A stretch of DNA of 64,000 nt. It comes from a virus. Under the pieces are notes generated by a model that saw only the letters and a program-made list of their open reading frames with translations, did no database searches and was not told where the DNA came from. This document shows, piece after piece, positions 1 through 64,000 of this stretch. The stretch is from positions 1 through 64,000 of IMG/VR virus record IMGVR_UViG_3300037882_004081; one strand, written 5' to 3'. The position numbers were made by a program, and so were the translations under genes. How positions within the stretch are numbered: the stretch's first letter is position 1; each line of letters begins with the position of its first letter.

Positions 1-442
1 CGGCGGGCGCGGGCTGTTCTGGTGCCGGGGCTGGTGCCGGGGCTGGTGCCGGGGCTTGAGCCGTCTCAGACGGATCATAGTCAACTGGCTCGTCCAAACT
101 CCACAGGATCTTGGTAGCCGAGAAGACTTCCTCCGGTACATCCTCGTTGTATCCGATGGTGGCTTCGGGTGCGACCAGCGCCAGACGTACTGGGAGTGGC
201 TTCTGCAACCCACCGAGCGTCGCCACACGGTCTTCTCCTTCTTCTTCGGGTGAGTCGGACATGTGTCTGTCTTGGTAGTTGGTGATGATGTCTCCATCCC
301 CGATACCGAACTGAGACAAAATCTGCTGGTCTAGAAATCTTCCTGTGGGGATTAGGTCGGACTCAACAACGCGAGTTCGGGTCCGGGGAGCGTGGGTTGC
401 TTTCCCATTCAAAAGATCGTTGACCAAATCAGCTGTTTTCAT
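1..442 (-). CDS. Pro-rich protein, partial (runs off left edge)
   Basis: The frame is open from an ATG at 442 to the window edge, giving the first 147 residues. The protein begins MKTADLVNDLLNG, is acidic in the middle, and ends in an Ala-Pro repeat (PAPAPAP) encoded by a 12-base DNA repeat. No family is recognised. It leads the virion gene run below it. The ATG is preceded by TATCCACG, a context shared almost exactly with the gene starting at 62647, and by a TTTCTGCG element farther upstream. The function is unknown; a structural or scaffold-like linker role is only a guess. Confidence 0.75.
   Translation of the reverse strand, partial: MKTADLVNDLLNGKATHAPRTRTRVVESDLIPTGRFLDQQILSQFGIGDGDIITNYQDRHMSDSPEEEGEDRVATLGGLQKPLPVRLALVAPEATIGYNEDVPEEVFSATKILWSLDEPVDYDPSETAQAPAPAPAPAPAPEQPAPA
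17..55. repeat. 12-base tandem repeat encoding Pro-Ala
   Basis: Three copies of CTGGTGCCGGGG lie in tandem. On the minus strand they encode the PAPAPAP stretch of the partial gene, so the repeat is coding and in frame. Confidence 0.85.
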
Positions 443-466
443 CGTGGATATTTACGCAGAAAGCGG

Positions 467-1228
467 TTAGTCGTAGCGTGGGATGAGTCTTGGTCTCCGG
501 TTCCTCATTTCTTCCGAGACCGTCTTGAGGAGTTCTTCACCTTGCTTGATCAGGTCACCACTGTTGAGCGTGAGAGTAGTGCCACCGGGACCGGGAAGCT
601 GTCCCGAGAACTTGTTGCGGTTGTTGCCCAGTGTAATCATGGCTTTCGCCTTGCACAACTGTGCGAACATGTGGCGGTGGATTTGACGAACTTCATGCAC
701 CCCGGATCGGGCAAGGCTAGTGAACGCGCACGCCGGGTAGCTGACCGGATTATGAATGTGGAGGGTGCTGGTGGATTCTTCCAGGTACCACTGTGGGAGG
801 CGACTAGTCACACGCTGGAACCCGTGGGTCCATTGGAGTGCAAGTTCGATCTCACTGCTGGGTGTTCCACCCGATCCGGAACCACCGCCCGTCATACCAG
901 CCAGATTGGGAACCACGACGCCGAGAAGCTGCGCCATGTAATTGCTGGTGACCCCGTAAATGTTGTGAGGTTGGATAAAGTCCACTCGCCACACTCCCAT
1001 GAAGCCATCAAGGTCCGCAAACGAGTAGGTGGGTGATCCCGCTGGGATCTGCACAGGCCAATTCCTGGGGAACACCTCCGAGTATTTCCAGATGGCTGCT
1101 GATATGGAGTTGTCGAGTGTTTGTGGGTACGCTGGATCTTGGGCTTCGGTGCGCCAGATCAGTCCCGCGAGTTCGCTCTTAAGCCACTCCCGTAGCTGCT
1201 CAATCGTGTAAGTGGGTGGAAGAATCAC
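467..1228 (-). CDS. Putative virion structural protein, 253 aa
   Basis: This 253-aa frame starts with GTG at 1228. CCTAGGTTTACTG lies directly before the start, one of the recurrent TAGGTTT elements. The protein has a Gly/Ser-rich linker (GGGSGSGG, near residues 115-122) separating two parts and a basic C-terminus. No catalytic motif is visible. Its place at the head of a virion gene run suggests a neck, connector or tail-completion protein, but that is inference from context only. Confidence 0.7.
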   Translation of the reverse strand: MILPPTYTIEQLREWLKSELAGLIWRTEAQDPAYPQTLDNSISAAIWKYSEVFPRNWPVQIPAGSPTYSFADLDGFMGVWRVDFIQPHNIYGVTSNYMAQLLGVVVPNLAGMTGGGSGSGGTPSSEIELALQWTHGFQRVTSRLPQWYLEESTSTLHIHNPVSYPACAFTSLARSGVHEVRQIHRHMFAQLCKAKAMITLGNNRNKFSGQLPGPGGTTLTLNSGDLIKQGEELLKTVSEEMRNRRPRLIPRYD

Positions 1229-1259
1229 CAGTAAACCTAGGCATGGACCTTCGTTTGGT

Positions 1260-1580
1260 TCACCACCGCTGTCCTAGAAACTCGGCGATGGATCGGGCGA
1301 CCTCAAGATCGTCCTCGTCCTGAAAGGCAATGAGTTCCTTGGACTCCCAGTCCCGACCTGCCTTCGTCTTGTATGGGATGCCTCTGGTGGTTCGCCCCTT
1401 GGATGCTATCCCACTGATGCCGCCCCCGCCCCCGCTTCCAACAACTCGCGAGGGAGGCGGTGGATCAACGACCGGTGGGTCTACTGGTGGCTCAACGATC
1501 GGTACGGCAAACCGGGTAATACCCGCCAGTACGACCGAACCCAAATACGCCCCTCTACCGAGACCACGAAGGACGATCAT
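1260..1580 (-). CDS. Small Pro/Gly-rich virion-type protein, 106 aa
   Basis: The N-terminus is hydrophobic (MIVLRGLGRGAYLG). A proline-rich stretch (PPVDPPVVDPPPP) and a glycine run (GSGGGGGISG) follow, then a charged C-terminus ending in IAEFLGQRW. The ATG at 1580 overlaps the stop of the next upstream gene by four bases (ATGA), so translation is probably coupled. The composition is typical of small phage structural linkers. No family is recognised. Confidence 0.7.
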   Translation of the reverse strand: MIVLRGLGRGAYLGSVVLAGITRFAVPIVEPPVDPPVVDPPPPSRVVGSGGGGGISGIASKGRTTRGIPYKTKAGRDWESKELIAFQDEDDLEVARSIAEFLGQRW

Positions 1581-2146
1581 TGGAACCGATCCCTCCGGTC
1601 AGAGCCCCTCGCCCGGTAAGGCTGTGTACCAGCGACATCTTCGAAAATCGGTGCCACGTAGAGCGGGGTTACATCGTCGTCCGCATAGAGTGTTGCCTGC
1701 CCGGTGTTTGGATCGGACACCATTTTGTTGCGGAGAAGCCTCATGATCGTCATGACCTCATTGGTCAGGTCTGGACCCGCCCCAGTAGAGACCGCAATGA
1801 GACCAGCCGAATTGCCAATGATGAGGGATACTTGATTGGCAACCTTTACATCGGCCAAGTTGTGGTTGGCTCCAACGCACACGACCGTGTATTGACCGTC
1901 TTCAAATTCTACCGTGTACCCGTTGATGATTTCAACGGCTCGTGCGTACGTGACGCCAGACAGGGTAAGCTCAGTATTGTGTCGGTGGGTGTCCAAGAAC
2001 ACGATACCCTCAGTTCCGTCTTCAATACCCTTCAGGGATAGGCGCAACCAGTTAACATCCAGTTCGTACGAAGAACCAGAGAGGTAAGTCAGGTCCGTTT
2101 TGGGGACCAGTATGACCTTGTTAGTCCAGTTGATCGAAATAGCCAT
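1577..2146 (-). CDS. Unknown virion-region protein, 189 aa
   Basis: The frame can be extended to a TTG at 2161, but ATG 2146 (MAISINWTNKV) lies one base after the stop of the upstream gene and is the better start. The protein is beta-rich in appearance (YTVEFEDGQYTVVCVGANHN) with no catalytic signature. It sits between fibre-like genes and is probably virion-associated. Confidence 0.7.
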   Translation of the reverse strand: MAISINWTNKVILVPKTDLTYLSGSSYELDVNWLRLSLKGIEDGTEGIVFLDTHRHNTELTLSGVTYARAVEIINGYTVEFEDGQYTVVCVGANHNLADVKVANQVSLIIGNSAGLIAVSTGAGPDLTNEVMTIMRLLRNKMVSDPNTGQATLYADDDVTPLYVAPIFEDVAGTQPYRARGSDRRDRFQ

Positions 2147-2147
2147 A

Positions 2148-3563
2148 TCATAAGTCCGCAATCTGAGAAACTGGAATGCTGATTCCGGAAGTAGTCAGAT
2201 TGAATTCCACTTCGTAAGATTTGTAGAACGGGGCGGATGATGCCTTCCTGACCCTTAGTCTGAGATTTAGCGGGACATCGTCCAGGTCGTACACAAACGA
2301 ACCTGTACCATCTGCGGTGAGGCCCGTCGCGACAAGTGAATCGTCACTCACGCGTTCAATACGCCACCTGCTCCCCACCACCATCCCGGAAATATTGATC
2401 GTTGGGATCTGGATGGGTTCCAGATCGAACGTCATAGCAAATTCAAAACTGGACCACCCGCTGCACCCCACCGCCGCAGTAGCCCCGGCAGCAGTTTCAG
2501 CAGCACTGACCAGTGCTATCCCCTCTCCCTCTCGCAGTACGATCCCGGCTTTTCTGGCTAGCATGTCAGTCATCTGCTGACCGACACCGAACACATCCGG
2601 CATGAAGGTCGGACGATTCCGCACCATTTCTGGGAACATGGTGCGATACACCGGACCAAGAAAGTCCTTCGTCTTCAGATAGTTGAACCCCTTTGGGGAT
2701 CCACCAGATGCATCGGAGAAGGCGTTTTCCGGCATCGCGTATGGGAACATTGGGCAGTCCGCCTGAATATCCACGAACGTTGCGGGATCAGCATAATCGG
2801 TATCCATTCTGACTGCTGTCAACCTCTGTGAGACAGTGGCATCAATCAGACCACCGCTAGGGACCAATTGAAGGTACGGGGAATCGTATGTGCCAACCTC
2901 TTCCACCGCCACATCCAGGAGCCTCACCGTCTCGCCGGAACCAGCAGCGTTGTCGATCGCAAAGATAGCGACATCTTGGACGATCGCACTCGTGAAAAAA
3001 GTGGTCGTCCACACCCGGTTCGGGGTGCCAACCCGAATGAGGGTTGCTGTTACCCTCAGCGGCACAGAGTTGTTGAACGTGGAGGCATAAATCGCGACCC
3101 CCTCACCCGCTCGTATCACCACACTTTCTACAATTGAGTCCTTCCTTGGTTTAGCGTAAGCGTTACCGAACCTCCGGGGAGTTTGGCGACCCATCCACGA
3201 TAGGGACGCTTGGTTCATCTGCTTAAGAATGGCAATCCTGCGAATGAACGTTGGAGATGCCACCGCCGCCTGTTTCACCACTGATACTGTGGTCGGCCAT
3301 GAACTCGCGTCGGTGTCCATGGGGTCCAGCGATAATGGATCGCCACCACTTACCGTTGCTCTCCCGAGCGTGAGGTAAGTGGCAGAAGCAGCGCTTACCG
3401 TACCGGCGGTGGCAGTGGAGGTAGAGGTAAGCGAGTTCACCTCCAGTGAACGAATCGTCACCTTCTTGCCACTGGAATTCTTATTAACCAGCGCAAGGAG
3501 TGCGTTCCCGGAGTTGCTTTGCCATGACAACTCCCCGCTGACCCGGTATTGCTGGCGAGCCAT
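2148..3563 (-). CDS. Fibre/appendage-type protein with two related modules, 471 aa
   Basis: The 471-aa protein starts at ATG 3563. Ser/Thr/Ala-rich beta-type sequence dominates. A module with the signature V-x-I-R-x-L-E-V plus a later (I/L)R-x-GEG-(V/I)A appears twice: RAGEGVAIYA in the first half and LREGEGIALV near the C-terminus. The neighbouring 175-aa gene carries one copy (LREGQGVDIR), so this gene looks like a duplicated and fused version of it. The sequence gives no enzymatic motif; a role in the tail or adsorption apparatus is inferred from composition and neighbours. Confidence 0.7.
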   Translation of the reverse strand: MARQQYRVSGELSWQSNSGNALLALVNKNSSGKKVTIRSLEVNSLTSTSTATAGTVSAASATYLTLGRATVSGGDPLSLDPMDTDASSWPTTVSVVKQAAVASPTFIRRIAILKQMNQASLSWMGRQTPRRFGNAYAKPRKDSIVESVVIRAGEGVAIYASTFNNSVPLRVTATLIRVGTPNRVWTTTFFTSAIVQDVAIFAIDNAAGSGETVRLLDVAVEEVGTYDSPYLQLVPSGGLIDATVSQRLTAVRMDTDYADPATFVDIQADCPMFPYAMPENAFSDASGGSPKGFNYLKTKDFLGPVYRTMFPEMVRNRPTFMPDVFGVGQQMTDMLARKAGIVLREGEGIALVSAAETAAGATAAVGCSGWSSFEFAMTFDLEPIQIPTINISGMVVGSRWRIERVSDDSLVATGLTADGTGSFVYDLDDVPLNLRLRVRKASSAPFYKSYEVEFNLTTSGISIPVSQIADL

Positions 3564-3566
3564 CGA

Positions 3567-4094
3567 TTAAGTGTTGGCGAGAGTATATTCGATAAAAACA
3601 TCGACCACACCCACGGCGGACGAGCCAGAATGGCGAATGTCCACTCCCTGACCTTCCCGCAAGACCAAAGGCTCGATATCGGTGTCCCCGGTAGCAGCGT
3701 CCCACACACAATTTAGTGGAACCAAACATTCGAACTCGTCACTGGTTCCCGCAGAGGCAGCTGGTTCGTCGTTCGACCATACCCAGTTCCTCAAAGCATC
3801 AGTGGCGGCGGATGTCACCGTAGCACCGTGTGCCACCAGAACCTGTGCCGGGGCTGTTTCGGAAGCAGTGTCATGTTTGACCGGGGTAATGCTCGTGCCC
3901 GCTGACTGGGCGGTGCTGCGGCGCATGCTGAACGTTGTGAGCACGCCGGTGACGCCAGCGGTCTGGTTGTTGAGAATCCAGACGCGCTTGACTCGAATGA
4001 TACGTCCGGAACTAGCACCATTGAAGATGCCAGCCATTGACTTGTTGTTTCCGAAGGCAACCCCGAGGAAAGAGGCAGTGTATGTTTGGGCCAT
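3567..4094 (-). CDS. Single-module appendage protein, 175 aa
   Basis: The ATG is at 4094 and the stop lies three bases before the start of the 471-aa gene. The protein is Ala/Thr/Ser-rich and contains RVKRVWILNNQTAG, a MRRSTAQSAGTS stretch, and a C-terminal LREGQGVDIRHSG followed by VDVFIEYTLA. The same signature occurs twice in the 471-aa neighbour, which indicates paralogy. It is probably a tail or capsid appendage subunit. Confidence 0.7.
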   Translation of the reverse strand: MAQTYTASFLGVAFGNNKSMAGIFNGASSGRIIRVKRVWILNNQTAGVTGVLTTFSMRRSTAQSAGTSITPVKHDTASETAPAQVLVAHGATVTSAATDALRNWVWSNDEPAASAGTSDEFECLVPLNCVWDAATGDTDIEPLVLREGQGVDIRHSGSSAVGVVDVFIEYTLANT

Positions 4095-4113
4095 AAGGGT
4101 GAATCAGTGTAGG

Positions 4114-5763
4114 TTATGCGTCCGAGGTGCGGACCGCCGTGGCAGAACCCCCGGCGCTCCCAAGAGTACCAGGAGACTCGAAGGTTTTAATGGGAGTGAC
4201 GCCACCATCCCGGACCCGGATGAACAAGGAACGATCGCCCGAATAAACCGCCGTAAACGACTCAGAAGTCGATGTGGCCAGTTTATCGATGTACGAAATG
4301 AACACGTTTGCTCCATTGGCGGCGTTGTTCCCAGAAAAATTGTGGGAAGCGATCGTAAACGTGGAACCACTCCAAGCGCTGTACACATGTCGGGAATAAG
4401 CCCCGTTCGTCCTTAGGATTCGAATGGTGCCGGTACTCGGGGTATCCAGCGGGATGGAGCCCACGACCACCACGGAGGTGACTGCAGCGCCCGTCAACGC
4501 CCCGTCGAGGGTCATTTGATCGGTGTCGAGCAGACCACCATCCTCTGGACCAATCAGCACGTAGTCTTCACCACTCACGATACCACCGAGTGTAAAGGTA
4601 ACGTAGTTCGGTGCCTGATAAAGCGTGTTGGTGAGGTCGAACACCTTGTCGACCGACGACAGATCGGTCGCTTCCACGCCGAAACCATAGGCACCAACGA
4701 GGGAGGTGCCAGTGGAGGCTCCGCAGCATGGGGTTGAGACTGTCCTCTCGGTTACCGTCACGTTGACCTGACAAGTCGCCGTGGACGCGCCCGTAATTAA
4801 TTGGTTGTCGGTCGGTGCTACCCCGGTCAAGAGCTGAATCCACATCTTCGTGGCAGCGGTGGGGCTGTTGATGGCCAACAGTTGACCTGTACCGCCGCTC
4901 CACGACACCGCTTCGAAGGCAGAGAACGTGCCAGTTGGGCTGTCCACCGTGATTTCGTGAGTGATGCCCCTGAATAGCTGCCCAGCCAACCCAAAAAGGG
5001 TGGTGGTCTCACCGCGCCTCGTCAGGTACTTCAACCGCTCGTAGAACTGGTTTATGGTCGCAGTTCCACGGTTCCATTCGGAGTAGAAGAACTCGTCCGC
5101 CCCGTTGTTGTTGACGTCAATCCCGTTGTACCCGGCTGAAGTCAAGGAAACTGTGGTGAATGGGGAAGACGTAAGTGAACCAATAATGGTTTGGTTGTTC
5201 AGGTCGTCGGCCCAACCGGTGAACGCCATAACGTTGACGCCTCGCGCCGTACCGTTGATTTTGAACTCCAGGAACGCCTTTCCCCACTCCCGCGTTGTAC
5301 CAAGCAAGCGGCGACCGTCAATGTCGGCCCCACCCGTCCTGACCTTGGTCATGAACTGGTGGCTAATACCATTCGGTGCATCCGCGTTGAGACCAGTGGT
5401 CCAAAAATTGGGGGTGATCAGAGCACCATTTTGGATAATCTCTAGGCGCATCCCGGACGGTGCGAGGACCTGAATACCGTCGTAGATCACGTTGCCGGAG
5501 TCCTGAATGATCGATCCACCGTACAGGTGTTGTGCGGCGGTGTCATCAATGTTGAAACCGTTGATCAGGTTAATGATGGTGTCGAAGCTCTTGTCGGATG
5601 GCGTTTCCTTATCGATCGCCATCATGTCGTCACCACTGGATGACGGGTCATCCGCCAAGTCCTGCAGCCACCGGTGAAGTTCCAACACGGTATAGTTGGT
5701 GGTCGTCCCCGTGTACCGGATATCCTTGTCGGCTTGGATTTCGAAGTCCGTTGAAATTGGCAT
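4114..5763 (-). CDS. Tail-fibre-like protein, 549 aa
   Basis: The 549-aa protein starts at ATG 5763. Its N-terminus (residues about 20-85: TVLELHRWLQDLAD, then SSGDDMM, then NIDDTAAQHLYGGSIIQD) looks like an attachment domain, because a truncated copy of exactly this part is found at 10929-11159. The rest is beta-rich and Thr/Ser/Gly-rich, as in fibre or baseplate wedge proteins. It contains a paired cysteine (TPCCGAST). It lies in the virion gene run. Its exact position in the particle is unknown. Confidence 0.75.
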   Translation of the reverse strand: MPISTDFEIQADKDIRYTGTTTNYTVLELHRWLQDLADDPSSSGDDMMAIDKETPSDKSFDTIINLINGFNIDDTAAQHLYGGSIIQDSGNVIYDGIQVLAPSGMRLEIIQNGALITPNFWTTGLNADAPNGISHQFMTKVRTGGADIDGRRLLGTTREWGKAFLEFKINGTARGVNVMAFTGWADDLNNQTIIGSLTSSPFTTVSLTSAGYNGIDVNNNGADEFFYSEWNRGTATINQFYERLKYLTRRGETTTLFGLAGQLFRGITHEITVDSPTGTFSAFEAVSWSGGTGQLLAINSPTAATKMWIQLLTGVAPTDNQLITGASTATCQVNVTVTERTVSTPCCGASTGTSLVGAYGFGVEATDLSSVDKVFDLTNTLYQAPNYVTFTLGGIVSGEDYVLIGPEDGGLLDTDQMTLDGALTGAAVTSVVVVGSIPLDTPSTGTIRILRTNGAYSRHVYSAWSGSTFTIASHNFSGNNAANGANVFISYIDKLATSTSESFTAVYSGDRSLFIRVRDGGVTPIKTFESPGTLGSAGGSATAVRTSDA

Positions 5764-5819
5764 GGTGAGATGAGATTCTTGTTTCTACTGTTGAGGCTGC
5801 TGTCTGCGATACTTACCAA

Positions 5820-6368
5820 CTACTTCCACTCCAGTGCGGAGGCGAGTATCTCAGTGGTGTGTCCGTATTCGTCTTTGGTAATTTCGAAACTCCACTTTGT
5901 GATGATCATGGTGGGTTCAACCGAAGCTTCCAAGAGGACCGGAGGTACCTTGATAGCCGCTGGTGCGGGTGCTGTCTTTGGTTTGCTCTTCGTCTTAGCC
6001 CTGGTGATCTTCTTGGCGACTTTGGAACCAGCAGCGGCTTCCCAGAATGTAGCGCCCCTCTTGGAAGCTGGCGATTTCTTGGCGGGTGCCTTTGCCGCGA
6101 CAGAGGCTGGGGGTGCGGTCGCTGATGGCGCTGGGGGAACCACCAGCGCTTGTTTTTTACCACCAGCCACCATTTCCCAAAACCCCCCACGCACAGAAGA
6201 GCGTGATGGACTCTGGCGGACAGGCGACTCCGTCACTTGCGGAGGTGGCGGAGGCGGTGGCGGGGGGGGTGGCGGTGGCGGTGGCGGAGTACGTGTGACA
6301 GGACCTCTTCTACCCCCAGCCGCGATATCCCAAAAACCGCTATCCGTGCGACTTTTGGGATCCCTCAT
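5820..6368 (-). CDS. FW-repeat polyproline protein, 182 aa
   Basis: The ATG is at 6368. Three copies of a short motif are visible: GFWDIAAGGRR (residues 11-21), GFWEMVAGGKK and TFWEAAAGSKV. Between copies one and two lies a run of 16 prolines, and the rest is Ala/Lys/Pro-rich. The last 40 residues form a separate ordered part (TMIITKWSFEITKDEYGHT). The repeats may be short linear motifs that dock on a partner, spaced by flexible linkers. The proline run is encoded with an 8-base C/G homopolymer, a possible slippage site. No family is recognised. Confidence 0.7.
   Translation of the reverse strand: MRDPKSRTDSGFWDIAAGGRRGPVTRTPPPPPPPPPPPPPPPPQVTESPVRQSPSRSSVRGGFWEMVAGGKKQALVVPPAPSATAPPASVAAKAPAKKSPASKRGATFWEAAAGSKVAKKITRAKTKSKPKTAPAPAAIKVPPVLLEASVEPTMIITKWSFEITKDEYGHTTEILASALEWK
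6255..6296. repeat. GGC/GGT-rich repeat with 8-G homopolymer (codes polyproline)
   Basis: The plus strand is a near-continuous series of GGC/GGT units including eight consecutive G. On the minus strand it encodes 16 prolines of the FW-repeat protein. Confidence 0.8.
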
Positions 6369-6391
6369 GATTACAGCCTTTGGTAAGTTGT

Positions 6392-7117
6392 TTAAGCACT
6401 TTGTTTTACACCGTTGTGGTACGCACTGATCGCGGACTTCAGCGTCTTACGGACCTGCCCGTACCGGTGAGTAGAACACCAGTACCACGTTTGGCCTTTG
6501 ATTTTGGATTTGCGGACCGCTGGAGTCGCCTCTCCGTTTTTCCCGTGGTGCCAAGTTGCCCCAGCCTTCATAACCTCCCGACGCTCTTCGTCGGTGAGCT
6601 TCACCGTGTGGTCCTTGAGGGTGCTGATTTCCGGTGACTCGGTTAACCCGTCGTGCCGGTAGTCACCAACCAGCACCCAGCTATCCGGATCGCCGTACAG
6701 GCGCTTGATTTCCTCCGCGTCATCTTTTAGGTGAAGCGTGGTGGCGTCGCGGGTGCCGTCCACGTGTTTGGCCCAGTAGTCCACCAGCCACTCGCCGATC
6801 ACCGAGAAATCATGGCCACCCGAAAAAGCGCCAATTCTCTCATCGCGGGGGTTATCGACCGCATATCCGAATACCGCCCCATTGTGTTTGGAAGCGAGGA
6901 TGCGGGCGGAGTTGGTACACTGAGTGCAAGAAATCCTGTGCCACTCTTCTGGCCTGTACTGCTTGACTTTGTCATTCGCCAGTACCTTGGGATCGTGGTG
7001 ATCCCAATATGAAAAGCCCTCGTCGTCATCGTACCGCTCCAGTGGAAGCAACGCATCGGCTTCCGCCTCCAGTTCGTCTCGTGTGATGGCTTCGGTGATG
7101 TACTGAGCAAGTGGCAC
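6392..7117 (-). CDS. Unknown protein, 241 aa
   Basis: The start is GTG 7117, just after TAGGTTTCGCT. The sequence is acidic in the N-terminal half (EAEADALLPLERYDDDEGFSYWDHHDP) and basic at the C-terminus. A CTQC pair and a WYWCSTHRYGQ stretch might bind metal, though the spacing fits no zinc finger known to me. It is the last gene of the operon that begins at the 9.65 kb promoter, or is transcribed from its own TAGGTTT-type element. Function unknown. Confidence 0.65.
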   Translation of the reverse strand: MPLAQYITEAITRDELEAEADALLPLERYDDDEGFSYWDHHDPKVLANDKVKQYRPEEWHRISCTQCTNSARILASKHNGAVFGYAVDNPRDERIGAFSGGHDFSVIGEWLVDYWAKHVDGTRDATTLHLKDDAEEIKRLYGDPDSWVLVGDYRHDGLTESPEISTLKDHTVKLTDEERREVMKAGATWHHGKNGEATPAVRKSKIKGQTWYWCSTHRYGQVRKTLKSAISAYHNGVKQSA

Positions 7118-7125
7118 AGCGAAAC

Positions 7126-7653
7126 CTACAGATTGACGTAGTCTTCCTTCTGTTTCGACAGGACATTACCAACCGCATGGACGGGTGCACCGATGATAAA
7201 GACGGTAGTGCTGACCACGACCGCAACTGGACCAACCACTGGCCAATGCCCCATCCCACCACCGATGATAGCACTGGTGTTTCCAATGTTCCTACCAACC
7301 CTTTGGCCAACATTCCTGTCTTGGCTTGCGCACGAACACATCGCCAGTAGGCACGATATGACCGGCATGCATCCGGCCATCTCCTTGATCCGTGCCGAGA
7401 ATGTCGGGCTGACGGAAACACAATGGCGTCTATCCCATTCTTCCCTGCCGATCGACTCCAGGTAAGCCTTACCACGTTGCCCATGAGATTCCTTGCACTC
7501 ACCCGACACCCTACCGGAGCCGTCTCTTGCCACCGTCCTGCACCGATATCCACGTTTCGACTTGCACACCGGGCAGTCGACGGACTGGACGGCGGCGGTA
7601 AGAGCCCATCCGGAAATTGGCTCAAGCGGGATGGGGACTCCGTGGCGTTTCAT
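7126..7653 (-). CDS. Zinc-finger module joined to lipoprotein/membrane module, 175 aa
   Basis: ATG 7653 overlaps the stop of the DHH gene (ATGA). Residues 27-60 hold CPVC, then GYRC and HGQR, a C-x2-C-x7-C...H zinc-finger arrangement seen in many small phage proteins. From about residue 92 the sequence changes character: MAGCMPVISCLLAMCSCAS looks like a lipoprotein signal with a Cys acceptor, and residues 138-156 form a hydrophobic membrane segment. The frame has no stop between the two parts. It is either a true fusion or two genes in one frame, with an internal start at Met92 or Met96. Confidence 0.65.
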   Translation of the reverse strand: MKRHGVPIPLEPISGWALTAAVQSVDCPVCKSKRGYRCRTVARDGSGRVSGECKESHGQRGKAYLESIGREEWDRRHCVSVSPTFSARIKEMAGCMPVISCLLAMCSCASQDRNVGQRVGRNIGNTSAIIGGGMGHWPVVGPVAVVVSTTVFIIGAPVHAVGNVLSKQKEDYVNL

Positions 7654-8552
7654 ACTACTTCGGGAATGCGTAAGGCTTCAAGGAACTGATCGGCGCGCAT
7701 CTTGAATCCGCATGCGCCAGCATGCCCGCCCCCACCGTACTTGGTTGCAATCACCGATAGGTCGTGCGGACTGTCGATGCCACCATACAGGGAAACCTGC
7801 ACAGCTGGCGTCACTCCGGGTTTCAACGAATACACGAGCATTGCGTCATGTTTGGCGCGATCGAACACCGTGTCGAAGATGTGCGAACCCTTGCCAGCGG
7901 TGTTCATCGCGATAAAGGTGAGCCCTTCGAACTTCACCACATGAGCCTTCGTGGCTTCACGACGCGACACGGCGGTCCGGTAGGCGAGCAATAGCTGACC
8001 AGCTTTGATGATGTCTTCGAGACCCGCTTCGGTGAGGTTGAACGTGCGGAGCCAGTTTTCCTCAGATCCTTCGGCATTGGGTTCAGTCCAAGGCAAGGTC
8101 TCGTAGAACAGTTGCACTGGCAAAGAGCGAGGGTTGGAGTGGTCGAACACGTCGTGGCGACCAAGGTGGTGCACAACCGGTGGTGATTCAGTACCGAAGA
8201 AGAACTCCCACGCCAGTTCGCATGCCGAGAACCCCTCGCGGCACAGCCCCATGGTGCCGAACTCGTGCTTGGCAGCTTCCCGGATGGCGCTCCGGTGGTG
8301 ATCGATCCACGTCATTGTGCGACACCGGGCCTTGGCGTCCAGCATGATCGGGAACGGCTCGAAACAAAAATCCGTCACGTAAAGGTCGTCCTCAGGACCG
8401 AGATTCTTGACCCAACTGAAGTCCTGTCCGTACTCCACGCCCACCATGCGAATCTCGCTGGTTGGCACGCCGGAAATGCGGAGCGCATGGCGTGTGATGG
8501 CACCCGAGCAAAAACCGTCCAGGTCCCCGGAGTGGTGTGCAATGATCTTCAT
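7650..8552 (-). CDS. DHH-family phosphoesterase, 300 aa
   Basis: Motifs of the DHH/DHHA1 superfamily are visible in order: HSGDLDG (residues 7-13, motif I with the metal-binding aspartates), VTDFC (D61), WIDHH (D84-H86, the DHH motif) and the C-terminal substrate-binding loop GGGGHAGACG (273-282). Family members hydrolyse short RNA oligonucleotides, pAp or cyclic dinucleotides, or act as RecJ nucleases. The 300-aa length matches the nanoRNase/oligoribonuclease type rather than RecJ. The gene is coupled on both sides by ATGA overlaps. A role in nucleotide recycling or in removing a signalling nucleotide is inference. Confidence 0.85.
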   Translation of the reverse strand: MKIIAHHSGDLDGFCSGAITRHALRISGVPTSEIRMVGVEYGQDFSWVKNLGPEDDLYVTDFCFEPFPIMLDAKARCRTMTWIDHHRSAIREAAKHEFGTMGLCREGFSACELAWEFFFGTESPPVVHHLGRHDVFDHSNPRSLPVQLFYETLPWTEPNAEGSEENWLRTFNLTEAGLEDIIKAGQLLLAYRTAVSRREATKAHVVKFEGLTFIAMNTAGKGSHIFDTVFDRAKHDAMLVYSLKPGVTPAVQVSLYGGIDSPHDLSVIATKYGGGGHAGACGFKMRADQFLEALRIPEVV

Positions 8553-8833
8553 GAGGAATAGTTAACCGGCTCGACCCCCACCTGAACCGGTTCATGCCTG
8601 ATGATGACGGTCCGACCATGCGAAGTCTGGATGGTCTCGCACACCTGCCTGAGTTCACAGCGCGGACGGTACCCGACGCGCAGCATATGAGCTAGCCGAT
8701 ACTGGCGCTTGAGCCGCACGTGCTGATTGCGGTTCTGAATACGTTGCCAGAGGACCCCATCCACGTGGTCTACACGGGGAGGCATCGGAAACTCAGTGAA
8801 ACACTGGACAAAGGTGGAAGTCTTGTCGGTCAT
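8549..8833 (-). CDS. Small basic protein, 94 aa
   Basis: A GTG at 8872 could lengthen it, but ATG 8833 (MTDKTSTFVQ) overlaps the upstream stop as ATGA and is preferred. The middle is Arg/Gln-rich (LWQRIQNRNQHVRLKRQYRL), suggesting nucleic-acid contact. Two cysteines (RCELRQVC) are present. No family is recognised. It belongs to the operon of the DHH gene. Confidence 0.65.
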   Translation of the reverse strand: MTDKTSTFVQCFTEFPMPPRVDHVDGVLWQRIQNRNQHVRLKRQYRLAHMLRVGYRPRCELRQVCETIQTSHGRTVIIRHEPVQVGVEPVNYSS

Positions 8834-9069
8834 GACTTGGTTCTTGGTTTGGGTGCTGAATATTCGATCCACACCTTCACGGCTCTATCGCCCATCTTCA
8901 TGCAGTCCTTCCACGTCATTCCAAGGTCGGACTCATGACGCTGGATCGAGCCCCTTCTGGTGTCGGCATTGCTAGCTTGATATAGGTCGTTGTCGTGGGA
9001 AACGATCGCCCATGTGGACTTACCATATCCGTTCGCCCACCCCCCATGTAGTCTGACTGGTTTATTCAT
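8830..9069 (-). CDS. Small unknown protein, 79 aa
   Basis: ATG 9069 overlaps the upstream stop by ATGA. The sequence reads MNKPVRLHGGWANGYGKS and continues with charged residues, including WKDCMKMGDRAVKVWIEY. GYGKST resembles part of a P-loop but has no further ATPase motifs, so this is not called. It is the second gene of the leaderless operon. Confidence 0.65.
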   Translation of the reverse strand: MNKPVRLHGGWANGYGKSTWAIVSHDNDLYQASNADTRRGSIQRHESDLGMTWKDCMKMGDRAVKVWIEYSAPKPRTKS

Positions 9070-9641
9070 GCGATGTTGCGACGGGTCGGGAACTGGTTAA
9101 AAAGCTTCCCGTAGATAGAACGATTCATGATGACAGAGGTTGTCCACGAAGCTCGCGAACCACTGTCCATTACCACTTCGATCGTGCTGCGGCTCCACGG
9201 GCTGGCTCCGCCCGAGTAGGTGACGGTGACGGCTTCCTTGATGCCAGCTTCCGTGATCTTAGCAACCAGCTTCCTACAGTAGGACTCGAAGGTCGCCTTG
9301 GCCTCTTCCTTGGCCATCCTGTCGATCTTGGCGCTGGGGTCCGGGATGACGACGACGTCGGGAGCGGAGTCGAAGACGAAGCGCCTCACCGTGGGGTCCG
9401 CTGGGGTCGTCCAAGCACGGACCCAATTGTACTTGGCCATAGTCACCTTGTACACAACCCTCGACATAGTGCTCTTCGGGTACGGGGCGTAACGCTCGCG
9501 GTCCCATCCACATGCCTCCAATTCGGTCCTCAGCTTGAGCACTGCTCCTTCCAGGCTCTTTTTGCTGTTCTGGTAGATCGCATCCTTGATCGGGGCGACC
9601 GCTGCTTCCACCAAATCCCGGACTGGTTTGATTTCGTTCAT
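9066..9641 (-). CDS. First gene of leaderless operon, unknown, 191 aa
   Basis: ATG 9641 lies five bases downstream of a perfect -10 box, so the mRNA should begin at about the A of the start codon. The protein is mixed alpha/beta with a Lys/Glu-rich helix (MAKEEAKATFESYCRKLVAKI) and a later ISxGG-like turn (TYSGGASPWSRS). No family is recognised. Five more genes follow with overlaps, including the DHH phosphoesterase. Confidence 0.8.
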   Translation of the reverse strand: MNEIKPVRDLVEAAVAPIKDAIYQNSKKSLEGAVLKLRTELEACGWDRERYAPYPKSTMSRVVYKVTMAKYNWVRAWTTPADPTVRRFVFDSAPDVVVIPDPSAKIDRMAKEEAKATFESYCRKLVAKITEAGIKEAVTVTYSGGASPWSRSTIEVVMDSGSRASWTTSVIMNRSIYGKLFNQFPTRRNIA

Positions 9642-9646
9642 CCCGT

Positions 9647-9675
9647 ATTATAACACGGGGAACGACTTTTGTCAA
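9647..9675 (-). promoter_or_regulatory. Consensus promoter P1 (leaderless)
   Basis: TTGACA at 9670-9675, 17-base spacer, TATAAT at 9647-9652 with TG one base upstream (extended -10). Five bases separate the -10 box from ATG 9641, so no 5' leader is expected. Confidence 0.9.
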
Positions 9676-9680
9676 GTAGG

Positions 9681-10064
9681 TCAGTCGGCCTGTTTCACGC
9701 CTTCCTCAAACGGGGTGACGTATCCACCGAATGGCAGGACGGCTCGTACGAACCCTTCCCGCATGAGCAAAAATCCAGACTGCCCTTGGCGGTTATCATA
9801 ATTCACCACTTCGTCACCCGGTTCGGCGAGGTTCAAGAACTGAAGTGCCTTGCTACGCTCCAACTTCTCGTCGTCCTCAGTGCCGTTTACCGCAAGAGCT
9901 TCCAGGTATTCGTCGATCCAAAGCTCCTTATCCCAGTTTGTGACCGTCAGCTGGGATCGTTCCAGCAGATCGCTTTCCCGAAGTAACACGTCTTCCACGA
10001 GTTCAACCTGCCGAAGCAGGACATTGAACACTGGGGAGATGGACGGGATGTCTGCTGTTGCCAT
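9681..10064 (-). CDS. Unknown protein, 127 aa
   Basis: The start chosen is ATG 10064 (MATADIPSISPVFN), two bases after the stop of the upstream 70-aa gene. The N-terminal half is acidic and helical (VELVEDVLLRESDLLERSQ), and the C-terminal half has a compact beta part (EVVNYDNRQGQSGFLLM). No family is recognised. Promoter P1 of the next gene starts directly after its stop codon. Confidence 0.75.
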   Translation of the reverse strand: MATADIPSISPVFNVLLRQVELVEDVLLRESDLLERSQLTVTNWDKELWIDEYLEALAVNGTEDDEKLERSKALQFLNLAEPGDEVVNYDNRQGQSGFLLMREGFVRAVLPFGGYVTPFEEGVKQAD

Positions 10065-10066
10065 TG

Positions 10067-10279
10067 CTACGCGGCCTTTTTGGTAAGGGTCAGGAGACCC
10101 GATGGTTGCTCCTTGACGATCAAGTGATCCGGCAGGGCTGCGACAGCCTTTTCTCCGGGTTCCTTGGCGGTGAAGAAGTACAGGACGATGTCGGGCTTCC
10201 CTTCGCGCTTGGTGCGATTGGCACACAGGCTGTAAGTTTTGCCCTTCGAGTTGGTGTATTGGAATGCAGTATTAGGCAT
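10067..10279 (-). CDS. Small unknown protein, 70 aa
   Basis: ATG 10279 (MPNTAFQYTNSKGK) is preferred over GTG 10288. CGGTTTTCTGCG lies about ten bases upstream, a motif repeated almost exactly before the gene at 44147. The protein is Lys-rich with a hydrophobic core (DIVLYFFTAKEPG) and could be a small DNA- or RNA-binding fold. It diverges from the plus-strand lipoprotein gene. Confidence 0.65.
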   Translation of the reverse strand: MPNTAFQYTNSKGKTYSLCANRTKREGKPDIVLYFFTAKEPGEKAVAALPDHLIVKEQPSGLLTLTKKAA

Positions 10280-10312
10280 AGCAAACACGCAGAAAACCGG
10301 CTATGTAAAACT

Positions 10313-10822
10313 ATGCGCCTTTTACAACTGCTCTTCATCACCTTTGTCATGCTCGGAGCGTGCTCGTGCGCGTCCAAGCGCACGCCAGTGGCCAGTTCAC
10401 CACTCGGTGTGATCCCTCAGCCGGGTCTCTTCGTCGCTGACTATCCTGATATCCGTCCAGTGGACAGCACCAAGAATTACGAACTGCGCGAGGACTGGGA
10501 AGTCGTGTGGCACGGGAAACGGGTGGCGGTTCCAATGGGGTACCAATACGACGGGGCAAGCGTTCCAAGGTGGCTGTGGAGCATCACCGGGCTCACACCT
10601 GATGGACTCATGCGTTTGGGTGCGCTCCCGCATGACTGGGTGTACGACCACGCCGGTATTATGGACACTGAGTCGTTCACGCGGCTTGAAGCCGATCAAA
10701 TGATGTTCGACCTGTACCGGGCGGCTGGCATGACAAAGTTCGGTGCTGGTCTCGCATATCGCGGGGTGAGGATAGGCGGGTGGTTGCCATGGCGACGTAG
10801 CCTCACCGTCAACGAGCAGTAG
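10313..10822 (+). CDS. DUF1353-type lipoprotein, 169 aa
   Basis: The N-terminus MRLLQLLFITFVMLGACSC is a lipoprotein signal with the lipobox Cys at residue 17. The rest has the DUF1353 signature: a VPMGYQYDGASVPRWLW stretch, then LGALPHDWVYDH, an ADQMMFDL helix and a final AYRGVRIGGW. The family is common in phages but its function is not established. It is a lone plus-strand gene among minus-strand genes. A surface lipoprotein made by a phage would fit superinfection exclusion or lysis; this is inference. Confidence 0.8.
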   Translation: MRLLQLLFITFVMLGACSCASKRTPVASSPLGVIPQPGLFVADYPDIRPVDSTKNYELREDWEVVWHGKRVAVPMGYQYDGASVPRWLWSITGLTPDGLMRLGALPHDWVYDHAGIMDTESFTRLEADQMMFDLYRAAGMTKFGAGLAYRGVRIGGWLPWRRSLTVNEQ

Positions 10823-10851
10823 TGGAACCGAGGGTGGAATCGAACCACCTC
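10823..10851 (-). other. tRNA 3'-half-like element (T-arm and acceptor strand)
   Basis: Read on the minus strand, GGTGG-TTCGATT-CCACC is a perfect T-arm with the invariant TTC-G/A-A loop, followed by CTCGGTT as an acceptor strand and C as discriminator. I could not find a matching 5' acceptor strand, D-arm or anticodon arm within 100 bases upstream, and no CCA follows in the expected place. It may be a tRNA remnant, or a hairpin that resembles a T-arm and ends the two convergent genes. Confidence 0.35.
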
Positions 10852-10928
10852 ATCCAGCTTTGGCCTACCATCTTTCGGGACGCGTTTGGACTAGAAGTGC
10901 ACAGTACCCGGCATGCGGAAAGAAAGCT

Positions 10929-11159
10929 TCAATGATCTTGCTTATCATCCTGAATAATCGATCCCTCGTACAGAAGAGCTGCTGACGTATCATCAACGCT
11001 GTACCCGTTCAGAGTGATGATTCTGTCAGACGGGGTGCCCATATTGATAACCATGTCTTCCCCAGACTTCGATGCTTCATCAGCAACGTTTTGCAACCAG
11101 CGGAGCATTTCAAAAATAGTGACGCTTTCGCGGTGGGCGTTGATGTCTCCTGGAGTCAT
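10929..11159 (-). pseudogene. Truncated paralogue of the 549-aa fibre protein N-terminus, 76 aa
   Basis: The intact frame from ATG 11159 gives 76 residues that align with residues about 24-90 of the 549-aa protein at 4114-5763: EMLRWLQNVADE against ELHRWLQDLADD, SGEDMV against SGDDMM, and VDDTSAALLYEGSIIQDD against IDDTAAQHLYGGSIIQDS. It ends a few residues later. It is either a decayed fragment or a deliberately short protein that shares the attachment domain. It sits beside the tRNA-like remnant, a common place for insertion or deletion. Confidence 0.75.
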
Positions 11160-11162
11160 AGG

Positions 11163-11963
11163 CTACATAGTGGACTGTTTGACGAACTCAGCGAGGTCGG
11201 GGTGAACGACCACCAAATCTGAAACGGGTAACAAAGGGTATGGGATCGGGGTTGAAAGACGGGCCAGCTTGATCCGGTTGCCGTTGATTTCGGTTTCGAT
11301 GATTTCCAGGACCTTCGCGTGGACGTCACCAGTGCCTAACTGATGGCGCACCGAAGATCCAATCAGCACGGGCTCTGGCTGTTTGGGGGCCTTGGCGGCG
11401 TACCGCTCGTTCCGGATGAACGTGACCCGCTCATACGTTTTTTTCTCGTCCAGCGTGACCACCAATCGGCTGAACCCTTCCCAGCTGGACGTGATGTACC
11501 CGGTGGTGGCATGCTCCACGTAACCGCAGAGCCGAAAGTGCGCGGTGATGTAGTCGAGGACGACCGAAGACATCTTGGACAACTTTTCGATCGAGTAAAT
11601 GAACATCGAGATTTCCTGCAGCCAGCACTCGTGGGCGTTGTCGGGAATGTTAAAGATGGCGCTTCCCGAGATGTTGGATGGGACGTTCCAAGTCGTTGGT
11701 ACCCGAGTGTTGTTCTTGGCGGACTCCCAGCCATCTTCGGTCAACCCCGGCTGGGTTGGAGTCTTGCGGATCGCCTCCACTTTCTCGTCATAGGAGTTTT
11801 CGAGCACCGCGAACCCATCGTCCTTGGTCACCCACGCCCAATCGCTGCAGCTAATCATGCACAGGAAGAGGTGCATGTCGGTCGGGTACAGGCACGGGTA
11901 GTGCATGCGAAGCCGCTTGATCGTCCGTTCTGCGTGGTTGAGTTCCTTGGTTTCTTTCGCCAT
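11163..11963 (-). CDS. Leaderless unknown protein, 266 aa
   Basis: ATG 11963 lies six bases after a TATAGT -10 box. The protein begins MAKETKELNHAERTIKRL, then an aromatic helical part with cysteines (LFLCMISCSDWAWV), a central region (WLQEISMFIYSIEKLSKMSSVVLD is helical), and a C-terminal small beta domain ending in a hydrophobic VSDLVVVHPDLAEF. No family is recognised. The reading frame continues open upstream through the promoter into a zinc-ribbon module (see next entry). Confidence 0.8.
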   Translation of the reverse strand: MAKETKELNHAERTIKRLRMHYPCLYPTDMHLFLCMISCSDWAWVTKDDGFAVLENSYDEKVEAIRKTPTQPGLTEDGWESAKNNTRVPTTWNVPSNISGSAIFNIPDNAHECWLQEISMFIYSIEKLSKMSSVVLDYITAHFRLCGYVEHATTGYITSSWEGFSRLVVTLDEKKTYERVTFIRNERYAAKAPKQPEPVLIGSSVRHQLGTGDVHAKVLEIIETEINGNRIKLARLSTPIPYPLLPVSDLVVVHPDLAEFVKQSTM

Positions 11964-12173
11964 GTTACCACTATAACACATAGATGGGGCTTTGTCAAGT
12001 ATGCCACATTTTTTGCAGGTGGTCCTCCGTTTGTGCCCTAGGAAACTGTGACCGCACTTTCGGCAGGCGTTGAAGTAGTTGCCGTTCTCAAGGTGGGCAT
12101 CTTCGGGCCAGTTCCGATCGGACTCAAGGAGTTGCAGCGCCGGAACAGTGGCGCGGCGAAGTTGGGTTGACAT
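11163..12173 (-). CDS. Zinc-ribbon module reading in frame into the leaderless gene, 336 aa if fused
   Basis: From ATG 12173 (MSTQLRRATVPAL) a 56-residue module carries C37-x2-C40 and C53-x2-C56 around the phrase FLGHKRR, a small zinc-ribbon type common as a free-standing phage protein. No stop codon follows. The frame runs through the -35 and -10 boxes and into the 266-aa gene at residue 71. Either ribosomes make a 336-aa fusion from upstream mRNA and a 266-aa form from the internal promoter, or the zinc-ribbon gene has lost its stop. Confidence 0.6.
   Translation of the reverse strand: MSTQLRRATVPALQLLESDRNWPEDAHLENGNYFNACRKCGHSFLGHKRRTTCKKCGILDKAPSMCYSGNMAKETKELNHAERTIKRLRMHYPCLYPTDMHLFLCMISCSDWAWVTKDDGFAVLENSYDEKVEAIRKTPTQPGLTEDGWESAKNNTRVPTTWNVPSNISGSAIFNIPDNAHECWLQEISMFIYSIEKLSKMSSVVLDYITAHFRLCGYVEHATTGYITSSWEGFSRLVVTLDEKKTYERVTFIRNERYAAKAPKQPEPVLIGSSVRHQLGTGDVHAKVLEIIETEINGNRIKLARLSTPIPYPLLPVSDLVVVHPDLAEFVKQSTM
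11970..11998 (-). promoter_or_regulatory. Consensus promoter P2 (leaderless, inside an open frame)
   Basis: TTGACA at 11993-11998, 17-base spacer, TATAGT at 11970-11975 with extended TG. The gap to ATG 11963 is six bases, which keeps the TGA of TTGACA out of the gene's frame. Confidence 0.9.
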
Positions 12174-12189
12174 ACCCCACCAGAACGAT

Positions 12190-12312
12190 CTATCCGCGTG
12201 GATTTTGGCTGTGAGCAATTGCCCACGCTACCAGCACGACTGCCCAGAACAGCACTATCCCAACAACGACGAGCGGGGATTCAAGGTCAACGCTTAGGTC
12301 CAGCCCCTTCAT
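12190..12312 (-). CDS. Single-pass membrane microprotein, 40 aa
   Basis: A 40-codon frame from ATG 12312 overlaps the stop of the upstream 209-aa gene by one base (TAATG). It encodes a short acidic head (MKGLDLSVDLESP), one membrane segment of about 20 residues (LVVVGIVLFWAVVLVAWAIA) and a short tail (HSQNPRG). The zinc-ribbon ATG follows 17 bases after its stop. Small single-pass proteins of this type in phages can be holins, pinholins or exclusion factors; nothing here decides which. Confidence 0.7.
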   Translation of the reverse strand: MKGLDLSVDLESPLVVVGIVLFWAVVLVAWAIAHSQNPRG

Positions 12313-12941
12313 TAGGTTCGGATGGACCAAAGGAACGACAGGGACTGTCCTGGGCGTTTCACTACCCCAACCATGGCCTTGCGGGCAAAGAGAGTACCGT
12401 TGGAGGTCCAGAGACCCATCTCGCGGATTGTCTGGGCATTGGCCTCACTCGACGCGAGGTTGCATTCAAACCGGACGATAAACGACTGGGGATAGTCAAC
12501 TCGTGAAATCGGCTTGAGGAAGTCGGTGCCGTTGTACGCGATCATGTTGCCTCCACCTGCCGTAACGTCGGTGGGTTGTGGGGAAAGCGAAGAATCGGTG
12601 AAACGGGGAGCTTCGTCATATCGTCCCCAACTCACCTTCGTCACCACCCATGGGCTGGCCGATCCCGAAAACACGTCCCGGTTGCCCAGCAGATTGGCAA
12701 TAGTCTGGCGACCAAGGTTGACGACGAGGTTTTCACCGATCGCCACCCCACCACCCTCTGGCTTCGCGTACTTCCCAGCAATGCGGCGAGCGACAGCGAG
12801 ATTTTCGAAGACTCCAGCACTGAACGGATCGAGCACGTTGCCAGCTTCGTCCTTCACGGTCATCACGAGGTCGCCAAGGGGTCTCCCGGCCTTCCCGTCT
12901 GGTCCATAGAGGACCGGGTCAATGCTTGCAACGTCGTTCAT
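12312..12941 (-). CDS. Putative virion protein, 209 aa
   Basis: The 209-aa protein starts at ATG 12941, three bases after TTATC (a TAnnTATC-type start). It contains VVNLGRQTIANLLGN, a SWGRYDEAPRFTDSS stretch and a C-terminal IREMGLWTSNGTLFARK, a pattern I associate with tail-fibre or baseplate-associated proteins (EIGLFTADGTLFA-like ending). The family assignment is by resemblance only. Confidence 0.6.
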   Translation of the reverse strand: MNDVASIDPVLYGPDGKAGRPLGDLVMTVKDEAGNVLDPFSAGVFENLAVARRIAGKYAKPEGGGVAIGENLVVNLGRQTIANLLGNRDVFSGSASPWVVTKVSWGRYDEAPRFTDSSLSPQPTDVTAGGGNMIAYNGTDFLKPISRVDYPQSFIVRFECNLASSEANAQTIREMGLWTSNGTLFARKAMVGVVKRPGQSLSFLWSIRT

Positions 12942-12957
12942 CAGGATAAGTAACCCG

Positions 12958-13224
12958 TCACCACCCCATCAGCTTGGCGGTGTCAGGGAGAAGGATAGCG
13001 AGCATCCTGCGGAAGCCACCTGGATTCACCTCCGGGCACAGGCGCGAGAACGCTTTCCACTTGTCGTCCTGTTCTTTGACGACTGCAGCAACCGCCGAAT
13101 CAGACTTGGCACCGCGAGCCTTCGATTTGGTGGTGATTTCTTTGACGCACTCGTGGAACAGCATCTTGATGGTGCTGGTGGTCGGCGCGGCACGGTATCG
13201 GTCCGCCATCTCTTTGGCTTTCAT
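12958..13224 (-). CDS. Small basic protein, 88 aa
   Basis: ATG 13224 overlaps the upstream stop as ATGA, and an upstream GTG at 13257 is not needed. The protein is helical and Lys-rich in the middle (ECVKEITTKSKARGAKSD). No family is recognised. It ends 16 bases before the next gene of the run. Confidence 0.65.
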   Translation of the reverse strand: MKAKEMADRYRAAPTTSTIKMLFHECVKEITTKSKARGAKSDSAVAAVVKEQDDKWKAFSRLCPEVNPGGFRRMLAILLPDTAKLMGW

Positions 13225-13721
13225 GGATCGGTGTGAAGTAGCGGCAGCGGCTTCCACTGATACCGCGGGTTGTTGGGCTCCCCAAAGCTGTGTCCGGGTA
13301 TGTAAGCGACGTTGACCCGGTATGGTGGTTCCATGGTGGCACTCGGGTAGATGGACTCTCCGAACTCCCGCTTACCCACTTCACGCACCATGATTGGGGT
13401 TCCATCGTCGTGAGTCCCACCATACACCAGTGACCTGCCCTTGTAATAGAAGAAGTATTGGCCGTTGATTTCAACGCCAAGTTCTCCGGAGTCATTCACC
13501 ACCCATCGCACGTCGTCATCGGTCAGCTTTCCTGGCACATGCTCGACGACCTTCACGGTCCGTCGTTGTTTGTGGAACTCGTCAAGGGGTCGGAACGCCC
13601 TGACGTGCCACCACCCAGCCAGTTTGGCCAGCCACCTCCACCGGTATTTGCCAAGTTCAAAGTCGCTGCCGCTTTCACCGTAGATCAGCCCAAGGTCAAC
13701 TAAAACAGAGTAGCGCTTCAT
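13221..13721 (-). CDS. Unknown protein, 166 aa
   Basis: The longest frame starts farther upstream, but ATG 13721 (MKRYSVLVDLGLIYGE) overlaps the preceding stop as ATGA. A Trp-rich basic part (KYRWRWLAKLAGWWHV) is followed by an acidic beta-type part. No known motif is seen. Confidence 0.65.
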   Translation of the reverse strand: MKRYSVLVDLGLIYGESGSDFELGKYRWRWLAKLAGWWHVRAFRPLDEFHKQRRTVKVVEHVPGKLTDDDVRWVVNDSGELGVEINGQYFFYYKGRSLVYGGTHDDGTPIMVREVGKREFGESIYPSATMEPPYRVNVAYIPGHSFGEPNNPRYQWKPLPLLHTDP

Positions 13722-14152
13722 GCTTTGTTCCAGAAAGAGGGGTCGTACCCGGCTTGCTGAGCAATCTGCCCGCACAATTTTGCGTGGTGATCGGCAACCA
13801 TCTTCGGGTCCCACCCCTTGCCGTCACCGATATCGATCGAGACCTCAATGAGACGGTCCTTGAGGTCAGCAATGCTTCGTGCCAAATATGGGGAACGGAA
13901 GTCTGGTTCATACCCCATTCCTTCTAGAACGACACGAGTAGCATCAAACAGCCATGATAAGTGGTTTCCACGGTCGTTCACCTGTTTACCCTGCTTCACC
14001 ACCAGTTCCCACTCGTCGGGATTGGTGAGGTCGTAAGTCATGACGGCGGTCACGCGACCCCCATAGTTGGCGGTCACGACGGCGGTATTTCCACCGATTT
14101 GGCTGCGGACGATGTCGCCCGCCTCCAGGGTTTTGAATGATTCTGGTCTCAT
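13718..14152 (-). CDS. Unknown protein, 144 aa
   Basis: The start taken is ATG 14152 (MRPESFKTLEAGDIVRSQIGG). The first 60 residues look like a small beta-barrel (GDIVRSQIGGNTAVVTANYGGRVTAV), as in KOW- or SH3-like folds. The rest is helical with ADHHAKLCGQIAQQ. It is part of the operon started by promoter P3. No family is recognised. Confidence 0.65.
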   Translation of the reverse strand: MRPESFKTLEAGDIVRSQIGGNTAVVTANYGGRVTAVMTYDLTNPDEWELVVKQGKQVNDRGNHLSWLFDATRVVLEGMGYEPDFRSPYLARSIADLKDRLIEVSIDIGDGKGWDPKMVADHHAKLCGQIAQQAGYDPSFWNKA

Positions 14153-14160
14153 AGTTGGTA

Positions 14161-14526
14161 TTAGATGGTTTCGCCGATCATGATTGGTCCGGCGATGTCC
14201 GAAACGCACAGTTCGATGGCTTTATTGTAGGTGGCAAGGCCACTGGCCTTGGCGGACTCTGCGTCCTCAACGGCGAGGTGGTCAGCCCAGCAAATGGGCA
14301 GGTCGAACGTGAGCTTGGTCGAGTGGTGCGAATCCGACACGAAAAAATCAGCGGTCCAACCGCAGGACTCATCGAAGTCCTCGTTGACTTCCACGACCAG
14401 CAACCCAGCACTATCGAACGAGACTTCCTGAATCCACTCCCCCGGAATCCGCGTGTAACCCGAAGCGTAGGCAACGGCGACACTGTGGAGGACTTCGAGG
14501 TTGTTTGGGAAATGGACTGCGTTCAT
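14161..14526 (-). CDS. Leaderless unknown protein, 121 aa
   Basis: ATG 14526 lies six bases after a TATAGT box. The protein is acidic (VEVNEDFDESCGW) with a mixed fold and no recognisable motif. Three further genes follow closely with overlaps, so it heads a four-gene operon. Confidence 0.8.
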   Translation of the reverse strand: MNAVHFPNNLEVLHSVAVAYASGYTRIPGEWIQEVSFDSAGLLVVEVNEDFDESCGWTADFFVSDSHHSTKLTFDLPICWADHLAVEDAESAKASGLATYNKAIELCVSDIAGPIMIGETI

Positions 14527-14532
14527 GGTGTA

Positions 14533-14561
14533 ACTATAACACACAAACGGAGCTTTGTCAA
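14533..14561 (-). promoter_or_regulatory. Consensus promoter P3 (leaderless; -35 holds the pyrE stop)
   Basis: TTGACA at 14556-14561, 17-base spacer, TATAGT at 14533-14538 with extended TG. The gap to ATG 14526 is six bases. The TGA inside TTGACA (14558-14560) is the pyrE stop codon. Confidence 0.9.
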
Positions 14562-15241
14562 GTAACCCCCCGCAACCCGTCCGCCAACGTCGTGTTTCGT
14601 CCACCACCGATCTGCGGGAGCCCATCTTGCGGGATCATCTTGAGCGCGTGGAGTTCCTTCTCGACCGAAGAAGCCCCACTTGCAACTGCGATTGAGCGAA
14701 GCTCCGCCTTGGTGGTCATCGCATAAACGGGAACCCCAAGGGACTCAATGGCGGTTTTCCCGCCTTCCTCACGGTCCACCATCACAATGGCAAACGCCAC
14801 CTTTCCGCCTTCGTTCCGGATAGCCTCAATTGCCTGAATCGTGGAACCACCGGTCGTGATCACGTCATCCACCACGATCACCGTCTGTCCGGATTTGAAG
14901 TTGCCTTCAATGAGCTTTTTGGTGCCGTGGTTTTTGGGTGCCTTCCGCACGGAAAACGCATTCAGGTTGGGCGAAGACTGCATCGCAATTGCCAGCGAGA
15001 TTGGGTCAGCGCCCATCGTCAAACCACCTATCGCTTCAACCTTCCCGCCAAAGTCCCACACCACCCCCTGCACCATGCTCCATCCAATGTCGCCGATCAA
15101 TTTAGCTCCGTAGGAGTCCATTGAGGTGACGCGGCAGTCGACGTAAAAGTCGCTTTTGGCACCTGATGCTAGGGTGAAGTCGCCGAATCGCACGGATTTT
15201 TCGAGCAGCATTCGGATTAGGGCGTGTCTTTTTGCGTACAT
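14558..15241 (-). CDS. pyrE: Orotate phosphoribosyltransferase
   Basis: This 227-aa protein has the PyrE plan: RFGDFTLASGAKSDFYVDCR (residues 18-37, the FxLxSGxxSxFYxD signature), GGLTMGADP (72-80, orotate/phosphate loop), FSVRKAPKNHG (96-106, flexible catalytic loop with lysines) and the PRPP-binding VIVVDDVITTGGS (121-133). The enzyme joins orotate to PRPP, giving OMP in UMP synthesis. The start ATG 15241 gives a normal N-terminus; about 20 extra residues extend the C-terminus beyond usual PyrE. In a phage it would raise pyrimidine supply for DNA synthesis. Confidence 0.93.
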   Translation of the reverse strand: MYAKRHALIRMLLEKSVRFGDFTLASGAKSDFYVDCRVTSMDSYGAKLIGDIGWSMVQGVVWDFGGKVEAIGGLTMGADPISLAIAMQSSPNLNAFSVRKAPKNHGTKKLIEGNFKSGQTVIVVDDVITTGGSTIQAIEAIRNEGGKVAFAIVMVDREEGGKTAIESLGVPVYAMTTKAELRSIAVASGASSVEKELHALKMIPQDGLPQIGGGRNTTLADGLRGVT

Positions 15242-15383
15242 GGTAAGAGTGTTGTCTCGGTCCGGAGATCGGACGCAGCCGGACCAACGCAAACAAGGGT
15301 ACAGAAACCCCATCCAGACTCTCCGGGATCTAGATGAGCGCGCCAACCTCAGCAGACGCAGCCCATCCGATGGTTCAGAACGC
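15242..15383. other. Non-coding gap with a short hairpin
   Basis: No plausible frame is seen in these 142 bases between pyrE and the 638-aa fibre gene. A 5-bp hairpin (GTCCG, 5-base loop, CGGAC) lies near 15261-15275. No U-tract follows, so it is not called a terminator. No promoter matching the window's consensus is visible. Confidence 0.5.
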
Positions 15384-17300
15384 CTAAAGGTCCGTCAACA
15401 CTGCCTGAATGGCGTTAGCCACGATTGCGTTACCAGCATCCGACAGGTGCCATTCGTCGGCCTCATAGTTGGCACCCGACAGATCGGACACCTCGCCAAT
15501 TCCAGCGATCTCCGTAAGATCAATGAGGGTGTCGGCAAACGCTTGATACCCGGCGATGACGGCAGCATTGTAGATCGCACGCTCGTCTTCGTACCCCACA
15601 TCGATGCCGGGGGAATTGCGAGGAAGTTCGGTCGCAATGATCACGTGAGCCCCAGCTGCTCGGACAGTCGTGCAGAATTCTTCAACGATGTCGTACACGT
15701 CAGTACCGGTTTCACCGTCGGCAAGAAGGTCGGAGGCCCCACTCCACACCAACACGATGTTACGGGCTCGGTGGTTGGAAAGCATCAGCGCCAACCCGGT
15801 GGCAGTCGCCGCTTCGATCTCCTTGTTGGTGGCAGACGCTGGGATGATGTCCCACGTGGTAAGATCAGCTGCCACCAATTCGTGCCATGGGGTGCTGGCG
15901 ATGTCTCCATTGGCGATGCCAGAACCTTCGATAATCAGCTGAGGCTTGGCGTTGAGTGTCACGGAGCCAACCAGACCAAGGATGCGCTCAAGCTCCGAAA
16001 GCTCGTAGTAACTCAAGCACCGGCTGAATGAACCACAGCAAAGAATCGTACCCTCCAGTGGAGAGTCGGTGTCGGCGGTCGCACCACGCCCAACACGGTC
16101 GAATTGGAACGGAGTGTCACTGGTAACCGGAATCCCAGCGTAGCCGTTCTTGCGCAGGACTTGCCAAGTACCACCGTGCAATCCGACCAGCACGCGGAGT
16201 TCGGTGGGGTTGGACTCATAGGCGTTGGCGACTGCTCCAGACTCCGACATGAAGAAGTCGTTGCCAGCAGTCGTGCCGGTGTTGGGCGGGATCGCGAAGC
16301 CCTGGTTGGCGTCACTCGAAAGACCCAGCACGTAGTTGTATCCCGCTGAAGCCCTGGTAGCCGCTCTCACGACCGCAAAGACGGTCCGGGCGTAAAGCGG
16401 GGTAACGAGAGTGAGGAACTGATCGTTGGCGACCCCAGCGAAGTCGACTCCAGGTGTTGGGGCGTCGAAGGATGGACGATCACCCCCAGTACCTTGGGTG
16501 GCATGGTGTCCGTGTCCGGAAAGATCCTGCCAGAGCGCCACCGCTGCCGCATCGGCAAGCATTAGGTCGTCGGCGGTCCAGTAGGACTGTAGACCTTGAA
16601 TGCCGTTGACCGACCGCATCACGTTGGCGGTGGTAGCTGGACGACGCGTGCTCGGCGTGGAGTCCAGTGGCGCGGCATCAATGAGGTCAGGCACCAAGCA
16701 CATCCACGCGGACGCCAGTACGGTATCGGCGGTATCGTTGCGCAGCCGGAGGATAAGGCCACCGGTAGCGGCTGGTGTCACGCTCGGGGGAAGATCGTTG
16801 GCGAGGGTGTCGGCGACCTGCCATGCTGCTCCTTGGGCTCCCGTGAACGAGTCAAGCACCGTGGAGGTAGCTTCGTCGACAATCTCCAGCGTGAGATCGG
16901 CAAGGAGGTCAGTGAGAGCATCCGTGACCGCACATCCAGCAGTAATGAAGAATCCGGGCTGAGCGTCCGTGCTTGGGATTCCTCCAATGATCACGGTGGC
17001 ACCAGCCAAAATGCGGGTCGTGGGGAGGTTGAAGAACATTATCCCACGGTTAGTGAGACCACGAGCCAACTGAACGATCCCGCGTTGCACCAAAAGGTCC
17101 CGGTGGAACAGATCCCCTTGGACGCGCTGGTCCGTGAAGTAGTTGTACGGGTCAGACCCAACCGAAGCCCGGAGACGACTTTCGTCATCCACCCATGGGT
17201 CACCGGGCTCAGCGGTCTCCCCGCCCCATCCAGTCGCCCCGTCGTCCGGATTGAGCCAAGTCGGTGGGTACCGGTTATCGAGTCTGTTAAGCTGGATCAA
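15384..17300 (-). CDS. Tail fibre/spike with LamG-like and SGNH hydrolase domains, 638 aa
   Basis: The frame opens right after a TGA, and TTG 17300 is the only early start codon. Residues about 235-450 look like a concanavalin/LamG module (SYWTADDLML, then WQDLSGHGHHAT). The C-terminal 180 residues resemble an SGNH/GDSL hydrolase: IIEGSGIANG as the Ser block, VLVWSGASDLL at the GxND position, VIIATELPR, and the D615-E-W-H618 pair before LSDAGN. Such domains deacetylate or de-esterify surface polysaccharides. A receptor-modifying fibre is inferred. The Ser block reads GSG rather than GDS. Confidence 0.75.
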   Translation of the reverse strand: MIQLNRLDNRYPPTWLNPDDGATGWGGETAEPGDPWVDDESRLRASVGSDPYNYFTDQRVQGDLFHRDLLVQRGIVQLARGLTNRGIMFFNLPTTRILAGATVIIGGIPSTDAQPGFFITAGCAVTDALTDLLADLTLEIVDEATSTVLDSFTGAQGAAWQVADTLANDLPPSVTPAATGGLILRLRNDTADTVLASAWMCLVPDLIDAAPLDSTPSTRRPATTANVMRSVNGIQGLQSYWTADDLMLADAAAVALWQDLSGHGHHATQGTGGDRPSFDAPTPGVDFAGVANDQFLTLVTPLYARTVFAVVRAATRASAGYNYVLGLSSDANQGFAIPPNTGTTAGNDFFMSESGAVANAYESNPTELRVLVGLHGGTWQVLRKNGYAGIPVTSDTPFQFDRVGRGATADTDSPLEGTILCCGSFSRCLSYYELSELERILGLVGSVTLNAKPQLIIEGSGIANGDIASTPWHELVAADLTTWDIIPASATNKEIEAATATGLALMLSNHRARNIVLVWSGASDLLADGETGTDVYDIVEEFCTTVRAAGAHVIIATELPRNSPGIDVGYEDERAIYNAAVIAGYQAFADTLIDLTEIAGIGEVSDLSGANYEADEWHLSDAGNAIVANAIQAVLTDL

Positions 17301-17324
17301 AGTTCAAAAATGGTTGGTGGCGGA

Positions 17325-17633
17325 TTACTTGCCGCGCACGGAAATCAGTCGTCGAGCGAGTTTGGCGGCGAGGTCGGGACCAGCACCCGAATGGGTGGTT
17401 GGCCACACGACGACGGCGCGAGACTTGATCAGCACGTGCCGTTCGACACCGTTGGCGTCAAACAGGTTGAGTGCCACGCTCTGAGTCATCCGGTTTTCAA
17501 TGCGAATCGACGGGGTGGCGGCAACTGGCGTTTCCTCGACCACTTCTGGTTCCGGCTGCACAACTGGTTCTGGAGCCACGACTTCGACAGCCGGTACGAC
17601 TTCCAGATCTTGTTTTCGAGGTTTCTTAGCCAT
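17325..17633 (-). CDS. Small virion-type protein, 102 aa
   Basis: ATG 17633 is preceded by TACCTATC three bases upstream. The N-terminal half is a Val/Pro/Glu-rich linker (PEPVVQPEPEVVEETPV). The C-terminal half is a compact module (RIENRMTQSVALNLFD... RAVVVWPTTHSG). This layout fits a small virion linker or decoration protein. No family is recognised. Confidence 0.7.
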   Translation of the reverse strand: MAKKPRKQDLEVVPAVEVVAPEPVVQPEPEVVEETPVAATPSIRIENRMTQSVALNLFDANGVERHVLIKSRAVVVWPTTHSGAGPDLAAKLARRLISVRGK

Positions 17634-17663
17634 GAAGATAGGTAGACAGGTTTCTTGTGGTCT

Positions 17664-17834
17664 GTGAATAAAAAGCCGCTAACTTGCGAACACTGCCGCT
17701 GGTGGAAGAAAGGGGACTGTCGAGTTTTGAAGTTTCAGACTGGCCCTGAGTTTGGGTGCACGTTTCATGAGTTGAAGGGTCACAAAGGCACCAAGCCAAA
17801 GGTCACAAAAACTAACGGCGTATTCCCTCTATGA
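17664..17834 (+). CDS. Small zinc-finger protein, 56 aa
   Basis: A GTG-started frame of 56 codons ends in an ATGA overlap with the 247-aa gene, which supports that it is real. C8-x2-C11, C19 and C32 with H35 could form a zinc site (CEHCRWWKKGDC). The tail is Lys-rich (KGHKGTKPKVTKT). CAGGTTTCT lies upstream of the start. It heads a two-gene plus-strand unit. Confidence 0.7.
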   Translation: MNKKPLTCEHCRWWKKGDCRVLKFQTGPEFGCTFHELKGHKGTKPKVTKTNGVFPL

Positions 17835-18574
17835 GTCACGTCATCTTCCACCAATACTGGTCCAGACCCATCCTGACGCCAGTCATGCAACCAAAGGGTG
17901 AGATGCAGAGCGAAGATGGGACTCGGGCGATGCACTGCCCGGTGTACCGGAAAGCCGTCACCAACGCCATTTACTTGGTCACCGAGTCGCCGTTTTCCAT
18001 CACGTGGCGTGGCGGTAGGGAGGTGGAAGTGACGACGCCCGAATGGTGGCAACGATCCATGGACCATGCTCGTGGTGCTTGGGCCACTCGGGCAGTGGCC
18101 AGAGGGATCACCGAGAACCCCACTGCGTTCAGGTTCCACCACTCCAGGCCACTTGCTTGCCCAAAAGCCGGGATCAGCAACTTGTCGGGTCACTGTCTTG
18201 TCAACTTCTTCACCGGGCTATCGATCGAAACCGCTCCTGGTACGGGGGTGCTGGTTCTGCCACCCGTCAACCACAACCACAGCCCCAACCACACCATCCA
18301 GACCGGGGTCTATGACTCGTCCGAGTTTGCCGGGGACTTCTCGTTCAATATGCTGTTGCTCAGGCAGGACGTCAAGATCGAGTTCCAAGCCGGTCAGCCC
18401 GTTGCTTCGCTGTTCATGTTTGGCGAACTGTCTTCACCACCCAACGTCGTCCAGAGCACCATGGAAGACTGTATGAGGCGGAGAGAGCGAGCCGACGCCC
18501 ATTATTTCGCGAAGACTCAAGACGGAGCCAGTTACTCTACCGCCGTGAAGGCGTCAAAGTGTCCCTTCGGCTGA
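17831..18574 (+). CDS. Unknown protein, 247 aa
   Basis: ATG 17831 overlaps the preceding stop. Features include an aromatic N-terminal part, several histidines (PPVNHNHSPNHTIQ) and cysteines spread along the chain, without a recognisable catalytic arrangement. The 3' end overlaps the convergent 84-aa gene by 21 bases. It is a plus-strand island within minus-strand virion genes, which suggests an accessory gene acquired separately. Confidence 0.7.
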   Translation: MSHVIFHQYWSRPILTPVMQPKGEMQSEDGTRAMHCPVYRKAVTNAIYLVTESPFSITWRGGREVEVTTPEWWQRSMDHARGAWATRAVARGITENPTAFRFHHSRPLACPKAGISNLSGHCLVNFFTGLSIETAPGTGVLVLPPVNHNHSPNHTIQTGVYDSSEFAGDFSFNMLLLRQDVKIEFQAGQPVASLFMFGELSSPPNVVQSTMEDCMRRRERADAHYFAKTQDGASYSTAVKASKCPFG

Positions 18575-18808
18575 CATGACCGTGCCCATGTGCTCCGCGC
18601 ACCGGTAAACACCGCGCTCCCGTCCGGCCTTCACATTTGGCTTCCCGCACACCTCACACGGACCCGGACGATGACGCATTGGTCTCGGGTGGTCCTTCGG
18701 TTCCTCTTGTGGTCGCCCATCCAGGTAATATGGGAACTCACCACCCGCCAACGCCCCAAGTGCCGCCATGGCTACCATGGACGAAAGAGGGTTTCTCATG
18801 CTTCTCAT
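18554..18808 (-). CDS. Small zinc-binding protein, 84 aa
   Basis: ATG 18808 (MRSMRNPLSSM) is chosen because it lies just after the stop of the upstream gene; the frame is open farther up. An Ala/Gly-rich hydrophobic stretch (MVAMAALGALAGG) is followed by a metal-binding part CEVCGKPN...YRCAEHMG. It could be a small membrane-anchored or virion protein. No family is recognised. Confidence 0.6.
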   Translation of the reverse strand: MRSMRNPLSSMVAMAALGALAGGEFPYYLDGRPQEEPKDHPRPMRHRPGPCEVCGKPNVKAGRERGVYRCAEHMGTVMSAEGTL

Positions 18809-18824
18809 GACGATCAAGAAAGCT

Positions 18825-19616
18825 CTACGGATGGCAGGTGAGAATCGCCTTAAGCTTCCTTGAATTGATGGTCTGTGTGGCAGTGTAGCCAGATCCACTT
18901 GGATACCCGGCCTGATAGAACACCGAATTTGGCACCATCAAGTGCAGGATGCGATCTCCCGACACCCACCAGTCCGACATCTGGAACCCGGATCCCTCAA
19001 GAAGGTTACGGTACACGTAAACCGGCGTTGGGGTGGGGTTGGAAAGCGTGGGAACCGCAATGTCCAGTTTCTCCATGACCGAAATGGACGCCAGCTTGTC
19101 CAAGTCCATGGTGGTGTAAGCGGAAAAGTCAAAAGTGAGCGCCTGCTTGGTGCCACCCGCCCACACGTGGGTGGTCCAGTCGGTGAACCTCATCACGGGA
19201 GCCGCGTTCACGTAACCGTTGACGAGCGAGGTCAGGTTGGAGAACGAGGTCAGGATGGTGTTAAGAGCCGTGTTCAGGTACCCCAAGGTGACGAGGTGTG
19301 CCGACTCAGTGGGAGCGATGCCGGAAACTGGAGCGGTGAACGAGATCGTACCATCCGCCTTGATGAGACCCTGTTCAAGCAGCGTCCGGTTGAAATACGG
19401 GTTTTGGGCGACTGACTGCAAAAGCGAGTTATACGCGTTTACGATCAGGTTGGTACGCAGGATGATGTCGCCAATCTCGCGCTGGTGTGCCGATAGCGTT
19501 CCGGCGTCAGCAGCGGTGATGAAACGGACGGTTCCCGCAGGATTGCCGGTCCTCGTTTCCGCATCTGGATACGAGGCGTCAAGCGTAAGGGGATCTGGTA
19601 AAAGGGCGGCTGGCAT
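18825..19616 (-). CDS. Putative tail/fibre protein, 263 aa
   Basis: ATG 19616 overlaps the upstream stop by one base (TAATG). The protein is rich in Asn, Thr, Ser and Leu, with a helical coiled part (LNTALNTILTSFSNLTSLVNG) followed by a beta-type C-terminal domain. This resembles a short trimeric fibre or baseplate wedge. Assignment is by composition. Confidence 0.65.
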   Translation of the reverse strand: MPAALLPDPLTLDASYPDAETRTGNPAGTVRFITAADAGTLSAHQREIGDIILRTNLIVNAYNSLLQSVAQNPYFNRTLLEQGLIKADGTISFTAPVSGIAPTESAHLVTLGYLNTALNTILTSFSNLTSLVNGYVNAAPVMRFTDWTTHVWAGGTKQALTFDFSAYTTMDLDKLASISVMEKLDIAVPTLSNPTPTPVYVYRNLLEGSGFQMSDWWVSGDRILHLMVPNSVFYQAGYPSGSGYTATQTINSRKLKAILTCHP

Positions 19617-20152
19617 TAGGTGATCTTCGCTTTACGTCCCGCCAACACCACGCCGGTAACGACGCTGTAAACGGAACCAATGAACCCAATAAGTGACCGG
19701 GTGATTTTGATGCCGATCGCGAATCTGTCCTGCGTGAAATACTGCATGGTAGTGCTGGCAGTAATTTCCTCAATGGTGTCGGTGGAGTCGTGGATGATCG
19801 ACCCGGCACCGATCGAGATTTCCACACCAGATGGCCCAACCGCAGTAATCGTAAACGCACTGGAGAAAGTAAGCGACGTGGGGTCGACAATCGTCACACT
19901 GCTGTTATGATTGTTGATTGTGACTTTGCGGTTTTTGGCAGAATCAAGTCTGGCGATCGAACGCAATAGCGTTTCACCCTGCACCAAGCTCACCAACGTC
20001 CCGTACTGGGAGTAATCTGGGGTTACGGAAGCAGACGGGACTGAAGGCGACCCCGAGACCGGATGTCCCGTATACGCGGCCAACCTGCCGTCACCCAAGA
20101 CGCGGCTGTTTACCTCCAAGTCAAACTCTGTATCGGTGATGAGGGCGCTCAT
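19616..20152 (-). CDS. Putative virion protein, 178 aa
   Basis: ATG 20152 overlaps the upstream stop as ATGA. The N-terminus (ITDTEFDLEVNSR) is followed by a beta-rich Ser/Thr/Val stretch and a hydrophobic C-terminus (RSLIGFIGSVYSVVTGVVLAG). It lies between other virion-type genes. The C-terminal hydrophobic segment could enter a membrane or pack in the particle. Confidence 0.6.
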   Translation of the reverse strand: MSALITDTEFDLEVNSRVLGDGRLAAYTGHPVSGSPSVPSASVTPDYSQYGTLVSLVQGETLLRSIARLDSAKNRKVTINNHNSSVTIVDPTSLTFSSAFTITAVGPSGVEISIGAGSIIHDSTDTIEEITASTTMQYFTQDRFAIGIKITRSLIGFIGSVYSVVTGVVLAGRKAKIT

Positions 20153-20601
20153 GATGCTTTAGAGACCCTCTTCTTTGGGGTCTTCTTGGGTGCGGAAACT
20201 CTGGAGGTGACTTCTGGCACTGCATCCGCTACTTCAGCGGGAACGGGAACAGTGATGTTCTGGAATGCCAGCTTTGGGCCAATCTGCTTTGGAACGTACG
20301 TTCCGGGCATCTCGGCTGGCGGTGTCTCGGTGAATGAACCCAAGAACCGAGTGAGCGAAACACACTCAACGAGAGCCTTCAGGTAGTGGGCTTGGGCGAA
20401 CAGAGCGAACGGGTCTTGTGACCCCTTTTGCATCGCGTCCTTGTGCTCCTTGAACGTGTCGTCGCAGTTGGAGGTTGTGATGAAGTCAACCCACCAGTTG
20501 TCACCCTCGTCAGTCCAAAGATCGCGAATCACGATCCTGAACAGCCCCTTGTGGTGCCAAGCGATCTTGCCCCTTTTGATCCATGATGGTGTGTCACTCA
20601 T
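20149..20601 (-). CDS. Unknown protein with Lys-rich tail, 150 aa
   Basis: ATG 20601 lies about 15 bases after GATAGGTTTCT. The N-terminal 90 residues look folded (KGLFRIVIRDLWTDEGDNWWVDFI). The last 20 are a basic tail (APKKTPKKRVSKAS). It is the first of a short coupled run of three virion-type genes. No family is recognised. Confidence 0.65.
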   Translation of the reverse strand: MSDTPSWIKRGKIAWHHKGLFRIVIRDLWTDEGDNWWVDFITTSNCDDTFKEHKDAMQKGSQDPFALFAQAHYLKALVECVSLTRFLGSFTETPPAEMPGTYVPKQIGPKLAFQNITVPVPAEVADAVPEVTSRVSAPKKTPKKRVSKAS

Positions 20602-20618
20602 TCTGCGCTAGAAACCTA

Positions 20619-21719
20619 TCATTCTGGAACCGATGATCCGTCGAAAATCACTGAATAACCTCCAACGTCCTCGGTGCCGACTTGGTGGGTGATGCTGTTG
20701 ACCCATCCGGTAAGCTGATCTCGCTGGTAATAGCGTTGAGCTAGAGGGGTGCTGGAAAGATCGATGCGAAGTGGCAGCTGCAACTTTTGATCACCAATAA
20801 GATCAGAGCCATGAGCGTACAAGAACCAGCCTTCGATGTCCCACCCCGTGATGCCTTGGTGAGCCGCACCCATTGCTCGCATACCCTCCTTGGTGCGACA
20901 GGCAAACGTCCTGGCCCTCAAGCCGTCAATGGTGGGGATGCCAGCCGGGAGAAGCTCCAGCCGGTCATTCATGAACGCCCCCTTGACGGGATCGAAGCCT
21001 TGGAGTTCAAGCCTCAGCCCCCCATTCCTGATCACGTCCCAAGTTGCTCCCTTGACGCGGAAATTGGTGATTTGCCGCATATCCACCATCGCCTTTGGTG
21101 CACCCCCGTATTTTGGGGTGCAAAACGCAAGGTCCTTTCCGTCGGTCGAGAACAGCCGGAACCCGCCAAACCCATCGTTGGTGGCGGAACGCGGGATCAG
21201 GTATGACTCAACGAATTGCCAAGCCGTGCAACCAGCCTGCACGAGGTGTTCGAATTCCTGCACGCGGCTCGGGGTTTCCCGGTGTTGGCCGATGCTGTAT
21301 CCGGACTCGCCTAGGCACTGCTCCGCTATGTCGAGGGTGCTGGAGCCTTTCCATGCCCGGAAAAGTGGCACCAAGTTCAAAAGAGCGGATTCTTGGACGG
21401 TGGTGAGACTCAGGTATGCGTCACCCTCACTCACGCTATCCTCGCCGACATATGAGTGCACGATGTGCTTGTGCTCCACGCTCTCCTTACCTTCCGTGTT
21501 GACGAACTTGAACTGCACCTGCACAGACGAGCGGAGCAGGTTGGCCAGTTGCTTGAATTCCCCAGCCCGCCCTTTCACGTCTTGGAACACCAGTTCATGA
21601 TGAGCGGTTGAGAACCCGCCACGGGTGCGCTCAACAAGCTTCGTGGAACGCCAAGCATCCGTGATGAGTTGCTCGTTCCATTTCGCGGTCCAACCTACTG
21701 AATGCTTCGTGTACGCCAC
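20619..21719 (-). CDS. Putative tail/baseplate protein, 366 aa
   Basis: The start is GTG 21719, shortly after TAGGTCTATAG. The sequence has the look of a phage tail hub (gpD/gp27-like: LLRSSVQVQFKFVNTEGK, HKHIVHSYVGEDS, then a central LGESGYSIG and a C-terminal YYQRDQLTGWVNSITHQV), with beta-rich halves around a helical middle. I cannot confirm the family by eye. Confidence 0.55.
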   Translation of the reverse strand: MAYTKHSVGWTAKWNEQLITDAWRSTKLVERTRGGFSTAHHELVFQDVKGRAGEFKQLANLLRSSVQVQFKFVNTEGKESVEHKHIVHSYVGEDSVSEGDAYLSLTTVQESALLNLVPLFRAWKGSSTLDIAEQCLGESGYSIGQHRETPSRVQEFEHLVQAGCTAWQFVESYLIPRSATNDGFGGFRLFSTDGKDLAFCTPKYGGAPKAMVDMRQITNFRVKGATWDVIRNGGLRLELQGFDPVKGAFMNDRLELLPAGIPTIDGLRARTFACRTKEGMRAMGAAHQGITGWDIEGWFLYAHGSDLIGDQKLQLPLRIDLSSTPLAQRYYQRDQLTGWVNSITHQVGTEDVGGYSVIFDGSSVPE

Positions 21720-22085
21720 CTATAGACCTACAGAACGGTTGGATTTCCGTTTCGGCTTGTACCCAAACTTCTCAACGGTATCGGGAGCGTACCTTGGTCG
21801 ATTGTGTGTGATGGTGGGCTGGCTGAATCCAGTGATGATCGAAAGCTGATAATCCGACTGGTGCCAGTCGATTCTAGCAAACACCGACTCCTTGACGTGC
21901 ACTGGGCACCGGCCCTTTTTGCCGGGTGACCACTTTTTGTGACCATTCAGTTCACGCGACCGGGCGGCTTTCCGTTCCCGGCACTTCAGGCATGTTGCCC
22001 CACCGTTTGGGTTTGGTTGCCAGCAAGCGCAGCATTTACCTTCGGCCTTGAGTTGTCGTTGCTGGAGACATTGACGCGATGCCAT
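21720..22085 (-). CDS. Zinc-finger/HTH DNA-binding protein, 121 aa
   Basis: ATG 22085 (MASRQCLQQRQ) is five bases after the stop of the leaderless 97-aa gene. CCAC (18-21) and CLKC (32-35) form a probable zinc knuckle, followed by a basic stretch (RERKAARSRELNGHKK). A helix-turn-helix-like segment follows (YQLSIITGFSQPTITHNR). It probably acts as a transcriptional regulator or DNA-binding accessory protein. Confidence 0.65.
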   Translation of the reverse strand: MASRQCLQQRQLKAEGKCCACWQPNPNGGATCLKCRERKAARSRELNGHKKWSPGKKGRCPVHVKESVFARIDWHQSDYQLSIITGFSQPTITHNRPRYAPDTVEKFGYKPKRKSNRSVGL

Positions 22086-22089
22086 GTGG

Positions 22090-22383
22090 TTACAGTTTAG
22101 CACCGGAGGTGACCTCTTCGTGTTGCACCTCATCCACGAAAACGTGCGTGTAGATGGTGTTGTGGGCGGAATGCTTGGCCGTAGGTTCCAGGAACGCCGT
22201 CACCGTCATCGGACGGCGCTTGGTGTTGTGACCGCGCAAGCGGAAGATGATTTCGTGACCAGCGGTATCACGTTCGACCACTCCCCACGAGACGCCGTTG
22301 ACGGCGAGCTTCACGATGTCTCCCACGACCACTTCATTGGCGGGGACCTGAACGAAACCGGCTGGGGTGGTGTTTTGCGTCAT
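22090..22383 (-). CDS. Leaderless small beta protein, 97 aa
   Basis: ATG 22383 lies five bases after a perfect TATAAT box. The sequence (GDIVKLAVNGVSWGVVERD... HEIIFRLRGH) resembles a small beta-barrel, with a basic patch (NTKRRPM). No family is recognised. The zinc-finger/HTH gene is cotranscribed downstream. Confidence 0.8.
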   Translation of the reverse strand: MTQNTTPAGFVQVPANEVVVGDIVKLAVNGVSWGVVERDTAGHEIIFRLRGHNTKRRPMTVTAFLEPTAKHSAHNTIYTHVFVDEVQHEEVTSGAKL

Positions 22384-22388
22384 CCACC

Positions 22389-22417
22389 ATTATAACACAG
22401 ACCCGGAGTCTTGTCAA
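22389..22417 (-). promoter_or_regulatory. Consensus promoter P4 (leaderless)
   Basis: TTGACA at 22412-22417, 17-base spacer, TATAAT at 22389-22394 with extended TG. The gap to ATG 22383 is five bases. Confidence 0.92.
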
Positions 22418-22421
22418 GTAC

Positions 22422-22805
22422 CTACCCGTTCGCTCCGTGCTCGTCCCGTTCTATCTTCAACTCGTACATCAGAGCGGTGTCTTTGCACATTCGCTTCTGT
22501 GTGTTGTTCTTCCACCCGTTGCTCGGAAGATCTACCCACAGTATCCCAGACTCGATCACGCACCTCACCCATCCCAGTTCCTCCATCACGAAATCGTAGG
22601 GCTCCCCCGTGAACCCTCTGGTTTCTGCGATTTCCTTGGCTGTGGAAACGTGGCTTGGTTCCGATAGCCCCTTAACCAGTATCACTTTGCCATTTGGAAG
22701 AGCCCAGAATCCGTGGAACTCTGGGTACTGTGGAAGCTCATCAAAGCCCAATTCGACCCCGGCACGGATCGACTCCAACAAGCGGTTGATGGCCTCAACT
22801 AGCAT
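22422..22805 (-). CDS. Unknown protein, 127 aa
   Basis: ATG 22805 overlaps the upstream gene by 11 bases. The sequence mixes charged helices and a central FWALPNGKVILVKGL strand pair; no catalytic motif is visible. It ends five bases before the -35 box of P4. No family is recognised. Confidence 0.7.
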   Translation of the reverse strand: MLVEAINRLLESIRAGVELGFDELPQYPEFHGFWALPNGKVILVKGLSEPSHVSTAKEIAETRGFTGEPYDFVMEELGWVRCVIESGILWVDLPSNGWKNNTQKRMCKDTALMYELKIERDEHGANG

Positions 22806-23037
22806 CGCTGGGGAGTGTGGTACCAGCGCGGAAGAACGTCACCTCGCCACGGAGAGCGCGGCTGGTGGCGACCTTGTTGGCAAAGCGCTTGGCAGACGTC
22901 CAGTCCTTGAAGACCGGCTTGGTGAGCTTCCACTTGCCCGTCCAGTTACGGTAGGCAACCTGCACGCCACCACTTGCTTCGCTGTCGAAGTCATCAATCC
23001 TGGCAAGCGTTTCTTCGATCCGTTGGACGAGTTTCAC
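22795..23037 (-). CDS. Small basic protein, 80 aa
   Basis: GTG 23037 overlaps the upstream stop (GTGA) and removes a long upstream extension that reads through the DUF3307 gene in another frame. The protein is Lys/Arg-rich with two Trp (YRNWTGKWKLTKPV) and a helical C-terminal half. No family is recognised. Confidence 0.65.
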   Translation of the reverse strand: MKLVQRIEETLARIDDFDSEASGGVQVAYRNWTGKWKLTKPVFKDWTSAKRFANKVATSRALRGEVTFFRAGTTLPSDAS

Positions 23038-23369
23038 GTCGATAAATAAGCGATAACGCCAAGGAACGAAATGTGCCACGCTTGGTCCATGCACAGTGGA
23101 CCCATGGGCCACATGTCGGGAGTGGTTTGCCCAAAGAACCCCATCCATCTAATGTGAAGTGCGAACCTGTCTTGCAACCAGTGCTGCACGAGGATCGCGG
23201 CCAGCGCCCACCACGGCAACCCAACCTTCCATACCAGCAACAAGAATGGTAGCGCGTAAACCGCCACGTGGACCGTACAAACGAACGAGCTAGAATTCTT
23301 CCGTTGCATCCAGTGGTTCTGGAGCGGGAAATCACCGAACGCGTGAGCGGCAATCAGATACCCTAGCAT
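23034..23369 (-). CDS. DUF3307-type membrane protein, 111 aa
   Basis: The protein begins MLGYLIAAHAFGDFPLQNHWM, the AHxxGDFxLQ signature of DUF3307. Two or three hydrophobic segments follow (VAVYALPFLLLVWKVGL, PWWALAAILVQHW), with conserved His and Asp (VQHWLQDRF). A GTG at 23399 would start inside a strong terminator stem, so ATG 23369 is preferred. DUF3307 is an integral membrane family of unknown function. Confidence 0.75.
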   Translation of the reverse strand: MLGYLIAAHAFGDFPLQNHWMQRKNSSSFVCTVHVAVYALPFLLLVWKVGLPWWALAAILVQHWLQDRFALHIRWMGFFGQTTPDMWPMGPLCMDQAWHISFLGVIAYLST

Positions 23370-23376
23370 ATGTGCC

Positions 23377-23418
23377 AGAAAAATACAGCGAAGCCGCACC
23401 TTGTAGGGTGCGGCTTCG
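23377..23418 (-). terminator. Intrinsic terminator of the 34-aa gene
   Basis: A 12-bp stem (CGAAGCCGCACC at 23389-23400 with its complement at 23407-23418) and a six-base loop are followed on the minus strand by GCTGTATTTTT. It closes the transcription unit begun at P5. Confidence 0.9.
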
Positions 23419-23494
23419 AGAAACAGTTGGGGTGGTGTTGGTTACTTCATGGCGTAGGTGGGTTGGTGTTGACTGTGGGGAAGTTAAGAAAGCC

Positions 23495-23599
23495 CTACCA
23501 GTCCTCGCCGGTGATTTCGCCGCGAGTTTCCCAAGCTTCGTTCAGAAGCTCGGCGTCTTGCTGCTCGGTCTCAGGCTGTTGGTCGGGTTGCTTGCTCAT
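23495..23599 (-). CDS. Leaderless acidic microprotein, 34 aa
   Basis: ATG 23599 is five bases after a TAAAAT box with a perfect -35. The 34 residues (MSKQPDQQPETEQQDAELL, then NEAWETRGEITGEDW) are acidic and Gln-rich, with no Cys or membrane segment. A strong intrinsic terminator lies 76 bases beyond the stop, so this tiny gene is a stand-alone transcription unit. It could be an inhibitor that binds a host protein, as many small early phage proteins do; that is inference. Confidence 0.75.
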   Translation of the reverse strand: MSKQPDQQPETEQQDAELLNEAWETRGEITGEDW

Positions 23600-23604
23600 G
23601 GTAC

Positions 23605-23633
23605 ATTTTACCACACAAAGTGACACTTGTCAA
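23605..23633 (-). promoter_or_regulatory. Consensus promoter P5 (leaderless; -35 holds the upstream stop)
   Basis: TTGACA at 23628-23633, 17-base spacer, TAAAAT at 23605-23610 preceded by TGG. The gap to ATG 23599 is five bases. The TGA of TTGACA (23630-23632) is the stop codon of the toxin-like gene. Confidence 0.88.
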
Positions 23634-23947
23634 GTCCCCCCTCTCTTCCACAGGCTGTCGTACTTCGCGTGGGGTCCGATGAAGAACCACACGTAGTCGT
23701 TCCCATCCTTCTTCGCGACTGCCCGATATTCGAAGTTGATCGAAATGCGCCACATACCGGGGATGTGCTTGAGTTCCCGGAAATCAGTCGATGACGGGTC
23801 CTGTTTCCACTTCGCGTACACCTTCCGCGCCTGAGCCTGCACCCGCTCGGGCAGTTCAGTGAACTGCTTGTCGAATTGGCGCGTCTTGGACTCCAGAAGC
23901 TCCGGCTTCCAGTCAAGTACCCGTATGATGGCGGCGGCGGCGGACAC
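23630..23947 (-). CDS. RelE/ParE-like toxin-family protein, 105 aa
   Basis: The C-terminal half carries the family pattern of RelE/ParE/HigB-type proteins: PGMWRISINFEYRAVAKK, then DYVWFFIGPHAKYDSLWKR. The length of about 100 residues fits. RelE relatives cleave mRNA at the ribosome and ParE relatives poison gyrase; the residues seen do not decide between them. GTG 23947 overlaps the upstream stop (TAGTG). The small acidic 84-aa gene directly upstream could be a partner. No classical antitoxin with an HTH is adjacent. Confidence 0.65.
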   Translation of the reverse strand: MSAAAAIIRVLDWKPELLESKTRQFDKQFTELPERVQAQARKVYAKWKQDPSSTDFRELKHIPGMWRISINFEYRAVAKKDGNDYVWFFIGPHAKYDSLWKRGGT

Positions 23948-24201
23948 TAATGCTGTTGGAATGTTACTGAGTCTCCTTCAGTGCCAAGATCATTTTTCCA
24001 ACCCGGCATAAACTCACCAGCCAGTTTCACCAGTTCGGCTGGATTGTTAGTGAAAAACGTGACGGTCGGGTTGTCGGTGTGGTGCGGGTCCCACTCAAAG
24101 TCGGTCGCCAGACCGAGTTGCTTCGCCTTGACGAACAAGCCTTTGGCAATGTCGTCGGCGGGTTCTCCAAGAGATTCTTGGATTCGTTTGGTCAGGCTCA
24201 T
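23947..24201 (-). CDS. Small acidic protein, 84 aa
   Basis: ATG 24201 (MSLTKRIQESLGEPAD) is preceded by TACCTATC three bases upstream. A helical N-terminal half and a FEWDPHHTDNPTVTFFTNN strand pair are visible. It is translationally coupled to the RelE/ParE-like gene. A role as its partner is possible but unproven. Confidence 0.65.
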   Translation of the reverse strand: MSLTKRIQESLGEPADDIAKGLFVKAKQLGLATDFEWDPHHTDNPTVTFFTNNPAELVKLAGEFMPGWKNDLGTEGDSVTFQQH

Positions 24202-24214
24202 GGGGATAGGTAGA

Positions 24215-24967
24215 TTACTGGCAGGCTTCACAGCTTCCGCTTCCGTCGTCCACCGGGCAGGAACGCTCGGGGAGTGGCTCATTGAAGTCGTCGTCGGTGA
24301 TTTCGGCGGTGGGCTCTTGAGTGTTTGGATCAGTCATCATGACACCTAGTTCGTGCCCAGCCGCTATCATTCTAAAGGCTTCCCTGGTGGCGTTGTTAGT
24401 GCGCATAACTTTACTCATCTTCTCACGAGACTCTTTGGAATGCACACGCCCTACACCAGCAGCGGCTATCTTCTCCCGGTGCTCCCGTGGCAAAGTACGA
24501 CCGGAGAGCTTAGCGCTGACTTTGACGCTTATTTTCGCTCTGGTTTCTTCTGAACATGGGTGACCCTTAAGCGAATTACCGATTTTCTCGCGTTGTTCCG
24601 GCGACAAAATACGCCCCCTGAAAGCTCGTCCGATCCTATCCCGAGTCTCTTGAGAAGCGGGCGCTCTATTCCTTCGTGCGTCACGCATCTTTGCTCTGGT
24701 TTCTTCGGAAGCAGGCGCTCTATTCCTTTGTGCAGCACTTAATTTCGCCCGAGTTTCTTCGGAGATTGGTGGTCTAGGAATATGCGCCCTAGCCCTTTGT
24801 GCGAGCTTCATTTTTTCGCGGGCTTCCTCAGTATGGGGTTTACGCACCCGAGCTTTCTGTGCTGCACTCATTCTCGCCCGAGTTTCTTCCGTGTGGGGTT
24901 TACGCACCCGAGCTTTTTGTGCTGCACTTAGTTTCTTCCGAGTTTCTTCAGAAATTGGGGGTTTCAC
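24215..24967 (-). CDS. Free-standing NUMOD3 repeat protein, 250 aa
   Basis: Residues 3 to about 190 are nine or ten tandem units of 17-21 residues with the NUMOD3 pattern S-x-E-T-R-x-K-(L/M/I)-x-x-A (ISEETRKKLSAAQ, HTEETRARMSAAQ, SEETRAKMRDARR, SPEQREKIGNSLK and so on). NUMOD3 normally binds DNA in GIY-YIG or HNH homing endonucleases. Here no nuclease domain is present; the C-terminus is acidic with cysteines (ERSCPVDDGSGSCEAC). GTG 24967 overlaps the upstream stop as GTGA. It probably binds DNA. Purpose unknown. Confidence 0.8.
   Translation of the reverse strand: MKPPISEETRKKLSAAQKARVRKPHTEETRARMSAAQKARVRKPHTEEAREKMKLAQRARAHIPRPPISEETRAKLSAAQRNRAPASEETRAKMRDARRNRAPASQETRDRIGRAFRGRILSPEQREKIGNSLKGHPCSEETRAKISVKVSAKLSGRTLPREHREKIAAAGVGRVHSKESREKMSKVMRTNNATREAFRMIAAGHELGVMMTDPNTQEPTAEITDDDFNEPLPERSCPVDDGSGSCEACQ
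24410..24961. repeat. Tandem coding repeats of the NUMOD3 gene
   Basis: The unit is about 51-63 bases. The two copies at 24841-24900 and 24901-24960 have a period of exactly 60 bases and share long identical stretches (both start TACGCACCCGAGCTTT), which indicates recent duplication. Other copies are more diverged. Confidence 0.8.
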
Positions 24968-25578
24968 TTGGCGATGGCTTGGACGATGGCGAGAAGCTCC
25001 TTGGCGGCAAATGGTTCACCGGTCATGAAGATGACTTCGCCCTTCACGATGCGATATTTGGCTCCCGGAGAAACCCTAGCTTCGCGTGGTCTCTCGGCGA
25101 GTTTGGCCCTTTGAGCCGGAAGCGCCAATACGGAAGCAGCACCAAATGCTTGCTTGCACTGCTCGCCAGTCATATCTCTCGCCGACACCAGCAGGGTGTC
25201 AGTGATGCCGTTATTGTCGACCAGAAGCTCCACCTTCCCACCACCGTCGGTGAGTCTGGTTTGCTCGCTGATTGGGAGCCGTGCCAGATACTTGGCAGCT
25301 GGATAGTTGGCGATGACGAGTTCCGGGAGAATCTGGCGGCGTCCGATCTGTTCGAACTTGCTCACGGTCGCTGGGGTCAAAATCGGGTTGTTGGCGTCAT
25401 CAGCGATCGCGGCGACCGTATACCCGAAGTCGTCGATCAGTTTCACGACAATCTCCCCGGCTCTGACCCAGGCTTTGATGCCTTGGGTAAACACTTCCCC
25501 AAGTTCTCTCACCAAGTCTTTGGGACGAATGACGCAATCGTTGTTGTCGAGCGGAAGTAGTGATGTTGGTAGTGACAT
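24964..25578 (-). CDS. Putative HTH regulatory protein, 204 aa
   Basis: A TTG at 25602 is possible, but ATG 25578 (MSLPTSLLPLDNND) is preferred. The first 100 residues are helical with a likely HTH (AAIADDANNPILTPATVSKFEQIGR). They are followed by an acidic-to-basic C-terminal part. It looks like a DNA-binding regulator, although no family is certain. It heads a four-gene operon (this gene, NUMOD3 array, 84-aa protein, RelE/ParE-like) under P6. Confidence 0.7.
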   Translation of the reverse strand: MSLPTSLLPLDNNDCVIRPKDLVRELGEVFTQGIKAWVRAGEIVVKLIDDFGYTVAAIADDANNPILTPATVSKFEQIGRRQILPELVIANYPAAKYLARLPISEQTRLTDGGGKVELLVDNNGITDTLLVSARDMTGEQCKQAFGAASVLALPAQRAKLAERPREARVSPGAKYRIVKGEVIFMTGEPFAAKELLAIVQAIAK

Positions 25579-25638
25579 ATGGATAGTTGGTTGCGATGAC
25601 AAGAAAAGTGACGCACTATACAGTTGTCACCAGCCTAC

Positions 25639-25667
25639 ACTATACCATAGCTTCTAACTCTTGTCAA
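25639..25667 (-). promoter_or_regulatory. Consensus promoter P6 (with leader)
   Basis: TTGACA at 25662-25667, 17-base spacer, TATAGT at 25639-25644. The next good start (ATG 25578) is about 55 bases below the expected mRNA start. The leader contains a second TATAGTG (25614-25620), a direct repeat of the -10 region that could be an operator. Confidence 0.85.
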
Positions 25668-25979
25668 TCAAAGGCTCGCATCTGGTGCGTCTGGCAGTAT
25701 GATGCAGTTCTGGATCATACCGGGCATGTCGTCGATCCAGATGTCCACGCGGTGACCGGCTTCCCGGCATGCCTCACCCTTTAACTTCCCCTTGCACCAG
25801 ACGATCGGAATGTCTGGAAGGTTGTGGCGGTCCATGTCCTCGGACCACGCATGGCGACCAGTCGCAACGATGCAACGGTGACCCCGCATGGTTGCCAATG
25901 CGATAAACTGGTGCCAGAAGTCAGGGTCTTCGGTCCAAGTCCTATCAAAGTCGATCGCAAACAGGATTGATTTAGCCAT
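25668..25979 (-). CDS. HAD-superfamily hydrolase, 103 aa
   Basis: The protein has HAD motif I as DFDRT (D10, D12, T14), motif II as VATGR (T40), a Lys near 65-68 and motif IV as DIWIDD (D83, D84). At 103 residues it is a minimal, capless member. The enzyme class transfers phosphate through an aspartyl intermediate; the substrate is unknown (nucleotide or nucleic-acid end phosphates are usual in phages). Its stop lies next to the -35 box of P6. Confidence 0.75.
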   Translation of the reverse strand: MAKSILFAIDFDRTWTEDPDFWHQFIALATMRGHRCIVATGRHAWSEDMDRHNLPDIPIVWCKGKLKGEACREAGHRVDIWIDDMPGMIQNCIILPDAPDASL

Positions 25980-25991
25980 CAAGACCAGAAC

Positions 25992-26816
25992 TCATCCGTT
26001 CAGCAACTTAGCGACGATCGCATCGGCGCTCTCAAACTCCAGCGCCTTGATGCGGTGCGACTTGCCATCGTCATCCAGATAGAGCACTGGGTCAATCACG
26101 AACAGGTCGCCCTGCTCATCGACCAACACGTTTTCATCGTGCAGGTCTTCCACCCTCACGCCGGTCTCGGGGTTGAAGTAGTCGAATTCGGTACCCGGCA
26201 TTCTGCGGAATCCCTGCTCCGCCATGTGCCGCTCCACCTCCTGTTGGGTCGCCCCGCGCTGTCCCACCACGTGAGGCTGCGTGAATACTGGTTTCAACAT
26301 CAGCTGGCCGATAAGATTTCCACCGACCACGAACCCGCGCAGCGTGAGGGGCGCTTCCGGAAACTGGTGGTTGTGGAGTGCGACCCGGTAGAAGAACTCC
26401 AGATAGGTGCCGTGGTAGCTGAGGTCGTTGGCTTTCCACCAGACGCCCTTGTCCTCATCGAACCAAATCTGACTCTCAGTCTCTCCAAGCTCCCCCTGTT
26501 CCTTCCACTCCCCAAAGAACCAGTTTGAGTCGTAGATCAGGTTTTCACGCTTGGCCCATGCCGCCAGTTCCTTCTGTTCGGCGGCACGCAATTTGGTGTT
26601 CAGCGCGTTTCGCGCTCCTTGCCGAGCCGACCTTGACGGGATTCGCGTGAACTCCCCGTCCTGATCATTTGGTACTGTGCGATGGCATCGGAGACAGATG
26701 TCCGTCGCGGCTTGAAGCGTCGCTCCGCCAGCCCCACCATACGCCTGTTGCGCACCCGATGGGATTCTGTCAGGAGAGTATCTCGGAAGTTTGGAAATCT
26801 TGTAGGCATGATTCAT
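25992..26816 (-). CDS. Polyvalent-protein-type kinase, 274 aa
   Basis: The sequence fits the Kinase-PolyVal group: an N-terminal EQKELAAWAKREN helix, SQIWFDEDKGVWWKAND (K128 as the ATP lysine), TYLEFFYRVALHN, RGFVVGGN, then the catalytic loop V-E-DLHDENVL (D224-L231) and the metal-binding FVIDPV (D242). These kinases usually occur as one domain of giant polyvalent phage proteins; here it stands alone. ATG 26816 (MNHAYKIS) is used, with CTAGGTCTCC upstream. The substrate is unknown; host protein modification is inferred. Confidence 0.75.
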   Translation of the reverse strand: MNHAYKISKLPRYSPDRIPSGAQQAYGGAGGATLQAATDICLRCHRTVPNDQDGEFTRIPSRSARQGARNALNTKLRAAEQKELAAWAKRENLIYDSNWFFGEWKEQGELGETESQIWFDEDKGVWWKANDLSYHGTYLEFFYRVALHNHQFPEAPLTLRGFVVGGNLIGQLMLKPVFTQPHVVGQRGATQQEVERHMAEQGFRRMPGTEFDYFNPETGVRVEDLHDENVLVDEQGDLFVIDPVLYLDDDGKSHRIKALEFESADAIVAKLLNG

Positions 26817-27195
26817 GGTTTGGCCCTTGTGGAGACCTAGTTTGGCGGGAGGTGGTTGGGTAGCAATCTTGGCAGTGATAAATCGAATCGAAACGTGACT
26901 TGTAGAGCCAGCACCCACATTCGATACACTTTCCGACGGGGTCTTCGTGGTCTAGAGGAAGGGGTGTGTAGGCAGCAATTGCGTATTCCCACTGATGAGC
27001 GGTCGGGTCAACGTACTTGCCATCCGGGGTCCGACACCACCAATGTGGCCGGTCTCGATTCCCAACGAACGCATGACCACGCACTAGGGCGAGTTCTGGG
27101 AACGCCTCGACCATGCGATGGCTCGCCTTTTGGCACTGACCAGCCGCCAATTCTGGAGTCGGGTAGTGCTCGATGATCCAGTCAACGTAGGTCAT
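26770..27195 (-). CDS. Papain/transglutaminase-like candidate with zinc knuckle, 141 aa
   Basis: The pattern AAGQCQKAS (C21), DRPHWWC (H51) and KYVDPTA (D63) is what a Cys-His-Asp catalytic triad of the papain/transglutaminase fold would look like. A C-terminal zinc knuckle follows (CIEC at 90-93, CQDC at 108-111). ATG 27195 overlaps the upstream stop by one base. The 3' end overlaps the kinase gene by 47 bases. A protease, amidase or deamidase paired with the kinase is inference; it could also be catalytically silent. Confidence 0.6.
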   Translation of the reverse strand: MTYVDWIIEHYPTPELAAGQCQKASHRMVEAFPELALVRGHAFVGNRDRPHWWCRTPDGKYVDPTAHQWEYAIAAYTPLPLDHEDPVGKCIECGCWLYKSRFDSIYHCQDCYPTTSRQTRSPQGPNHESCLQDFQTSEILS

Positions 27196-27425
27196 CAGAG
27201 TTCGAAGTTGTAGTGATACAGCGCGTCACTGAGGTTGGTGAATTGCTTCACGGGGATGGAATCTCCGACCCGGCACACTTCGAACGTGACCTTCGGAACT
27301 CCGCTGGCTTCGATCAACGTCACCAGCGTAATTCGGGAGACAACCCCACGCCGCTCTCCCGACAACACGCAGTTTCGCACCTTATAGGGTGCGATGTCAG
27401 CAATCTCAACAAGTTTGGTAGCCAT
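27195..27425 (-). CDS. Leaderless small protein, 76 aa
   Basis: ATG 27425 lies five bases after TATAGT. The protein is a compact, mainly beta sequence (VSRITLVTLIEASGVPKVTFEVCRVGD). It leads the operon containing the Cys-His-Asp protein, the kinase and the HAD phosphatase. No family is recognised. Confidence 0.8.
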   Translation of the reverse strand: MATKLVEIADIAPYKVRNCVLSGERRGVVSRITLVTLIEASGVPKVTFEVCRVGDSIPVKQFTNLSDALYHYNFEL

Positions 27426-27430
27426 GTGTC

Positions 27431-27459
27431 ACTATAACACATCACGACCCACTTGTCAA
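27431..27459 (-). promoter_or_regulatory. Consensus promoter P7 (leaderless)
   Basis: TTGACA at 27454-27459, 17-base spacer, TATAGT at 27431-27436 with extended TG. The gap to ATG 27425 is five bases. Confidence 0.92.
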
Positions 27460-27460
27460 G

Positions 27461-27883
27461 TTAGTCGGTGATGCGATGGGTGGTCGCGTCCAACACCCCG
27501 ATGCAGTGCCAGCCCGGAGGGTTGTGCGCCACCTCCCTGATGGGGACCTCCACAAACTTGTGGCCAACAGCTTTCCAGAAACGCCACTGGCTGGGACCGT
27601 ACCACACCGCCATCGGTTTATTGGTCTTGAGGCTGGTTGACAGGAGGTCAACTTGGTGCTTGCTGAACCACACTAGATCGACGACGCGACACACCTCACG
27701 GTCCGTCATGATAAGCGGGAGTCGGAGGCGGGCGCGGGTCAGTGCCAACCAAGTTGACGGTTTCACGGTCAGGGACGCCCTTTCGAGCGTCAAAACCGGG
27801 CCACCGGGACGAAGACGCCTGAGGGAGTCGCTGATTCCAGGACTCTCCCGCGCCACGATCGTAGTGATTTCAGTCGTGCTCAT
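27461..27883 (-). CDS. Leaderless unknown protein, 140 aa
   Basis: The start taken is ATG 27883 (MSTTEITTIVARESPG), seven bases after TATAGT. The protein is basic, with LTRARLRLPLIMTDREVCRVVDL and a Trp-rich stretch (AVWYGPSQWRFWKAVG). The C-terminal HCIGVLDATTHRI looks like a strand pair. No family is recognised. It is the only gene between P8 and P7. Confidence 0.75.
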   Translation of the reverse strand: MSTTEITTIVARESPGISDSLRRLRPGGPVLTLERASLTVKPSTWLALTRARLRLPLIMTDREVCRVVDLVWFSKHQVDLLSTSLKTNKPMAVWYGPSQWRFWKAVGHKFVEVPIREVAHNPPGWHCIGVLDATTHRITD

Positions 27884-27890
27884 ACCAACA

Positions 27891-27918
27891 ACTATACTTG
27901 TCAGAGGCTCGTTGTCAA
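27891..27918 (-). promoter_or_regulatory. Promoter P8 (leaderless, 16-base spacer)
   Basis: TTGACA at 27913-27918, 16-base spacer, TATAGT at 27891-27896. The gap to ATG 27883 is seven bases. It lacks the extended TG and is the least regular member of the set. Confidence 0.8.
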
Positions 27919-27978
27919 GCACGAGTTTTTATTGGGTTGCATAATGGACTTCCCCAATCTTTATGAGACCATCCCCAA

Positions 27979-28197
27979 TCAAGGCACCCAGTCGAGCGTC
28001 ACCATTACGCGAACCTCCTGCCCCTTTGGCACTCCATCTTCCACACGCTCCCGCGCCGTCATTTCCGGACCACGTTTCCACGAACGCATGCTACCGGCTT
28101 CGACAGACCACCCGCGATAACGGAGACCGCGTTCATTAGATGCGCAGGAAACCGTTAAGACGGCTGTAACAGCTATGGCAATGGTGCGAAGTCTCAC
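27979..28197 (-). CDS. Small lipoprotein, 72 aa
   Basis: GTG 28197 starts MRLRTIAIAVTAVLTVSC, a lipoprotein signal peptide with the acceptor Cys at 18. TTAGGTCTCTTG lies just before the start. The mature part is about 54 residues, basic, ending in GQEVRVMVTLDWVP. A small outer-membrane lipoprotein could be a spanin component or exclusion factor. No partner inner-membrane spanin is adjacent. Confidence 0.7.
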   Translation of the reverse strand: MRLRTIAIAVTAVLTVSCASNERGLRYRGWSVEAGSMRSWKRGPEMTARERVEDGVPKGQEVRVMVTLDWVP

Positions 28198-28205
28198 CAA
28201 GAGAC

Positions 28206-28430
28206 CTAATCCCGCGCCATATTGAGCGTATCCCGCATTACGTGCACCCTGTCATATAGGCGGCGAACCCCTTTGTACCCACGCGGGAGCGACTGGATCA
28301 AACCCTGCACGTCGTCTATCTTCGTGCATTTGGCCATCTCCTGATTGACGAACTCGTTGAGCACCGTTTCTTTCCTTTCGAGGGTATCAACCGCTTCCGA
28401 GAAATCAGCGATGGCTTGGGCGATGTTCAT
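28206..28430 (-). CDS. Small helical protein, 74 aa
   Basis: ATG 28430 (MNIAQAIADFSEAV) is used although the frame opens earlier. The protein is almost entirely helical with heptad-like leucines (VDTLERKETVLNEFVNQEMAKC) and a basic C-terminal half. It ends eight bases before the lipoprotein start. No family is recognised. Confidence 0.65.
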   Translation of the reverse strand: MNIAQAIADFSEAVDTLERKETVLNEFVNQEMAKCTKIDDVQGLIQSLPRGYKGVRRLYDRVHVMRDTLNMARD

Positions 28431-28455
28431 TTGGCGATAGCACAGTTGGAACCTG

Positions 28456-29313
28456 TCAGCGAGCACTTCCGAGTTGGGTGGACTGTTTGAAGCTCTGCAC
28501 GAAATTCGCTTCGAATGTGTGAGGTGGGATACAGAGTTCGATACCGCGCTCCGAGTCGTCATCAAGCCTTAGGTAGTACCATCCGGGTTTCGGTTGGTAC
28601 GCCTTAATAACCGCATCTGGCACGTCGTCAACAATAGTCGAACGGGCGATACCAGCCAGCGTGAGACACCACGTATCCCGACCGGCGTTCTGGCTGACTT
28701 CCTCAATACGACCCGCTGACACCTCATCCCGCGTCCGCCATGACTTCATGCCTTTATTGCCAATTGGGTTGAGAGTGTCTGGCATCCGGCGATCCGCGAT
28801 TGCCCCCATCGCCAGATGAACTTGCACGTGGATTTCGGAGGCCGCGCCATAGTTGTCGATGACGTGGTGGGCAATCTCCTTGAGACTGTAGTCGGTATTA
28901 TCCGACACCCCCTGATCCTGACGGTCCACCCACAACAGGACTATTTGCGGATAGAGCGAGAGAAGCGCCTTGTATTCGGAGACCCGACGGATTCCGCTGA
29001 TCACCTGATAGCCGCGATCGATAAGACCCATCGCAAGGGCGGCTGGGTTGGCTTCGCACAGCCGGTCTCCAGTCTCGATCATCTCGGGGCGCATTTGCTC
29101 CTTGGGTGACGTCCGGATGTGGTTGATGGCGGACGCTAGATCGCTGAAGTCCCCACGTTTCACTCGCACTCTCGCCATTTCATCGACGATAATGTCGCTG
29201 GTCTCACCAGCTTTGACGGTAAGACGATCCGCCAGCATTTTGGCAATTGTGGACTTACCAGATCGAGGACCACCTGTGATAACAATCAGGTGCGGTGCAT
29301 AAGAGGCAGGCAT
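28456..29313 (-). CDS. P-loop nucleoside-monophosphate kinase-like protein, 285 aa
   Basis: The Walker A motif GGPRSGKST lies at residues 14-22, after VIVITGG-like strand LIVITG. A later VISGIRRVSEYKALLSLYP and a VLLWVDRQD strand fit the phage dNMP kinase (T4 gp1-like) and dephospho-CoA/adenylate kinase fold, where SGIRR recognises the substrate. ATG 29313. In phages this enzyme phosphorylates dNMPs for DNA synthesis. The last 80 residues form an extra domain not needed for kinase activity. Confidence 0.65.
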   Translation of the reverse strand: MPASYAPHLIVITGGPRSGKSTIAKMLADRLTVKAGETSDIIVDEMARVRVKRGDFSDLASAINHIRTSPKEQMRPEMIETGDRLCEANPAALAMGLIDRGYQVISGIRRVSEYKALLSLYPQIVLLWVDRQDQGVSDNTDYSLKEIAHHVIDNYGAASEIHVQVHLAMGAIADRRMPDTLNPIGNKGMKSWRTRDEVSAGRIEEVSQNAGRDTWCLTLAGIARSTIVDDVPDAVIKAYQPKPGWYYLRLDDDSERGIELCIPPHTFEANFVQSFKQSTQLGSAR

Positions 29314-29612
29314 GGTAGAGGAAGCAGAAAGGTTGCTGATGGTGTGATGAACTTGCAGTGAAAGGGTCCGTCTTGGACGATCGTGCCCCTACCGTATCCC
29401 GCTATAGACCACTCCACCCCCGATCTTTCAGGGCATGATTCAGATAGCCTTGGGGCAACGGAGTCCAGGGTGAGTTTGAGCGCACACACATAATCGGTGC
29501 CTCCATGAAGGGCTTTTGATACCCGCCGTGCATCTCTCCACGCTATTTCAACCTTTTGGACCGGAACTCCAATGAAAGGCGCTAGCGTTTTCGCCGTATT
29601 TCCAGCGGTCAC
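29286..29612 (-). CDS. Unknown protein, 108 aa
   Basis: GTG 29612 lies one base after the upstream stop, and the frame overlaps the start of the kinase gene by 28 bases. The sequence (KTLAPFIGVPVQKVEIAWRD... YVCALKLTLDSVAPR) looks folded. Its C-terminal overlap part is hydrophobic (FLLPLPCLPLMH). No other frame covers this stretch, which supports the call. No family is recognised. Confidence 0.55.
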   Translation of the reverse strand: MTAGNTAKTLAPFIGVPVQKVEIAWRDARRVSKALHGGTDYVCALKLTLDSVAPRLSESCPERSGVEWSIAGYGRGTIVQDGPFHCKFITPSATFLLPLPCLPLMHRT

Positions 29613-29613
29613 G

Positions 29614-30150
29614 TTAGGCGGCGGCGGAGATCGGCGACATACCGTCGAACGACGAGAGCAGATAGCGGAGTGCTTCACACTGTTCCGGTGTGACGAGACG
29701 ACTGCCCACCCAAACCCTCACATTACCATCGGGTTCCACACTCCTGGCGAAATTAGAGACGCCGTGCTGTTCGGAGTTTGGTGGCAACGCGGCTTTCCAC
29801 TCCATCGTAATGCTCCGTACCCGTGATGTCAATGCCTGAAGTGCGTGCCGGTTGACTGGAGCACGCATTGGTGGCATCTTGGTTTCGTTCACCTTGTCGG
29901 ACCAAGCCGTATCGACCTTTTTCGTGCGGAGCGTCACACCGACAGCCCCAGAACTTTCATCCTCAACAACGTCTATCACCATGAACGCAACCAGCATGTC
30001 GTTGGTGGTCAACGCCCATCGTGTCGTGCCCGCTTGTTCTTCGCCTGTCCCCAGTGTGGCCAACTGTTCTTTATCATGAACAAGTTGGAAACCAACGCTG
30101 GTGCCGAGTCTCGCAACAGACTCCCGGATTTGCTCAAGTGTGTTTGTCAT
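29614..30150 (-). CDS. Unknown protein, 178 aa
   Basis: ATG 30150 lies after CTAGGTTTCTCC. The protein is alpha/beta with FMVIDVVEDESSGAVGVTL strands and a basic VNRHALQALTSRVRSITM helix. It begins a run of four coupled genes ending at the small lipoprotein. No family is recognised. Confidence 0.7.
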   Translation of the reverse strand: MTNTLEQIRESVARLGTSVGFQLVHDKEQLATLGTGEEQAGTTRWALTTNDMLVAFMVIDVVEDESSGAVGVTLRTKKVDTAWSDKVNETKMPPMRAPVNRHALQALTSRVRSITMEWKAALPPNSEQHGVSNFARSVEPDGNVRVWVGSRLVTPEQCEALRYLLSSFDGMSPISAAA

Positions 30151-30213
30151 GCTAGTTCGGAGAAACCTAGTTTCAGTGTATGTTGGGAATGTGATGAAGT
30201 CCCCATCATTAGG

Positions 30214-30966
30214 CTACTCGTCGGACTTCACAGGAGTGTTCTCAGCTTGCTTCGCTGACGCTTCCTTCAAGATATGTGCGATACGTTCCAACGTCTTCAC
30301 GACACGGTTTCGACTTGGTGCGTTCAGTAGTGGCACCTTAGTAGCCTCTTCCTGTTTGCTGAGCGCGGAGTCGCTTGGTGCTGAAACTGGTGGTGTATCC
30401 GATAGGTGCTTCAACGTGGCGCGCATCTCCTTCTGCAACAACCCGTATAACGTGATGAGTTCGCCGGGTTCAAGGTTGTTAACCCCGATCTCTTCAAAGA
30501 GCCGGTGTTCTACCGACTCCAGACGAGCACCCATGCGACCAATCTGCGCATACTGAAACGCACGACCGACCATGATCATTAGGTCGGATTTTTCGCGTGC
30601 AGATTGAAGTTGCCACTTTAAAGCCGCCTCAAGCTCTGGCGACATCCTGGTGCCGGTCGTAATCGCAGCCGCCACACCTTTCAGCATTTGCGCCTCCGCA
30701 CTCATCTCGGGAGCACGGTGGGGGATGAGTGCGCTCCACGGGGTACCTTCCCCGCCATCGCGTGGCACAGAAGCAGCTGCTGGTAGGCTGTGTTCGTGCA
30801 TGACCTGTAAGGCCATTGTCTCTCTGGTCCTCTCTGAAATCCACCTACCTGCTGTCTCTTCGTCACCGAAGGTCTGCACATGGGCGACCACGTTTCCGTC
30901 CATCACTCGCACCAAGAAGGTGCCGTCTTCTTGTGGAAACGGACCTTCATATGCGAGCCAACTCAT
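30214..30966 (-). CDS. Unknown protein, helical, 250 aa
   Basis: The N-terminal 55 residues form a small beta domain (EGPFPQEDGTFLVRVMDGN). The remainder is helical (PELEAALKWQLQSAREKSDLM, then RLESVEHRLFEEIGV). The Lys/Ala-rich C-terminus is probably disordered. ATG 30966 overlaps the upstream stop as ATGA. Such helical, oligomer-prone proteins next to virion genes can be scaffold or small terminase subunits; there is no decisive motif. Confidence 0.65.
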   Translation of the reverse strand: MSWLAYEGPFPQEDGTFLVRVMDGNVVAHVQTFGDEETAGRWISERTRETMALQVMHEHSLPAAASVPRDGGEGTPWSALIPHRAPEMSAEAQMLKGVAAAITTGTRMSPELEAALKWQLQSAREKSDLMIMVGRAFQYAQIGRMGARLESVEHRLFEEIGVNNLEPGELITLYGLLQKEMRATLKHLSDTPPVSAPSDSALSKQEEATKVPLLNAPSRNRVVKTLERIAHILKEASAKQAENTPVKSDE

Positions 30967-31595
30967 GCGTTCAGATTCTGACCGTTCTTCTGAGCAAAGT
31001 AGGCGTTACAAGCCGCTGGGCTGGGGAATCGTTGACCATCATACTCCACCTGGGCGGTGCCGTCGATGGTCGTCATGATCGCACCGGGAGGAAGAGCGCG
31101 TGGCTGTACCGATCCGGTGAGTTGCGAAACATCCGTGGTGCCGTGAACCGGAGCGGCGTCAGCGGTGACATGAGTGGTTGGCTTGTCGGGGAACTTGGGT
31201 GCCGATTGGGCTTCACCTGGGCGCTTTGGCAACGCTTGTTTGGTGCGCACTGAATCTCGACGCTGAACCGCGAGCGCATTGAAGTTCTTGAACTTCGGAT
31301 TGTCGAAGCGAATGCGGCTGATGATGCCTTGGGCGACCAGCGTTTCCAACGCCGCGTGGTGATCAACGAGCAGACCGGTATCGCGGTCGATGACTGGTTG
31401 TCCTGGATTCAGCGCCACCGAGCGACCCCCAATCGTGCAGTGAACCGGCATTTGACGAGTGTTCATGTACCCGATGTACATGGGCTGATCGGCGGTTTGG
31501 GTGCCTTCGGGTGCGTTTGGGTCCATGGGTTGGTTGGTGGGCGCAGGTTTTGCTTGTTTTTGCGCCGGGTTTGGCTTTGGTGGCTTCACGGTCAT
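30963..31595 (-). CDS. Putative virion-associated protein, 210 aa
   Basis: A Pro/Lys/Gln-rich disordered N-terminus (TVKPPKPNPAQKQAKPAP) leads into a small domain (MYIGYMNTRQMPVHCTIGGR... GQPVIDRDTGLLVDHHAAL). A Pro/Thr linker follows, and a final 40-residue module (TTIDGTAQVEYDGQRFPS). ATG 31595. The modular, linker-rich build suggests a structural protein. Confidence 0.65.
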   Translation of the reverse strand: MTVKPPKPNPAQKQAKPAPTNQPMDPNAPEGTQTADQPMYIGYMNTRQMPVHCTIGGRSVALNPGQPVIDRDTGLLVDHHAALETLVAQGIISRIRFDNPKFKNFNALAVQRRDSVRTKQALPKRPGEAQSAPKFPDKPTTHVTADAAPVHGTTDVSQLTGSVQPRALPPGAIMTTIDGTAQVEYDGQRFPSPAACNAYFAQKNGQNLNA

Positions 31596-31609
31596 GAAAG
31601 GAGTTGGTT

Positions 31610-31681
31610 ATGCTATCACAAACCAAGAAAAGGGGTGCGCCACCAAAACCCACCACACAGCCGTCAGCCCTTAGAGTTTAA
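31610..31681 (+). CDS. Possible 23-aa leader peptide with a true Shine-Dalgarno
   Basis: GGAG followed by six bases and ATG 31610 opens a 23-codon frame (MLSQTKKRGAPPKPTTQPSA). Its TAA lies inside a hairpin (GTCAGCC at 31663-31669 with GGCTGAC at 31682-31688). A ribosome ending there would open the hairpin, a layout typical of a leader-peptide switch. Nothing on the plus strand follows closely, so this may be chance. Confidence 0.3.
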   Translation: MLSQTKKRGAPPKPTTQPSALRV

Positions 31682-31721
31682 GGCTGACGTAAACGAATAC
31701 CACCCAACGGCTTAACCGTTG
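31663..31721. other. Two adjacent hairpins in an intergenic gap
   Basis: The first stem is GTCAGCC/GGCTGAC (31663-31688). The second is CAACGG/CCGTTG with a five-base loop (31705-31721) that covers the stop codon of the 53-aa gene. Neither has a U-tract on either strand. They may end minus-strand transcription, act as mRNA 3' stabilisers, or belong to a small RNA. Confidence 0.5.
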
Positions 31722-31873
31722 AGGACTTGCTTGGCCACAAACCGCTTTTCACCGCTGCTCTCTGTCAGCGCTTTATTGCGCTTATCGGCTTCCTGATTGG
31801 CCTCAACCAATGTGGGTTTCGAGTCAACCACTTCACCAGTTGATTGATCTCTTACAACATATCGTTCACTCAT
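31712..31873 (-). CDS. Small protein, 53 aa
   Basis: ATG 31873 overlaps the upstream stop as ATGA and opens 53 codons (MSERYVVRDQSTGEVVDSKP onward), charged and probably helical in the second half (EANQEADKRNKAL). Codon use is less GC-rich than in its neighbours. No family is recognised, although a short beta-hairpin plus helix fold is likely. Confidence 0.75.
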   Translation of the reverse strand: MSERYVVRDQSTGEVVDSKPTLVEANQEADKRNKALTESSGEKRFVAKQVLNG

Positions 31874-32187
31874 GATCCTCTTAGTTTGCGTGGTTTAAAA
31901 ACCCAACGTGTTTTCGCGCCGATCAGGAAGTGTTGGTCACTTCCGCTGGCGCGCTTCTTAAGGTTGAAGCGAATCGACCTTGGTCCATCTTCACGTGGGA
32001 CTAAGCTGAAAGTCCCCATGTCGACTTCCTGTTCGTTCGCTATTTTCCAACGAATCCACGAGACTACCGCACGGAATGCGTCACGTGCTTCTGTTGGTTC
32101 CATTCCGCTTTGCGCAATGATCTCTTCAACAGCAGTACGTGCATAAACTCGTCGGTGTTCGTTGTCTCCAAAAAAGTTATCTGGCAT
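31870..32187 (-). CDS. HU/IHF-like DNA-binding candidate, 105 aa
   Basis: The order of elements matches the bacterial HU/IHF fold loosely: two N-terminal helices (ARTAVEEIIAQSGMEPTEARDAFRAVVSWIR would be helix-turn-helix), EQEVDMGTFSLVPR at the usual GxGTF strand position, then a basic beta arm (RSIRFNLKKRASG). ATG 32187. HU-like proteins bend DNA and help packaging or transcription. The similarity is by pattern only. Confidence 0.5.
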   Translation of the reverse strand: MPDNFFGDNEHRRVYARTAVEEIIAQSGMEPTEARDAFRAVVSWIRWKIANEQEVDMGTFSLVPREDGPRSIRFNLKKRASGSDQHFLIGAKTRWVFKPRKLRGS

Positions 32188-32259
32188 TATGGCGTTTAGG
32201 TATGGGGTGCCTAGCGTCGACTAATCGCCAGAAAACCTAGTCGTCGTTCTCAGCTTTCA

Positions 32260-33444
32260 ATGCCCGGTGGACCCAAAGGACATCAATGGCTAGGGCCATT
32301 TAAAGGAGTAGTAGAACAACGCAATGACCCGCAAAGGGCAATGCGAATCAAGGTTCGTGTAACCGGGATTCACGGACCAGAGGTAGCGGTGGACAAGTTA
32401 CCGTGGGCACTGCCGGATTCGAAAGCATGGAAAGGCGGCGGGTTCCTTGGCGTTCCACCTCTAGGCAGCGTAGTGTGGGTGAAGTTTGAGGGTGAAGGCG
32501 ATCACGCTTATCCGGTGTGGAGTGGAGGTATCTGGCCGGAACACTTCGTGACAGATCGAGAGAAGCCGGTGAGGAGCAGTTGGTTTGGCAGCGACAAGCC
32601 GCACGATAAGGGCAGTCCGCTCAGGCCAGATCCGGTGAAGGGCGATCCGTCGCTGGCACCAAACGTCTTTGGTTACATCTCGCCGTTGCAGAAGACGATC
32701 GAACTCGATGACCGCAAGAAGCGCGAGAAGATCCTGTTGAGTGACCAACTTGGAAACTGCCTCTTTTTCAACACTGAAGCTGGCGGTTTCACGATGGAGG
32801 CGATATCGGGTCACCAAAGTGAGCAGGAAAAGCCCCGTGGTCTCACCGTGCTGTCGGATGCGACCAACGAAAAGGAAGCTTGGCAGTTCTATTCGGCGGC
32901 TGGCTGGCTCGTAGGTCAAGACGATCTCGCCAAAAGCTTCCGAGTTTCCAGCCCAGCCGGTTTCCACGTGTCGGTTGATGAAGAGCGCGACAAGGTTGAG
33001 ATCGTCACGCCAAACGGTGTCAGGCTCACCATCAACAACGAAGCCAAGTCCATTCGGTGCGACACGCCAGCTGGGCGTCTCATGGAAATCAGGGATGGCA
33101 GCGGGGGTGACGGCAGGATCATCATGAAGGGCGCAACAGAGGGCACTTATCTGCAGATCACGGAGACGGGTGGTGAGGCCAATGTGGAGATGCGCAGCGC
33201 TGGCAACATGTCGATCAAGGCGGTTGGCACCCTCACGTTCGCCTCTGGTGGTGACACAGTATTTTTGGCCGAATCGGTCCTCAGTTTCCAACCTGAGGGG
33301 GTTCCAGTTGACGTTTCCAACACAGACGCCGGGACCGACGAACTTTCGACCCTCAGTGACCACGAGCAGCTTCCGAAAGCTTGGGAGTACTCGTGTTTTT
33401 CAGATCCGGTAAAGGCAGGAGGTGCTGCCACCCCGAACGCTTAG
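32260..33444 (+). CDS. Baseplate hub/spike protein with gp5-type OB-fold, 394 aa
   Basis: Residues about 25-100 follow the gp5/VgrG OB-fold: MRIKVRVTGIHG, then LPWALPD, GGGFLGVPPLGSVVWVKFEG and YPVWSGGIW. The middle is linker-like. The C-terminal half contains repeated short beta units (VEIVTPNGVRLTINNEAKSI, MKGATEGTYLQITETGG, MSIKAVGTLTF) that suggest a beta-helical needle. It would sit at the tip of the tail tube. It starts the plus-strand block; AGAAAACCTAG lies upstream. Confidence 0.8.
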   Translation: MPGGPKGHQWLGPFKGVVEQRNDPQRAMRIKVRVTGIHGPEVAVDKLPWALPDSKAWKGGGFLGVPPLGSVVWVKFEGEGDHAYPVWSGGIWPEHFVTDREKPVRSSWFGSDKPHDKGSPLRPDPVKGDPSLAPNVFGYISPLQKTIELDDRKKREKILLSDQLGNCLFFNTEAGGFTMEAISGHQSEQEKPRGLTVLSDATNEKEAWQFYSAAGWLVGQDDLAKSFRVSSPAGFHVSVDEERDKVEIVTPNGVRLTINNEAKSIRCDTPAGRLMEIRDGSGGDGRIIMKGATEGTYLQITETGGEANVEMRSAGNMSIKAVGTLTFASGGDTVFLAESVLSFQPEGVPVDVSNTDAGTDELSTLSDHEQLPKAWEYSCFSDPVKAGGAATPNA

Positions 33445-33475
33445 CAGTTTCGAACGGATGCCCCAACGTTCGTAC

Positions 33476-33504
33476 TTGACAAACGCAAATCGATAGTATA
33501 AAAT
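33476..33504 (+). promoter_or_regulatory. Consensus promoter P9 (plus strand, with leader)
   Basis: TTGACA at 33476-33481, 17-base spacer, TAAAAT at 33499-33504. The expected mRNA start is near 33511, leaving a 20-base leader before GTG 33531 of the primase gene. It is the only plus-strand member of the set. Confidence 0.85.
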
Positions 33505-33530
33505 GCGGACGCCCCATCCGTAAAAACCCT

Positions 33531-34550
33531 GTGCTCCCCAGTGCTCATCTCATTGACACCCTAGAGGCTCGCTTCGGCGAGGGCTCTTGGATCGCCCCCA
33601 ACGGGGAGATCCAGGTTCGCTGTCCCAGCTGTCACCGTCGAGGAATGTCCGCCGACACCGGGGGGCACTTGGGACTGAACCTCGAACGCAACGTGGGACA
33701 TTGCGTCCGGTGTGACTGGGGCACCAAGAACCTACGTGAGTGGCTTCTCAAGAACGGGGTCGATCCTGGGCAGTTCATCACGATCAGCGACTTTTCGTTG
33801 GGCATCTTCGATTCGTTCGTCCAGAAGAAGCAGTTGGCTGAATACCGGACACAAGCTCTGGATCTCCCCCGCAACACCGTCCAGCTTGATCCACAGGACT
33901 GGGAGTCAGACGATCCTTACGCGGGGAGCCTCATCAAGAAACGGCTCACGTACGACGAGGTGCAGTATTGGCCACTTGGCGCATGCCGGTCCGGGTATTT
34001 CGAGGGGTATGTGATTTTCCCGTTCATTGAGGACAACACGGTCGTCTATTGGCAGGGCCGCGCCATCAACCCGGAAGCCAAGCTCCGCAAGCTGAATCCT
34101 CGCAAGCAGGATTGTTCACTCGGGAAGAGTCACTGGCTGTACGGGTATCCGTTCGCTCAGCGTGAGCACCACCTGTACTTGGTCGAGGGAACACTAGACC
34201 AGATTTCGCTGCAGAATTGGCTATGGAAGAATAAAGGGCTTGATCACACTGCACTTGCAATCAACGGAACCTCGCTTAGCTTCCCCCATGAGGACCAGCA
34301 CCCGCTCAACAGCCAATTCGGGCAGATCGTGGCGCTCAAGCCGTCCTCTTTGACTTTCATGTTCGATGCCGATGCCTACCACAAAGCCGAGGGCTTGGCC
34401 CAAGTGTGCTCAATGGCTGGCATCTCAAGCAAAGCCGGACGTTTGGTCGGCAAAGACCCAAACGACACAGATCACCAAGACCTTAGCGCGGCAGTGTCCG
34501 CCAATGGCTTTGAGTGGATGCAATTGGCGCTCCAAAGAGCCCGCTACTAG
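33531..34550 (+). CDS. DNA primase (zinc finger plus TOPRIM), 339 aa
   Basis: The start is GTG 33531. The N-terminal zinc finger has C31-x2-C34, a GHLGLNL strand and C58-x2-C61 (GHCVRCDWG), as in DnaG/T7-type primases. The TOPRIM region has LYLVEGTLDQISLQ (glutamate motif) and SLTFMFDADAYHKAEG (DxD motif). The enzyme would make RNA primers at the fork. No helicase domain is fused. The promoter P9 directly precedes it. Confidence 0.85.
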   Translation: MLPSAHLIDTLEARFGEGSWIAPNGEIQVRCPSCHRRGMSADTGGHLGLNLERNVGHCVRCDWGTKNLREWLLKNGVDPGQFITISDFSLGIFDSFVQKKQLAEYRTQALDLPRNTVQLDPQDWESDDPYAGSLIKKRLTYDEVQYWPLGACRSGYFEGYVIFPFIEDNTVVYWQGRAINPEAKLRKLNPRKQDCSLGKSHWLYGYPFAQREHHLYLVEGTLDQISLQNWLWKNKGLDHTALAINGTSLSFPHEDQHPLNSQFGQIVALKPSSLTFMFDADAYHKAEGLAQVCSMAGISSKAGRLVGKDPNDTDHQDLSAAVSANGFEWMQLALQRARY

Positions 34551-34555
34551 ACCTT

Positions 34556-36886
34556 ATGATACCTGCACTGTCACTTCACACCGCCACCGAGTCTCCACCC
34601 CCAACCCCCGTTAGCAACTGGTCCGGGTATCGATCCAGAGTGCCAATTCGAGTGGCCCATAAAGCATTCGCCATCATGGCGAACTCTCCCGAACTCCACA
34701 TCCACGAGGTTGCGAAGATCCTCGACGTGGACTCAGATGAGCTTGAGCGTGGCTTCATGGGTGCCAACATCCCGTACCGGAAGTTCGTCAAGGAAGAGCC
34801 CCCACTGGCCATCTTGGATGAAGGGTCTTCGGGCTCCTTCATTTACCAACACCCAGATTCACTGACCGAAAAGGACGTGATCGAGCTTTGTCTGCCGGTG
34901 TGCCGTCAGCAGGCCGCGTATTGGTTCCGCACCAACGCTGGGTTCTACGGGAAAATCCAAATCAACCAGGATGACATGACATCATACCTGCTTGACTATG
35001 TGGTGATGTCGCGACTGGTGCCGACGGTCCGCGCCAACCCAATCCACTATCTAGGCTTTCGCTGTCCTGATTGCGGAGCCCAAATCTCGCCGAAGGACAC
35101 GTTGTTCCCCAACCAGGACTGGGATGCGCTCAGGAAGGCCGGAAAAATTCGGTTGGACGAAGCTGTTGACCTTGATGCGATCGAGCCGGGTTCGGGGATT
35201 GTGCAATGCCTTTTCGAACGTCGCCAGAAGGGGGTCTCTGAGGCTTGGGGTGGATGCGGTCTCATCATGCCATTTTCAGAGTGGCCAACCGGCGATCGTG
35301 GGGCTTCTTTGGTGCGCAGCTGCAAGACTGCTTGTCACCGCGCCATGATGACCTACCACCGGTTTCACTACGATGGACCACGTGGCATCCCCCACCGCGA
35401 AGCCGGTTATCACGATCAGGCATTGGAGGAAGGGGACGTGGACTTCGCGTGTGTGTCACGGATCGTCACGCTTGACGCCCTTGGCGTTGACCCGCCTGAT
35501 GCGGAACTCCAGTATCAGGAGGTCTGCCCGAGTCTCCGTAAGATGGAGTTCAAAAACCTTATCGACAAGTGCCCGGACCCGGACGTACAAAGGTTCCTGG
35601 TAGTGGTGGGTGCGTCCGGTGCCAAGACGCCACTCCACATGCTTCGCCGCCGTATGAACATCGCCCAAGACGAATGGGACGACCTCATCAGCCGCACCCG
35701 CACTTATTACCAACACTCACACCAATTCACTAACAACGCTTCCATGGACTCCACTCAAATTCAACGCTTCCGCGAAATCGCCCTCCGTGCCCAATCAGAC
35801 GGCAGGATTGTTAGACCCGAAGAGAATAGCACGGTGTTGGACATCCCGGACGTCTCCCGCGAAGCCCTTATCCGCATGCTGAATTCGCTGCCAGATGACA
35901 AACTTGGCATCGCGGCTCAGTTGTTGGAAGATAAACTTGGTGCCAACGAGGTTGTTGGGCTCGTCGCCGCCCCAAGCCGAGACGGGATGTCGACCGACGC
36001 TCGCATTCGCCGCAAAATCTCCCGAGATATTGACATCGAGTATCATGCGGTTGGACTCACCCTTGGCATTGAGATCAACAGTCGGTTATCACCCTTCAAG
36101 ATCAGCCAGATCGTCCGTGAGAGTTATGGGGCGCTCAGTGACGAAGAAAAGGACGAGATTCCAGCACACGTTCGCGACATCATCCAGGCGATCATTGAAC
36201 AGCCGAGCCAACCGACCGACGTGGCAATCAAGCGCGATCGCCGCGTCACCACGAACATCCGAAACATCCAGCGACCGAAGGTTGCCACACCGAATCGGCC
36301 ACCAACCTTCAGCCCCACCAGACTCACCGCCCAATCAATCCGCCTGTTGAGGGTTGGTGCGTCAACCGCCGACGCATACGAGTTCGTCAAGGACAACCCC
36401 CGGTGGCTGGCGTTTCTGGAAGCCGACGGGGTCTCGGTGAAACTCCTGCAGAAGCGCAAGATGAAGGACGGAGTGGCGACGATGACAGGCGGGGTCCTGG
36501 AACTCACCAGCCCCAACTTCCACGGGTGGGACGACACCACCATCGCCGCCAAGGTATCCGACGCGTTCGGGCCGATCCCAACCGGACACCCACAGGAAGC
36601 CACGGAGACCACCTCCGAAGCATCCACCGTCGAGGACCCCATCGACGCACCGCCGACCCGCCGCAAAGGGCAGGAAGGTATCTCGGAGCTTCAACAGTCT
36701 ATCCTCAACTTGGTCAAGAATTCTGGCAAAGCCACTACGACTGATGTCGCCCGTGCGATTGGCCAGAAGACCGCCGCCACCCACAGCAGTCTTCAAGCGC
36801 TCCAGCGCAAGAACCGTCTCACCAGCTACAAGCCACCCGGCGATGCGCCAATCGAGTGGTCAGTGGTCGAGGAATCTGCTGAGTAG
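34556..36886 (+). CDS. Large HTH/zinc-ribbon protein downstream of primase, 776 aa
   Basis: ATG 34556 lies five bases after the primase stop; a GTG at 34514 is also possible. An N-terminal HTH-like part (HIHEVAKILDVDSDELERG) is followed by a zinc-ribbon candidate (FRCPDCGAQISPKD with a second Cys pair near CGLIM). Long helical parts come next. A C-terminal winged-helix follows (LQQSILNLVKNSGKATTTDVARAIGQ, then SSLQALQRKNRLTSY). Position suggests a replication partner such as a helicase loader or fork scaffold. No ATPase motif is present. Confidence 0.7.
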   Translation: MIPALSLHTATESPPPTPVSNWSGYRSRVPIRVAHKAFAIMANSPELHIHEVAKILDVDSDELERGFMGANIPYRKFVKEEPPLAILDEGSSGSFIYQHPDSLTEKDVIELCLPVCRQQAAYWFRTNAGFYGKIQINQDDMTSYLLDYVVMSRLVPTVRANPIHYLGFRCPDCGAQISPKDTLFPNQDWDALRKAGKIRLDEAVDLDAIEPGSGIVQCLFERRQKGVSEAWGGCGLIMPFSEWPTGDRGASLVRSCKTACHRAMMTYHRFHYDGPRGIPHREAGYHDQALEEGDVDFACVSRIVTLDALGVDPPDAELQYQEVCPSLRKMEFKNLIDKCPDPDVQRFLVVVGASGAKTPLHMLRRRMNIAQDEWDDLISRTRTYYQHSHQFTNNASMDSTQIQRFREIALRAQSDGRIVRPEENSTVLDIPDVSREALIRMLNSLPDDKLGIAAQLLEDKLGANEVVGLVAAPSRDGMSTDARIRRKISRDIDIEYHAVGLTLGIEINSRLSPFKISQIVRESYGALSDEEKDEIPAHVRDIIQAIIEQPSQPTDVAIKRDRRVTTNIRNIQRPKVATPNRPPTFSPTRLTAQSIRLLRVGASTADAYEFVKDNPRWLAFLEADGVSVKLLQKRKMKDGVATMTGGVLELTSPNFHGWDDTTIAAKVSDAFGPIPTGHPQEATETTSEASTVEDPIDAPPTRRKGQEGISELQQSILNLVKNSGKATTTDVARAIGQKTAATHSSLQALQRKNRLTSYKPPGDAPIEWSVVEESAE

Positions 36887-36903
36887 GGTACTAGGTTTCA
36901 ACG

Positions 36904-37137
36904 ATGAGCGTCACCAAACAAATCCTCCGAGAACTGGCTGAACCAGCTGGTGACCTCGACCCCGGATACGCGGTGTATCCGAAAGCCAAGACACTGGTGG
37001 GTGCATTTGGGACTCCAGCCGGAACCGTGGTGGAACTGGTTGGCGCAAACGCCTACAATCCAGCGCTCATAATATGCAAATGGCCAAGTGGGCAGGTCAT
37101 GGAATTGGAAGCCCACGAATATGAACCCATCTCATGA
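36904..37137 (+). CDS. Small unknown protein, 77 aa
   Basis: ATG 36904 follows CTAGGTTTCAACG. The sequence contains YPKAKTLVGAFGTPAGTVVELVG and ends in a KWPSGQVMELEAHEYEPI strand pair, a likely small beta-barrel. Its stop overlaps the next start as ATGA. No family is recognised. Confidence 0.7.
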   Translation: MSVTKQILRELAEPAGDLDPGYAVYPKAKTLVGAFGTPAGTVVELVGANAYNPALIICKWPSGQVMELEAHEYEPIS

Positions 37138-37391
37138 GTGTCGAACGCCAACTCAACGAAGTGCTTAGCAACAACCCCGCGCAACACGCAGTCACAGAAC
37201 TGGCGCGGTTGTTTCCTGGTGCCGAGGTTACCCCGGTCGATGAGTGGAAAGTGAGGATCTCCGGACCGACCGTGGGGCCGAAGTTGGCTGACGATAGCGA
37301 GTGGGCTCGTGATGTGGACTTCGACTATGCGGCGGTCGAAGACGTGCAGTGGAGTCCGGACGAGCGGGCCATATACGTGATTCTGTGTTAG
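37134..37391 (+). CDS. Small acidic protein, 85 aa
   Basis: ATG 37134 overlaps the previous stop as ATGA. It is acidic in the second half (ADDSEWARDVDFDYAAVEDVQW), with a strand-rich end (ERAIYVILC). No family is recognised. Confidence 0.7.
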   Translation: MSVERQLNEVLSNNPAQHAVTELARLFPGAEVTPVDEWKVRISGPTVGPKLADDSEWARDVDFDYAAVEDVQWSPDERAIYVILC

Positions 37392-37399
37392 GTTTGTGA

Positions 37400-38350
37400 G
37401 TGATCTTCGATTGGCCAGAACCAGAATTCCCGGACGGAATCATTCCGGACACCAACCTGCTGCCGGGTACTCCGCAGACCCCGCTTGGCCAGCCTTGGCC
37501 ACCGTCTTGCCTGACCCCGCATGATGGGGTGTTCCTTCATTTGGCGCGGGAAGCTCTGCTCAAAGGTCCAAACTCCACGATCAAGGCCGGGTTCCTGCGC
37601 ATGTACGACGTGGGCATGCAGGGGTGGATTGAGTTTTGGAGCAGGAGCCCCGATATCACAGTGCCGGTGGTTCAAGCAGTACCGGGATCAGCGTTTTCCA
37701 CGTATGCCCAACTGATCAAGCGTCTGCAAGCTGCCGGTGGGAGCGGGTCATTGGAACCGTCACTCACTTGCACCCCTGCTCAGCCGTTGTCTTTCCCGCT
37801 CCCTCTCATTTCGTTTTCCAACCTTGGGTACGACCAGGGTCCAACGGGTCGCAATGACCCAATGCCAATTCGTCTCATCACGTATCTCAACCCAGGCCAA
37901 TCGAGGGCTTCGTGGACGAGGTTTCCGAACCCGATCGAGGTTCGCTATCAGATTGACATTTGGACAAGGCGTCGGGCTGACTTAGTGTGGCTAGTACATC
38001 GACTAGAAACCCAGTTCTCAGGCATGCGAGCTCACTGGTATGTGGTGGCTCCCCATGAGCAAAAGATCCTGATGCCTGTCAAAATGAGCGGTGGAGATGA
38101 CCAAAGCGCTCGTGAAAGGGCGGAGGACGAGGACGCCCTTCATCACTACGTGTTCAACGTCAAGGTCGAGGGTCGGGCGTTTCACGACGAGATGGTCGCA
38201 CCGGTTGTTTTGCACGCAATCGCCGAGTACCGGGTACCATACACTAGGGCGTCACTGGAGCCTAGCGACTTGGTCACGGAAATTGACGCCCCGGCGTTTC
38301 CCGACAACGTGGTTGCTGACACCCCAGACCCACCCCCGTCTGACCCCTAG
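37400..38350 (+). CDS. Putative tail/neck structural protein, 316 aa
   Basis: The start is GTG 37400, right after TTAGGTTTGTGA. The protein has an N-terminal Pro-rich part, a Phe/Pro/Ser-rich centre and RYQIDIWTRRRADLVWLVHRLETQF, then a beta-type VFNVKVEGRAF. A Pro/Asp-rich tail ends it. The RYQIDIWT... pattern is seen in phage tail-completion and sheath-terminator-like proteins, which supports a virion role. Confidence 0.6.
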   Translation: MIFDWPEPEFPDGIIPDTNLLPGTPQTPLGQPWPPSCLTPHDGVFLHLAREALLKGPNSTIKAGFLRMYDVGMQGWIEFWSRSPDITVPVVQAVPGSAFSTYAQLIKRLQAAGGSGSLEPSLTCTPAQPLSFPLPLISFSNLGYDQGPTGRNDPMPIRLITYLNPGQSRASWTRFPNPIEVRYQIDIWTRRRADLVWLVHRLETQFSGMRAHWYVVAPHEQKILMPVKMSGGDDQSARERAEDEDALHHYVFNVKVEGRAFHDEMVAPVVLHAIAEYRVPYTRASLEPSDLVTEIDAPAFPDNVVADTPDPPPSDP

Positions 38351-38393
38351 TTGAGTTAGTCCGAAACCCGAACTTTCGGGGTCAGCGGCTAGT

Positions 38394-39386
38394 ATGGCAA
38401 AGAAGCTTTTCTGCCCCTTTATGGCTACGGCAGCGGACTCACGACGCATCATCTTCGAAAACGACTTGGTAGAGAGCTACGCGCTCATGTACCGTAGGAA
38501 TCGAACGTTTGCTCTTTACCATCGGATCTGCATGGAGATGCAGAACCTGATGGATACGATTATCAGGACCAACAAGTTCCACCTCGCCGCCCCGTTCGCA
38601 GACATCCGGAACCACCTTTATCTGCAGGTTGAACGGTGGATCGACCACTGGCGACCCGGTCAGGGCAAATGCTACAGCTACTTCAGTTCTTGCTGTAAGC
38701 ACGGGTGCACAAGTTACATCCAGAAGGAAAACGCGCTTCGCGCCCGTCTGGCCTTCACGGACCTTCCCGCCGAAACGTTCGATGCCGGGAGCTACGACAC
38801 CAACTTCGACACCGACCTTGGTGACAAAATACGCGAAGACGTGATGACGATTGCGACCCGGTGGCATGAACCAGCGATTGTGGAGGTGCTGCAATTCCTT
38901 GTGGAAGTGGTGATGCAGGGGCGGGCGGTCACGCGGAGACGGCAGGCACTCGCCACCGTCACCAAGAGCTTCGGAATCGCAGACTCAGAAGCCGCATTCC
39001 TGCTCGACTGGGCACAAGCACAAGTCCGCTCCAAATTGCTCGACCACTATGACATCCCGATCGGTGACGAGGAAGCTTGGCGGTGCAGTGAGAAGTACAG
39101 CCACATCCCGGACCTCATGAAGCTGATCGGCGTGGATGCCACCAAGCGCTTGATGGCAGTATACGGGGGCAAAGCGCTCAAGTTGCCTAGCCCGAGCCAA
39201 ATCAGACGGGTGTCTCTGCTCAAGGACGGGTATCAACGCTACTGGAGTTCCCCCGATCCGGAAGTTGCCGACGGGTTATCCAGGTCCTTGCGGGTGGCAA
39301 GGCAACGCCTCGAAACCGACCTCCACGACATGGCGCGTGGGGTCAACAGCGGCATCACGTTCGACAAGCCGCTATTCAACGACTAG
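38394..39386 (+). CDS. Putative late sigma-factor-like protein, 330 aa
   Basis: Residues about 40-120 resemble region 2 of T4 gp55-like late sigma factors: helix MEMQNLMDTIIRTNKFH, then YLQVERWIDHWRPGQGKCYSYF (the K/x-F-x-P-x-x-G-x-x-Y-x-Y-F pattern) and SYIQKENALRARLAF. The rest is helical. Such proteins direct host RNA polymerase to late promoters of TATAAATA type. The TAnnTATC elements before many genes here could be its targets. No other sigma candidate is in the window. The family call is by pattern. Confidence 0.55.
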   Translation: MAKKLFCPFMATAADSRRIIFENDLVESYALMYRRNRTFALYHRICMEMQNLMDTIIRTNKFHLAAPFADIRNHLYLQVERWIDHWRPGQGKCYSYFSSCCKHGCTSYIQKENALRARLAFTDLPAETFDAGSYDTNFDTDLGDKIREDVMTIATRWHEPAIVEVLQFLVEVVMQGRAVTRRRQALATVTKSFGIADSEAAFLLDWAQAQVRSKLLDHYDIPIGDEEAWRCSEKYSHIPDLMKLIGVDATKRLMAVYGGKALKLPSPSQIRRVSLLKDGYQRYWSSPDPEVADGLSRSLRVARQRLETDLHDMARGVNSGITFDKPLFND

Positions 39387-40115
39387 CTTGCTATTGATCA
39401 GGTCGGCCAGTCTCCCCGTCCTCAGGGATTCACTGAACCGATGGTGATAGTGATATTCGGCGGTCGTCTGGTATCCATGTTTGGCCAGCACTTGCTGTGC
39501 GATACCCCGGAACTCCAGCGCAACCTCTTTCTCCTTGGCTGTCAGTTTGTATGGGCTGACGTGCGCCTTGACGAGGATGCTTTCGATGTCGTCCTGCGAC
39601 ATTGACGGATCAATACTGCTGGTCAAAGAACCGGTGTTCTTGAAAATCTCGGGCTGGCGTGAGTCGATAGCCTCCACGTACACTGGTGTTCCTTCCAGTC
39701 CGAACGTCTTGATGACCGTGTAGGCCAGATTCTCCGCGTCAACCTTGTTGCTGCGGCACCAGAACGAGATGGCGCTGAACTTCCCTAGGGCAGCGTTGTT
39801 GACGCCCTTCCATAGCCTCCCGCTTCTCGTCAGAATCCGGTTCTCGCCCATCTGCCCACCGAGTTTGGTGGCAACTGCCATGAAGGTGGGGAGGTCGAGT
39901 TTACCCTTGATGCCCACGTCGTATCCGGCCAGTGTTTTCTTGACCTCCGCTTCCGTTTTGGCGGATAGGGAGGCTTTCATGCCGTTGATGATAAACAGGT
40001 GGGTGCGGGAAGAGTACAGGACGGCACTCCCGATCACGGAAAACGTGATGGCGCTTGCGTGGTCGTGCGGCAGCACCAACTCTTTGAGTCTGAAATTGTC
40101 GGGATTGGATTTCAT
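39372..40115 (-). CDS. Unknown protein, 247 aa
   Basis: ATG 40115 (MKSNPDNFRLKELVLP) is used. TTACCTATC lies seven bases upstream. The protein is alpha/beta with FSVIGSAVLYSSRTHLFIING, TAYTVIKTFG-like stretches and a helical C-terminus (VALEFRGIAQQVLAKHG). It converges with the sigma-like gene, overlapping 15 bases. No family is recognised. Confidence 0.7.
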   Translation of the reverse strand: MKSNPDNFRLKELVLPHDHASAITFSVIGSAVLYSSRTHLFIINGMKASLSAKTEAEVKKTLAGYDVGIKGKLDLPTFMAVATKLGGQMGENRILTRSGRLWKGVNNAALGKFSAISFWCRSNKVDAENLAYTVIKTFGLEGTPVYVEAIDSRQPEIFKNTGSLTSSIDPSMSQDDIESILVKAHVSPYKLTAKEKEVALEFRGIAQQVLAKHGYQTTAEYHYHHRFSESLRTGRLADLINSKLVVE

Positions 40116-40140
40116 GCTTGATGATAGGTAAGTCGATGGG

Positions 40141-41355
40141 TTAGACCGCAACCACCTTCGTGATGCGGCGAATGTCGGTCTGGGCGACCTCTTGGTAATA
40201 GCGGTGTTTCGTGATGGTACCGGTGAACTCGTAGGTGCCACCCACTTCGGCGTCCATCTTGCCACCCACCATCACGTTCCCAGCCTCGTCCACCATCAGA
40301 TAGTTGTAGGAGGTTCCGCCGTTGAAGTCGTTAGGGAATTCGAGGATGCGGGTCACCTTGGCGCGGAACTTGCGACGCTCACCGATGGTTCCGACGTGCT
40401 GGGAAGTGGCGACCAGCTTGTCGTGATTGGCTTCCCGTTCGGCCTTGTTGATGGCGATTTTGCGCGAAATCGGCATTGCGATGGCGAGCCCAAGCAGGCT
40501 GCTTGGTGCGAAGCCAGCGGTCGCGATCACGTGCAGGTTGCGGGAGAAGTCGTCATCACCGGCATTGGCGCGGAAGTGCTCAATCACCACTTCAGCTTCG
40601 GCACGGTCTTCGTCGTCGATCGAGTCCATGAAGTCCTTGTCTTTGGCGACCCCGGTGACGCGATCGCGGATGAACTTGGACGAGCTTTCCACGCCATTTT
40701 CTTCGGCGCGATTCTTGCCAATCCACGCGAAATCCCTCATGTAACGGACGGCGGCAGCGACGACGGTAACGAGTTCGTAGGAAACGTCACCACCGCGCAC
40801 CCCGTATCCGCGCTCCGTTTCCGGGTAGGCTTCCAAGGTGCGGTACAGCGTGTTGAGGAATTCGAACTTGCTGGCCAGATTGTTGGCGGAGTTGGAGCCC
40901 ACGAAATCCTGCAGGCAGGACTTCCCAATCTGACGGAACCCGCCGTCTTGGTGGCGCACGATGTAGGTGTGCTTGCGATCCCGGTTGGTGCGGCAGTGAT
41001 CACAGGAGGTGGGGTCCTTGTGGCGGATGCTCTCCGGGAACTCCACGCCCGGAACTCCCAAGATCACGTTGCCGGTGTCGCTGCCCCCGGCGTGGACGAC
41101 GCCAGCAAACGACCACCCGGAGTAGGCGACGGTGCCGGTGTCAAACACGTTGATCGTGGTGACCTTCACGATGGTCTTGCCGTCGAGTTCCGTGTTGCCC
41201 ACGTAGTCCACCGTGTAGACTTCGACCTCTTCCATCTGGCTCGACACCACGTCGAACTGAGGAACTGGGAGTCCGAGCGCCGCCGCCCGACGCTGCAGGC
41301 CGCGAAACACCTTCGTGAAGGTCTCGACGTCGCGAATCTTGAGGGTCGTGTTCAT
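40141..41355 (-). CDS. Leaderless 404-aa protein with zinc centre
   Basis: ATG 41355 lies five bases after TATAGT. A central zinc site is likely (SCDHCRTNRDRKHTYIV, with QIGKSCLQDFVG beyond). A helical part follows, and the C-terminus looks like an OB-fold (FRAKVTRILEF, YNYLMVDEAGNVMV, VGGTYEFTGTITKHR). It resembles a widespread phage and bacterial family of unknown function, here expressed early and strongly. A single-stranded nucleic-acid binding role is possible from the OB-like end. Confidence 0.8.
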   Translation of the reverse strand: MNTTLKIRDVETFTKVFRGLQRRAAALGLPVPQFDVVSSQMEEVEVYTVDYVGNTELDGKTIVKVTTINVFDTGTVAYSGWSFAGVVHAGGSDTGNVILGVPGVEFPESIRHKDPTSCDHCRTNRDRKHTYIVRHQDGGFRQIGKSCLQDFVGSNSANNLASKFEFLNTLYRTLEAYPETERGYGVRGGDVSYELVTVVAAAVRYMRDFAWIGKNRAEENGVESSSKFIRDRVTGVAKDKDFMDSIDDEDRAEAEVVIEHFRANAGDDDFSRNLHVIATAGFAPSSLLGLAIAMPISRKIAINKAEREANHDKLVATSQHVGTIGERRKFRAKVTRILEFPNDFNGGTSYNYLMVDEAGNVMVGGKMDAEVGGTYEFTGTITKHRYYQEVAQTDIRRITKVVAV

Positions 41356-41360
41356 CAGGA

Positions 41361-41389
41361 ACTATAACACACCCGGTGACTTTTGTCAA
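41361..41389 (-). promoter_or_regulatory. Consensus promoter P10 (leaderless; -35 holds the upstream stop)
   Basis: TTGACA at 41384-41389, 17-base spacer, TATAGT at 41361-41366 with extended TG. The gap to ATG 41355 is five bases. The TGA of TTGACA (41386-41388) ends the 78-aa gene. Confidence 0.92.
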
Positions 41390-41622
41390 GTAGGAATCTG
41401 TGCCGGAATCACTGTGGGCTGGGTATCACTTTTCGCGTAGAATTCCTCAAGGGCAGTAGTGACCGCTTCCGCGTGTTCCGGCGACATGCACTCCGCCCAG
41501 TGTTCAAGATCGACCGAGTAGACCTCATAGGCGGGTCCATTAGGTCCACCATAGGTGCGCCAGCGAAACCTTTCGTGGTGACCGCGTGGGAACGGGTTGG
41601 GCGCTGGTGGTATGCTGCTCAC
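41386..41622 (-). CDS. Small unknown protein, 78 aa
   Basis: GTG 41622 overlaps the upstream stop as GTGA. The protein is aromatic and His-rich at the start (PFPRGHHERFRWRTYGG), with EHWAECMSPEHAEAVTTAL following and a Pro-rich end. The stop codon is shared with the -35 box of P10. No family is recognised. Confidence 0.7.
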   Translation of the reverse strand: MSSIPPAPNPFPRGHHERFRWRTYGGPNGPAYEVYSVDLEHWAECMSPEHAEAVTTALEEFYAKSDTQPTVIPAQIPT

Positions 41623-42245
41623 TGCGTTTTGTAAGGTTCAAAATACACCGTAATCCCACTGACTTTGTAGCCGTAAACCGTGTTTTCGGAAGAGTCCACG
41701 TTGCCATCCCCCATGACCTTGTATTTCAGCATGGCTGGTCGGTCTTTGACGGACTCCCATAGTGGGACGTTCAGTGCGTGGAAGTCACCGACCAAAAAGA
41801 ACTCGTTACCCTCTATCCTCTCGGTGCGGATGTTCCGCATTTCCCCGACCGTGTGAGTCGGTGAAAGGACACCAGCTGGACTACCTTCCAAGTTCACCAG
41901 ACACGGGCTCGGGAAGGACTCAAACGAGTTCTCGTGGTAGATAAGGCCACTGTTCGGAGACGGATGGCCAAGCTGGATCAACTCCACTGTACGAAGTGAT
42001 AGTTGCTCCGATTCCGGGCGCGGATCGGTCCATATCCACCCAAAGCTCTCGGACCGCCGCAGTTTCAGGTCCCCGATTGGGGTTGTGCAGACCACCCCAG
42101 TTGGGTCAAAGCCACACCGCTCAATGAGGTCTCCGAGCATCTTCGGAACCGACTCCACGTTGATTTCCTGAACCTGCCGATCGCGTTCATCGAACGCACA
42201 AATGTTACCGTTTGGGAACAGGATGAGTGACTTGAGTTGTTTCAT
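41619..42245 (-). CDS. Unknown protein, 208 aa
   Basis: ATG 42245 overlaps the upstream gene by 41 bases. The protein is beta-rich with LILFPNGNICAFDERDRQ at the start and a KVMGDGNVDSSENTVYGYKV end. No catalytic arrangement is seen and no family is recognised. It sits in the operon begun by P11. Confidence 0.7.
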   Translation of the reverse strand: MKQLKSLILFPNGNICAFDERDRQVQEINVESVPKMLGDLIERCGFDPTGVVCTTPIGDLKLRRSESFGWIWTDPRPESEQLSLRTVELIQLGHPSPNSGLIYHENSFESFPSPCLVNLEGSPAGVLSPTHTVGEMRNIRTERIEGNEFFLVGDFHALNVPLWESVKDRPAMLKYKVMGDGNVDSSENTVYGYKVSGITVYFEPYKTQ

Positions 42246-42423
42246 TTCGTTTGAGTGGCTTTCCCATGTACTGCCTCCAAGCTCTGGTGCGTTGACAAGT
42301 GTGGCAGGTCACGTCTCGACCGTCGTAGGCGGCGTGCTCCGACCCGACCAGACCGCAACCTGTCACGTTGCGGTTCGAAGGTCGGAAGTGGACGGGACGC
42401 CCGATCCGTGGCACGTAGGCCAT
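42205..42423 (-). CDS. Small zinc-binding protein, 72 aa
   Basis: ATG 42423 overlaps the upstream stop by one base (TAATG), and its 3' end overlaps the next gene by 41 bases. CHTC with a second Cys (GCGLVG) and a His (SEHAAYDG) suggest a zinc site. It is basic (RTRAWRQYMGKPLKR). Probably binds nucleic acid. Confidence 0.6.
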   Translation of the reverse strand: MAYVPRIGRPVHFRPSNRNVTGCGLVGSEHAAYDGRDVTCHTCQRTRAWRQYMGKPLKRNETTQVTHPVPKR

Positions 42424-43103
42424 TACAGCTTGCCCTCTTTGACTTGGGTGCCGGTTGGCACCAGTTCTTCCAGCGCGTCGAATTGCTCCTTGCTGAGCGC
42501 CTTGGACTCCAGCATGCTCAGCTTTTTGCTGTTGTAGCCTTCGGTCGGGAACACTTGCATCTTGAGCGCAATCACGTCGTCGGGGTTGAGACCAAGCTTG
42601 GTCAGCATTTCCTTCATGCCCTCGTAAACGGCGGTCTGCTTGTCTTCGGGGATTTTGGCGCTGGTGATCGAGAGCGAGAAGCGCTCTTCGAAAAGAGCTT
42701 CCGCGTTGTCCTCGCCGATCCGGGCGACGAGTTCGGTGGCAACCGCATCGGAATCGTCGGTGCCAGCGGTCTTGACGGCGAAACGGGTGGTGTCGGGGAA
42801 CGACACCATCACGACGCCACCTTCAGGACCGAGGATTTTGACCGAGGAAACCGCCGCACCGTTGTGGGTCGGGTTTTCGAGGTAGTTGGCGCGGGCAAAC
42901 CCGGAGATGACCGACTTGGCACCCTTGAGGGAGGTCTCCATTTCCTTGAACTTCTTGTTGTCAACGGCGAACGAATCGACGTATTCAGCGAGTTCAACGA
43001 GTTCCGGATTCGCCTTGGTGTCCAGCGAAATGACGCGGTGGGCTTCCTTGAGAGCCTTGGTGACGGTCGGCTTGGCGGCGGCGAGTTTGGAGCGAAGGGC
43101 CAT
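42423..43103 (-). CDS. Unknown protein, 226 aa, strongly promoted
   Basis: ATG 43103 sits about 44 bases below the expected mRNA start of P11. The N-terminal half is helical (LRSKLAAAKPTVTKALKEAH), the middle is a beta part (VSSVKILGPEGGVVMVSFPDTTRF), and the C-terminus is helical with Lys-rich ends. No family is recognised. Its strong promoter suggests an abundant early protein. Confidence 0.75.
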   Translation of the reverse strand: MALRSKLAAAKPTVTKALKEAHRVISLDTKANPELVELAEYVDSFAVDNKKFKEMETSLKGAKSVISGFARANYLENPTHNGAAVSSVKILGPEGGVVMVSFPDTTRFAVKTAGTDDSDAVATELVARIGEDNAEALFEERFSLSITSAKIPEDKQTAVYEGMKEMLTKLGLNPDDVIALKMQVFPTEGYNSKKLSMLESKALSKEQFDALEELVPTGTQVKEGKL

Positions 43104-43153
43104 GGTGTGAGTTGGGTTGGGTTGGTTGGTGAAAGCGTAATTGCTACATCGGA

Positions 43154-43182
43154 ATTATACCACACCTTTGTACGTTTGTCAA
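43154..43182 (-). promoter_or_regulatory. Consensus promoter P11 (with leader and an AUG-UAG start-stop)
   Basis: TTGACA at 43177-43182, 17-base spacer, TATAAT at 43154-43159 with TGG before it. Four bases below the -10 box is ATG directly followed by TAG (43144-43149), at the place where leaderless genes start. The true start is ATG 43103. Confidence 0.9.
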
Positions 43183-43187
43183 GTCCC

Positions 43188-43586
43188 CTACTTAGAAAGC
43201 CCTTCCAGCATCTCCTTGATGGATGGTGGTACCCCCGCTTCCCGCTCCGCCTTCTTCCGACACTTGCGCTGTTTTGCCGTCCACTTGTTCAGGTGCGTGA
43301 TGACGCGGGCCAGCTGCACCGCGTCCACGTCCACTTTTTCAGCCTCTGCGATCGGGTCCAGGCGTTCCCGGATGCACCGGACCGCCGTCACCCCCACACG
43401 GAGATGACGGGCGAAGTCGTCGCACGAAGGAATCGTCACGGTCGTCCCACCGATGTGGGCGATGAGACGCAGGACCTCATCAGGTCCCAGCATCCACGTG
43501 AGCAACTCCAGTCCCGGATGGGACTCGTAAAACAGAGCCAGCGAAAGCTCGTTGCCAAGCCCTTCGAGTGGATCTGGAAGTTTCAC
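43188..43586 (-). CDS. HTH protein, possibly Mor/C-like, 132 aa
   Basis: GTG 43586 directly follows the upstream TAG. The pattern LGPDEVLRLIAHIGGTTVTIPSCDDF resembles the Mor/C transcription-activator family (LxxxFGGxxxYxP), followed by an HTH-like HLRVGVTAVRCIRERL. The C-terminal part is basic (WTAKQRKCRKKAER). It may be a phage transcription activator. Resemblance is moderate. Confidence 0.5.
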   Translation of the reverse strand: MKLPDPLEGLGNELSLALFYESHPGLELLTWMLGPDEVLRLIAHIGGTTVTIPSCDDFARHLRVGVTAVRCIRERLDPIAEAEKVDVDAVQLARVITHLNKWTAKQRKCRKKAEREAGVPPSIKEMLEGLSK

Positions 43587-44147
43587 CTACTCGCCAATGA
43601 TAGGAAGCGTACCGTCCGCGACACCCTTGGCGAGGCGTGCCAGTTCGGATTCCCGTGGAGCACCCGTCACCGGGTCGCGCACCACCTCGCCGAGCTTGTC
43701 TTGGTCCTCGTAGGTCTGCTTGGTCCACCACTCGCGGTACTTGCGGAAATCGGCGAGTTGCTCTGAGGTCCAATCTGGGTTTTCGGGGTGGTTGAGATTC
43801 GGCAGCACCATGATAACGCTGTGCGGGTTCTCTTCGACCTTCCAGCCCATTTGGCCATTGAGACCATTGGGGACGCGCCACATCGTGGTGGTGTGGAGCA
43901 GCACGATGTCGCCGACTTTGACGCGTTTGACATCGGGTCCGATTTGGACGACTTCACAGATTTCGTACTTCTTTTCGAGAGCGTCCTTTTTGCCTTGCGG
44001 CAGCACGATTCCGGATTCCGTTTGACCCGCGCAATACTGCATGGTGTCAACCGCGAAAATGGCGGCTCCGATGGGGCTCGCGAGCGACATCGGGACATAG
44101 AGGATACAATTCGACAGGGTGGTTGGTGCGGCAGATGATGACGACAT
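43587..44147 (-). CDS. GroES-like co-chaperonin, 186 aa
   Basis: The segment SGIVLPQGKKDALEKKYEICEVVQIGPDVKRVKVGDIVLL matches GroES order: GGIxLP, a mobile loop, GxVxAVGPG and VKVGDxVL. The rest adds about 60 residues at the C-terminus and 40 at the N-terminus beyond the usual 95-aa GroES. T4 gp31 is the classic phage case, swapping for host GroES in capsid folding. ATG 44147, with GGGTTTTCTGCG upstream. No GroEL is present in the window. Confidence 0.7.
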   Translation of the reverse strand: MSSSSAAPTTLSNCILYVPMSLASPIGAAIFAVDTMQYCAGQTESGIVLPQGKKDALEKKYEICEVVQIGPDVKRVKVGDIVLLHTTTMWRVPNGLNGQMGWKVEENPHSVIMVLPNLNHPENPDWTSEQLADFRKYREWWTKQTYEDQDKLGEVVRDPVTGAPRESELARLAKGVADGTLPIIGE

Positions 44148-44176
44148 ACACGGCGCAGAAAACCCTATGTTTCGAG

Positions 44177-44401
44177 ATGACTTCTTCTAGCGATCTGCCC
44201 GGTACCCTCCACAGTGTTGACATTGAAGACAACAAGATCGTGGGAGGCGTCGTGGAGGTGGAGGATCACGGTTGCCGGATCTGCCTAACGAGTGAGCGGA
44301 TCAGCGAGGACGTGCGGGAGATCGGGACGCACGGGTTGCTCCAGTGGAACAACGGGTGGTACTTCAACGCTAAGCCCTCCCCCAGGCAATTTTCGTGTTG
44401 A
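44177..44401 (+). CDS. Small plus-strand protein, 74 aa
   Basis: ATG 44177 diverges from the GroES-like gene across 29 bases. The sequence SVDIEDNKIVGGVVEVEDHGCRICLTSERI ends with a WNNGWYFNAKPSP part, a likely small beta fold with a CRIC pair. Its 3' end overlaps the convergent fibre gene by 32 bases. No family is recognised. Confidence 0.65.
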   Translation: MTSSSDLPGTLHSVDIEDNKIVGGVVEVEDHGCRICLTSERISEDVREIGTHGLLQWNNGWYFNAKPSPRQFSC

Positions 44402-45419
44402 TCACGAGGGTTCCGAGAGCCCCTTTGGTGCGGTCTTCAGTGAGCGTCCACAGGTGTTGCGCGTAAGTGATGTCTTCGATGTGGTCCTCGAAGTCATCGG
44501 TGTCGTAAACCGAAATGCCAAGGGTGCGCACAATGCCGGTCACTGCACCCTCGCCGATCGTCGTCACATAGTTGATTTCGAAGCTCCCCGGCACATAAGC
44601 GTCATCGGTCATCGTGAAGTTGTTGGCGTTGGTACGCCCCGCCACGTTGGTTCCACTGGCATCAGGCCAAGCGGGTGCCACGATCTCATCGGCCAACACG
44701 AACAGCCGGAAGAATCGCTGATCCCCACCCGCACTGGTACGGCGTGATGGCTCACAGATAACCGCGTGACCGGCGTCCGCTGAATCGTCCATCCCGGCAA
44801 CGCTGGCGTTGTATCCGGCAGTGCCAAATGGGAATGGCACAACGTTCCACCAGAGTAGCGCGGGAACTGCCATAGTGCTTTCCCACCCTGTTCCACTGAT
44901 CCCAAGCCCGACCGCTGATCTTGTCGAGGCGTTCCTTACCACCAACGTGACTTCGAAAATGAGCCTGAGTCTCCGCCCCGGTGACACGGGTATCGATGGA
45001 AGGAGAGCCCTTGCGAACAAGTTGTCCCCAGCACTTCCTTGACTCGAAATCCCGCACTCGCGATAGGTGGTAAGGGCGACCGGGGTTGCGAAGTCGAAGC
45101 AGCGCCTGAATAACACGCGGTCATTCGCCGAGTCGTTCAGATTGTCGCACGATTGCAGCGTCTCCGCCCCGACCACCCAGTCAAACACCGCGTAGTCGTT
45201 GGTCCTTGATTCTTCGTCGATGAGCCCCTCTTGCACGATAGATGGGGCAGTGCCATCCAAGCCAGCTGCCGCATACTTGAGTTGTTCCCACCAACACTCG
45301 TCAACTAGGCGGTCTAGCCCGGAATTGATGATGGTACAGGTTTGCCACCCGGTCTCAAATAGGACCGCATCAACATCGTTGATCACGAAGGCTTTAACAC
45401 GATTGGCGGCGGTGATCAT
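44370..45419 (-). CDS. Large appendage protein 3, 349 aa
   Basis: ATG 45419 (MITAANRVKAFVIND) overlaps the upstream stop as ATGA. The protein is beta-rich with few Lys, many Asn/Thr/Gly and aromatic residues. It contains FDWVVGAETLQSCDNLNDS and ends VINTKIAWGRA. It belongs to a coupled trio of 909, 580 and 349 residues. A tail fibre or adhesin subunit is the likely role. Confidence 0.7.
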   Translation of the reverse strand: MITAANRVKAFVINDVDAVLFETGWQTCTIINSGLDRLVDECWWEQLKYAAAGLDGTAPSIVQEGLIDEESRTNDYAVFDWVVGAETLQSCDNLNDSANDRVLFRRCFDFATPVALTTYRECGISSQGSAGDNLFARALLPSIPVSPGRRLRLIFEVTLVVRNASTRSAVGLGISGTGWESTMAVPALLWWNVVPFPFGTAGYNASVAGMDDSADAGHAVICEPSRRTSAGGDQRFFRLFVLADEIVAPAWPDASGTNVAGRTNANNFTMTDDAYVPGSFEINYVTTIGEGAVTGIVRTLGISVYDTDDFEDHIEDITYAQHLWTLTEDRTKGALGTLVINTKIAWGRA

Positions 45420-47158
45420 CCAGATATGGTTGGTGGTGGTCCTGGTGACGGAATCGCGGATTCCGTCACAATGGTGGTGAGCAAAGTCTGCATGTCCGTA
45501 GGCCACACGTTCACACGCTCCGCTGGAAGAAATGCTGTTCCGTCGGTCGTATATGAAGCGCCGGGGAGGGTCATCGAGTATCTGTTCCGCATGTAAAACG
45601 CGCCGAGGTCGTAAAACTCACCATCCGGGTGACCGTCTGGGACGCCATCTCCGGGAGCGGTCGTCGAATAAACAGTCCCGGTGTCGGCCTCAGTGACTGT
45701 GACCGCCCCGCCCAACATGGTCTTTTCGCGATTCTGCCCGTTCCAAGCGCTATATTCAGAGATTCCTGTGTCCAGCGCAACCAGTTCGATACCGTCGGGG
45801 TGGTCGTCATACGCCCAAGGGTACGTGGCTTCAACGATCGTACTAACCTGTCTAGAGTGGAACTCTACGTAGAACCCGCCAGCGCTGGATGAAATGCGCA
45901 CGTAGAACCTGACATCCTTGGCGATTCTTCTTAGGTACCACCCCATTCCGGTGTTGAATTCAAACAGCGCAGTTTGTGACTCAATCACCGCATGGGTGGC
46001 AGAATTTCGAAGTTGGATGGTGAGGGTGATGTCTGAGAAACTGTTTGACCCAATAGCGCCCATACTAGCCGGTGGTATGGTGTGGGAGATGTTGTTCGAA
46101 CCACCGCCAGTCCGTCTAGCTAATACCAGTCCAAGATCATCGTCCACCACGTCACTTGCCGGGCTTGGATTGGTGGTGTCGAACGGGTCGTTGACAAATA
46201 TGAGCACAAAAAGCTGCTCTTCCTCCGGTGGTGGGGCGATCGTATGATCCACCACGAGTGGGTCTGGGTATGGCTTCAACGAATAGGAGTACCCGCACGT
46301 GGTTGATAGGAATTGAACTTCCCCACCTCCGTCGTCAACGGTCCAATAAAAAGGTCCGTAGAGGGAGGCGGCAGCAACTTCCAGAGTGTCACCAACCCCA
46401 ACCCCGTAAACCTGGGTGTCAACGAGTGTTCCGCCCGGATAAGTCGAATCACCCGTGTAAAGGCGGAATGTGACGGTGCCAGCGGACAGCACGTTGAACA
46501 GGTGGTACTCAGTGGTGCACCAGTAAAACGGATCTGGCGTGGAGTCCACATATGAACCGCTTGGGATCAGCCACCCGACAAAGGCGTCTGTGCCAGCGTG
46601 CTCCGGTTCTGGTTCATCGGTGCCAGCACCCCATTTGGTGATTAGACAGTCAGCAAGCGCTTGACGCTGGTCCGCATCGGTCATTGCGAACCTCAGGAAC
46701 GCGAGTTCGCAAAACTCCAGAGTAGCACCGAACCCAGAATCGTCAAGTGAGCCAATGCGAAAGTCGTCACGGTGGTTTTCAACGGATGCCGCATTGTCCG
46801 CGTCCACGAGAGCCCATGACTGATAGGAGTCTTCACGATACAGGTGGACCTGAAGCACTTCGTCGTCTTCAAGGTCTCCCATGACAAGCATCCACACCGA
46901 CCTCCCGTCCGGTGGTTCAAGTCCAAATTCCAGAGTGTGGAAACCGACACGGAAATGACAGGTCCACAAACCTCCAGTTCGTTCGAACCAAAATCCCAGT
47001 CCCGGTGGTGCAAGCTCCCAAGCCCACCCAAGGACTGGCAACAAATCCTCTCCTGGTTGTCCACCAAACACGTCCACCACCAACACCAGCGTCATGGCGT
47101 CCGTAAGCCCCCAATCGCGGAGCTTTGCAGAAGGAATGGCGAAGGTGGTGGTAGCCAT
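45416..47158 (-). CDS. Large appendage protein 2 (LamG-like), 580 aa
   Basis: ATG 47158 overlaps the upstream stop by one base. The first 175 residues look like a concanavalin/LamG module (LVLVVDVFGG, then WALVDADNAAS and a final DADQRQALADCLITKWG, typical of this module's end). Ser/Thr/Gly-rich domains follow, with several Tyr/Trp clusters. The last residues are Pro/Ser-rich. Carbohydrate binding at the phage tail tip is inferred. Confidence 0.7.
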   Translation of the reverse strand: MATTTFAIPSAKLRDWGLTDAMTLVLVVDVFGGQPGEDLLPVLGWAWELAPPGLGFWFERTGGLWTCHFRVGFHTLEFGLEPPDGRSVWMLVMGDLEDDEVLQVHLYREDSYQSWALVDADNAASVENHRDDFRIGSLDDSGFGATLEFCELAFLRFAMTDADQRQALADCLITKWGAGTDEPEPEHAGTDAFVGWLIPSGSYVDSTPDPFYWCTTEYHLFNVLSAGTVTFRLYTGDSTYPGGTLVDTQVYGVGVGDTLEVAAASLYGPFYWTVDDGGGEVQFLSTTCGYSYSLKPYPDPLVVDHTIAPPPEEEQLFVLIFVNDPFDTTNPSPASDVVDDDLGLVLARRTGGGSNNISHTIPPASMGAIGSNSFSDITLTIQLRNSATHAVIESQTALFEFNTGMGWYLRRIAKDVRFYVRISSSAGGFYVEFHSRQVSTIVEATYPWAYDDHPDGIELVALDTGISEYSAWNGQNREKTMLGGAVTVTEADTGTVYSTTAPGDGVPDGHPDGEFYDLGAFYMRNRYSMTLPGASYTTDGTAFLPAERVNVWPTDMQTLLTTIVTESAIPSPGPPPTISG

Positions 47159-49887
47159 CAGTAGATACCAATGCTCATGGAGGCGGCGGTCGGGAACGTT
47201 CCCGCCGAATATGAAGCGAGTTGCTGGCCAGTCGGGAATGTGAATGGAGTGGCCAGCGGCACAGTGCCCTGGATTGCGCTGATCAATGACGAAGAAACAG
47301 TCTGACTGAAGACATCGGTGATGTCGTAGAGCTGCACCAAAATGCCATCGCCGCTACCCTCTCCGGTGTGCCATACCGAAGCTCCCTCTGTCCACGTGAT
47401 GCCGGTAACGCCCGTCATATCAACTGGCACCGTCTGCACCAACACTCCGTCTTCACGAACACGCGTGTTCCTCATGCCGGTACCACCGCCAGTGTAGGCC
47501 AACTGTCCAGCCGCCAAATAGTGGATCACATCGCTAGTGAGCGCGAATGCCCCGAAAATCGCCCCGGCTACCGTGTCACTGTATGGAAGAGTGCCAGTAC
47601 CATCAGCCACACCGCCATATTCCGGTGTTCCCGTCGAATACCAGACCATGCGAATGACACCGGGAGAGGCGTCTGCTCGCACTTCGATTTTGAATGGGTT
47701 GGTACGCGACATCCTGCCGAACTTGACCCCATTCAGCGCTGACATCGTCACATTCTCCGTGGAAACCAGCGTATAAGACCCCAGCACGTAGTCGTAAATG
47801 CTGAAGGTGAGCATCGAGGTGACGGTAATCTGCATGGAGGAACTGTGGTTGGTTGATCCAGCCCACTGTTCCCCGGTAGCATATGCAGTACCAGCGGACC
47901 TCCGATAGATCACGACAAACCCGTCGGTCTCAGTCGTCCCGTCCACGATCACCGCTGTCCCACTGTCCTCATTGACGTATCCAGATGAACCAAAGTGAAG
48001 GATGTAGTACGGAATGACAGGATCGCTTTCGCTGTAAGAGCCAGTGAGTTCCCACTCCACCTCCAGATCCCGCCCGGTGTGCTCGGGCGGTTGGGTGTAG
48101 ACATCCGAACCAAATAGGAGACTCGAAATTCCTCCGGGTGGCTCTCTCAGAATTGGTGCCTCGACGAGAGACTGCGAAATCGCGTTCCTAGATCTTCCCG
48201 ATCTGTCTTCCAATAAGAGGATCGAGTCCCCGTCATCGTATACCGCACCAAGGCAACTCGCATCTAGCCAAGCAACCAAAGCGTCAGTGGTGGTCTCGGG
48301 CACCTGGATGTCGAGAAGCTCGCACATTTCGGTGTTGCATCCTTCGAGCGTGCAATAGTCGATCGAGCTACCGGGCACATTTTGCGACCCCGAATCACGA
48401 CAATACCCGCGCACCAAGTCGATAGCCCCATCGACGTTGCCCTCTTCGCCGTTGTTGAGCACGATGTCAACCGGGTATCCGTGTTCGGGGATTTGGGACG
48501 CTGGGATGGTGACGACCCCTATCTGCATCACGTAGTTGCCAGACCGATTCTGTGTGATAGGGGCAGACAGCGCCACCTCCCACGTCGAGGTGTTGCGGGG
48601 TCTTGGCCAGGACAGAAGCAGAGGACTGTTGGCAATCAGGAACGCGGGGGACGCAGCAACCTTGCTATCCTGGTTCCTCGACTGTGATGCGTCGAGCAAC
48701 TGAGGTACAGGTATGCAGATGTGCGAAAGCGGACTGTACAGCCCAGATACGACCGCATTCCAAGTTTCAACCGGACAGATCCTCGTGCCCCACTTTTCCG
48801 GGGTAAGTGCAAACGGTCGACAGTTAACGATGATGGAGCTAGCGGGCGACGAACTTGTGACTAACACCACCTCCCTAATTTCAAGAGCATCCCACGAGTC
48901 TGAGATCGAAGGCGACAGAAGCGTCATCACGATCACATTGTCGCCGCTCTTGATTTGGTCAGTCACGTCCAGCACGCTCCCGCTGAACCACGCCAAATAG
49001 TGTCCGTTGAGAATGAACTGAACTGACTGTGTGCCTTCCCAGTTGGCACCACCGGAACCAGTCAGGAAATACCGGTAGTCGCTGTTCTTGGTCGGCACCC
49101 CGCCTTGTTCATTCGGGAAGTCCTCCAGATTGAAGGTGACCGGAGCGGGTGCAGTATCGACGCCAGCGTCGAAGAGGTCGAGCCCACCTTCCGCAGACCG
49201 ATATGACCACTGGTTCTCGGGAATGCTATCGGGGAACTCACTGTCTGATCTCCGCACCACCATCTGCTGATTTGGATAATATGCCGGGTCGGAGTCATCG
49301 GGTTCCAGTGCCACCACGCCGAACATCGAGTTCCATGATTCGAGCCGGTAACCAACAATCGCGGATTCATCGGGACCCCAGTAAGATGGGAGTGCGTGGG
49401 TCGCGTAGATGAACCCTTCTGGCCACAGGTGGGAAGCGGTGAAGGAGTGGGATGGGACCGTCAGGACCGTCGTCTGCTGCCAGACAAGTTCCAGAAGGGC
49501 ATCTCGGAGCCCGTCTAGCCGTTCGGGGATCGAGCTACCGGGGGCAGCGAACGGAAGGCTTCCTGGGTCAACAGGAAGCCAAGAAGACCGGTCTAGCCAT
49601 AATGGCGCAATCGCAATAATGGCGGACTGAACGTCATCGAGCCACGCAGACCATATCGAGACGTCGGAAGCCCCCTCTGCTAGCACCTGCTCGTAGTTTA
49701 CCTCCGGCATCACTGTTCCACCCAATTCGGTGGTAGGCACCGGAACACCAAGTGCGGCGTTGCGTTCCAGCAACCCGCACCACACCGCCACTGCGGCTCG
49801 CCAGTCAACCCGACCACCCGGACCCCACCCCGCAGCACGAATGCGGGGTCTGGATGGCTGTTGATGAATGGGCGAGTTCGCGTCCAC
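47158..49887 (-). CDS. Large appendage protein 1, 909 aa
   Basis: The start is GTG 49887, shortly after TAGGTCTGGA. Residues 60-350 are mixed; around 560-600 lies the module VAWLDASCLGA... LEDRSGRSRNAIS, the opening pattern of a LamG-like domain also present in the 638-aa fibre. A Cys-rich stretch precedes it (YCTLEGCNTEMCELL). The C-terminal third is beta-rich, Thr/Ser/Gly-heavy. As the largest of three coupled genes it is probably the main fibre. Confidence 0.72.
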   Translation of the reverse strand: MDANSPIHQQPSRPRIRAAGWGPGGRVDWRAAVAVWCGLLERNAALGVPVPTTELGGTVMPEVNYEQVLAEGASDVSIWSAWLDDVQSAIIAIAPLWLDRSSWLPVDPGSLPFAAPGSSIPERLDGLRDALLELVWQQTTVLTVPSHSFTASHLWPEGFIYATHALPSYWGPDESAIVGYRLESWNSMFGVVALEPDDSDPAYYPNQQMVVRRSDSEFPDSIPENQWSYRSAEGGLDLFDAGVDTAPAPVTFNLEDFPNEQGGVPTKNSDYRYFLTGSGGANWEGTQSVQFILNGHYLAWFSGSVLDVTDQIKSGDNVIVMTLLSPSISDSWDALEIREVVLVTSSSPASSIIVNCRPFALTPEKWGTRICPVETWNAVVSGLYSPLSHICIPVPQLLDASQSRNQDSKVAASPAFLIANSPLLLSWPRPRNTSTWEVALSAPITQNRSGNYVMQIGVVTIPASQIPEHGYPVDIVLNNGEEGNVDGAIDLVRGYCRDSGSQNVPGSSIDYCTLEGCNTEMCELLDIQVPETTTDALVAWLDASCLGAVYDDGDSILLLEDRSGRSRNAISQSLVEAPILREPPGGISSLLFGSDVYTQPPEHTGRDLEVEWELTGSYSESDPVIPYYILHFGSSGYVNEDSGTAVIVDGTTETDGFVVIYRRSAGTAYATGEQWAGSTNHSSSMQITVTSMLTFSIYDYVLGSYTLVSTENVTMSALNGVKFGRMSRTNPFKIEVRADASPGVIRMVWYSTGTPEYGGVADGTGTLPYSDTVAGAIFGAFALTSDVIHYLAAGQLAYTGGGTGMRNTRVREDGVLVQTVPVDMTGVTGITWTEGASVWHTGEGSGDGILVQLYDITDVFSQTVSSSLISAIQGTVPLATPFTFPTGQQLASYSAGTFPTAASMSIGIY

Positions 49888-49894
49888 TCCAGAC

Positions 49895-51313
49895 CTACCT
49901 GCCTCCGGAGATTTGGCTCAGTTCATCCTGAAGAGCATCAAGGTCCGGACCGGCGTACCCAAAGGCACCACCGGCAGCGGGTTGGGACTGCTCAGCGGCT
50001 TGGAGGTCAGCGATGGTGCGAGCCACGGTGTCCTCGACTTCGTCGGATTCACCATCTTGGCCTTCACCACTTTCCTCGTCACCTTCCGTATTACCCCAGG
50101 CGCTGATGTCCCCGGTAATGCAGGTTCGCTGCCAATCGAGCAGCGCCAGCCAGCACGGGCTCTTGGGATTCATGGCGGCATACTGGTTTTTGTCGGGGAA
50201 CTGCTCCATGAACACATCCGGCCACTCCTTGCGAGTGAACTTTGGTGCCCCAGGAATTTGGCGACGCTGACCCTCTTCGAACGTGTAGAACGTGTAAACG
50301 CCATTCGCGCCGTCAATCAGCTTGATGGAACGAAGTGCTTCCCACGTGGTCCACAAATCGGAGAGACCCGACGCGTACTTGCCGTGCGATTGGTAGGTCA
50401 GAACAAGCTCCAAACGCCGTTCCGGCATGAACAGCCGGTTTTTGACGATCGAAGCCCGCACCACGTGCCCGTTGCTGGGCGGCTTGGGCTTGTCGGAGGA
50501 CACCGTAGGCGAGGTCTTCCCGTTCTGCATCCAATAGCGCTGGGCATACTGAAGGTGAATCCGGTAGTCTTGCCGGTGGTGGAACGCATGACCACCGGGA
50601 CTTTTGATGTCACCCGGCGATTCGAGGTTTTCCCGCGCCTCGTTGATCCACATGAGGAACGCGTTGGTCTTATCGAGCATCGTACGAACCTCGTTGATCG
50701 TCTGTGATAAGATCGCCGGGATTTCGCTGTACTGCGACTTCTGACCTAGCTTGGTCGTATCCTCAACCCGCTTTTTAGGGTCGAAGCTGGCCAAACTGTC
50801 AATCAGGATGAAGAGCGGTTCCGGCGTCTTTTCCTTGTACAGCTTGAGCATCAGCTTGAGCAACGATGCGATCAGCGACTCCAAGGAGTGTGGACGCGCA
50901 ATGACCATGCGCGGGTTGGCAGAGTCGCGAGCCCCCAGGATATGAGGCTTGCTGACCAGAAGCTCTTCCATGAGAGCCCGCTCCTTGTCGTAACACATCG
51001 CGAGGCTGAACCGTTCGCGGAGTTGATACAGGAACCGGTCCAGCACCAGCTGTGACAGTTCCGACTTGCCGGACTTGTTGACCCCATAGACTTCGGCCAT
51101 TTTGGTGGCACCGAATCCACGCCCCAACTTGTCGATCGCCAAGTCGAGACAGGCGAGTCCGGAGCGGAAGTGATAGGGTGGTTCAAGGATTGTGATTTCC
51201 CCGTTCCAGTGTTCGGCGGTGTCCATCTTGCCGACAAAGTCGAGCGATTTGAACACACTGCCACGCGTTTCCTCGCCTGCCGCCTTTTTGGCGGCTGCTG
51301 TTTTAGAAGCCAT
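49895..51313 (-). CDS. RecA/UvsX-like recombinase, 472 aa
   Basis: The Walker A motif GVNKSGKS lies at residues 77-84 and Walker B FILIDS at 168-173, with SLASFDPK after it. FLMWINEARENL is the RecA-type sensor strand. An N-terminal basic head and an acidic C-terminal tail (EGDEESGEGQDGESDEVED) are present; acidic tails of this kind regulate DNA binding in RecA proteins. ATG 51313. It would catalyse strand exchange in recombination-dependent replication, beside the gp32-like SSB. Confidence 0.82.
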   Translation of the reverse strand: MASKTAAAKKAAGEETRGSVFKSLDFVGKMDTAEHWNGEITILEPPYHFRSGLACLDLAIDKLGRGFGATKMAEVYGVNKSGKSELSQLVLDRFLYQLRERFSLAMCYDKERALMEELLVSKPHILGARDSANPRMVIARPHSLESLIASLLKLMLKLYKEKTPEPLFILIDSLASFDPKKRVEDTTKLGQKSQYSEIPAILSQTINEVRTMLDKTNAFLMWINEARENLESPGDIKSPGGHAFHHRQDYRIHLQYAQRYWMQNGKTSPTVSSDKPKPPSNGHVVRASIVKNRLFMPERRLELVLTYQSHGKYASGLSDLWTTWEALRSIKLIDGANGVYTFYTFEEGQRRQIPGAPKFTRKEWPDVFMEQFPDKNQYAAMNPKSPCWLALLDWQRTCITGDISAWGNTEGDEESGEGQDGESDEVEDTVARTIADLQAAEQSQPAAGGAFGYAGPDLDALQDELSQISGGR

Positions 51314-51336
51314 AACCTGTTAGTGTGTGGGTTGGC

Positions 51337-52395
51337 TTACTCCGCGCCAGTAATGGCAGCGAGTTCTTTGAGCAGCGAGAGGTTGGTTCCGGAACCATCA
51401 CCCATTGGAATCTGGTCCGCCTCCATGGCGGCAGCGGAAGCTGCCGGTGGTGCTGGATTGGAAACGGCGGCGGTACGGCTCGGAGGGAGCGTTGGAGCGG
51501 TCCGTGGTGGTCCGGCCTCACCGGGCATCCGGAACGCCATTCCACCCGTAGCTCCACGGGAAGATCCGGGACCGGAACCACTGAGTTCGGAACGGTTGCC
51601 ACGATCGCGGCGACCAGCCCTCACATCGTCCACGAGTTTATCGAAGCTCGCTTGAAGCATCGGTTGCTGTTCCAGCATTTGGTCGAGCAGGAACTTCTCC
51701 AGATCGGTCGCCGAACTGAGGATGTTCTGGATGTCGGGCGGGGTGCTGGCGATCGGAGATGGGGCCTGCAGGGTGAACATGAAGGTGTTATGCCCCTGAC
51801 CGTTTTTACCACGGATCATTTCGAGGTCCGATCCGTTCACCGGATGAATGAAGTCGTCCTTCGCGTTGGTGACGCGGTCGATGTAAAGCGTGATGAGTTC
51901 ACGGAAAGCAGCACGGTGGGCGAACCACTTGAGCACCACCCCATCAACTTTGACGTTCATGAGGTTGGCCTCTTGGAAGTTGAGGTTCCGTTTGAGACCG
52001 GCTTGAGCGAAGTCGTTTTTGATGACATCGCGGCGTTCGCAGAACGGGCAGTGGGTGGCCAGTGTGCTTCCACCTTCAAAGTCGCGATTCCCGGCCTTGC
52101 CGCGAAGCTCCTGATTGATGGGACAGAGGAACGCGATGTCCATCGGATCGCGACCGGGTTCAGGTGGGCGAGGATCGGGAGCCCAGTGTTGAACGAGTGG
52201 GATGTGAAACTTCTTGCCAATGGAACCGAAGCTTCCGGGAAGCACGCGGATCAAGTACTTCTTACCTTCAATGGGCTTGAATACGTCCTGATCGCCTTGA
52301 GCGGCTGCTTTGTCTCCGCCGTATGAGGCGAGAAGCTCTGGATCAATGCCGAGTGCTTCGGCGGCGGCGAGTTGTTCTTTTGTGAAGTGTTGCAT
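51337..52395 (-). CDS. gp32-like single-stranded DNA-binding protein, 352 aa
   Basis: A helical N-terminus (MQHFTKEQLAAAEALG) is followed by KKYLIRVLPGSFGSIG and a metal site (FLCPINQE, then HCPFCERRD), the layout of T4 gp32-type SSBs with their structural zinc. The core ends in an ELITLYIDRVTNAKDDF part. A long Pro/Ser/Ala-rich linker leads to a short acidic tip (DGSGTNLSLLKELAAITG), which recruits partners in such proteins. ATG 52395. A repeat-bearing leader lies upstream. Confidence 0.8.
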   Translation of the reverse strand: MQHFTKEQLAAAEALGIDPELLASYGGDKAAAQGDQDVFKPIEGKKYLIRVLPGSFGSIGKKFHIPLVQHWAPDPRPPEPGRDPMDIAFLCPINQELRGKAGNRDFEGGSTLATHCPFCERRDVIKNDFAQAGLKRNLNFQEANLMNVKVDGVVLKWFAHRAAFRELITLYIDRVTNAKDDFIHPVNGSDLEMIRGKNGQGHNTFMFTLQAPSPIASTPPDIQNILSSATDLEKFLLDQMLEQQPMLQASFDKLVDDVRAGRRDRGNRSELSGSGPGSSRGATGGMAFRMPGEAGPPRTAPTLPPSRTAAVSNPAPPAASAAAMEADQIPMGDGSGTNLSLLKELAAITGAE

Positions 52396-52509
52396 ATGTG
52401 GTGTTTCAGTTACGATTTGGTCTTGTTGTTCGATTTGGTCTATTGGGTCTATTTTCGGCCCAGACAGGCCGGATTCAACAGAACGCCCACCGCAAGCACC
52501 ACATGTGTG
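52396..52509 (-). promoter_or_regulatory. SSB mRNA leader with direct repeats
   Basis: On the minus strand, GACCAAATCG occurs twice (52413-52422 and 52431-52440), and a degenerate third copy (AGACCCAATA) lies at 52441-52450. A GGCC...GGCC inverted repeat is farther up. No consensus promoter is seen. gp32 of T4 represses its own mRNA by binding its leader, so these repeats are candidates for a similar operator. Confidence 0.5.
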
Positions 52510-52980
52510 TTAGCGTGACCTCAAATCGGTGCGCCGATCGGCACCCCACGAAATCAGCATGCTGTGCCTGATCTGCAACCCTACCAAACCAGCTTTGAGT
52601 GCACCTTCAACCTTCTCCCACTGCCACAAGCTTTCATAGGCTTCGATGACCTTCGGGCGAATGGGAAGCTGGCGATTCACAAACGCATCGGTGACCCTGA
52701 TCCCGCTAGTTTGGAAGTAGTGGTCACGGAGCCAGTTCGATTCTTCCGCTTCCACACGTTTGATCCAACGCTCGGATGCCTTCACCTGCAATTCGGCAAG
52801 CGTCACCTGATACTGTAAAGTGGCCTGCCATTCCGCTTGATTCGCGTAAGCTTGGTCGAGATTGTCCGGGTTGAGCGTGAGCAACTCCCGGAGAGGAATT
52901 TGCATGCTGGGCTCAATCGTCAGAGGAACCGGGATGAGTTCTGGTGCGGGTCTCATTCCCGCTTCGGTATAGACGTTCAT
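52510..52980 (-). CDS. Unknown protein, 156 aa
   Basis: ATG 52980 (MNVYTEAGMRPAPEL) overlaps the helicase stop as ATGA and is preferred over ATG 53007. The protein is helical and charged, with QYQVTLAELQVKASERWIKRVEAEE. It lies between helicase and SSB genes. A helper role in replication or recombination (loader-like) is a guess from position. Confidence 0.65.
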   Translation of the reverse strand: MNVYTEAGMRPAPELIPVPLTIEPSMQIPLRELLTLNPDNLDQAYANQAEWQATLQYQVTLAELQVKASERWIKRVEAEESNWLRDHYFQTSGIRVTDAFVNRQLPIRPKVIEAYESLWQWEKVEGALKAGLVGLQIRHSMLISWGADRRTDLRSR

Positions 52981-54596
52981 GCTACTGTTAGTGATTTTCG
53001 CCACCATGGCGGGAAGAACCTGCGTGACCTCTCATAGAAGGTCTTGAAGTTCTCGTCAAGGATGATCGAAACGCCCCAGTCATCATTGCTCCGCACCACT
53101 CGCCCACAGGCTTGCACGATGGTCTTGGCGATGGTCCAGTCGTACCAGTCGGGGTCAACCTGTTTGCGGCGTCTCACCCAGGAGTCACCGAGGTATGGGT
53201 ACGGCACCTTCGCGATCACCGAGAACCTTCCTTTATCACCCTTAAGGTCGATACCTTCGGTCGCACTCGGACTGATGAGCACACCGGCTGGCGTCATCTG
53301 GTGGCGCATGGTGACCGAAGCGGCGTTGTCATTGGGGACGTGCAACACCAACCGGTCGATGTAGCCGAGGGATTTGAGCCCCGCAAAGATCTTCGCGGCC
53401 AGCGCAAAGCTGTGCGTGTGGATCACACCCCTCATGCCGTTGAACTGGTTGTCGAGCAATCGCGCCAGAGCCGTGATCATCTTGGGCAGTGTGTCCGCCA
53501 TCATTTCCTTGCTCATCTTGCCGACGGGCGCATAGTAAACGGGTCGGTTGCTAACTTCGAACGGGGAGTCCAAAACCATCGAGCTATGATGCTCAAGACC
53601 GAGCCACCCCGCCATCAACTGGGAATCCAACACTGTCGCACTCGTCATGAACAAGTTGTACTGTTTTTGCAGACCCTTGAAGGCGAATTGGATGCCGAGC
53701 GGCTTGAGCCGGAATCCCGCGTAATACTCCTGCTGGTCATCCTCGTACTCAAGGTCAAGCACCCAGTCGTCCCCCTCTTCAATAGACTCCAGGATCGTGT
53801 TGGCTTGGTGGACGAACGTGGAGCACCGATCAAGGGTGGTGGCAGCAGCTTGGTCAAGTGGGGTGTCAGAGGTTTCCTCTTGGAGCGAAAGAAGCTCCAC
53901 GATCGCGGTCGCCTTTGGTAAGTGTAGTCGGAGAAGCGCGTAAGCCTCTTCCTCCGTCCGCGGTAGTCCGGGTTCCTCGCCCCAACACTTGGTGACCTGT
54001 GACCTCACGAAGATCGTTGACACGTCGGCCAGCGCAGTCGGGAGGTGGTGAAACTCGTCAAACAGCAACCACGAGTGAGGTGGGTGCTGTGCCTTCAGGT
54101 AGTTGAGCAGGAATGCGTAGTTGGTGAGTCCAATCCGAGAATTCAGGAACTGATTCCTCGCGATCACGTATGGACAAAACGCCATATCCTTGTCGATCTT
54201 TTTGCACGCCGTCTTACCGGTCTTGCAGTTCCTGATTTCTCCCTGCGTCGTGCCACGGTTGTTGCAGATATAGTTCTGCGCACCCTTCAGGAGCCTCATC
54301 TCCTGGATTTCCGCTTGGTACTGCTCCTGCAGCTGGATTGTGGGAGTGACGACAATCCCGCGTTGCCAAGTCGCTATGGAACTGGTCAGACGGCTCTTAC
54401 CAACCCCACACGGGGCTTCCAGGATCAAAACCGGGCGTTTGGTGGGGTCTGATTCCTTCAGCGCCTTGACTTCCCCGCTGATCCACTGGAGTGCGGATAC
54501 CTGAGTATCGCGTGGTGGCTGATCAAAAGTCCATTCGATTTCGGTACCTTCAACGAATTGCTTGGTGGGTTGGGCGGGTGGTGGTAACTCGTTCAT
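52977..54596 (-). CDS. XPD/DinG-like Fe-S helicase, 539 aa
   Basis: Walker A is EAPCGVGKS (60-68). Four cysteines at 111, 124, 131 and 141 have the spacing of the Fe-S cluster of XPD/DinG helicases. The DEAH-type box is FDEFHH (179-184). C-terminal motifs are SATEGIDLKG, then VQACGRVVRSNDDWG. This superfamily-2 helicase moves 5' to 3' on DNA and clears structures during replication or repair. ATG 54596. Confidence 0.85.
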   Translation of the reverse strand: MNELPPPAQPTKQFVEGTEIEWTFDQPPRDTQVSALQWISGEVKALKESDPTKRPVLILEAPCGVGKSRLTSSIATWQRGIVVTPTIQLQEQYQAEIQEMRLLKGAQNYICNNRGTTQGEIRNCKTGKTACKKIDKDMAFCPYVIARNQFLNSRIGLTNYAFLLNYLKAQHPPHSWLLFDEFHHLPTALADVSTIFVRSQVTKCWGEEPGLPRTEEEAYALLRLHLPKATAIVELLSLQEETSDTPLDQAAATTLDRCSTFVHQANTILESIEEGDDWVLDLEYEDDQQEYYAGFRLKPLGIQFAFKGLQKQYNLFMTSATVLDSQLMAGWLGLEHHSSMVLDSPFEVSNRPVYYAPVGKMSKEMMADTLPKMITALARLLDNQFNGMRGVIHTHSFALAAKIFAGLKSLGYIDRLVLHVPNDNAASVTMRHQMTPAGVLISPSATEGIDLKGDKGRFSVIAKVPYPYLGDSWVRRRKQVDPDWYDWTIAKTIVQACGRVVRSNDDWGVSIILDENFKTFYERSRRFFPPWWRKSLTVA

Positions 54597-54961
54597 GCGC
54601 TGGGGACTTGCTGGGTATCCGTCATGACTCTGGACATGTTAGCGCCGAACGCTTTGCCAAGCTGCTTGAGCAGCGCATACCCGTTGTCAACCGGAGTTCT
54701 GAGCACCTGAACAGCCGACATGAGTCGATAGGCGACCAGAATAAACGTCAGGAGTGCCAGCCAAATGCTTATCCCAACGAACAGGAGAGACCACAGGACA
54801 GCATTGAGAGGTTGGATGATGTTGGTGATACCCATCACGACCGTCACCGGCACTGGAAACAGCACGAGAGCGGTGAGCAGCAAAAGCCCTATCTCAAGCC
54901 AGTTGTAGGGTTTGTAGGGTATCGCGGAAATCGGCGGTTCTTCCATACTGGACAAGAACAC
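54593..54961 (-). CDS. Membrane protein with two hydrophobic segments, 122 aa
   Basis: GTG 54961 overlaps the tape-measure stop (TAGTG); ATG 54946 is an alternative. Two or three long hydrophobic stretches are visible (LEIGLLLLTALVLFPVPVTVV, then LLFVGISIWLALLTFILVAY) with a basic C-terminal tail. It could be a holin, or a membrane-inserted tail chaperone-adjacent protein. Nothing in the sequence settles it. Confidence 0.65.
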   Translation of the reverse strand: MFLSSMEEPPISAIPYKPYNWLEIGLLLLTALVLFPVPVTVVMGITNIIQPLNAVLWSLLFVGISIWLALLTFILVAYRLMSAVQVLRTPVDNGYALLKQLGKAFGANMSRVMTDTQQVPSA

Positions 54962-57366
54962 TACGCCAAGGCGGCATTCCCATTCTCATCCATACGGGCT
55001 TGAGACCGTTTTTCTAGCATCACTAAGGTAACGAGTGGCTCAATGAGACGGGCGAACAAACGCTCTTGGGAATCGTATTGCTGCTGACGGGTGGTCGCCT
55101 CACGTGCCATACGGTCGCTGTCTCGGGACGCTTGTTCAAGTCCCAGTTCCTGTCCCGGTACGGTACGGCTGAATGACGCCAAGGTCTCCGTTTGGTCACC
55201 GAACAACGAGGCGTCGATAGCCTTGGAACGCTGGAACTCCATGAAGCGCTCCACCGAGCCAGTCCACCCTTCCGCGTCAGCCTCCTTCGAGATCGCGCCA
55301 CTCCGCACCAGTTCCTCCGCCGTCGGGTCCTTGCCGCTCATGATGCCGAGATAGGCGGCACGGTTCAGAGCACCAAAGTTCTTCGGTGAGTACCCAGCAT
55401 CCACCATGCGCTTGATCAGATCCGAACGGCGGCGATTCAGATCGGAGAACGGCACCGCTCCCTTGCCCGCGAAGTATTTGCCATCCTTGGAGAACTTCCG
55501 TGCCATGTCGTCTCGGAACGCCATGTCACGTTGCATCGCCGAGTTGTTCTCCGCAATGATCTCCTGCCCCTTGGCTTCCGTGTACATCGACGAAAGCTCA
55601 AGACCCACCGAACCAATCGTTGCCCCCGACATGGCGGCACCTGCTATCCCGGCTTTACCGGCGAATGAAGCGCCGAGGCGACCAGCAAGCTGACCCAACA
55701 AACCGCGCCCAGCGGCTCCCCCGGCTGCAGTGGCTGCCGCGCCACCTACCGCCCCGGCGCTACCTGCTGCCGCCGCTGATGTCCCAGCACCACTCGCCGC
55801 TGCGGTGAGCGCTCTCGCGCCACCTCGTGTGAATAGACCAGAAGCCCACCCACCGAGACCGCGCAATCCACCCATTGCCGAGGAACCCAGGCGACCAATC
55901 CCAGCTTTTCCACCGAGTGACATCAGCGCCTTACCACCCGCTAGGGCACCCTTGGCGGCACCCAACCCTAGAATGGCACTAATAGCCGGGTTTTCGCGGA
56001 CCATCTGAATGATGGTGCCAAGCTTCCGGTTTTCATCGAAGATTTCCTGCAGCCATGGAGGAATTGCGTTCGCCACTTCCGCTCTCATCGCGTCCACCCG
56101 CTCGTCGGCGCTTGTGATCTCCGGTACCAACGCCGAAGCAGATTGAGCAGTCAGCACGTTCCCACTGGGCTTCGAGGACTCCGCTTGGCGAACCTTTTGA
56201 CCAGCCAACAGAGACTCACCCAAATCGAGGTCTCCGGGAAGCGATGAGGCCACTTGCTGAGCGGTGAGCAAGCGCATCGTTTCCGAGTTGCTCATGGTGT
56301 CACCACGATTCTGTTTGCTGAGAAGTGCCTGATAGTCCCCTCCGGTCATGCCCTGGCTCCGCAATACGCCCTTCGCGTAAGCTTCGTCCATTGCGGCGGC
56401 TTTTTGCTTTGCCACTAGCCCCGTGCCCCGGTGGGCGTTGATCCAATCGAGCGTTGACACCCCGGCAAAGCTCGCTTGGACGGCAGCTTCCCCGAACCTA
56501 TCCATGCCCTTGGTACCAAGGAGTTTGCTCGTGTACTTGCCGAAGTCTTGCGCTGATCTTTCAATGGTGGCGGCAGCAATCAACTGCTTCTTGAGGAATT
56601 CAGCCCGCGCAATCTGGTCCATGCGGAGCGTGTCCTCGAACGACTCCTGGATTGTCTGGATGGATTTTTGCGCCGACAACCCTTCGGAACCAAGCGACGA
56701 CACCAGCGACATCACCTCCTCATATTGGTCGACATCCTGACGGAGCCCACCAAGCAGCAGACCCTGCAACGTCGCAATGTCACCAGCACTCGCGCCAGCG
56801 AGTTTCCCCGCACTGGCTGAGTTGCTCAACCGGGATGAATCCGCGTCGGTGAGCACAGAAGCTTCCCCGCGACGAGTGGCGCGGAACACCCCCACTTGGC
56901 TCGCACGGATCGTGGCGGCGTCCGCGCTACTCCACCCACCCTCTTTCGCGATCCTCTTGAGCTTCGCCGCTTCGGTGTTGATGAAAGTCCCGAGATTACC
57001 GAGTTCGTTTTGGAACGCCGCCGTACCCCGATAAGTCTTGCGCACCATGTCGCTCCACCCGATCGTGAGAGCCCCGATTTCGCCAGCCGCCTTTACCCCA
57101 GTACCGAATGCCACCGCCACCTTTTTCCAGGCATTTTCCACCCGCTCACTGAACCTGATGACGCTGGTAGCACTCGCAGTGGTGGTGCTATCCAGTTGGG
57201 TGATGGCAGCAGCAAGGCTGGAAGTGCCCTGGGTTGCGCTACGGCTCGCGCTGGTGATACCGGAAAAAGCTGCCGACACCTGACCACCCATGGCGGCGGA
57301 GGCAGCTTCGCCCCTTCTCATCTCCGTGATGAGTTGGGACATGAATGAGTCTAGGATTCCGGCCAT
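54961..57366 (-). CDS. Tape measure-like protein, 801 aa
   Basis: The 801-aa protein is mostly helical, Ala/Gly/Ser-rich, with coiled regions (residues 1-140). A central hydrophobic Ala/Gly stretch (about 490-640: GGKALMSLGGKAGIGRLG and following) is typical of tape measure membrane segments. The C-terminal part is charged and helical. ATG 57366 with ATAGGTATCG upstream. Such proteins set tail length and enter the host envelope. By the usual 1.5 angstrom per residue the tail would be about 120 nm, but this is only a rough guide. Confidence 0.7.
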   Translation of the reverse strand: MAGILDSFMSQLITEMRRGEAASAAMGGQVSAAFSGITSASRSATQGTSSLAAAITQLDSTTTASATSVIRFSERVENAWKKVAVAFGTGVKAAGEIGALTIGWSDMVRKTYRGTAAFQNELGNLGTFINTEAAKLKRIAKEGGWSSADAATIRASQVGVFRATRRGEASVLTDADSSRLSNSASAGKLAGASAGDIATLQGLLLGGLRQDVDQYEEVMSLVSSLGSEGLSAQKSIQTIQESFEDTLRMDQIARAEFLKKQLIAAATIERSAQDFGKYTSKLLGTKGMDRFGEAAVQASFAGVSTLDWINAHRGTGLVAKQKAAAMDEAYAKGVLRSQGMTGGDYQALLSKQNRGDTMSNSETMRLLTAQQVASSLPGDLDLGESLLAGQKVRQAESSKPSGNVLTAQSASALVPEITSADERVDAMRAEVANAIPPWLQEIFDENRKLGTIIQMVRENPAISAILGLGAAKGALAGGKALMSLGGKAGIGRLGSSAMGGLRGLGGWASGLFTRGGARALTAAASGAGTSAAAAGSAGAVGGAAATAAGGAAGRGLLGQLAGRLGASFAGKAGIAGAAMSGATIGSVGLELSSMYTEAKGQEIIAENNSAMQRDMAFRDDMARKFSKDGKYFAGKGAVPFSDLNRRRSDLIKRMVDAGYSPKNFGALNRAAYLGIMSGKDPTAEELVRSGAISKEADAEGWTGSVERFMEFQRSKAIDASLFGDQTETLASFSRTVPGQELGLEQASRDSDRMAREATTRQQQYDSQERLFARLIEPLVTLVMLEKRSQARMDENGNAALA

Positions 57367-57383
57367 TACGATACCTATACAGG

Positions 57384-57707
57384 ATGGCTTGGATGTACGA
57401 CTTTGGACTTGAAAGGGGCGACGTGGTAGAGCAAGTTCGTGCTTGGGTGTCCGAGTGGATTGACGAAAACAACGACCTTATCACGAAAACCCTGACGGCC
57501 CGCCAGTTGCTTGTACTGGTGGATATGAAGGACGGAATCAACGTTGCCAACGACTTTTCGTGGATATTCCCCGACGAGCCCACCAAACAACTGTTCGGGT
57601 TGCTCAGTTACGGTGGTCCTACGACTCGCCGTCTTGGACTTGGAGATTGGCTTGAAAAGAAGTGTCAGGATGAAGCCGATAAGTCCCTACTTTTAGCACT
57701 CAAATGA
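57384..57707 (+). CDS. Unknown plus-strand protein, 107 aa
   Basis: ATG 57384 (MAWMYDFGLERGDV) is 17 bases from the divergent tape-measure start. It is helical and acidic, with WVSEWIDENNDLITKTLTARQLL. Its stop overlaps the next start as ATGA. A tail-assembly chaperone could lie here, but no slippage signal was found. No family is recognised. Confidence 0.65.
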   Translation: MAWMYDFGLERGDVVEQVRAWVSEWIDENNDLITKTLTARQLLVLVDMKDGINVANDFSWIFPDEPTKQLFGLLSYGGPTTRRLGLGDWLEKKCQDEADKSLLLALK

Positions 57708-58483
57708 CATTCTCATCCCGCATCCTCATCGGACACGACAAGAAGTGGTTCCACGCGCTCACGCTTCAGGATCTCATCCTTTACGGTGAACGTCCAGTCC
57801 TCACACCGCAGGATGATCTTGAAAACCGCTTTGCAATGGCGGGTTTGCACGACTACAAGCAGGCACTCGCGATCACCGTTGAGTGGTATGAACGCACTAT
57901 GCCGGTGCTGATTTTCCATGAGCTTGCCGGTACCACCAGCACCGATGCGATTGACCTACAGTATGGGGAATCCAACACCCCCGAAATCAAGTTCTCACGG
58001 TCGATCCGTCTCCCCGCTTCCATTAAACAGGACCCGCTCAAGCGCAGGTGGACTCCCGAGGGAATGGTGGCTCGCCAGAACGGTGAGATTTACCTCAGCC
58101 CGTATCACCTCGCCCAGATGAACTACACACCGGGCGTAGGTGACTTCGTGATCTATCGGGCCGAGGTTTACGAGGTGACGAGCGTACAAGCTCAGCCGAC
58201 CGACTACTGGTTGCAAACTGGCATCCCACTCCACGTTCAAATCATGATCAAAGGAGCGACACTTCCAAATGACACCAGCTGTCTGGAGTGTTTGGCACTC
58301 GAAAGCCCTCCTGGCCTTCAGTGCGACGCTGAGGGAGTCCCGGCTATGCAACAACTTGCGCCCATTGACCCCTTCCCGGCTTCACCCCCAGGCAACCAGT
58401 CTCCGGTTGCCCCCGTGTCCACCATCACTCCGCTGGTGTCCGGGCCACTGGACGTTGGCCCGTACGATCCGCAGGACATCTAA
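57704..58483 (+). CDS. Putative neck/head-completion protein, 259 aa
   Basis: ATG 57704 overlaps the previous stop. The N-terminal 180 residues seem folded (GHDKKWFHALTLQDLILYG, FSRSIRLPASIKQD, then PGVGDFVIYRAEVYEVTSVQ, a pattern common to phage head-tail connector and neck proteins). The C-terminal 60 are Pro-rich. Its stop overlaps the convergent MazG-like stop. Confidence 0.6.
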   Translation: MTFSSRILIGHDKKWFHALTLQDLILYGERPVLTPQDDLENRFAMAGLHDYKQALAITVEWYERTMPVLIFHELAGTTSTDAIDLQYGESNTPEIKFSRSIRLPASIKQDPLKRRWTPEGMVARQNGEIYLSPYHLAQMNYTPGVGDFVIYRAEVYEVTSVQAQPTDYWLQTGIPLHVQIMIKGATLPNDTSCLECLALESPPGLQCDAEGVPAMQQLAPIDPFPASPPGNQSPVAPVSTITPLVSGPLDVGPYDPQDI

Positions 58484-58932
58484 CGAGCCCGTGCGGCACG
58501 AAGGAGTTCCTTGATGCGTGGTTCTGGCTTCCAGTAGTTTGGACCTTTCGTGACCTTTCCGTTTCCATCGTAGGACGCACTCCCGTCCTCGTTGAGTTTG
58601 GAGGCGTTGGACTCCATGATGATTTCGAGAATCTCGTTGAGTGGGAGCCCGAATTTCGCGGCTTCGCTGTGAGCGTACACGCACAGGTCGCCCAACAGGT
58701 CACCAATTTCAACGAGCAGGTCCAATTCCTGTTCATCTTCCAGTACCCCAGCAACCGCACGGCTGTCCAAAATGTCGTCAATTTCATCGACTTCCCCGTG
58801 GAGCGTCTTGGCGAGTCCGGTCAGACGGGTACGCCAGTCCTCATTCAGTGCCGAGATGGTGGGGTATTCGGCAGTAGGCAAGCGGTACATCTGGTTGAAG
58901 CCACCACACGATTCAAGGAGTTGTTTCGTCAT
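58480..58932 (-). CDS. MazG-like nucleotide pyrophosphohydrolase, 150 aa
   Basis: The helical signature LHGEVDEIDDILD (metal-binding E/D residues) followed by LLVEIGDLLGDLCVYAHSEAAKFG and LNEILEIIMESNASKL matches all-alpha NTP pyrophosphohydrolases of the MazG/dUTPase type. A cofactor-like end (KVTKGPNYWKPEPRI) follows. ATG 58932. Such enzymes split NTPs to NMP and PPi, clear damaged dNTPs or lower ppGpp. Phage copies are frequent. Confidence 0.8.
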   Translation of the reverse strand: MTKQLLESCGGFNQMYRLPTAEYPTISALNEDWRTRLTGLAKTLHGEVDEIDDILDSRAVAGVLEDEQELDLLVEIGDLLGDLCVYAHSEAAKFGLPLNEILEIIMESNASKLNEDGSASYDGNGKVTKGPNYWKPEPRIKELLRAARAR

Positions 58933-58954
58933 AGACCATATGAGAAAACACAAA

Positions 58955-58984
58955 CGAGGGGCGGGAGTTGCCCCCCGCCCCTCG
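58955..58984 (-). terminator. Intrinsic terminator after the 392-aa gene
   Basis: An 11-bp GC stem (CGAGGGGCGGG at 58955-58965 with its complement at 58974-58984) and an 8-base loop are followed on the minus strand by TTTGTGTTTTC. Confidence 0.88.
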
Positions 58985-59005
58985 CACACACCGCACCAAC
59001 GATCC

Positions 59006-60184
59006 TTACGCTTCCGCAAGGATCGAAGCTTCCTCAGCGCTCAGCGCTGCCGCCTTTTCCGGATCACCGGCTTGGAGGTAAAACGCCTTGGCATTTTCGA
59101 ACACCACGTCTTTGTCGGGCTTGACCCCTTCCAGATCGAAGCTGTCGGAGCCGAGCCAGTCACCCACCAGACCGAACAGCCGTGGGGCGAGGTTCGGGGT
59201 GTAGTGGGTGGCGCACTCCGTGGCGATTTGGATGAGTTGGTAGGCCGACAGTCCGATTGGGCAGTTGGCGCGAAGCTTGTGAGGCAGGTCGGTCAGCGTC
59301 ACCACGCCGATTTCGCTGAGTTTCGGGGCGATCACGGCGGCGAGACCGCGACGGATGCTGTTGACCTTCTCGTCTTCACCACGGAGCGAGCGAAGCAGTT
59401 CCATCGCCATCGCGATCGACGCCGAGGTGTGCAGGGACTCGTCGATGCGGCTCTTCAGCATCATGATGCCGTGTTCGTCCACGTGGCGCAGGTACTTCTG
59501 GACGGTGACCGCTGGAGTGAGGTTCTTGGAGCTAGGAACCGGCGAGCGGAACGCGGAACTCATCGCCACCATCCCGTTGGAGCACACTTGGCGCAGCATG
59601 GCAACGAAGCTCTGCATTTGGCCATATCCGTCCATCGGGATTTGAAGCGCCACTTCCGGGTTGTGGTGGTCGCCCTTGCCGAATTCGAAGGAACCCGCAA
59701 CATCCCGGTACAGGATGATCTGTCCGTCGCTGTAGCTGAACGCCTTCAGGAGCCCTTCCTCCATGAGCGGGGCGGCGACCGTTTCCAGACCCTTGGGGCT
59801 GAACCGGCAAGCGCTGTCGCTGGTGACCGCAAGGGCGCGGGTGCCATTTTCCACGGCGACCGTAACCATCACGTCACGACCCTTGTCGTTGCGCTTGGCC
59901 ACAGCGCGTTCGAAGACCTCTTGGTGCGAGAAGAGATTGAAGACCGACTTGGGCACCCCGATCAGTCCGGTCAGGGAAGCCCAAAAGCGGGCGGTCGTGC
60001 TGACCGTCATGCCGCCAATGCCAATGTTGTTGTCGGCGACGACGCGCAGTTCGTTCATCGGAATCCGGGCGAACTCCATCGAGGGAACCAAGCTCCAGTC
60101 GGTCGAGCGGGAGAAGGAGGCTTCCCGGCGACGGGCTGGCTGGATGGTGCGGTCAGGATTGGCGAATGGGTTGTTGGTGCTCAT
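59006..60184 (-). CDS. DUF932-like protein, 392 aa
   Basis: The start is ATG 60184 (MSTNNPFANPDRT), with CACCTATC two bases upstream and P12 above. The overall pattern (RIPMNELRVVADNN, a central FEFGKGDHHNPEVALQI strand pair, VCSNGMVAMSSAFRS, then helical C-terminal part) resembles the phage/plasmid DUF932 group, whose function is unknown. A strong promoter and a strong terminator frame the gene, so it is a monocistronic, probably abundant early protein. Confidence 0.55.
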   Translation of the reverse strand: MSTNNPFANPDRTIQPARRREASFSRSTDWSLVPSMEFARIPMNELRVVADNNIGIGGMTVSTTARFWASLTGLIGVPKSVFNLFSHQEVFERAVAKRNDKGRDVMVTVAVENGTRALAVTSDSACRFSPKGLETVAAPLMEEGLLKAFSYSDGQIILYRDVAGSFEFGKGDHHNPEVALQIPMDGYGQMQSFVAMLRQVCSNGMVAMSSAFRSPVPSSKNLTPAVTVQKYLRHVDEHGIMMLKSRIDESLHTSASIAMAMELLRSLRGEDEKVNSIRRGLAAVIAPKLSEIGVVTLTDLPHKLRANCPIGLSAYQLIQIATECATHYTPNLAPRLFGLVGDWLGSDSFDLEGVKPDKDVVFENAKAFYLQAGDPEKAAALSAEEASILAEA

Positions 60185-60227
60185 AAGATAGGTGGGTAGT
60201 GGATTAGTGGTGATTAGTAAGTATGGT

Positions 60228-60256
60228 ATTTTAACACACTCTTGGCGTTTTGTCAA
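60228..60256 (-). promoter_or_regulatory. Consensus promoter P12 (with leader)
   Basis: TTGACA at 60251-60256, 17-base spacer, TAAAAT at 60228-60233 with TG one base before. The expected mRNA leader to ATG 60184 is about 37 bases. Confidence 0.88.
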
Positions 60257-60259
60257 GTC

Positions 60260-61534
60260 CTAGCCAATGATCATGGCTCCGGCGTCGTGCTGGGCAGCTT
60301 CCATAGCAGCACGCTCTTCAGCGGCGGAAGGACGCCATCCGCCATGCTGCAACTCCTTCAGGTAAGCCTCGCGGCGAGCCTTAAGAGCCTGCAGGGCGCG
60401 GATGCTGTCCACCCGCTTCATGATCGCGACGTGCTGGGATTTGACTTGGGTGGTCACGTGGACCAATTCACGGGCTTTTTCGAGGTCGCTCGTCATTTGC
60501 ACCCAAGCCTGCCCGCCCCCTTCCACTTCCACTTGGTTGAAGCGGTTCACTGGGTCGGCCCAATGGACGAAGCTCATATTACTGTTGGTGCTCTGGACGA
60601 TGTTCTTGCGGGTTCCCTTGAACTGGCGAAGCACCCGACCCGCCATTTGCTTGCAAACGCTCTCCGTGTGGGTGTCCCGCACAAACACCGTCTTGAGGCT
60701 TGGGACGTCGAGCCCTTCGCTCAGGATCGACATTGACACTAGCACCTGCAGGTCCCCATTACCAAGGTCGTCGATCATTTCTTCGCGTTTCTGATACGGC
60801 GTGCTGCCCGAAATAAGCTCTGCGCGGTGTCCGAGTGCCCGGAGCATGTTGACCGCTTCCGTGCAGTCAGCCAAGGTCAGGAAGAACATGACGGACTTGC
60901 CGAATACGTCCTGCTTGTCGTGCCACGCATTCACCACCGAAGCCGGGTTGTAGGCGGAAAGTTGGTAGAAGTCGAATTCCGCCAGATATCCCTGCTCGAT
61001 CAGGAACCGGTAACCACAATCGGTGATGCGGTGCTGGAAAAGGAGCGTCGCATGGTCGCCACGGCTGGGGGTGGCGCTGAGTCCGAGGCTGTACTGGGGG
61101 AGGATCGTGTTGGCGACCACTTGAGCGGTCGAGCAGGCATCGTGGTGGCACTCATCAACCACGTAGAAGCGAAGCGGCTTCTGCATGATCGGGTTGTTTT
61201 TGACCTTCTCGCCATCCCACATGAGGATTGGGAACAACTGGTCCTGTGGCACCATCGGGCCATTGGAACCCGGCCAGCGTGACACCCGGTTTTCCTCGAC
61301 CACTTGATTCAGGAGGTTAGACTTGCCTGCCATCCAGCCGATTCCCACGTCCTGTGGTGCAAACCCAAGGGATGGGGCAACTTCGTGGATGAAACGATCA
61401 GCGACGCGGAGCGCCATGGCGCTCTTTCCGCTAGCCGTTGGGCTCTCGATGAGTTGGGTTGTGTACTTGGCCCATCCGGCAGTCGCCTTGTCGGTGATGC
61501 GGATTTGGTAGTCACGTGGTTCGAGTTGCTTCAT
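60260..61534 (-). CDS. Superfamily 2 DEAH-type helicase (UvsW-like), 424 aa
   Basis: The start is ATG 61534 (MKQLEPRDYQIR, Q-motif-like). Motif I is SPTASGKS (31-38), motif II VVDECHH (125-131), motif III GLSATPSRG, and motif VI QMAGRVLRQF. This is the set of UvsW/RecG-like or restriction-type SF2 helicases. UvsW of T4 unwinds recombination branches and R-loops. The gene is leaderless. Confidence 0.83.
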   Translation of the reverse strand: MKQLEPRDYQIRITDKATAGWAKYTTQLIESPTASGKSAMALRVADRFIHEVAPSLGFAPQDVGIGWMAGKSNLLNQVVEENRVSRWPGSNGPMVPQDQLFPILMWDGEKVKNNPIMQKPLRFYVVDECHHDACSTAQVVANTILPQYSLGLSATPSRGDHATLLFQHRITDCGYRFLIEQGYLAEFDFYQLSAYNPASVVNAWHDKQDVFGKSVMFFLTLADCTEAVNMLRALGHRAELISGSTPYQKREEMIDDLGNGDLQVLVSMSILSEGLDVPSLKTVFVRDTHTESVCKQMAGRVLRQFKGTRKNIVQSTNSNMSFVHWADPVNRFNQVEVEGGGQAWVQMTSDLEKARELVHVTTQVKSQHVAIMKRVDSIRALQALKARREAYLKELQHGGWRPSAAEERAAMEAAQHDAGAMIIG

Positions 61535-61539
61535 ATAAT

Positions 61540-61568
61540 AACATACCACACCTGTCAAGCTTTGTCAA
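61540..61568 (-). promoter_or_regulatory. Consensus promoter P13 (leaderless)
   Basis: TTGACA at 61563-61568, 17-base spacer, TATGTT at 61540-61545 with TGG before. The gap to ATG 61534 is five bases. The -10 is one of the weaker members of the set. A second TGTCAA lies at 61553-61558. Confidence 0.78.
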
Positions 61569-61597
61569 GTCCTTACTCCCCCTTGGAGAACACGAGA

Positions 61598-61711
61598 CTA
61601 CGGAAGAGCTTTATCGAGCAACCTAAGAAACCCCCATAGGACAACCTGGGATAGGAGGATACCGAGTATCACTGCGGAACCATAGAACCAGATGTGCCTC
61701 ATAGCCCTCAT
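61598..61711 (-). CDS. Single-pass membrane microprotein, 37 aa
   Basis: ATG 61711 or 61702 opens a 34-37-residue frame with a basic start (MRAMRHIW), one membrane segment (FYGSAVILGILLSQVVLWGF) and a charged tail (LRLLDKALP). It lies between a strong terminator and P13, so its transcription relies on readthrough. Its similarity to the 40-aa protein at 12190 is only in layout. Confidence 0.5.
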   Translation of the reverse strand: MRAMRHIWFYGSAVILGILLSQVVLWGFLRLLDKALP

Positions 61712-61728
61712 ACCTACCCATATATGAA

Positions 61729-61761
61729 GAGGGCCACCGAGTGTGCTGCTCGGTGGCCCTC
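61729..61761 (-). terminator. Strong hairpin terminator after the 153-aa gene
   Basis: A perfect 13-bp stem (GAGGGCCACCGAG at 61729-61741, complement at 61749-61761) has a seven-base loop. The tail on the minus strand (TTCATATATGG) is only modestly U-rich. It probably ends or insulates the transcript of the gene stopping at 61806. Confidence 0.8.
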
Positions 61762-61805
61762 CCCCTATGCTATCTGTACTCTGGTGTGCCCCCACACCAA
61801 AAGGC

Positions 61806-62267
61806 TTAGACGCCCCACTCGGACGGCGAAGGCACCGCACCGAAGCCAGCGGTGGTGTCGCCGACGGTCGAGAGACCGGCTTTCCCGTTCTGGGCGGACG
61901 CGATGTCCACTTGGCCGAGGAAAGGCTTGCCGTTGTGGGTCAAGTCGACGCGCACGGTCGTGGAACCGTCAACGCCGCGAGTTTGCAACTTGATCTTGGT
62001 GTACTTGCTGCGAACGGACGCCAGAGCTTCGCCACCGGGCTTGATGGTGATGGCGGAACCGAGGTTTGCCCAGGACGAACCATTGTACTCCTGGACTTGC
62101 ACGACGGCGTCGTACCCGGCTTTCGGGTCCATCGCCTTGTCGTGTTGAGTCAGGTTGGTCAGGATGATCTGGAACGGGCCAGTGCTCTTGTGGAGCGTGA
62201 GGTTGAGCGCGTCAGCGACGGCTGCAGCGGCTGGGCAATTGACTTGGAAGACGGAGTTAGCGGCCAT
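61806..62267 (-). CDS. Putative abundant virion protein, 153 aa
   Basis: ATG 62267. The sequence is beta-type, Thr/Val/Gly/Ala-rich, low in Cys and Trp (NLTLHKSTGPFQIILTNL, then TTVRVDLTHNGKPFLGQVDI). A strong terminator directly behind is typical for very highly expressed structural genes such as tail tube or decoration protein. No family is recognised. Confidence 0.65.
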   Translation of the reverse strand: MAANSVFQVNCPAAAAVADALNLTLHKSTGPFQIILTNLTQHDKAMDPKAGYDAVVQVQEYNGSSWANLGSAITIKPGGEALASVRSKYTKIKLQTRGVDGSTTVRVDLTHNGKPFLGQVDIASAQNGKAGLSTVGDTTAGFGAVPSPSEWGV

Positions 62268-62284
62268 GGTAGTGGTTGGATTGG

Positions 62285-62647
62285 TTACTGAGTGGCGGAA
62301 CCCTGGTTATCCGGGACAATCCGGAGAAACAGGTTACGGATGCCGTTCACGATCATTTCCTGCCGATAGGCTTTGAACGGGAGTACCGTCACGCCACCGG
62401 GCCTGTAATGACCACGTTTTGCATTGGCTGCTTGTTCCTTAGCCGCCTGAGCACCCTGCCGAAGGTCTTCCAAGACCGCCGTCCGCACGTGTTCGTACAG
62501 TTCGTCAGTCGGTGGAGTGACCCGCATCAGTAGTTCCCCACTCTTCCCCTTCTCCACCCATTTCAGGGCGGTTACTAGGTTGAGTCGCTCGAAACGGCTG
62601 GTCAACAGACCAACCACTCCATCAGCGAACGGGTTCCTTAAGCTCAT
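62285..62647 (-). CDS. Unknown protein, 120 aa
   Basis: ATG 62647 lies after TAGCTATCCACG, almost the same context as ATG 442. The protein has an aromatic N-terminus, a central helix with Gln/Ala (LRQGAQAAKEQAANAKRGH) and a FLRIVPDNQ end. It forms part of the run before the 153-aa gene. Virion association is assumed from context. Confidence 0.65.
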   Translation of the reverse strand: MSLRNPFADGVVGLLTSRFERLNLVTALKWVEKGKSGELLMRVTPPTDELYEHVRTAVLEDLRQGAQAAKEQAANAKRGHYRPGGVTVLPFKAYRQEMIVNGIRNLFLRIVPDNQGSATQ

Positions 62648-62695
62648 CGTGGATAGCTAAGTGGTGACTCCGCGTATTATTCCAGACCCTAAACG

Positions 62696-63040
62696 TTAAG
62701 GCTTGGGAGCCATTTGCGCGTTGGCTCGGATGGCCTCAACAACGGGTTGCAACTCGGTGAGGGACTGCAGGATGATGGCTTGTTCCTGCAGCGATTTGCC
62801 TAGATAGGCACCGTGTTTCCACGCGACCTCAACTGCTGCCGCCAGATTGACGACCGCCGACAGATTGACCGACACGGGTACCGGTTCCGACGGAGCCTCC
62901 GGTTTTGGTTCATCAGCTTTTACTGCATGCGAAACCGGCTCTAGTGGCACTTCCATTTTGGGCTCTTCAGCCGAGTAAGATGGGGCTGGTGTCAATGGCT
63001 CAGCCGGACCCGTCCCCCTTAGCGCTCTGTCTTTAATCAT
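62696..63040 (-). CDS. Unknown protein with Pro-rich linker, 114 aa
   Basis: ATG 63040 (MIKDRALRGTG) is preferred over GTG 63055. A Pro/Glu/Ser-rich first half (PSYSAEEPKMEVPLEPV) precedes a helical second half (NLAAAVEVAWKHGAYLGKS). No family is recognised. Confidence 0.6.
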   Translation of the reverse strand: MIKDRALRGTGPAEPLTPAPSYSAEEPKMEVPLEPVSHAVKADEPKPEAPSEPVPVSVNLSAVVNLAAAVEVAWKHGAYLGKSLQEQAIILQSLTELQPVVEAIRANAQMAPKP

Positions 63041-63044
63041 GGCA

Positions 63045-63413
63045 CTACAGAACACCCAATCGCTTCAGGTACTGATAGGCCAACCAGACCAGAATGTTTA
63101 CCGTCCAAGCGGGTATCCGGTCACCGAACACCGTCATGACGAGTTCCACGATCGCGGACTGCTTCTCGGACTTTCCGATGTCCTGCCGGGAGATCTTCAA
63201 ACACCACCCCGCGACAATCTCGAAATCACCGATCGTGAGACCGGGTTTTCCATCCAGCATCGTCATTTTGAGGAACGACGCCTGACAAAACTTCGCAACC
63301 GGCGAAAGCCAAAGTTTGATTTTCGACTTGGCAGTAGCAAACCTGAAGTCCCTGGCGACTGATTCAGTCGCCATGAACCCATCCTGACGAAGTTGTTGAA
63401 TGCGGGCGCTCAT
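63045..63413 (-). CDS. Unknown protein, 122 aa
   Basis: ATG 63413 overlaps the upstream stop as ATGA. The first half is basic (FRFATAKSKIKLWLSPVAKF), and the C-terminus is a hydrophobic helix (WTVNILVWLAYQYLKRLG) that may be membrane-associated. No family is recognised. Confidence 0.65.
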   Translation of the reverse strand: MSARIQQLRQDGFMATESVARDFRFATAKSKIKLWLSPVAKFCQASFLKMTMLDGKPGLTIGDFEIVAGWCLKISRQDIGKSEKQSAIVELVMTVFGDRIPAWTVNILVWLAYQYLKRLGVL

Positions 63414-63853
63414 TTGACTGGTTTGCCTAGGCGAATCGCAGCCACGTCGCGGATGAGTCTGGAAAGGGGAGCGAGCACCAGGGCTGCGCGGATTGCGATG
63501 ACGCGGGCCGACTCGTGATCAATGTCGCCGAGGCTGTCCACGATCTTTTTGGTGAGCGCTTCCACTTCGGTATCGGTGAGGTCAGCCGCTTCCACGCCAA
63601 TTTCGCGCCAGTGCAGGAATGCACCAGCGGTCTGCCGGACCGGGTTGAGAAGTGGCAACGCGTCAGCGACCGTCAGTCCATCAGCCGCTGCCTCTTCAAA
63701 TGCCGCCGCCATGGCAACGATGGAAAGCAACGCGGCTTCGGTCTTGTCGCTGTCCGTGGTACCGTGCAATTCCGGGATGACCGGTTCGTCAGGCGTGATT
63801 GGGTTGATGGTGCCAAAGACCTTGTCGACGATGGTTTTGAATGAGAATTTCAT
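63410..63853 (-). CDS. Unknown protein, helical, 147 aa
   Basis: ATG 63853 follows TAGTTATAGACG. The protein is helical, Ala/Leu/Glu-rich (LLSIVAMAAAFEEAAADGL, then LVLAPLSRLIRDVAAIRLG). It is coupled to the 122-aa gene. A virion internal or scaffold part is possible. No family is recognised. Confidence 0.65.
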   Translation of the reverse strand: MKFSFKTIVDKVFGTINPITPDEPVIPELHGTTDSDKTEAALLSIVAMAAAFEEAAADGLTVADALPLLNPVRQTAGAFLHWREIGVEAADLTDTEVEALTKKIVDSLGDIDHESARVIAIRAALVLAPLSRLIRDVAAIRLGKPVK

Positions 63854-63870
63854 CGTCTATAACTAAGCGG

Positions 63871-64000
63871 TTAACTGCGGTCTCTCATATCACGCACCAT
63901 CGCTTCAACCTTAGCCAAGTGCTCAGGTGAGGTTTCGAGGAACATGCGGATTTGTTCCTCCGAGGTGCCGGAGTGTCGGGAATCCTTGACTTCCTGAACC
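63871..64000 (-). CDS. Partial CDS, C-terminal 42 residues (runs off right edge)
   Basis: The frame is open from the edge to TAA at 63871. The visible end is helical and charged (SEEQIRMFLETSPEHLAKVE, then AMVRDMRDRS). It can belong to the same coupled run. Function cannot be read from this part. Confidence 0.7.
   Translation of the reverse strand, partial: VQEVKDSRHSGTSEEQIRMFLETSPEHLAKVEAMVRDMRDRS

Follow-up and report, generated by a model that had tools for sequence, protein, structure and literature searches.

We analysed a 64,000-base window, bases 1-64000 of a 102,728-base IMG/VR virus record. PHROG matches identify the record as a large, divergent, uncultivated tailed phage that encodes a T4-like baseplate hub, a baseplate wedge, a portal, a DNA polymerase, a primase, helicases and a UvsX-like recombinase; no tRNA genes were found in it, leaving no hint of the host from tRNAs. 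Codon-by-codon reading of the minus strand from 12173 to 11163 gave a single open frame of 336 codons, which is organised as follows (window coordinates):

11163..12173, minus strand: predicted long form of 336 aa, with its start ATG at 12173 and a stop ending at 11163

12006..12173, minus strand: zinc-ribbon module, phrog_8931-like, codons 1-56, with Cys 37, 40, 53 and 56

11964..12005, minus strand: stop-free 14-codon linker GILDKAPSMCYSGN, codons 57-70

11993..11998, minus strand: -35 box TTGACA, read in the ORF frame as (C)TT GAC A(AA)

11970..11975, minus strand: -10 box TATAGT, preceded by TGTGT and read in the ORF frame as TAT AGT

11163..11963, minus strand: predicted short form, a 266-aa ORF coding for an orphan protein, with its ATG 6 bases past the -10 box

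This confirms the sequence-only reading that the zinc-ribbon frame continues without a stop through the -35 and -10 boxes into the 266-aa protein; its coordinates were right, and the gene lies on the minus strand. After codon 56 the frame reads GGC ATA CTT GAC AAA GCC CCA TCT ATG TGT TAT AGT GGT AAC ATG, where the last ATG is Met71 at 11963, the start codon of the 266-aa ORF, and the promoter spacer holds another in-frame ATG (Met65, 11981). TTGACA begins 7 bases beyond the end of the last Cys codon of the zinc-ribbon, and the linker is coded nearly entirely by promoter DNA (TTGACA-17-TATAGT plus six bases).

The promoter embedded in this frame is one of a set. The pattern TTGACA-N15-19-TATART-N3-12-ATG has 8 matches in the window, compared with 0 in 100 shuffles, and 9 over the whole record. 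The consensus is AC-TTGACAA-N11-TGTGT-TATA(A/G)T-N5/6-ATG, and across the genome promoters of this kind lie at:

Window 9675, 11998, 14561, 22417, 23633, 27459, 27918 and 41389, minus strand, and record 81607, plus strand: near-perfect TTGACA/TATA(A/G)T promoters with an ATG 5-7 bases past the -10 box

Slightly looser -10 boxes bring the count to 14 promoters in 102.7 kb, and the prediction of a leaderless-gene class in this contig is well supported because the ATG lies exactly 5-6 bases past the -10 box in 8 of these 14. TATA(A/G)T itself occurs only 17 times on both strands of the 102.7 kb, about half of the occurrences sitting in the promoters described. At window 43182 (minus strand) a promoter of the same kind has an ATG four bases past the -10 box that is followed directly by TAG, making a one-codon ORF. 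In bacteria, leaderless genes are recognised by TA (-10-like) signals ~12 bp ahead of the start codon (PMC3160421). The -10 boxes described here likewise lie about 12 bases ahead of the start codon, but they are accompanied by full TTGACA boxes and the TGTGT extension, and they stand in a phage contig. A consensus scan of viral contigs returned 37 stretches, and similar promoter sets are present in two other viral contigs, IMGVR_UViG_3300037882_003336 and IMGVR_UViG_3300030329_002967, with 9 copies in one and 26 raw pattern matches, amounting to fewer distinct promoters, in the other. The first of these contigs has the GC content and promoter type of the present record, while almost none of its proteins are shared.

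At 11963, the 6-base gap falls within the 5-7 bases between -10 box and start codon by which a leaderless gene is recognised from sequence. We regard a leaderless role for the promoter of the short form as credible, and both its activity and leaderless translation as predictions. Were the promoter match unused, the 336-aa fusion would be the sole product, as zinc-ribbon fusions are common; we regard this as scarcely credible, given that the promoter at 11998 matches the consensus at 11 of 12 positions, has the TGTGT extension as well, and is part of a set placed at start codons far beyond chance.

The 266-aa frame resembles genuine phage genes in its coding signal: codons 71-336 score 0.16, against 0.136 for known phage genes and about -0.29 for the other frames. 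No relatives of this part were found in viral contigs, genome contigs, phages or the 34 records with the same promoter type. Neither Pfam nor PHROG matched it at E<0.01, and the 336-aa protein had no NCBIfam match; a match of the 266-aa part to phrog_23280 (E 0.012) was too weak to use. Single-sequence AlphaFold2 models reached pLDDT values of 33 and 31, without a usable fold. Queries with the DHH protein, LigA, UvsX and baseplate proteins, meant to find sister phages, gave distant matches only or none. Directly downstream of the 266-aa gene lies a truncated paralog, a 76-aa ORF (10929-11159, minus strand) sharing 55% identity with residues 25-88 of a 549-aa ORF (4114-5763).

The upstream module has a Cys4 zinc-ribbon pattern, C37-x2-C40 and C53-x2-C56, with the two CxxC pairs in the W-E-D / ENGNY / GHKRR context of the phrog_8931 type. 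It matches phrog_8931 with an E value of 1.7e-10 over 39 residues, is 68% identical to a stand-alone phage protein, and has in common with the phrog_8931 proteins the motif RNWPEDFxHENGNYxxxCxxCxxxFxGHKRRxxCKxC. Small Cys-rich ORFs at window 22034 and record 68503 (both minus strand) are paralogous to each other (SRQ-LRQRQL-GKC-x2-C ... C-x2-C) and unlike the zinc-ribbon at 12065. A scan with a four-member alignment yielded 27 viral loci. About half of these relatives stop 7-22 aa beyond the last Cys, as do the stand-alone members of phrog_8931; in about half, the chain extends for 41-187 aa and the module sometimes lies mid-protein, and in one fusion the partner is similar to the Lar restriction alleviation protein, scoring below its curated cut-off. 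In contrast to the stand-alone members, which are ~60 aa long, the module described here is followed directly by the promoter, with no stop before codon 337. Stand-alone size does not define the module, as about half of the relatives are fused. This split between relatives with their own stop and fused relatives, which had been suggested as a check on the two-form idea, neither refutes nor proves it. Since both arrangements are represented, these comparisons indicate that phages commonly carry the zinc-ribbon, on its own or fused, and that its fusion is ordinary. The proposal that it tethers the protein to nucleic acid is not supported.

Expression of the long form would depend on transcription entering from upstream, where the following features lie:

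14524..14561, minus strand: nearest promoter of this type on the upstream side, with a 6-base gap before ATG 14526; operon mRNA spanning the zinc-ribbon could originate here

12190..14526, minus strand: contiguous same-strand ORFs of 121, 144, 166, 88, 209 and 40 aa, occupying the stretch that separates the zinc-ribbon from the 14561 promoter

Because these ORFs run unbroken on one strand from the 14561 promoter to the zinc-ribbon, operon read-in across the module is plausible, as judged from gene order. Weak terminator-like hairpins lie between the two (14363-14351 and 12349-12337), at a frequency no higher than expected by chance. At the zinc-ribbon start, ATG 12173, the Shine-Dalgarno-like pairing is fairly strong, at -6.1 kcal/mol (10th percentile of the background, -6.2), and is the best of the run; ATG 11963 lacks such pairing (-2.8). 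Most starts in the gene run have no Shine-Dalgarno-like match (12941, 14152, 13224 and 11159, minus strand), and this scarcity suggests a host that makes little use of Shine-Dalgarno sites. Any initiation at the zinc-ribbon start would necessarily yield a 336-aa product, since there is no stop between the modules.

The codon signal of the zinc-ribbon is -0.02, which falls in the lowest 3% of in-frame windows and above 99.8% of off-frame windows. Such weaker phage-like codon usage could be what is expected of a recently gained module. It would also suit a locus in which only the 266-aa protein matters and the zinc-ribbon survives as a decaying or silent remnant, its stop lost as the promoter-gene unit settled; the short tail that stand-alone relatives carry past Cys56 is indeed missing, and the promoter comes at once. 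We nevertheless hold decay to be unlikely, given that the four Cys are all preserved, as are the invariant residues W22, E24, G46 and K48-R49-R50, and that the start of the module surpasses every other start of the run in its Shine-Dalgarno-like match.

Whether such a frame is open or closed follows from the gap between the -10 box and the ATG. With a 17-base spacer, a 5-base gap places the TGA of TTGACA in frame with the ATG, and the -10 box (TATAAT/TATAGT) then also yields an in-frame TAA or TAG, producing a double block. In simulated promoters the frame was open in 0% of cases with a 5-base gap and in 83% with a 6-base gap. The frame rule put forward in the sequence-only reading is thereby borne out, but the open frame loses the special standing it had been given: it needs no selection, because a 6-base gap leaves ~83% of promoters open by default. 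We surveyed 42 promoter/gene pairs with gaps of 5-7 from this and other viral contigs. The gap-5 promoters were closed without exception (21/21), and 14 of the 20 gap-6 promoters were open through the -35 box. An in-frame upstream ORF of at least 40 codons was present at just one of the 42 pairs, namely the present locus, and the combination of an open promoter with a real upstream module is unique within this small survey. With no second case among these pairs, a recurring read-through strategy was rejected.

At the other promoters, the upstream gene often ends between -8 and +1 relative to TTGACA, several ending on the TGA of the box itself, and it is this habit that makes the zinc-ribbon an exception. 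The 14561 promoter illustrates the difference. Its 6-base gap leaves the frame open upstream for 36 codons too, yet the actual upstream gene, pyrE, is in a different frame and stops at the TGA inside TTGACA (window 14558-14561, minus strand), in agreement with the different upstream layout already noted for the promoter of ATG 14526. Gene stops on this TGA recur at other promoters here and in a second contig. By analogy with these several genes, the zinc-ribbon might truly end in the same way as pyrE, with an assembly or sequencing indel hiding its stop. This is very improbable: both CxxC pairs share one frame, confining any error to the few free bases past codon 56, and no homopolymer occurs there, the A6 run preceding Cys56.

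Two characterised systems offer parallels for a gene made in two lengths. The T7 gp4 protein is made as 63 kDa and 56 kDa forms (PMC9198812), and our locus shares with it an N-terminal zinc-binding domain and, beyond that, an internal start in the same frame. The short form of gp4 arises by alternative translation initiation, whereas the short form here would come from an internal promoter and a leaderless mRNA; moreover, the body of gp4 is a primase-helicase and the body here is an orphan without detected primase or helicase similarity. In Shigella virF, the short form comes from a leaderless mRNA transcribed from a gene-internal promoter (PMC5101355). The likeness to VirF30/VirF21 lies in an in-frame internal promoter whose transcript starts at or near an in-frame ATG, which would shorten the N-terminus. 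VirF is a cellular AraC-like regulator without a zinc-ribbon, and its short form was proven by mutagenesis, Northern blot and toeprinting, whereas the short form here is predicted from sequence. The locus may work like gp4 or like VirF, and is a member of neither family. Since these two systems show them, both halves of the proposed mechanism exist.

These precedents allow a selected two-form gene to be considered, in which a 336-aa protein from operon mRNA and a 266-aa protein from the internal promoter would act at different times and on different targets. The leaderless short form of virF and the frequent fusion of the zinc-ribbon to other phage protein sequences favour such a gene. Against it, the default openness of the 6-base gap means that openness cannot be read as a mark of selection, and the 42 pairs from this and other viral contigs contain no further example; we consider it rather doubtful. 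Equally tentative is the more specific proposition that the internal leaderless promoter is itself translated as the linker, operon mRNA giving a tethered form and the internal promoter an untethered one, with the 6-base gap permitting what a 5-base gap would prevent by forcing two stops. Two-form expression from the locus, as read from its sequence, is possible but unproven, and the overall interpretation offered earlier is partly supported.

The explanation we favour, and consider somewhat more probable than all others together, is that two genes of a compact phage genome meet in a nested, in-frame junction. The leaderless promoter would drive the 266-aa protein. The zinc-ribbon would be the last reading frame of the run from 14561, abutting the -35 box and without a stop of its own, and ribosomes starting at the zinc-ribbon in operon mRNA would make the 336-aa fusion. 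In the simplest history, a zinc-ribbon gene acquired the promoter-plus-gene unit at its 3' end and presumably lost its own short tail and stop, while the 6-base gap kept the frame open. Stand-alone relatives and the missing tail suggest that the unit settled at the end of the zinc-ribbon in this way, and compact gene packing together with a permissive gap can explain the junction.

If both forms are made, the locus would be a phage case that joins the long and short forms of a zinc-domain protein, as in T7 gp4, with the VirF device of an internal promoter giving a leaderless short form. The gap between promoter and ATG, modulo 3, would then decide whether a gene with a leaderless promoter is insulated from upstream translation (5) or open to fusion (6). 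The wider class of leaderless promoters, in this and other uncultivated phages, may outweigh the single junction in importance.
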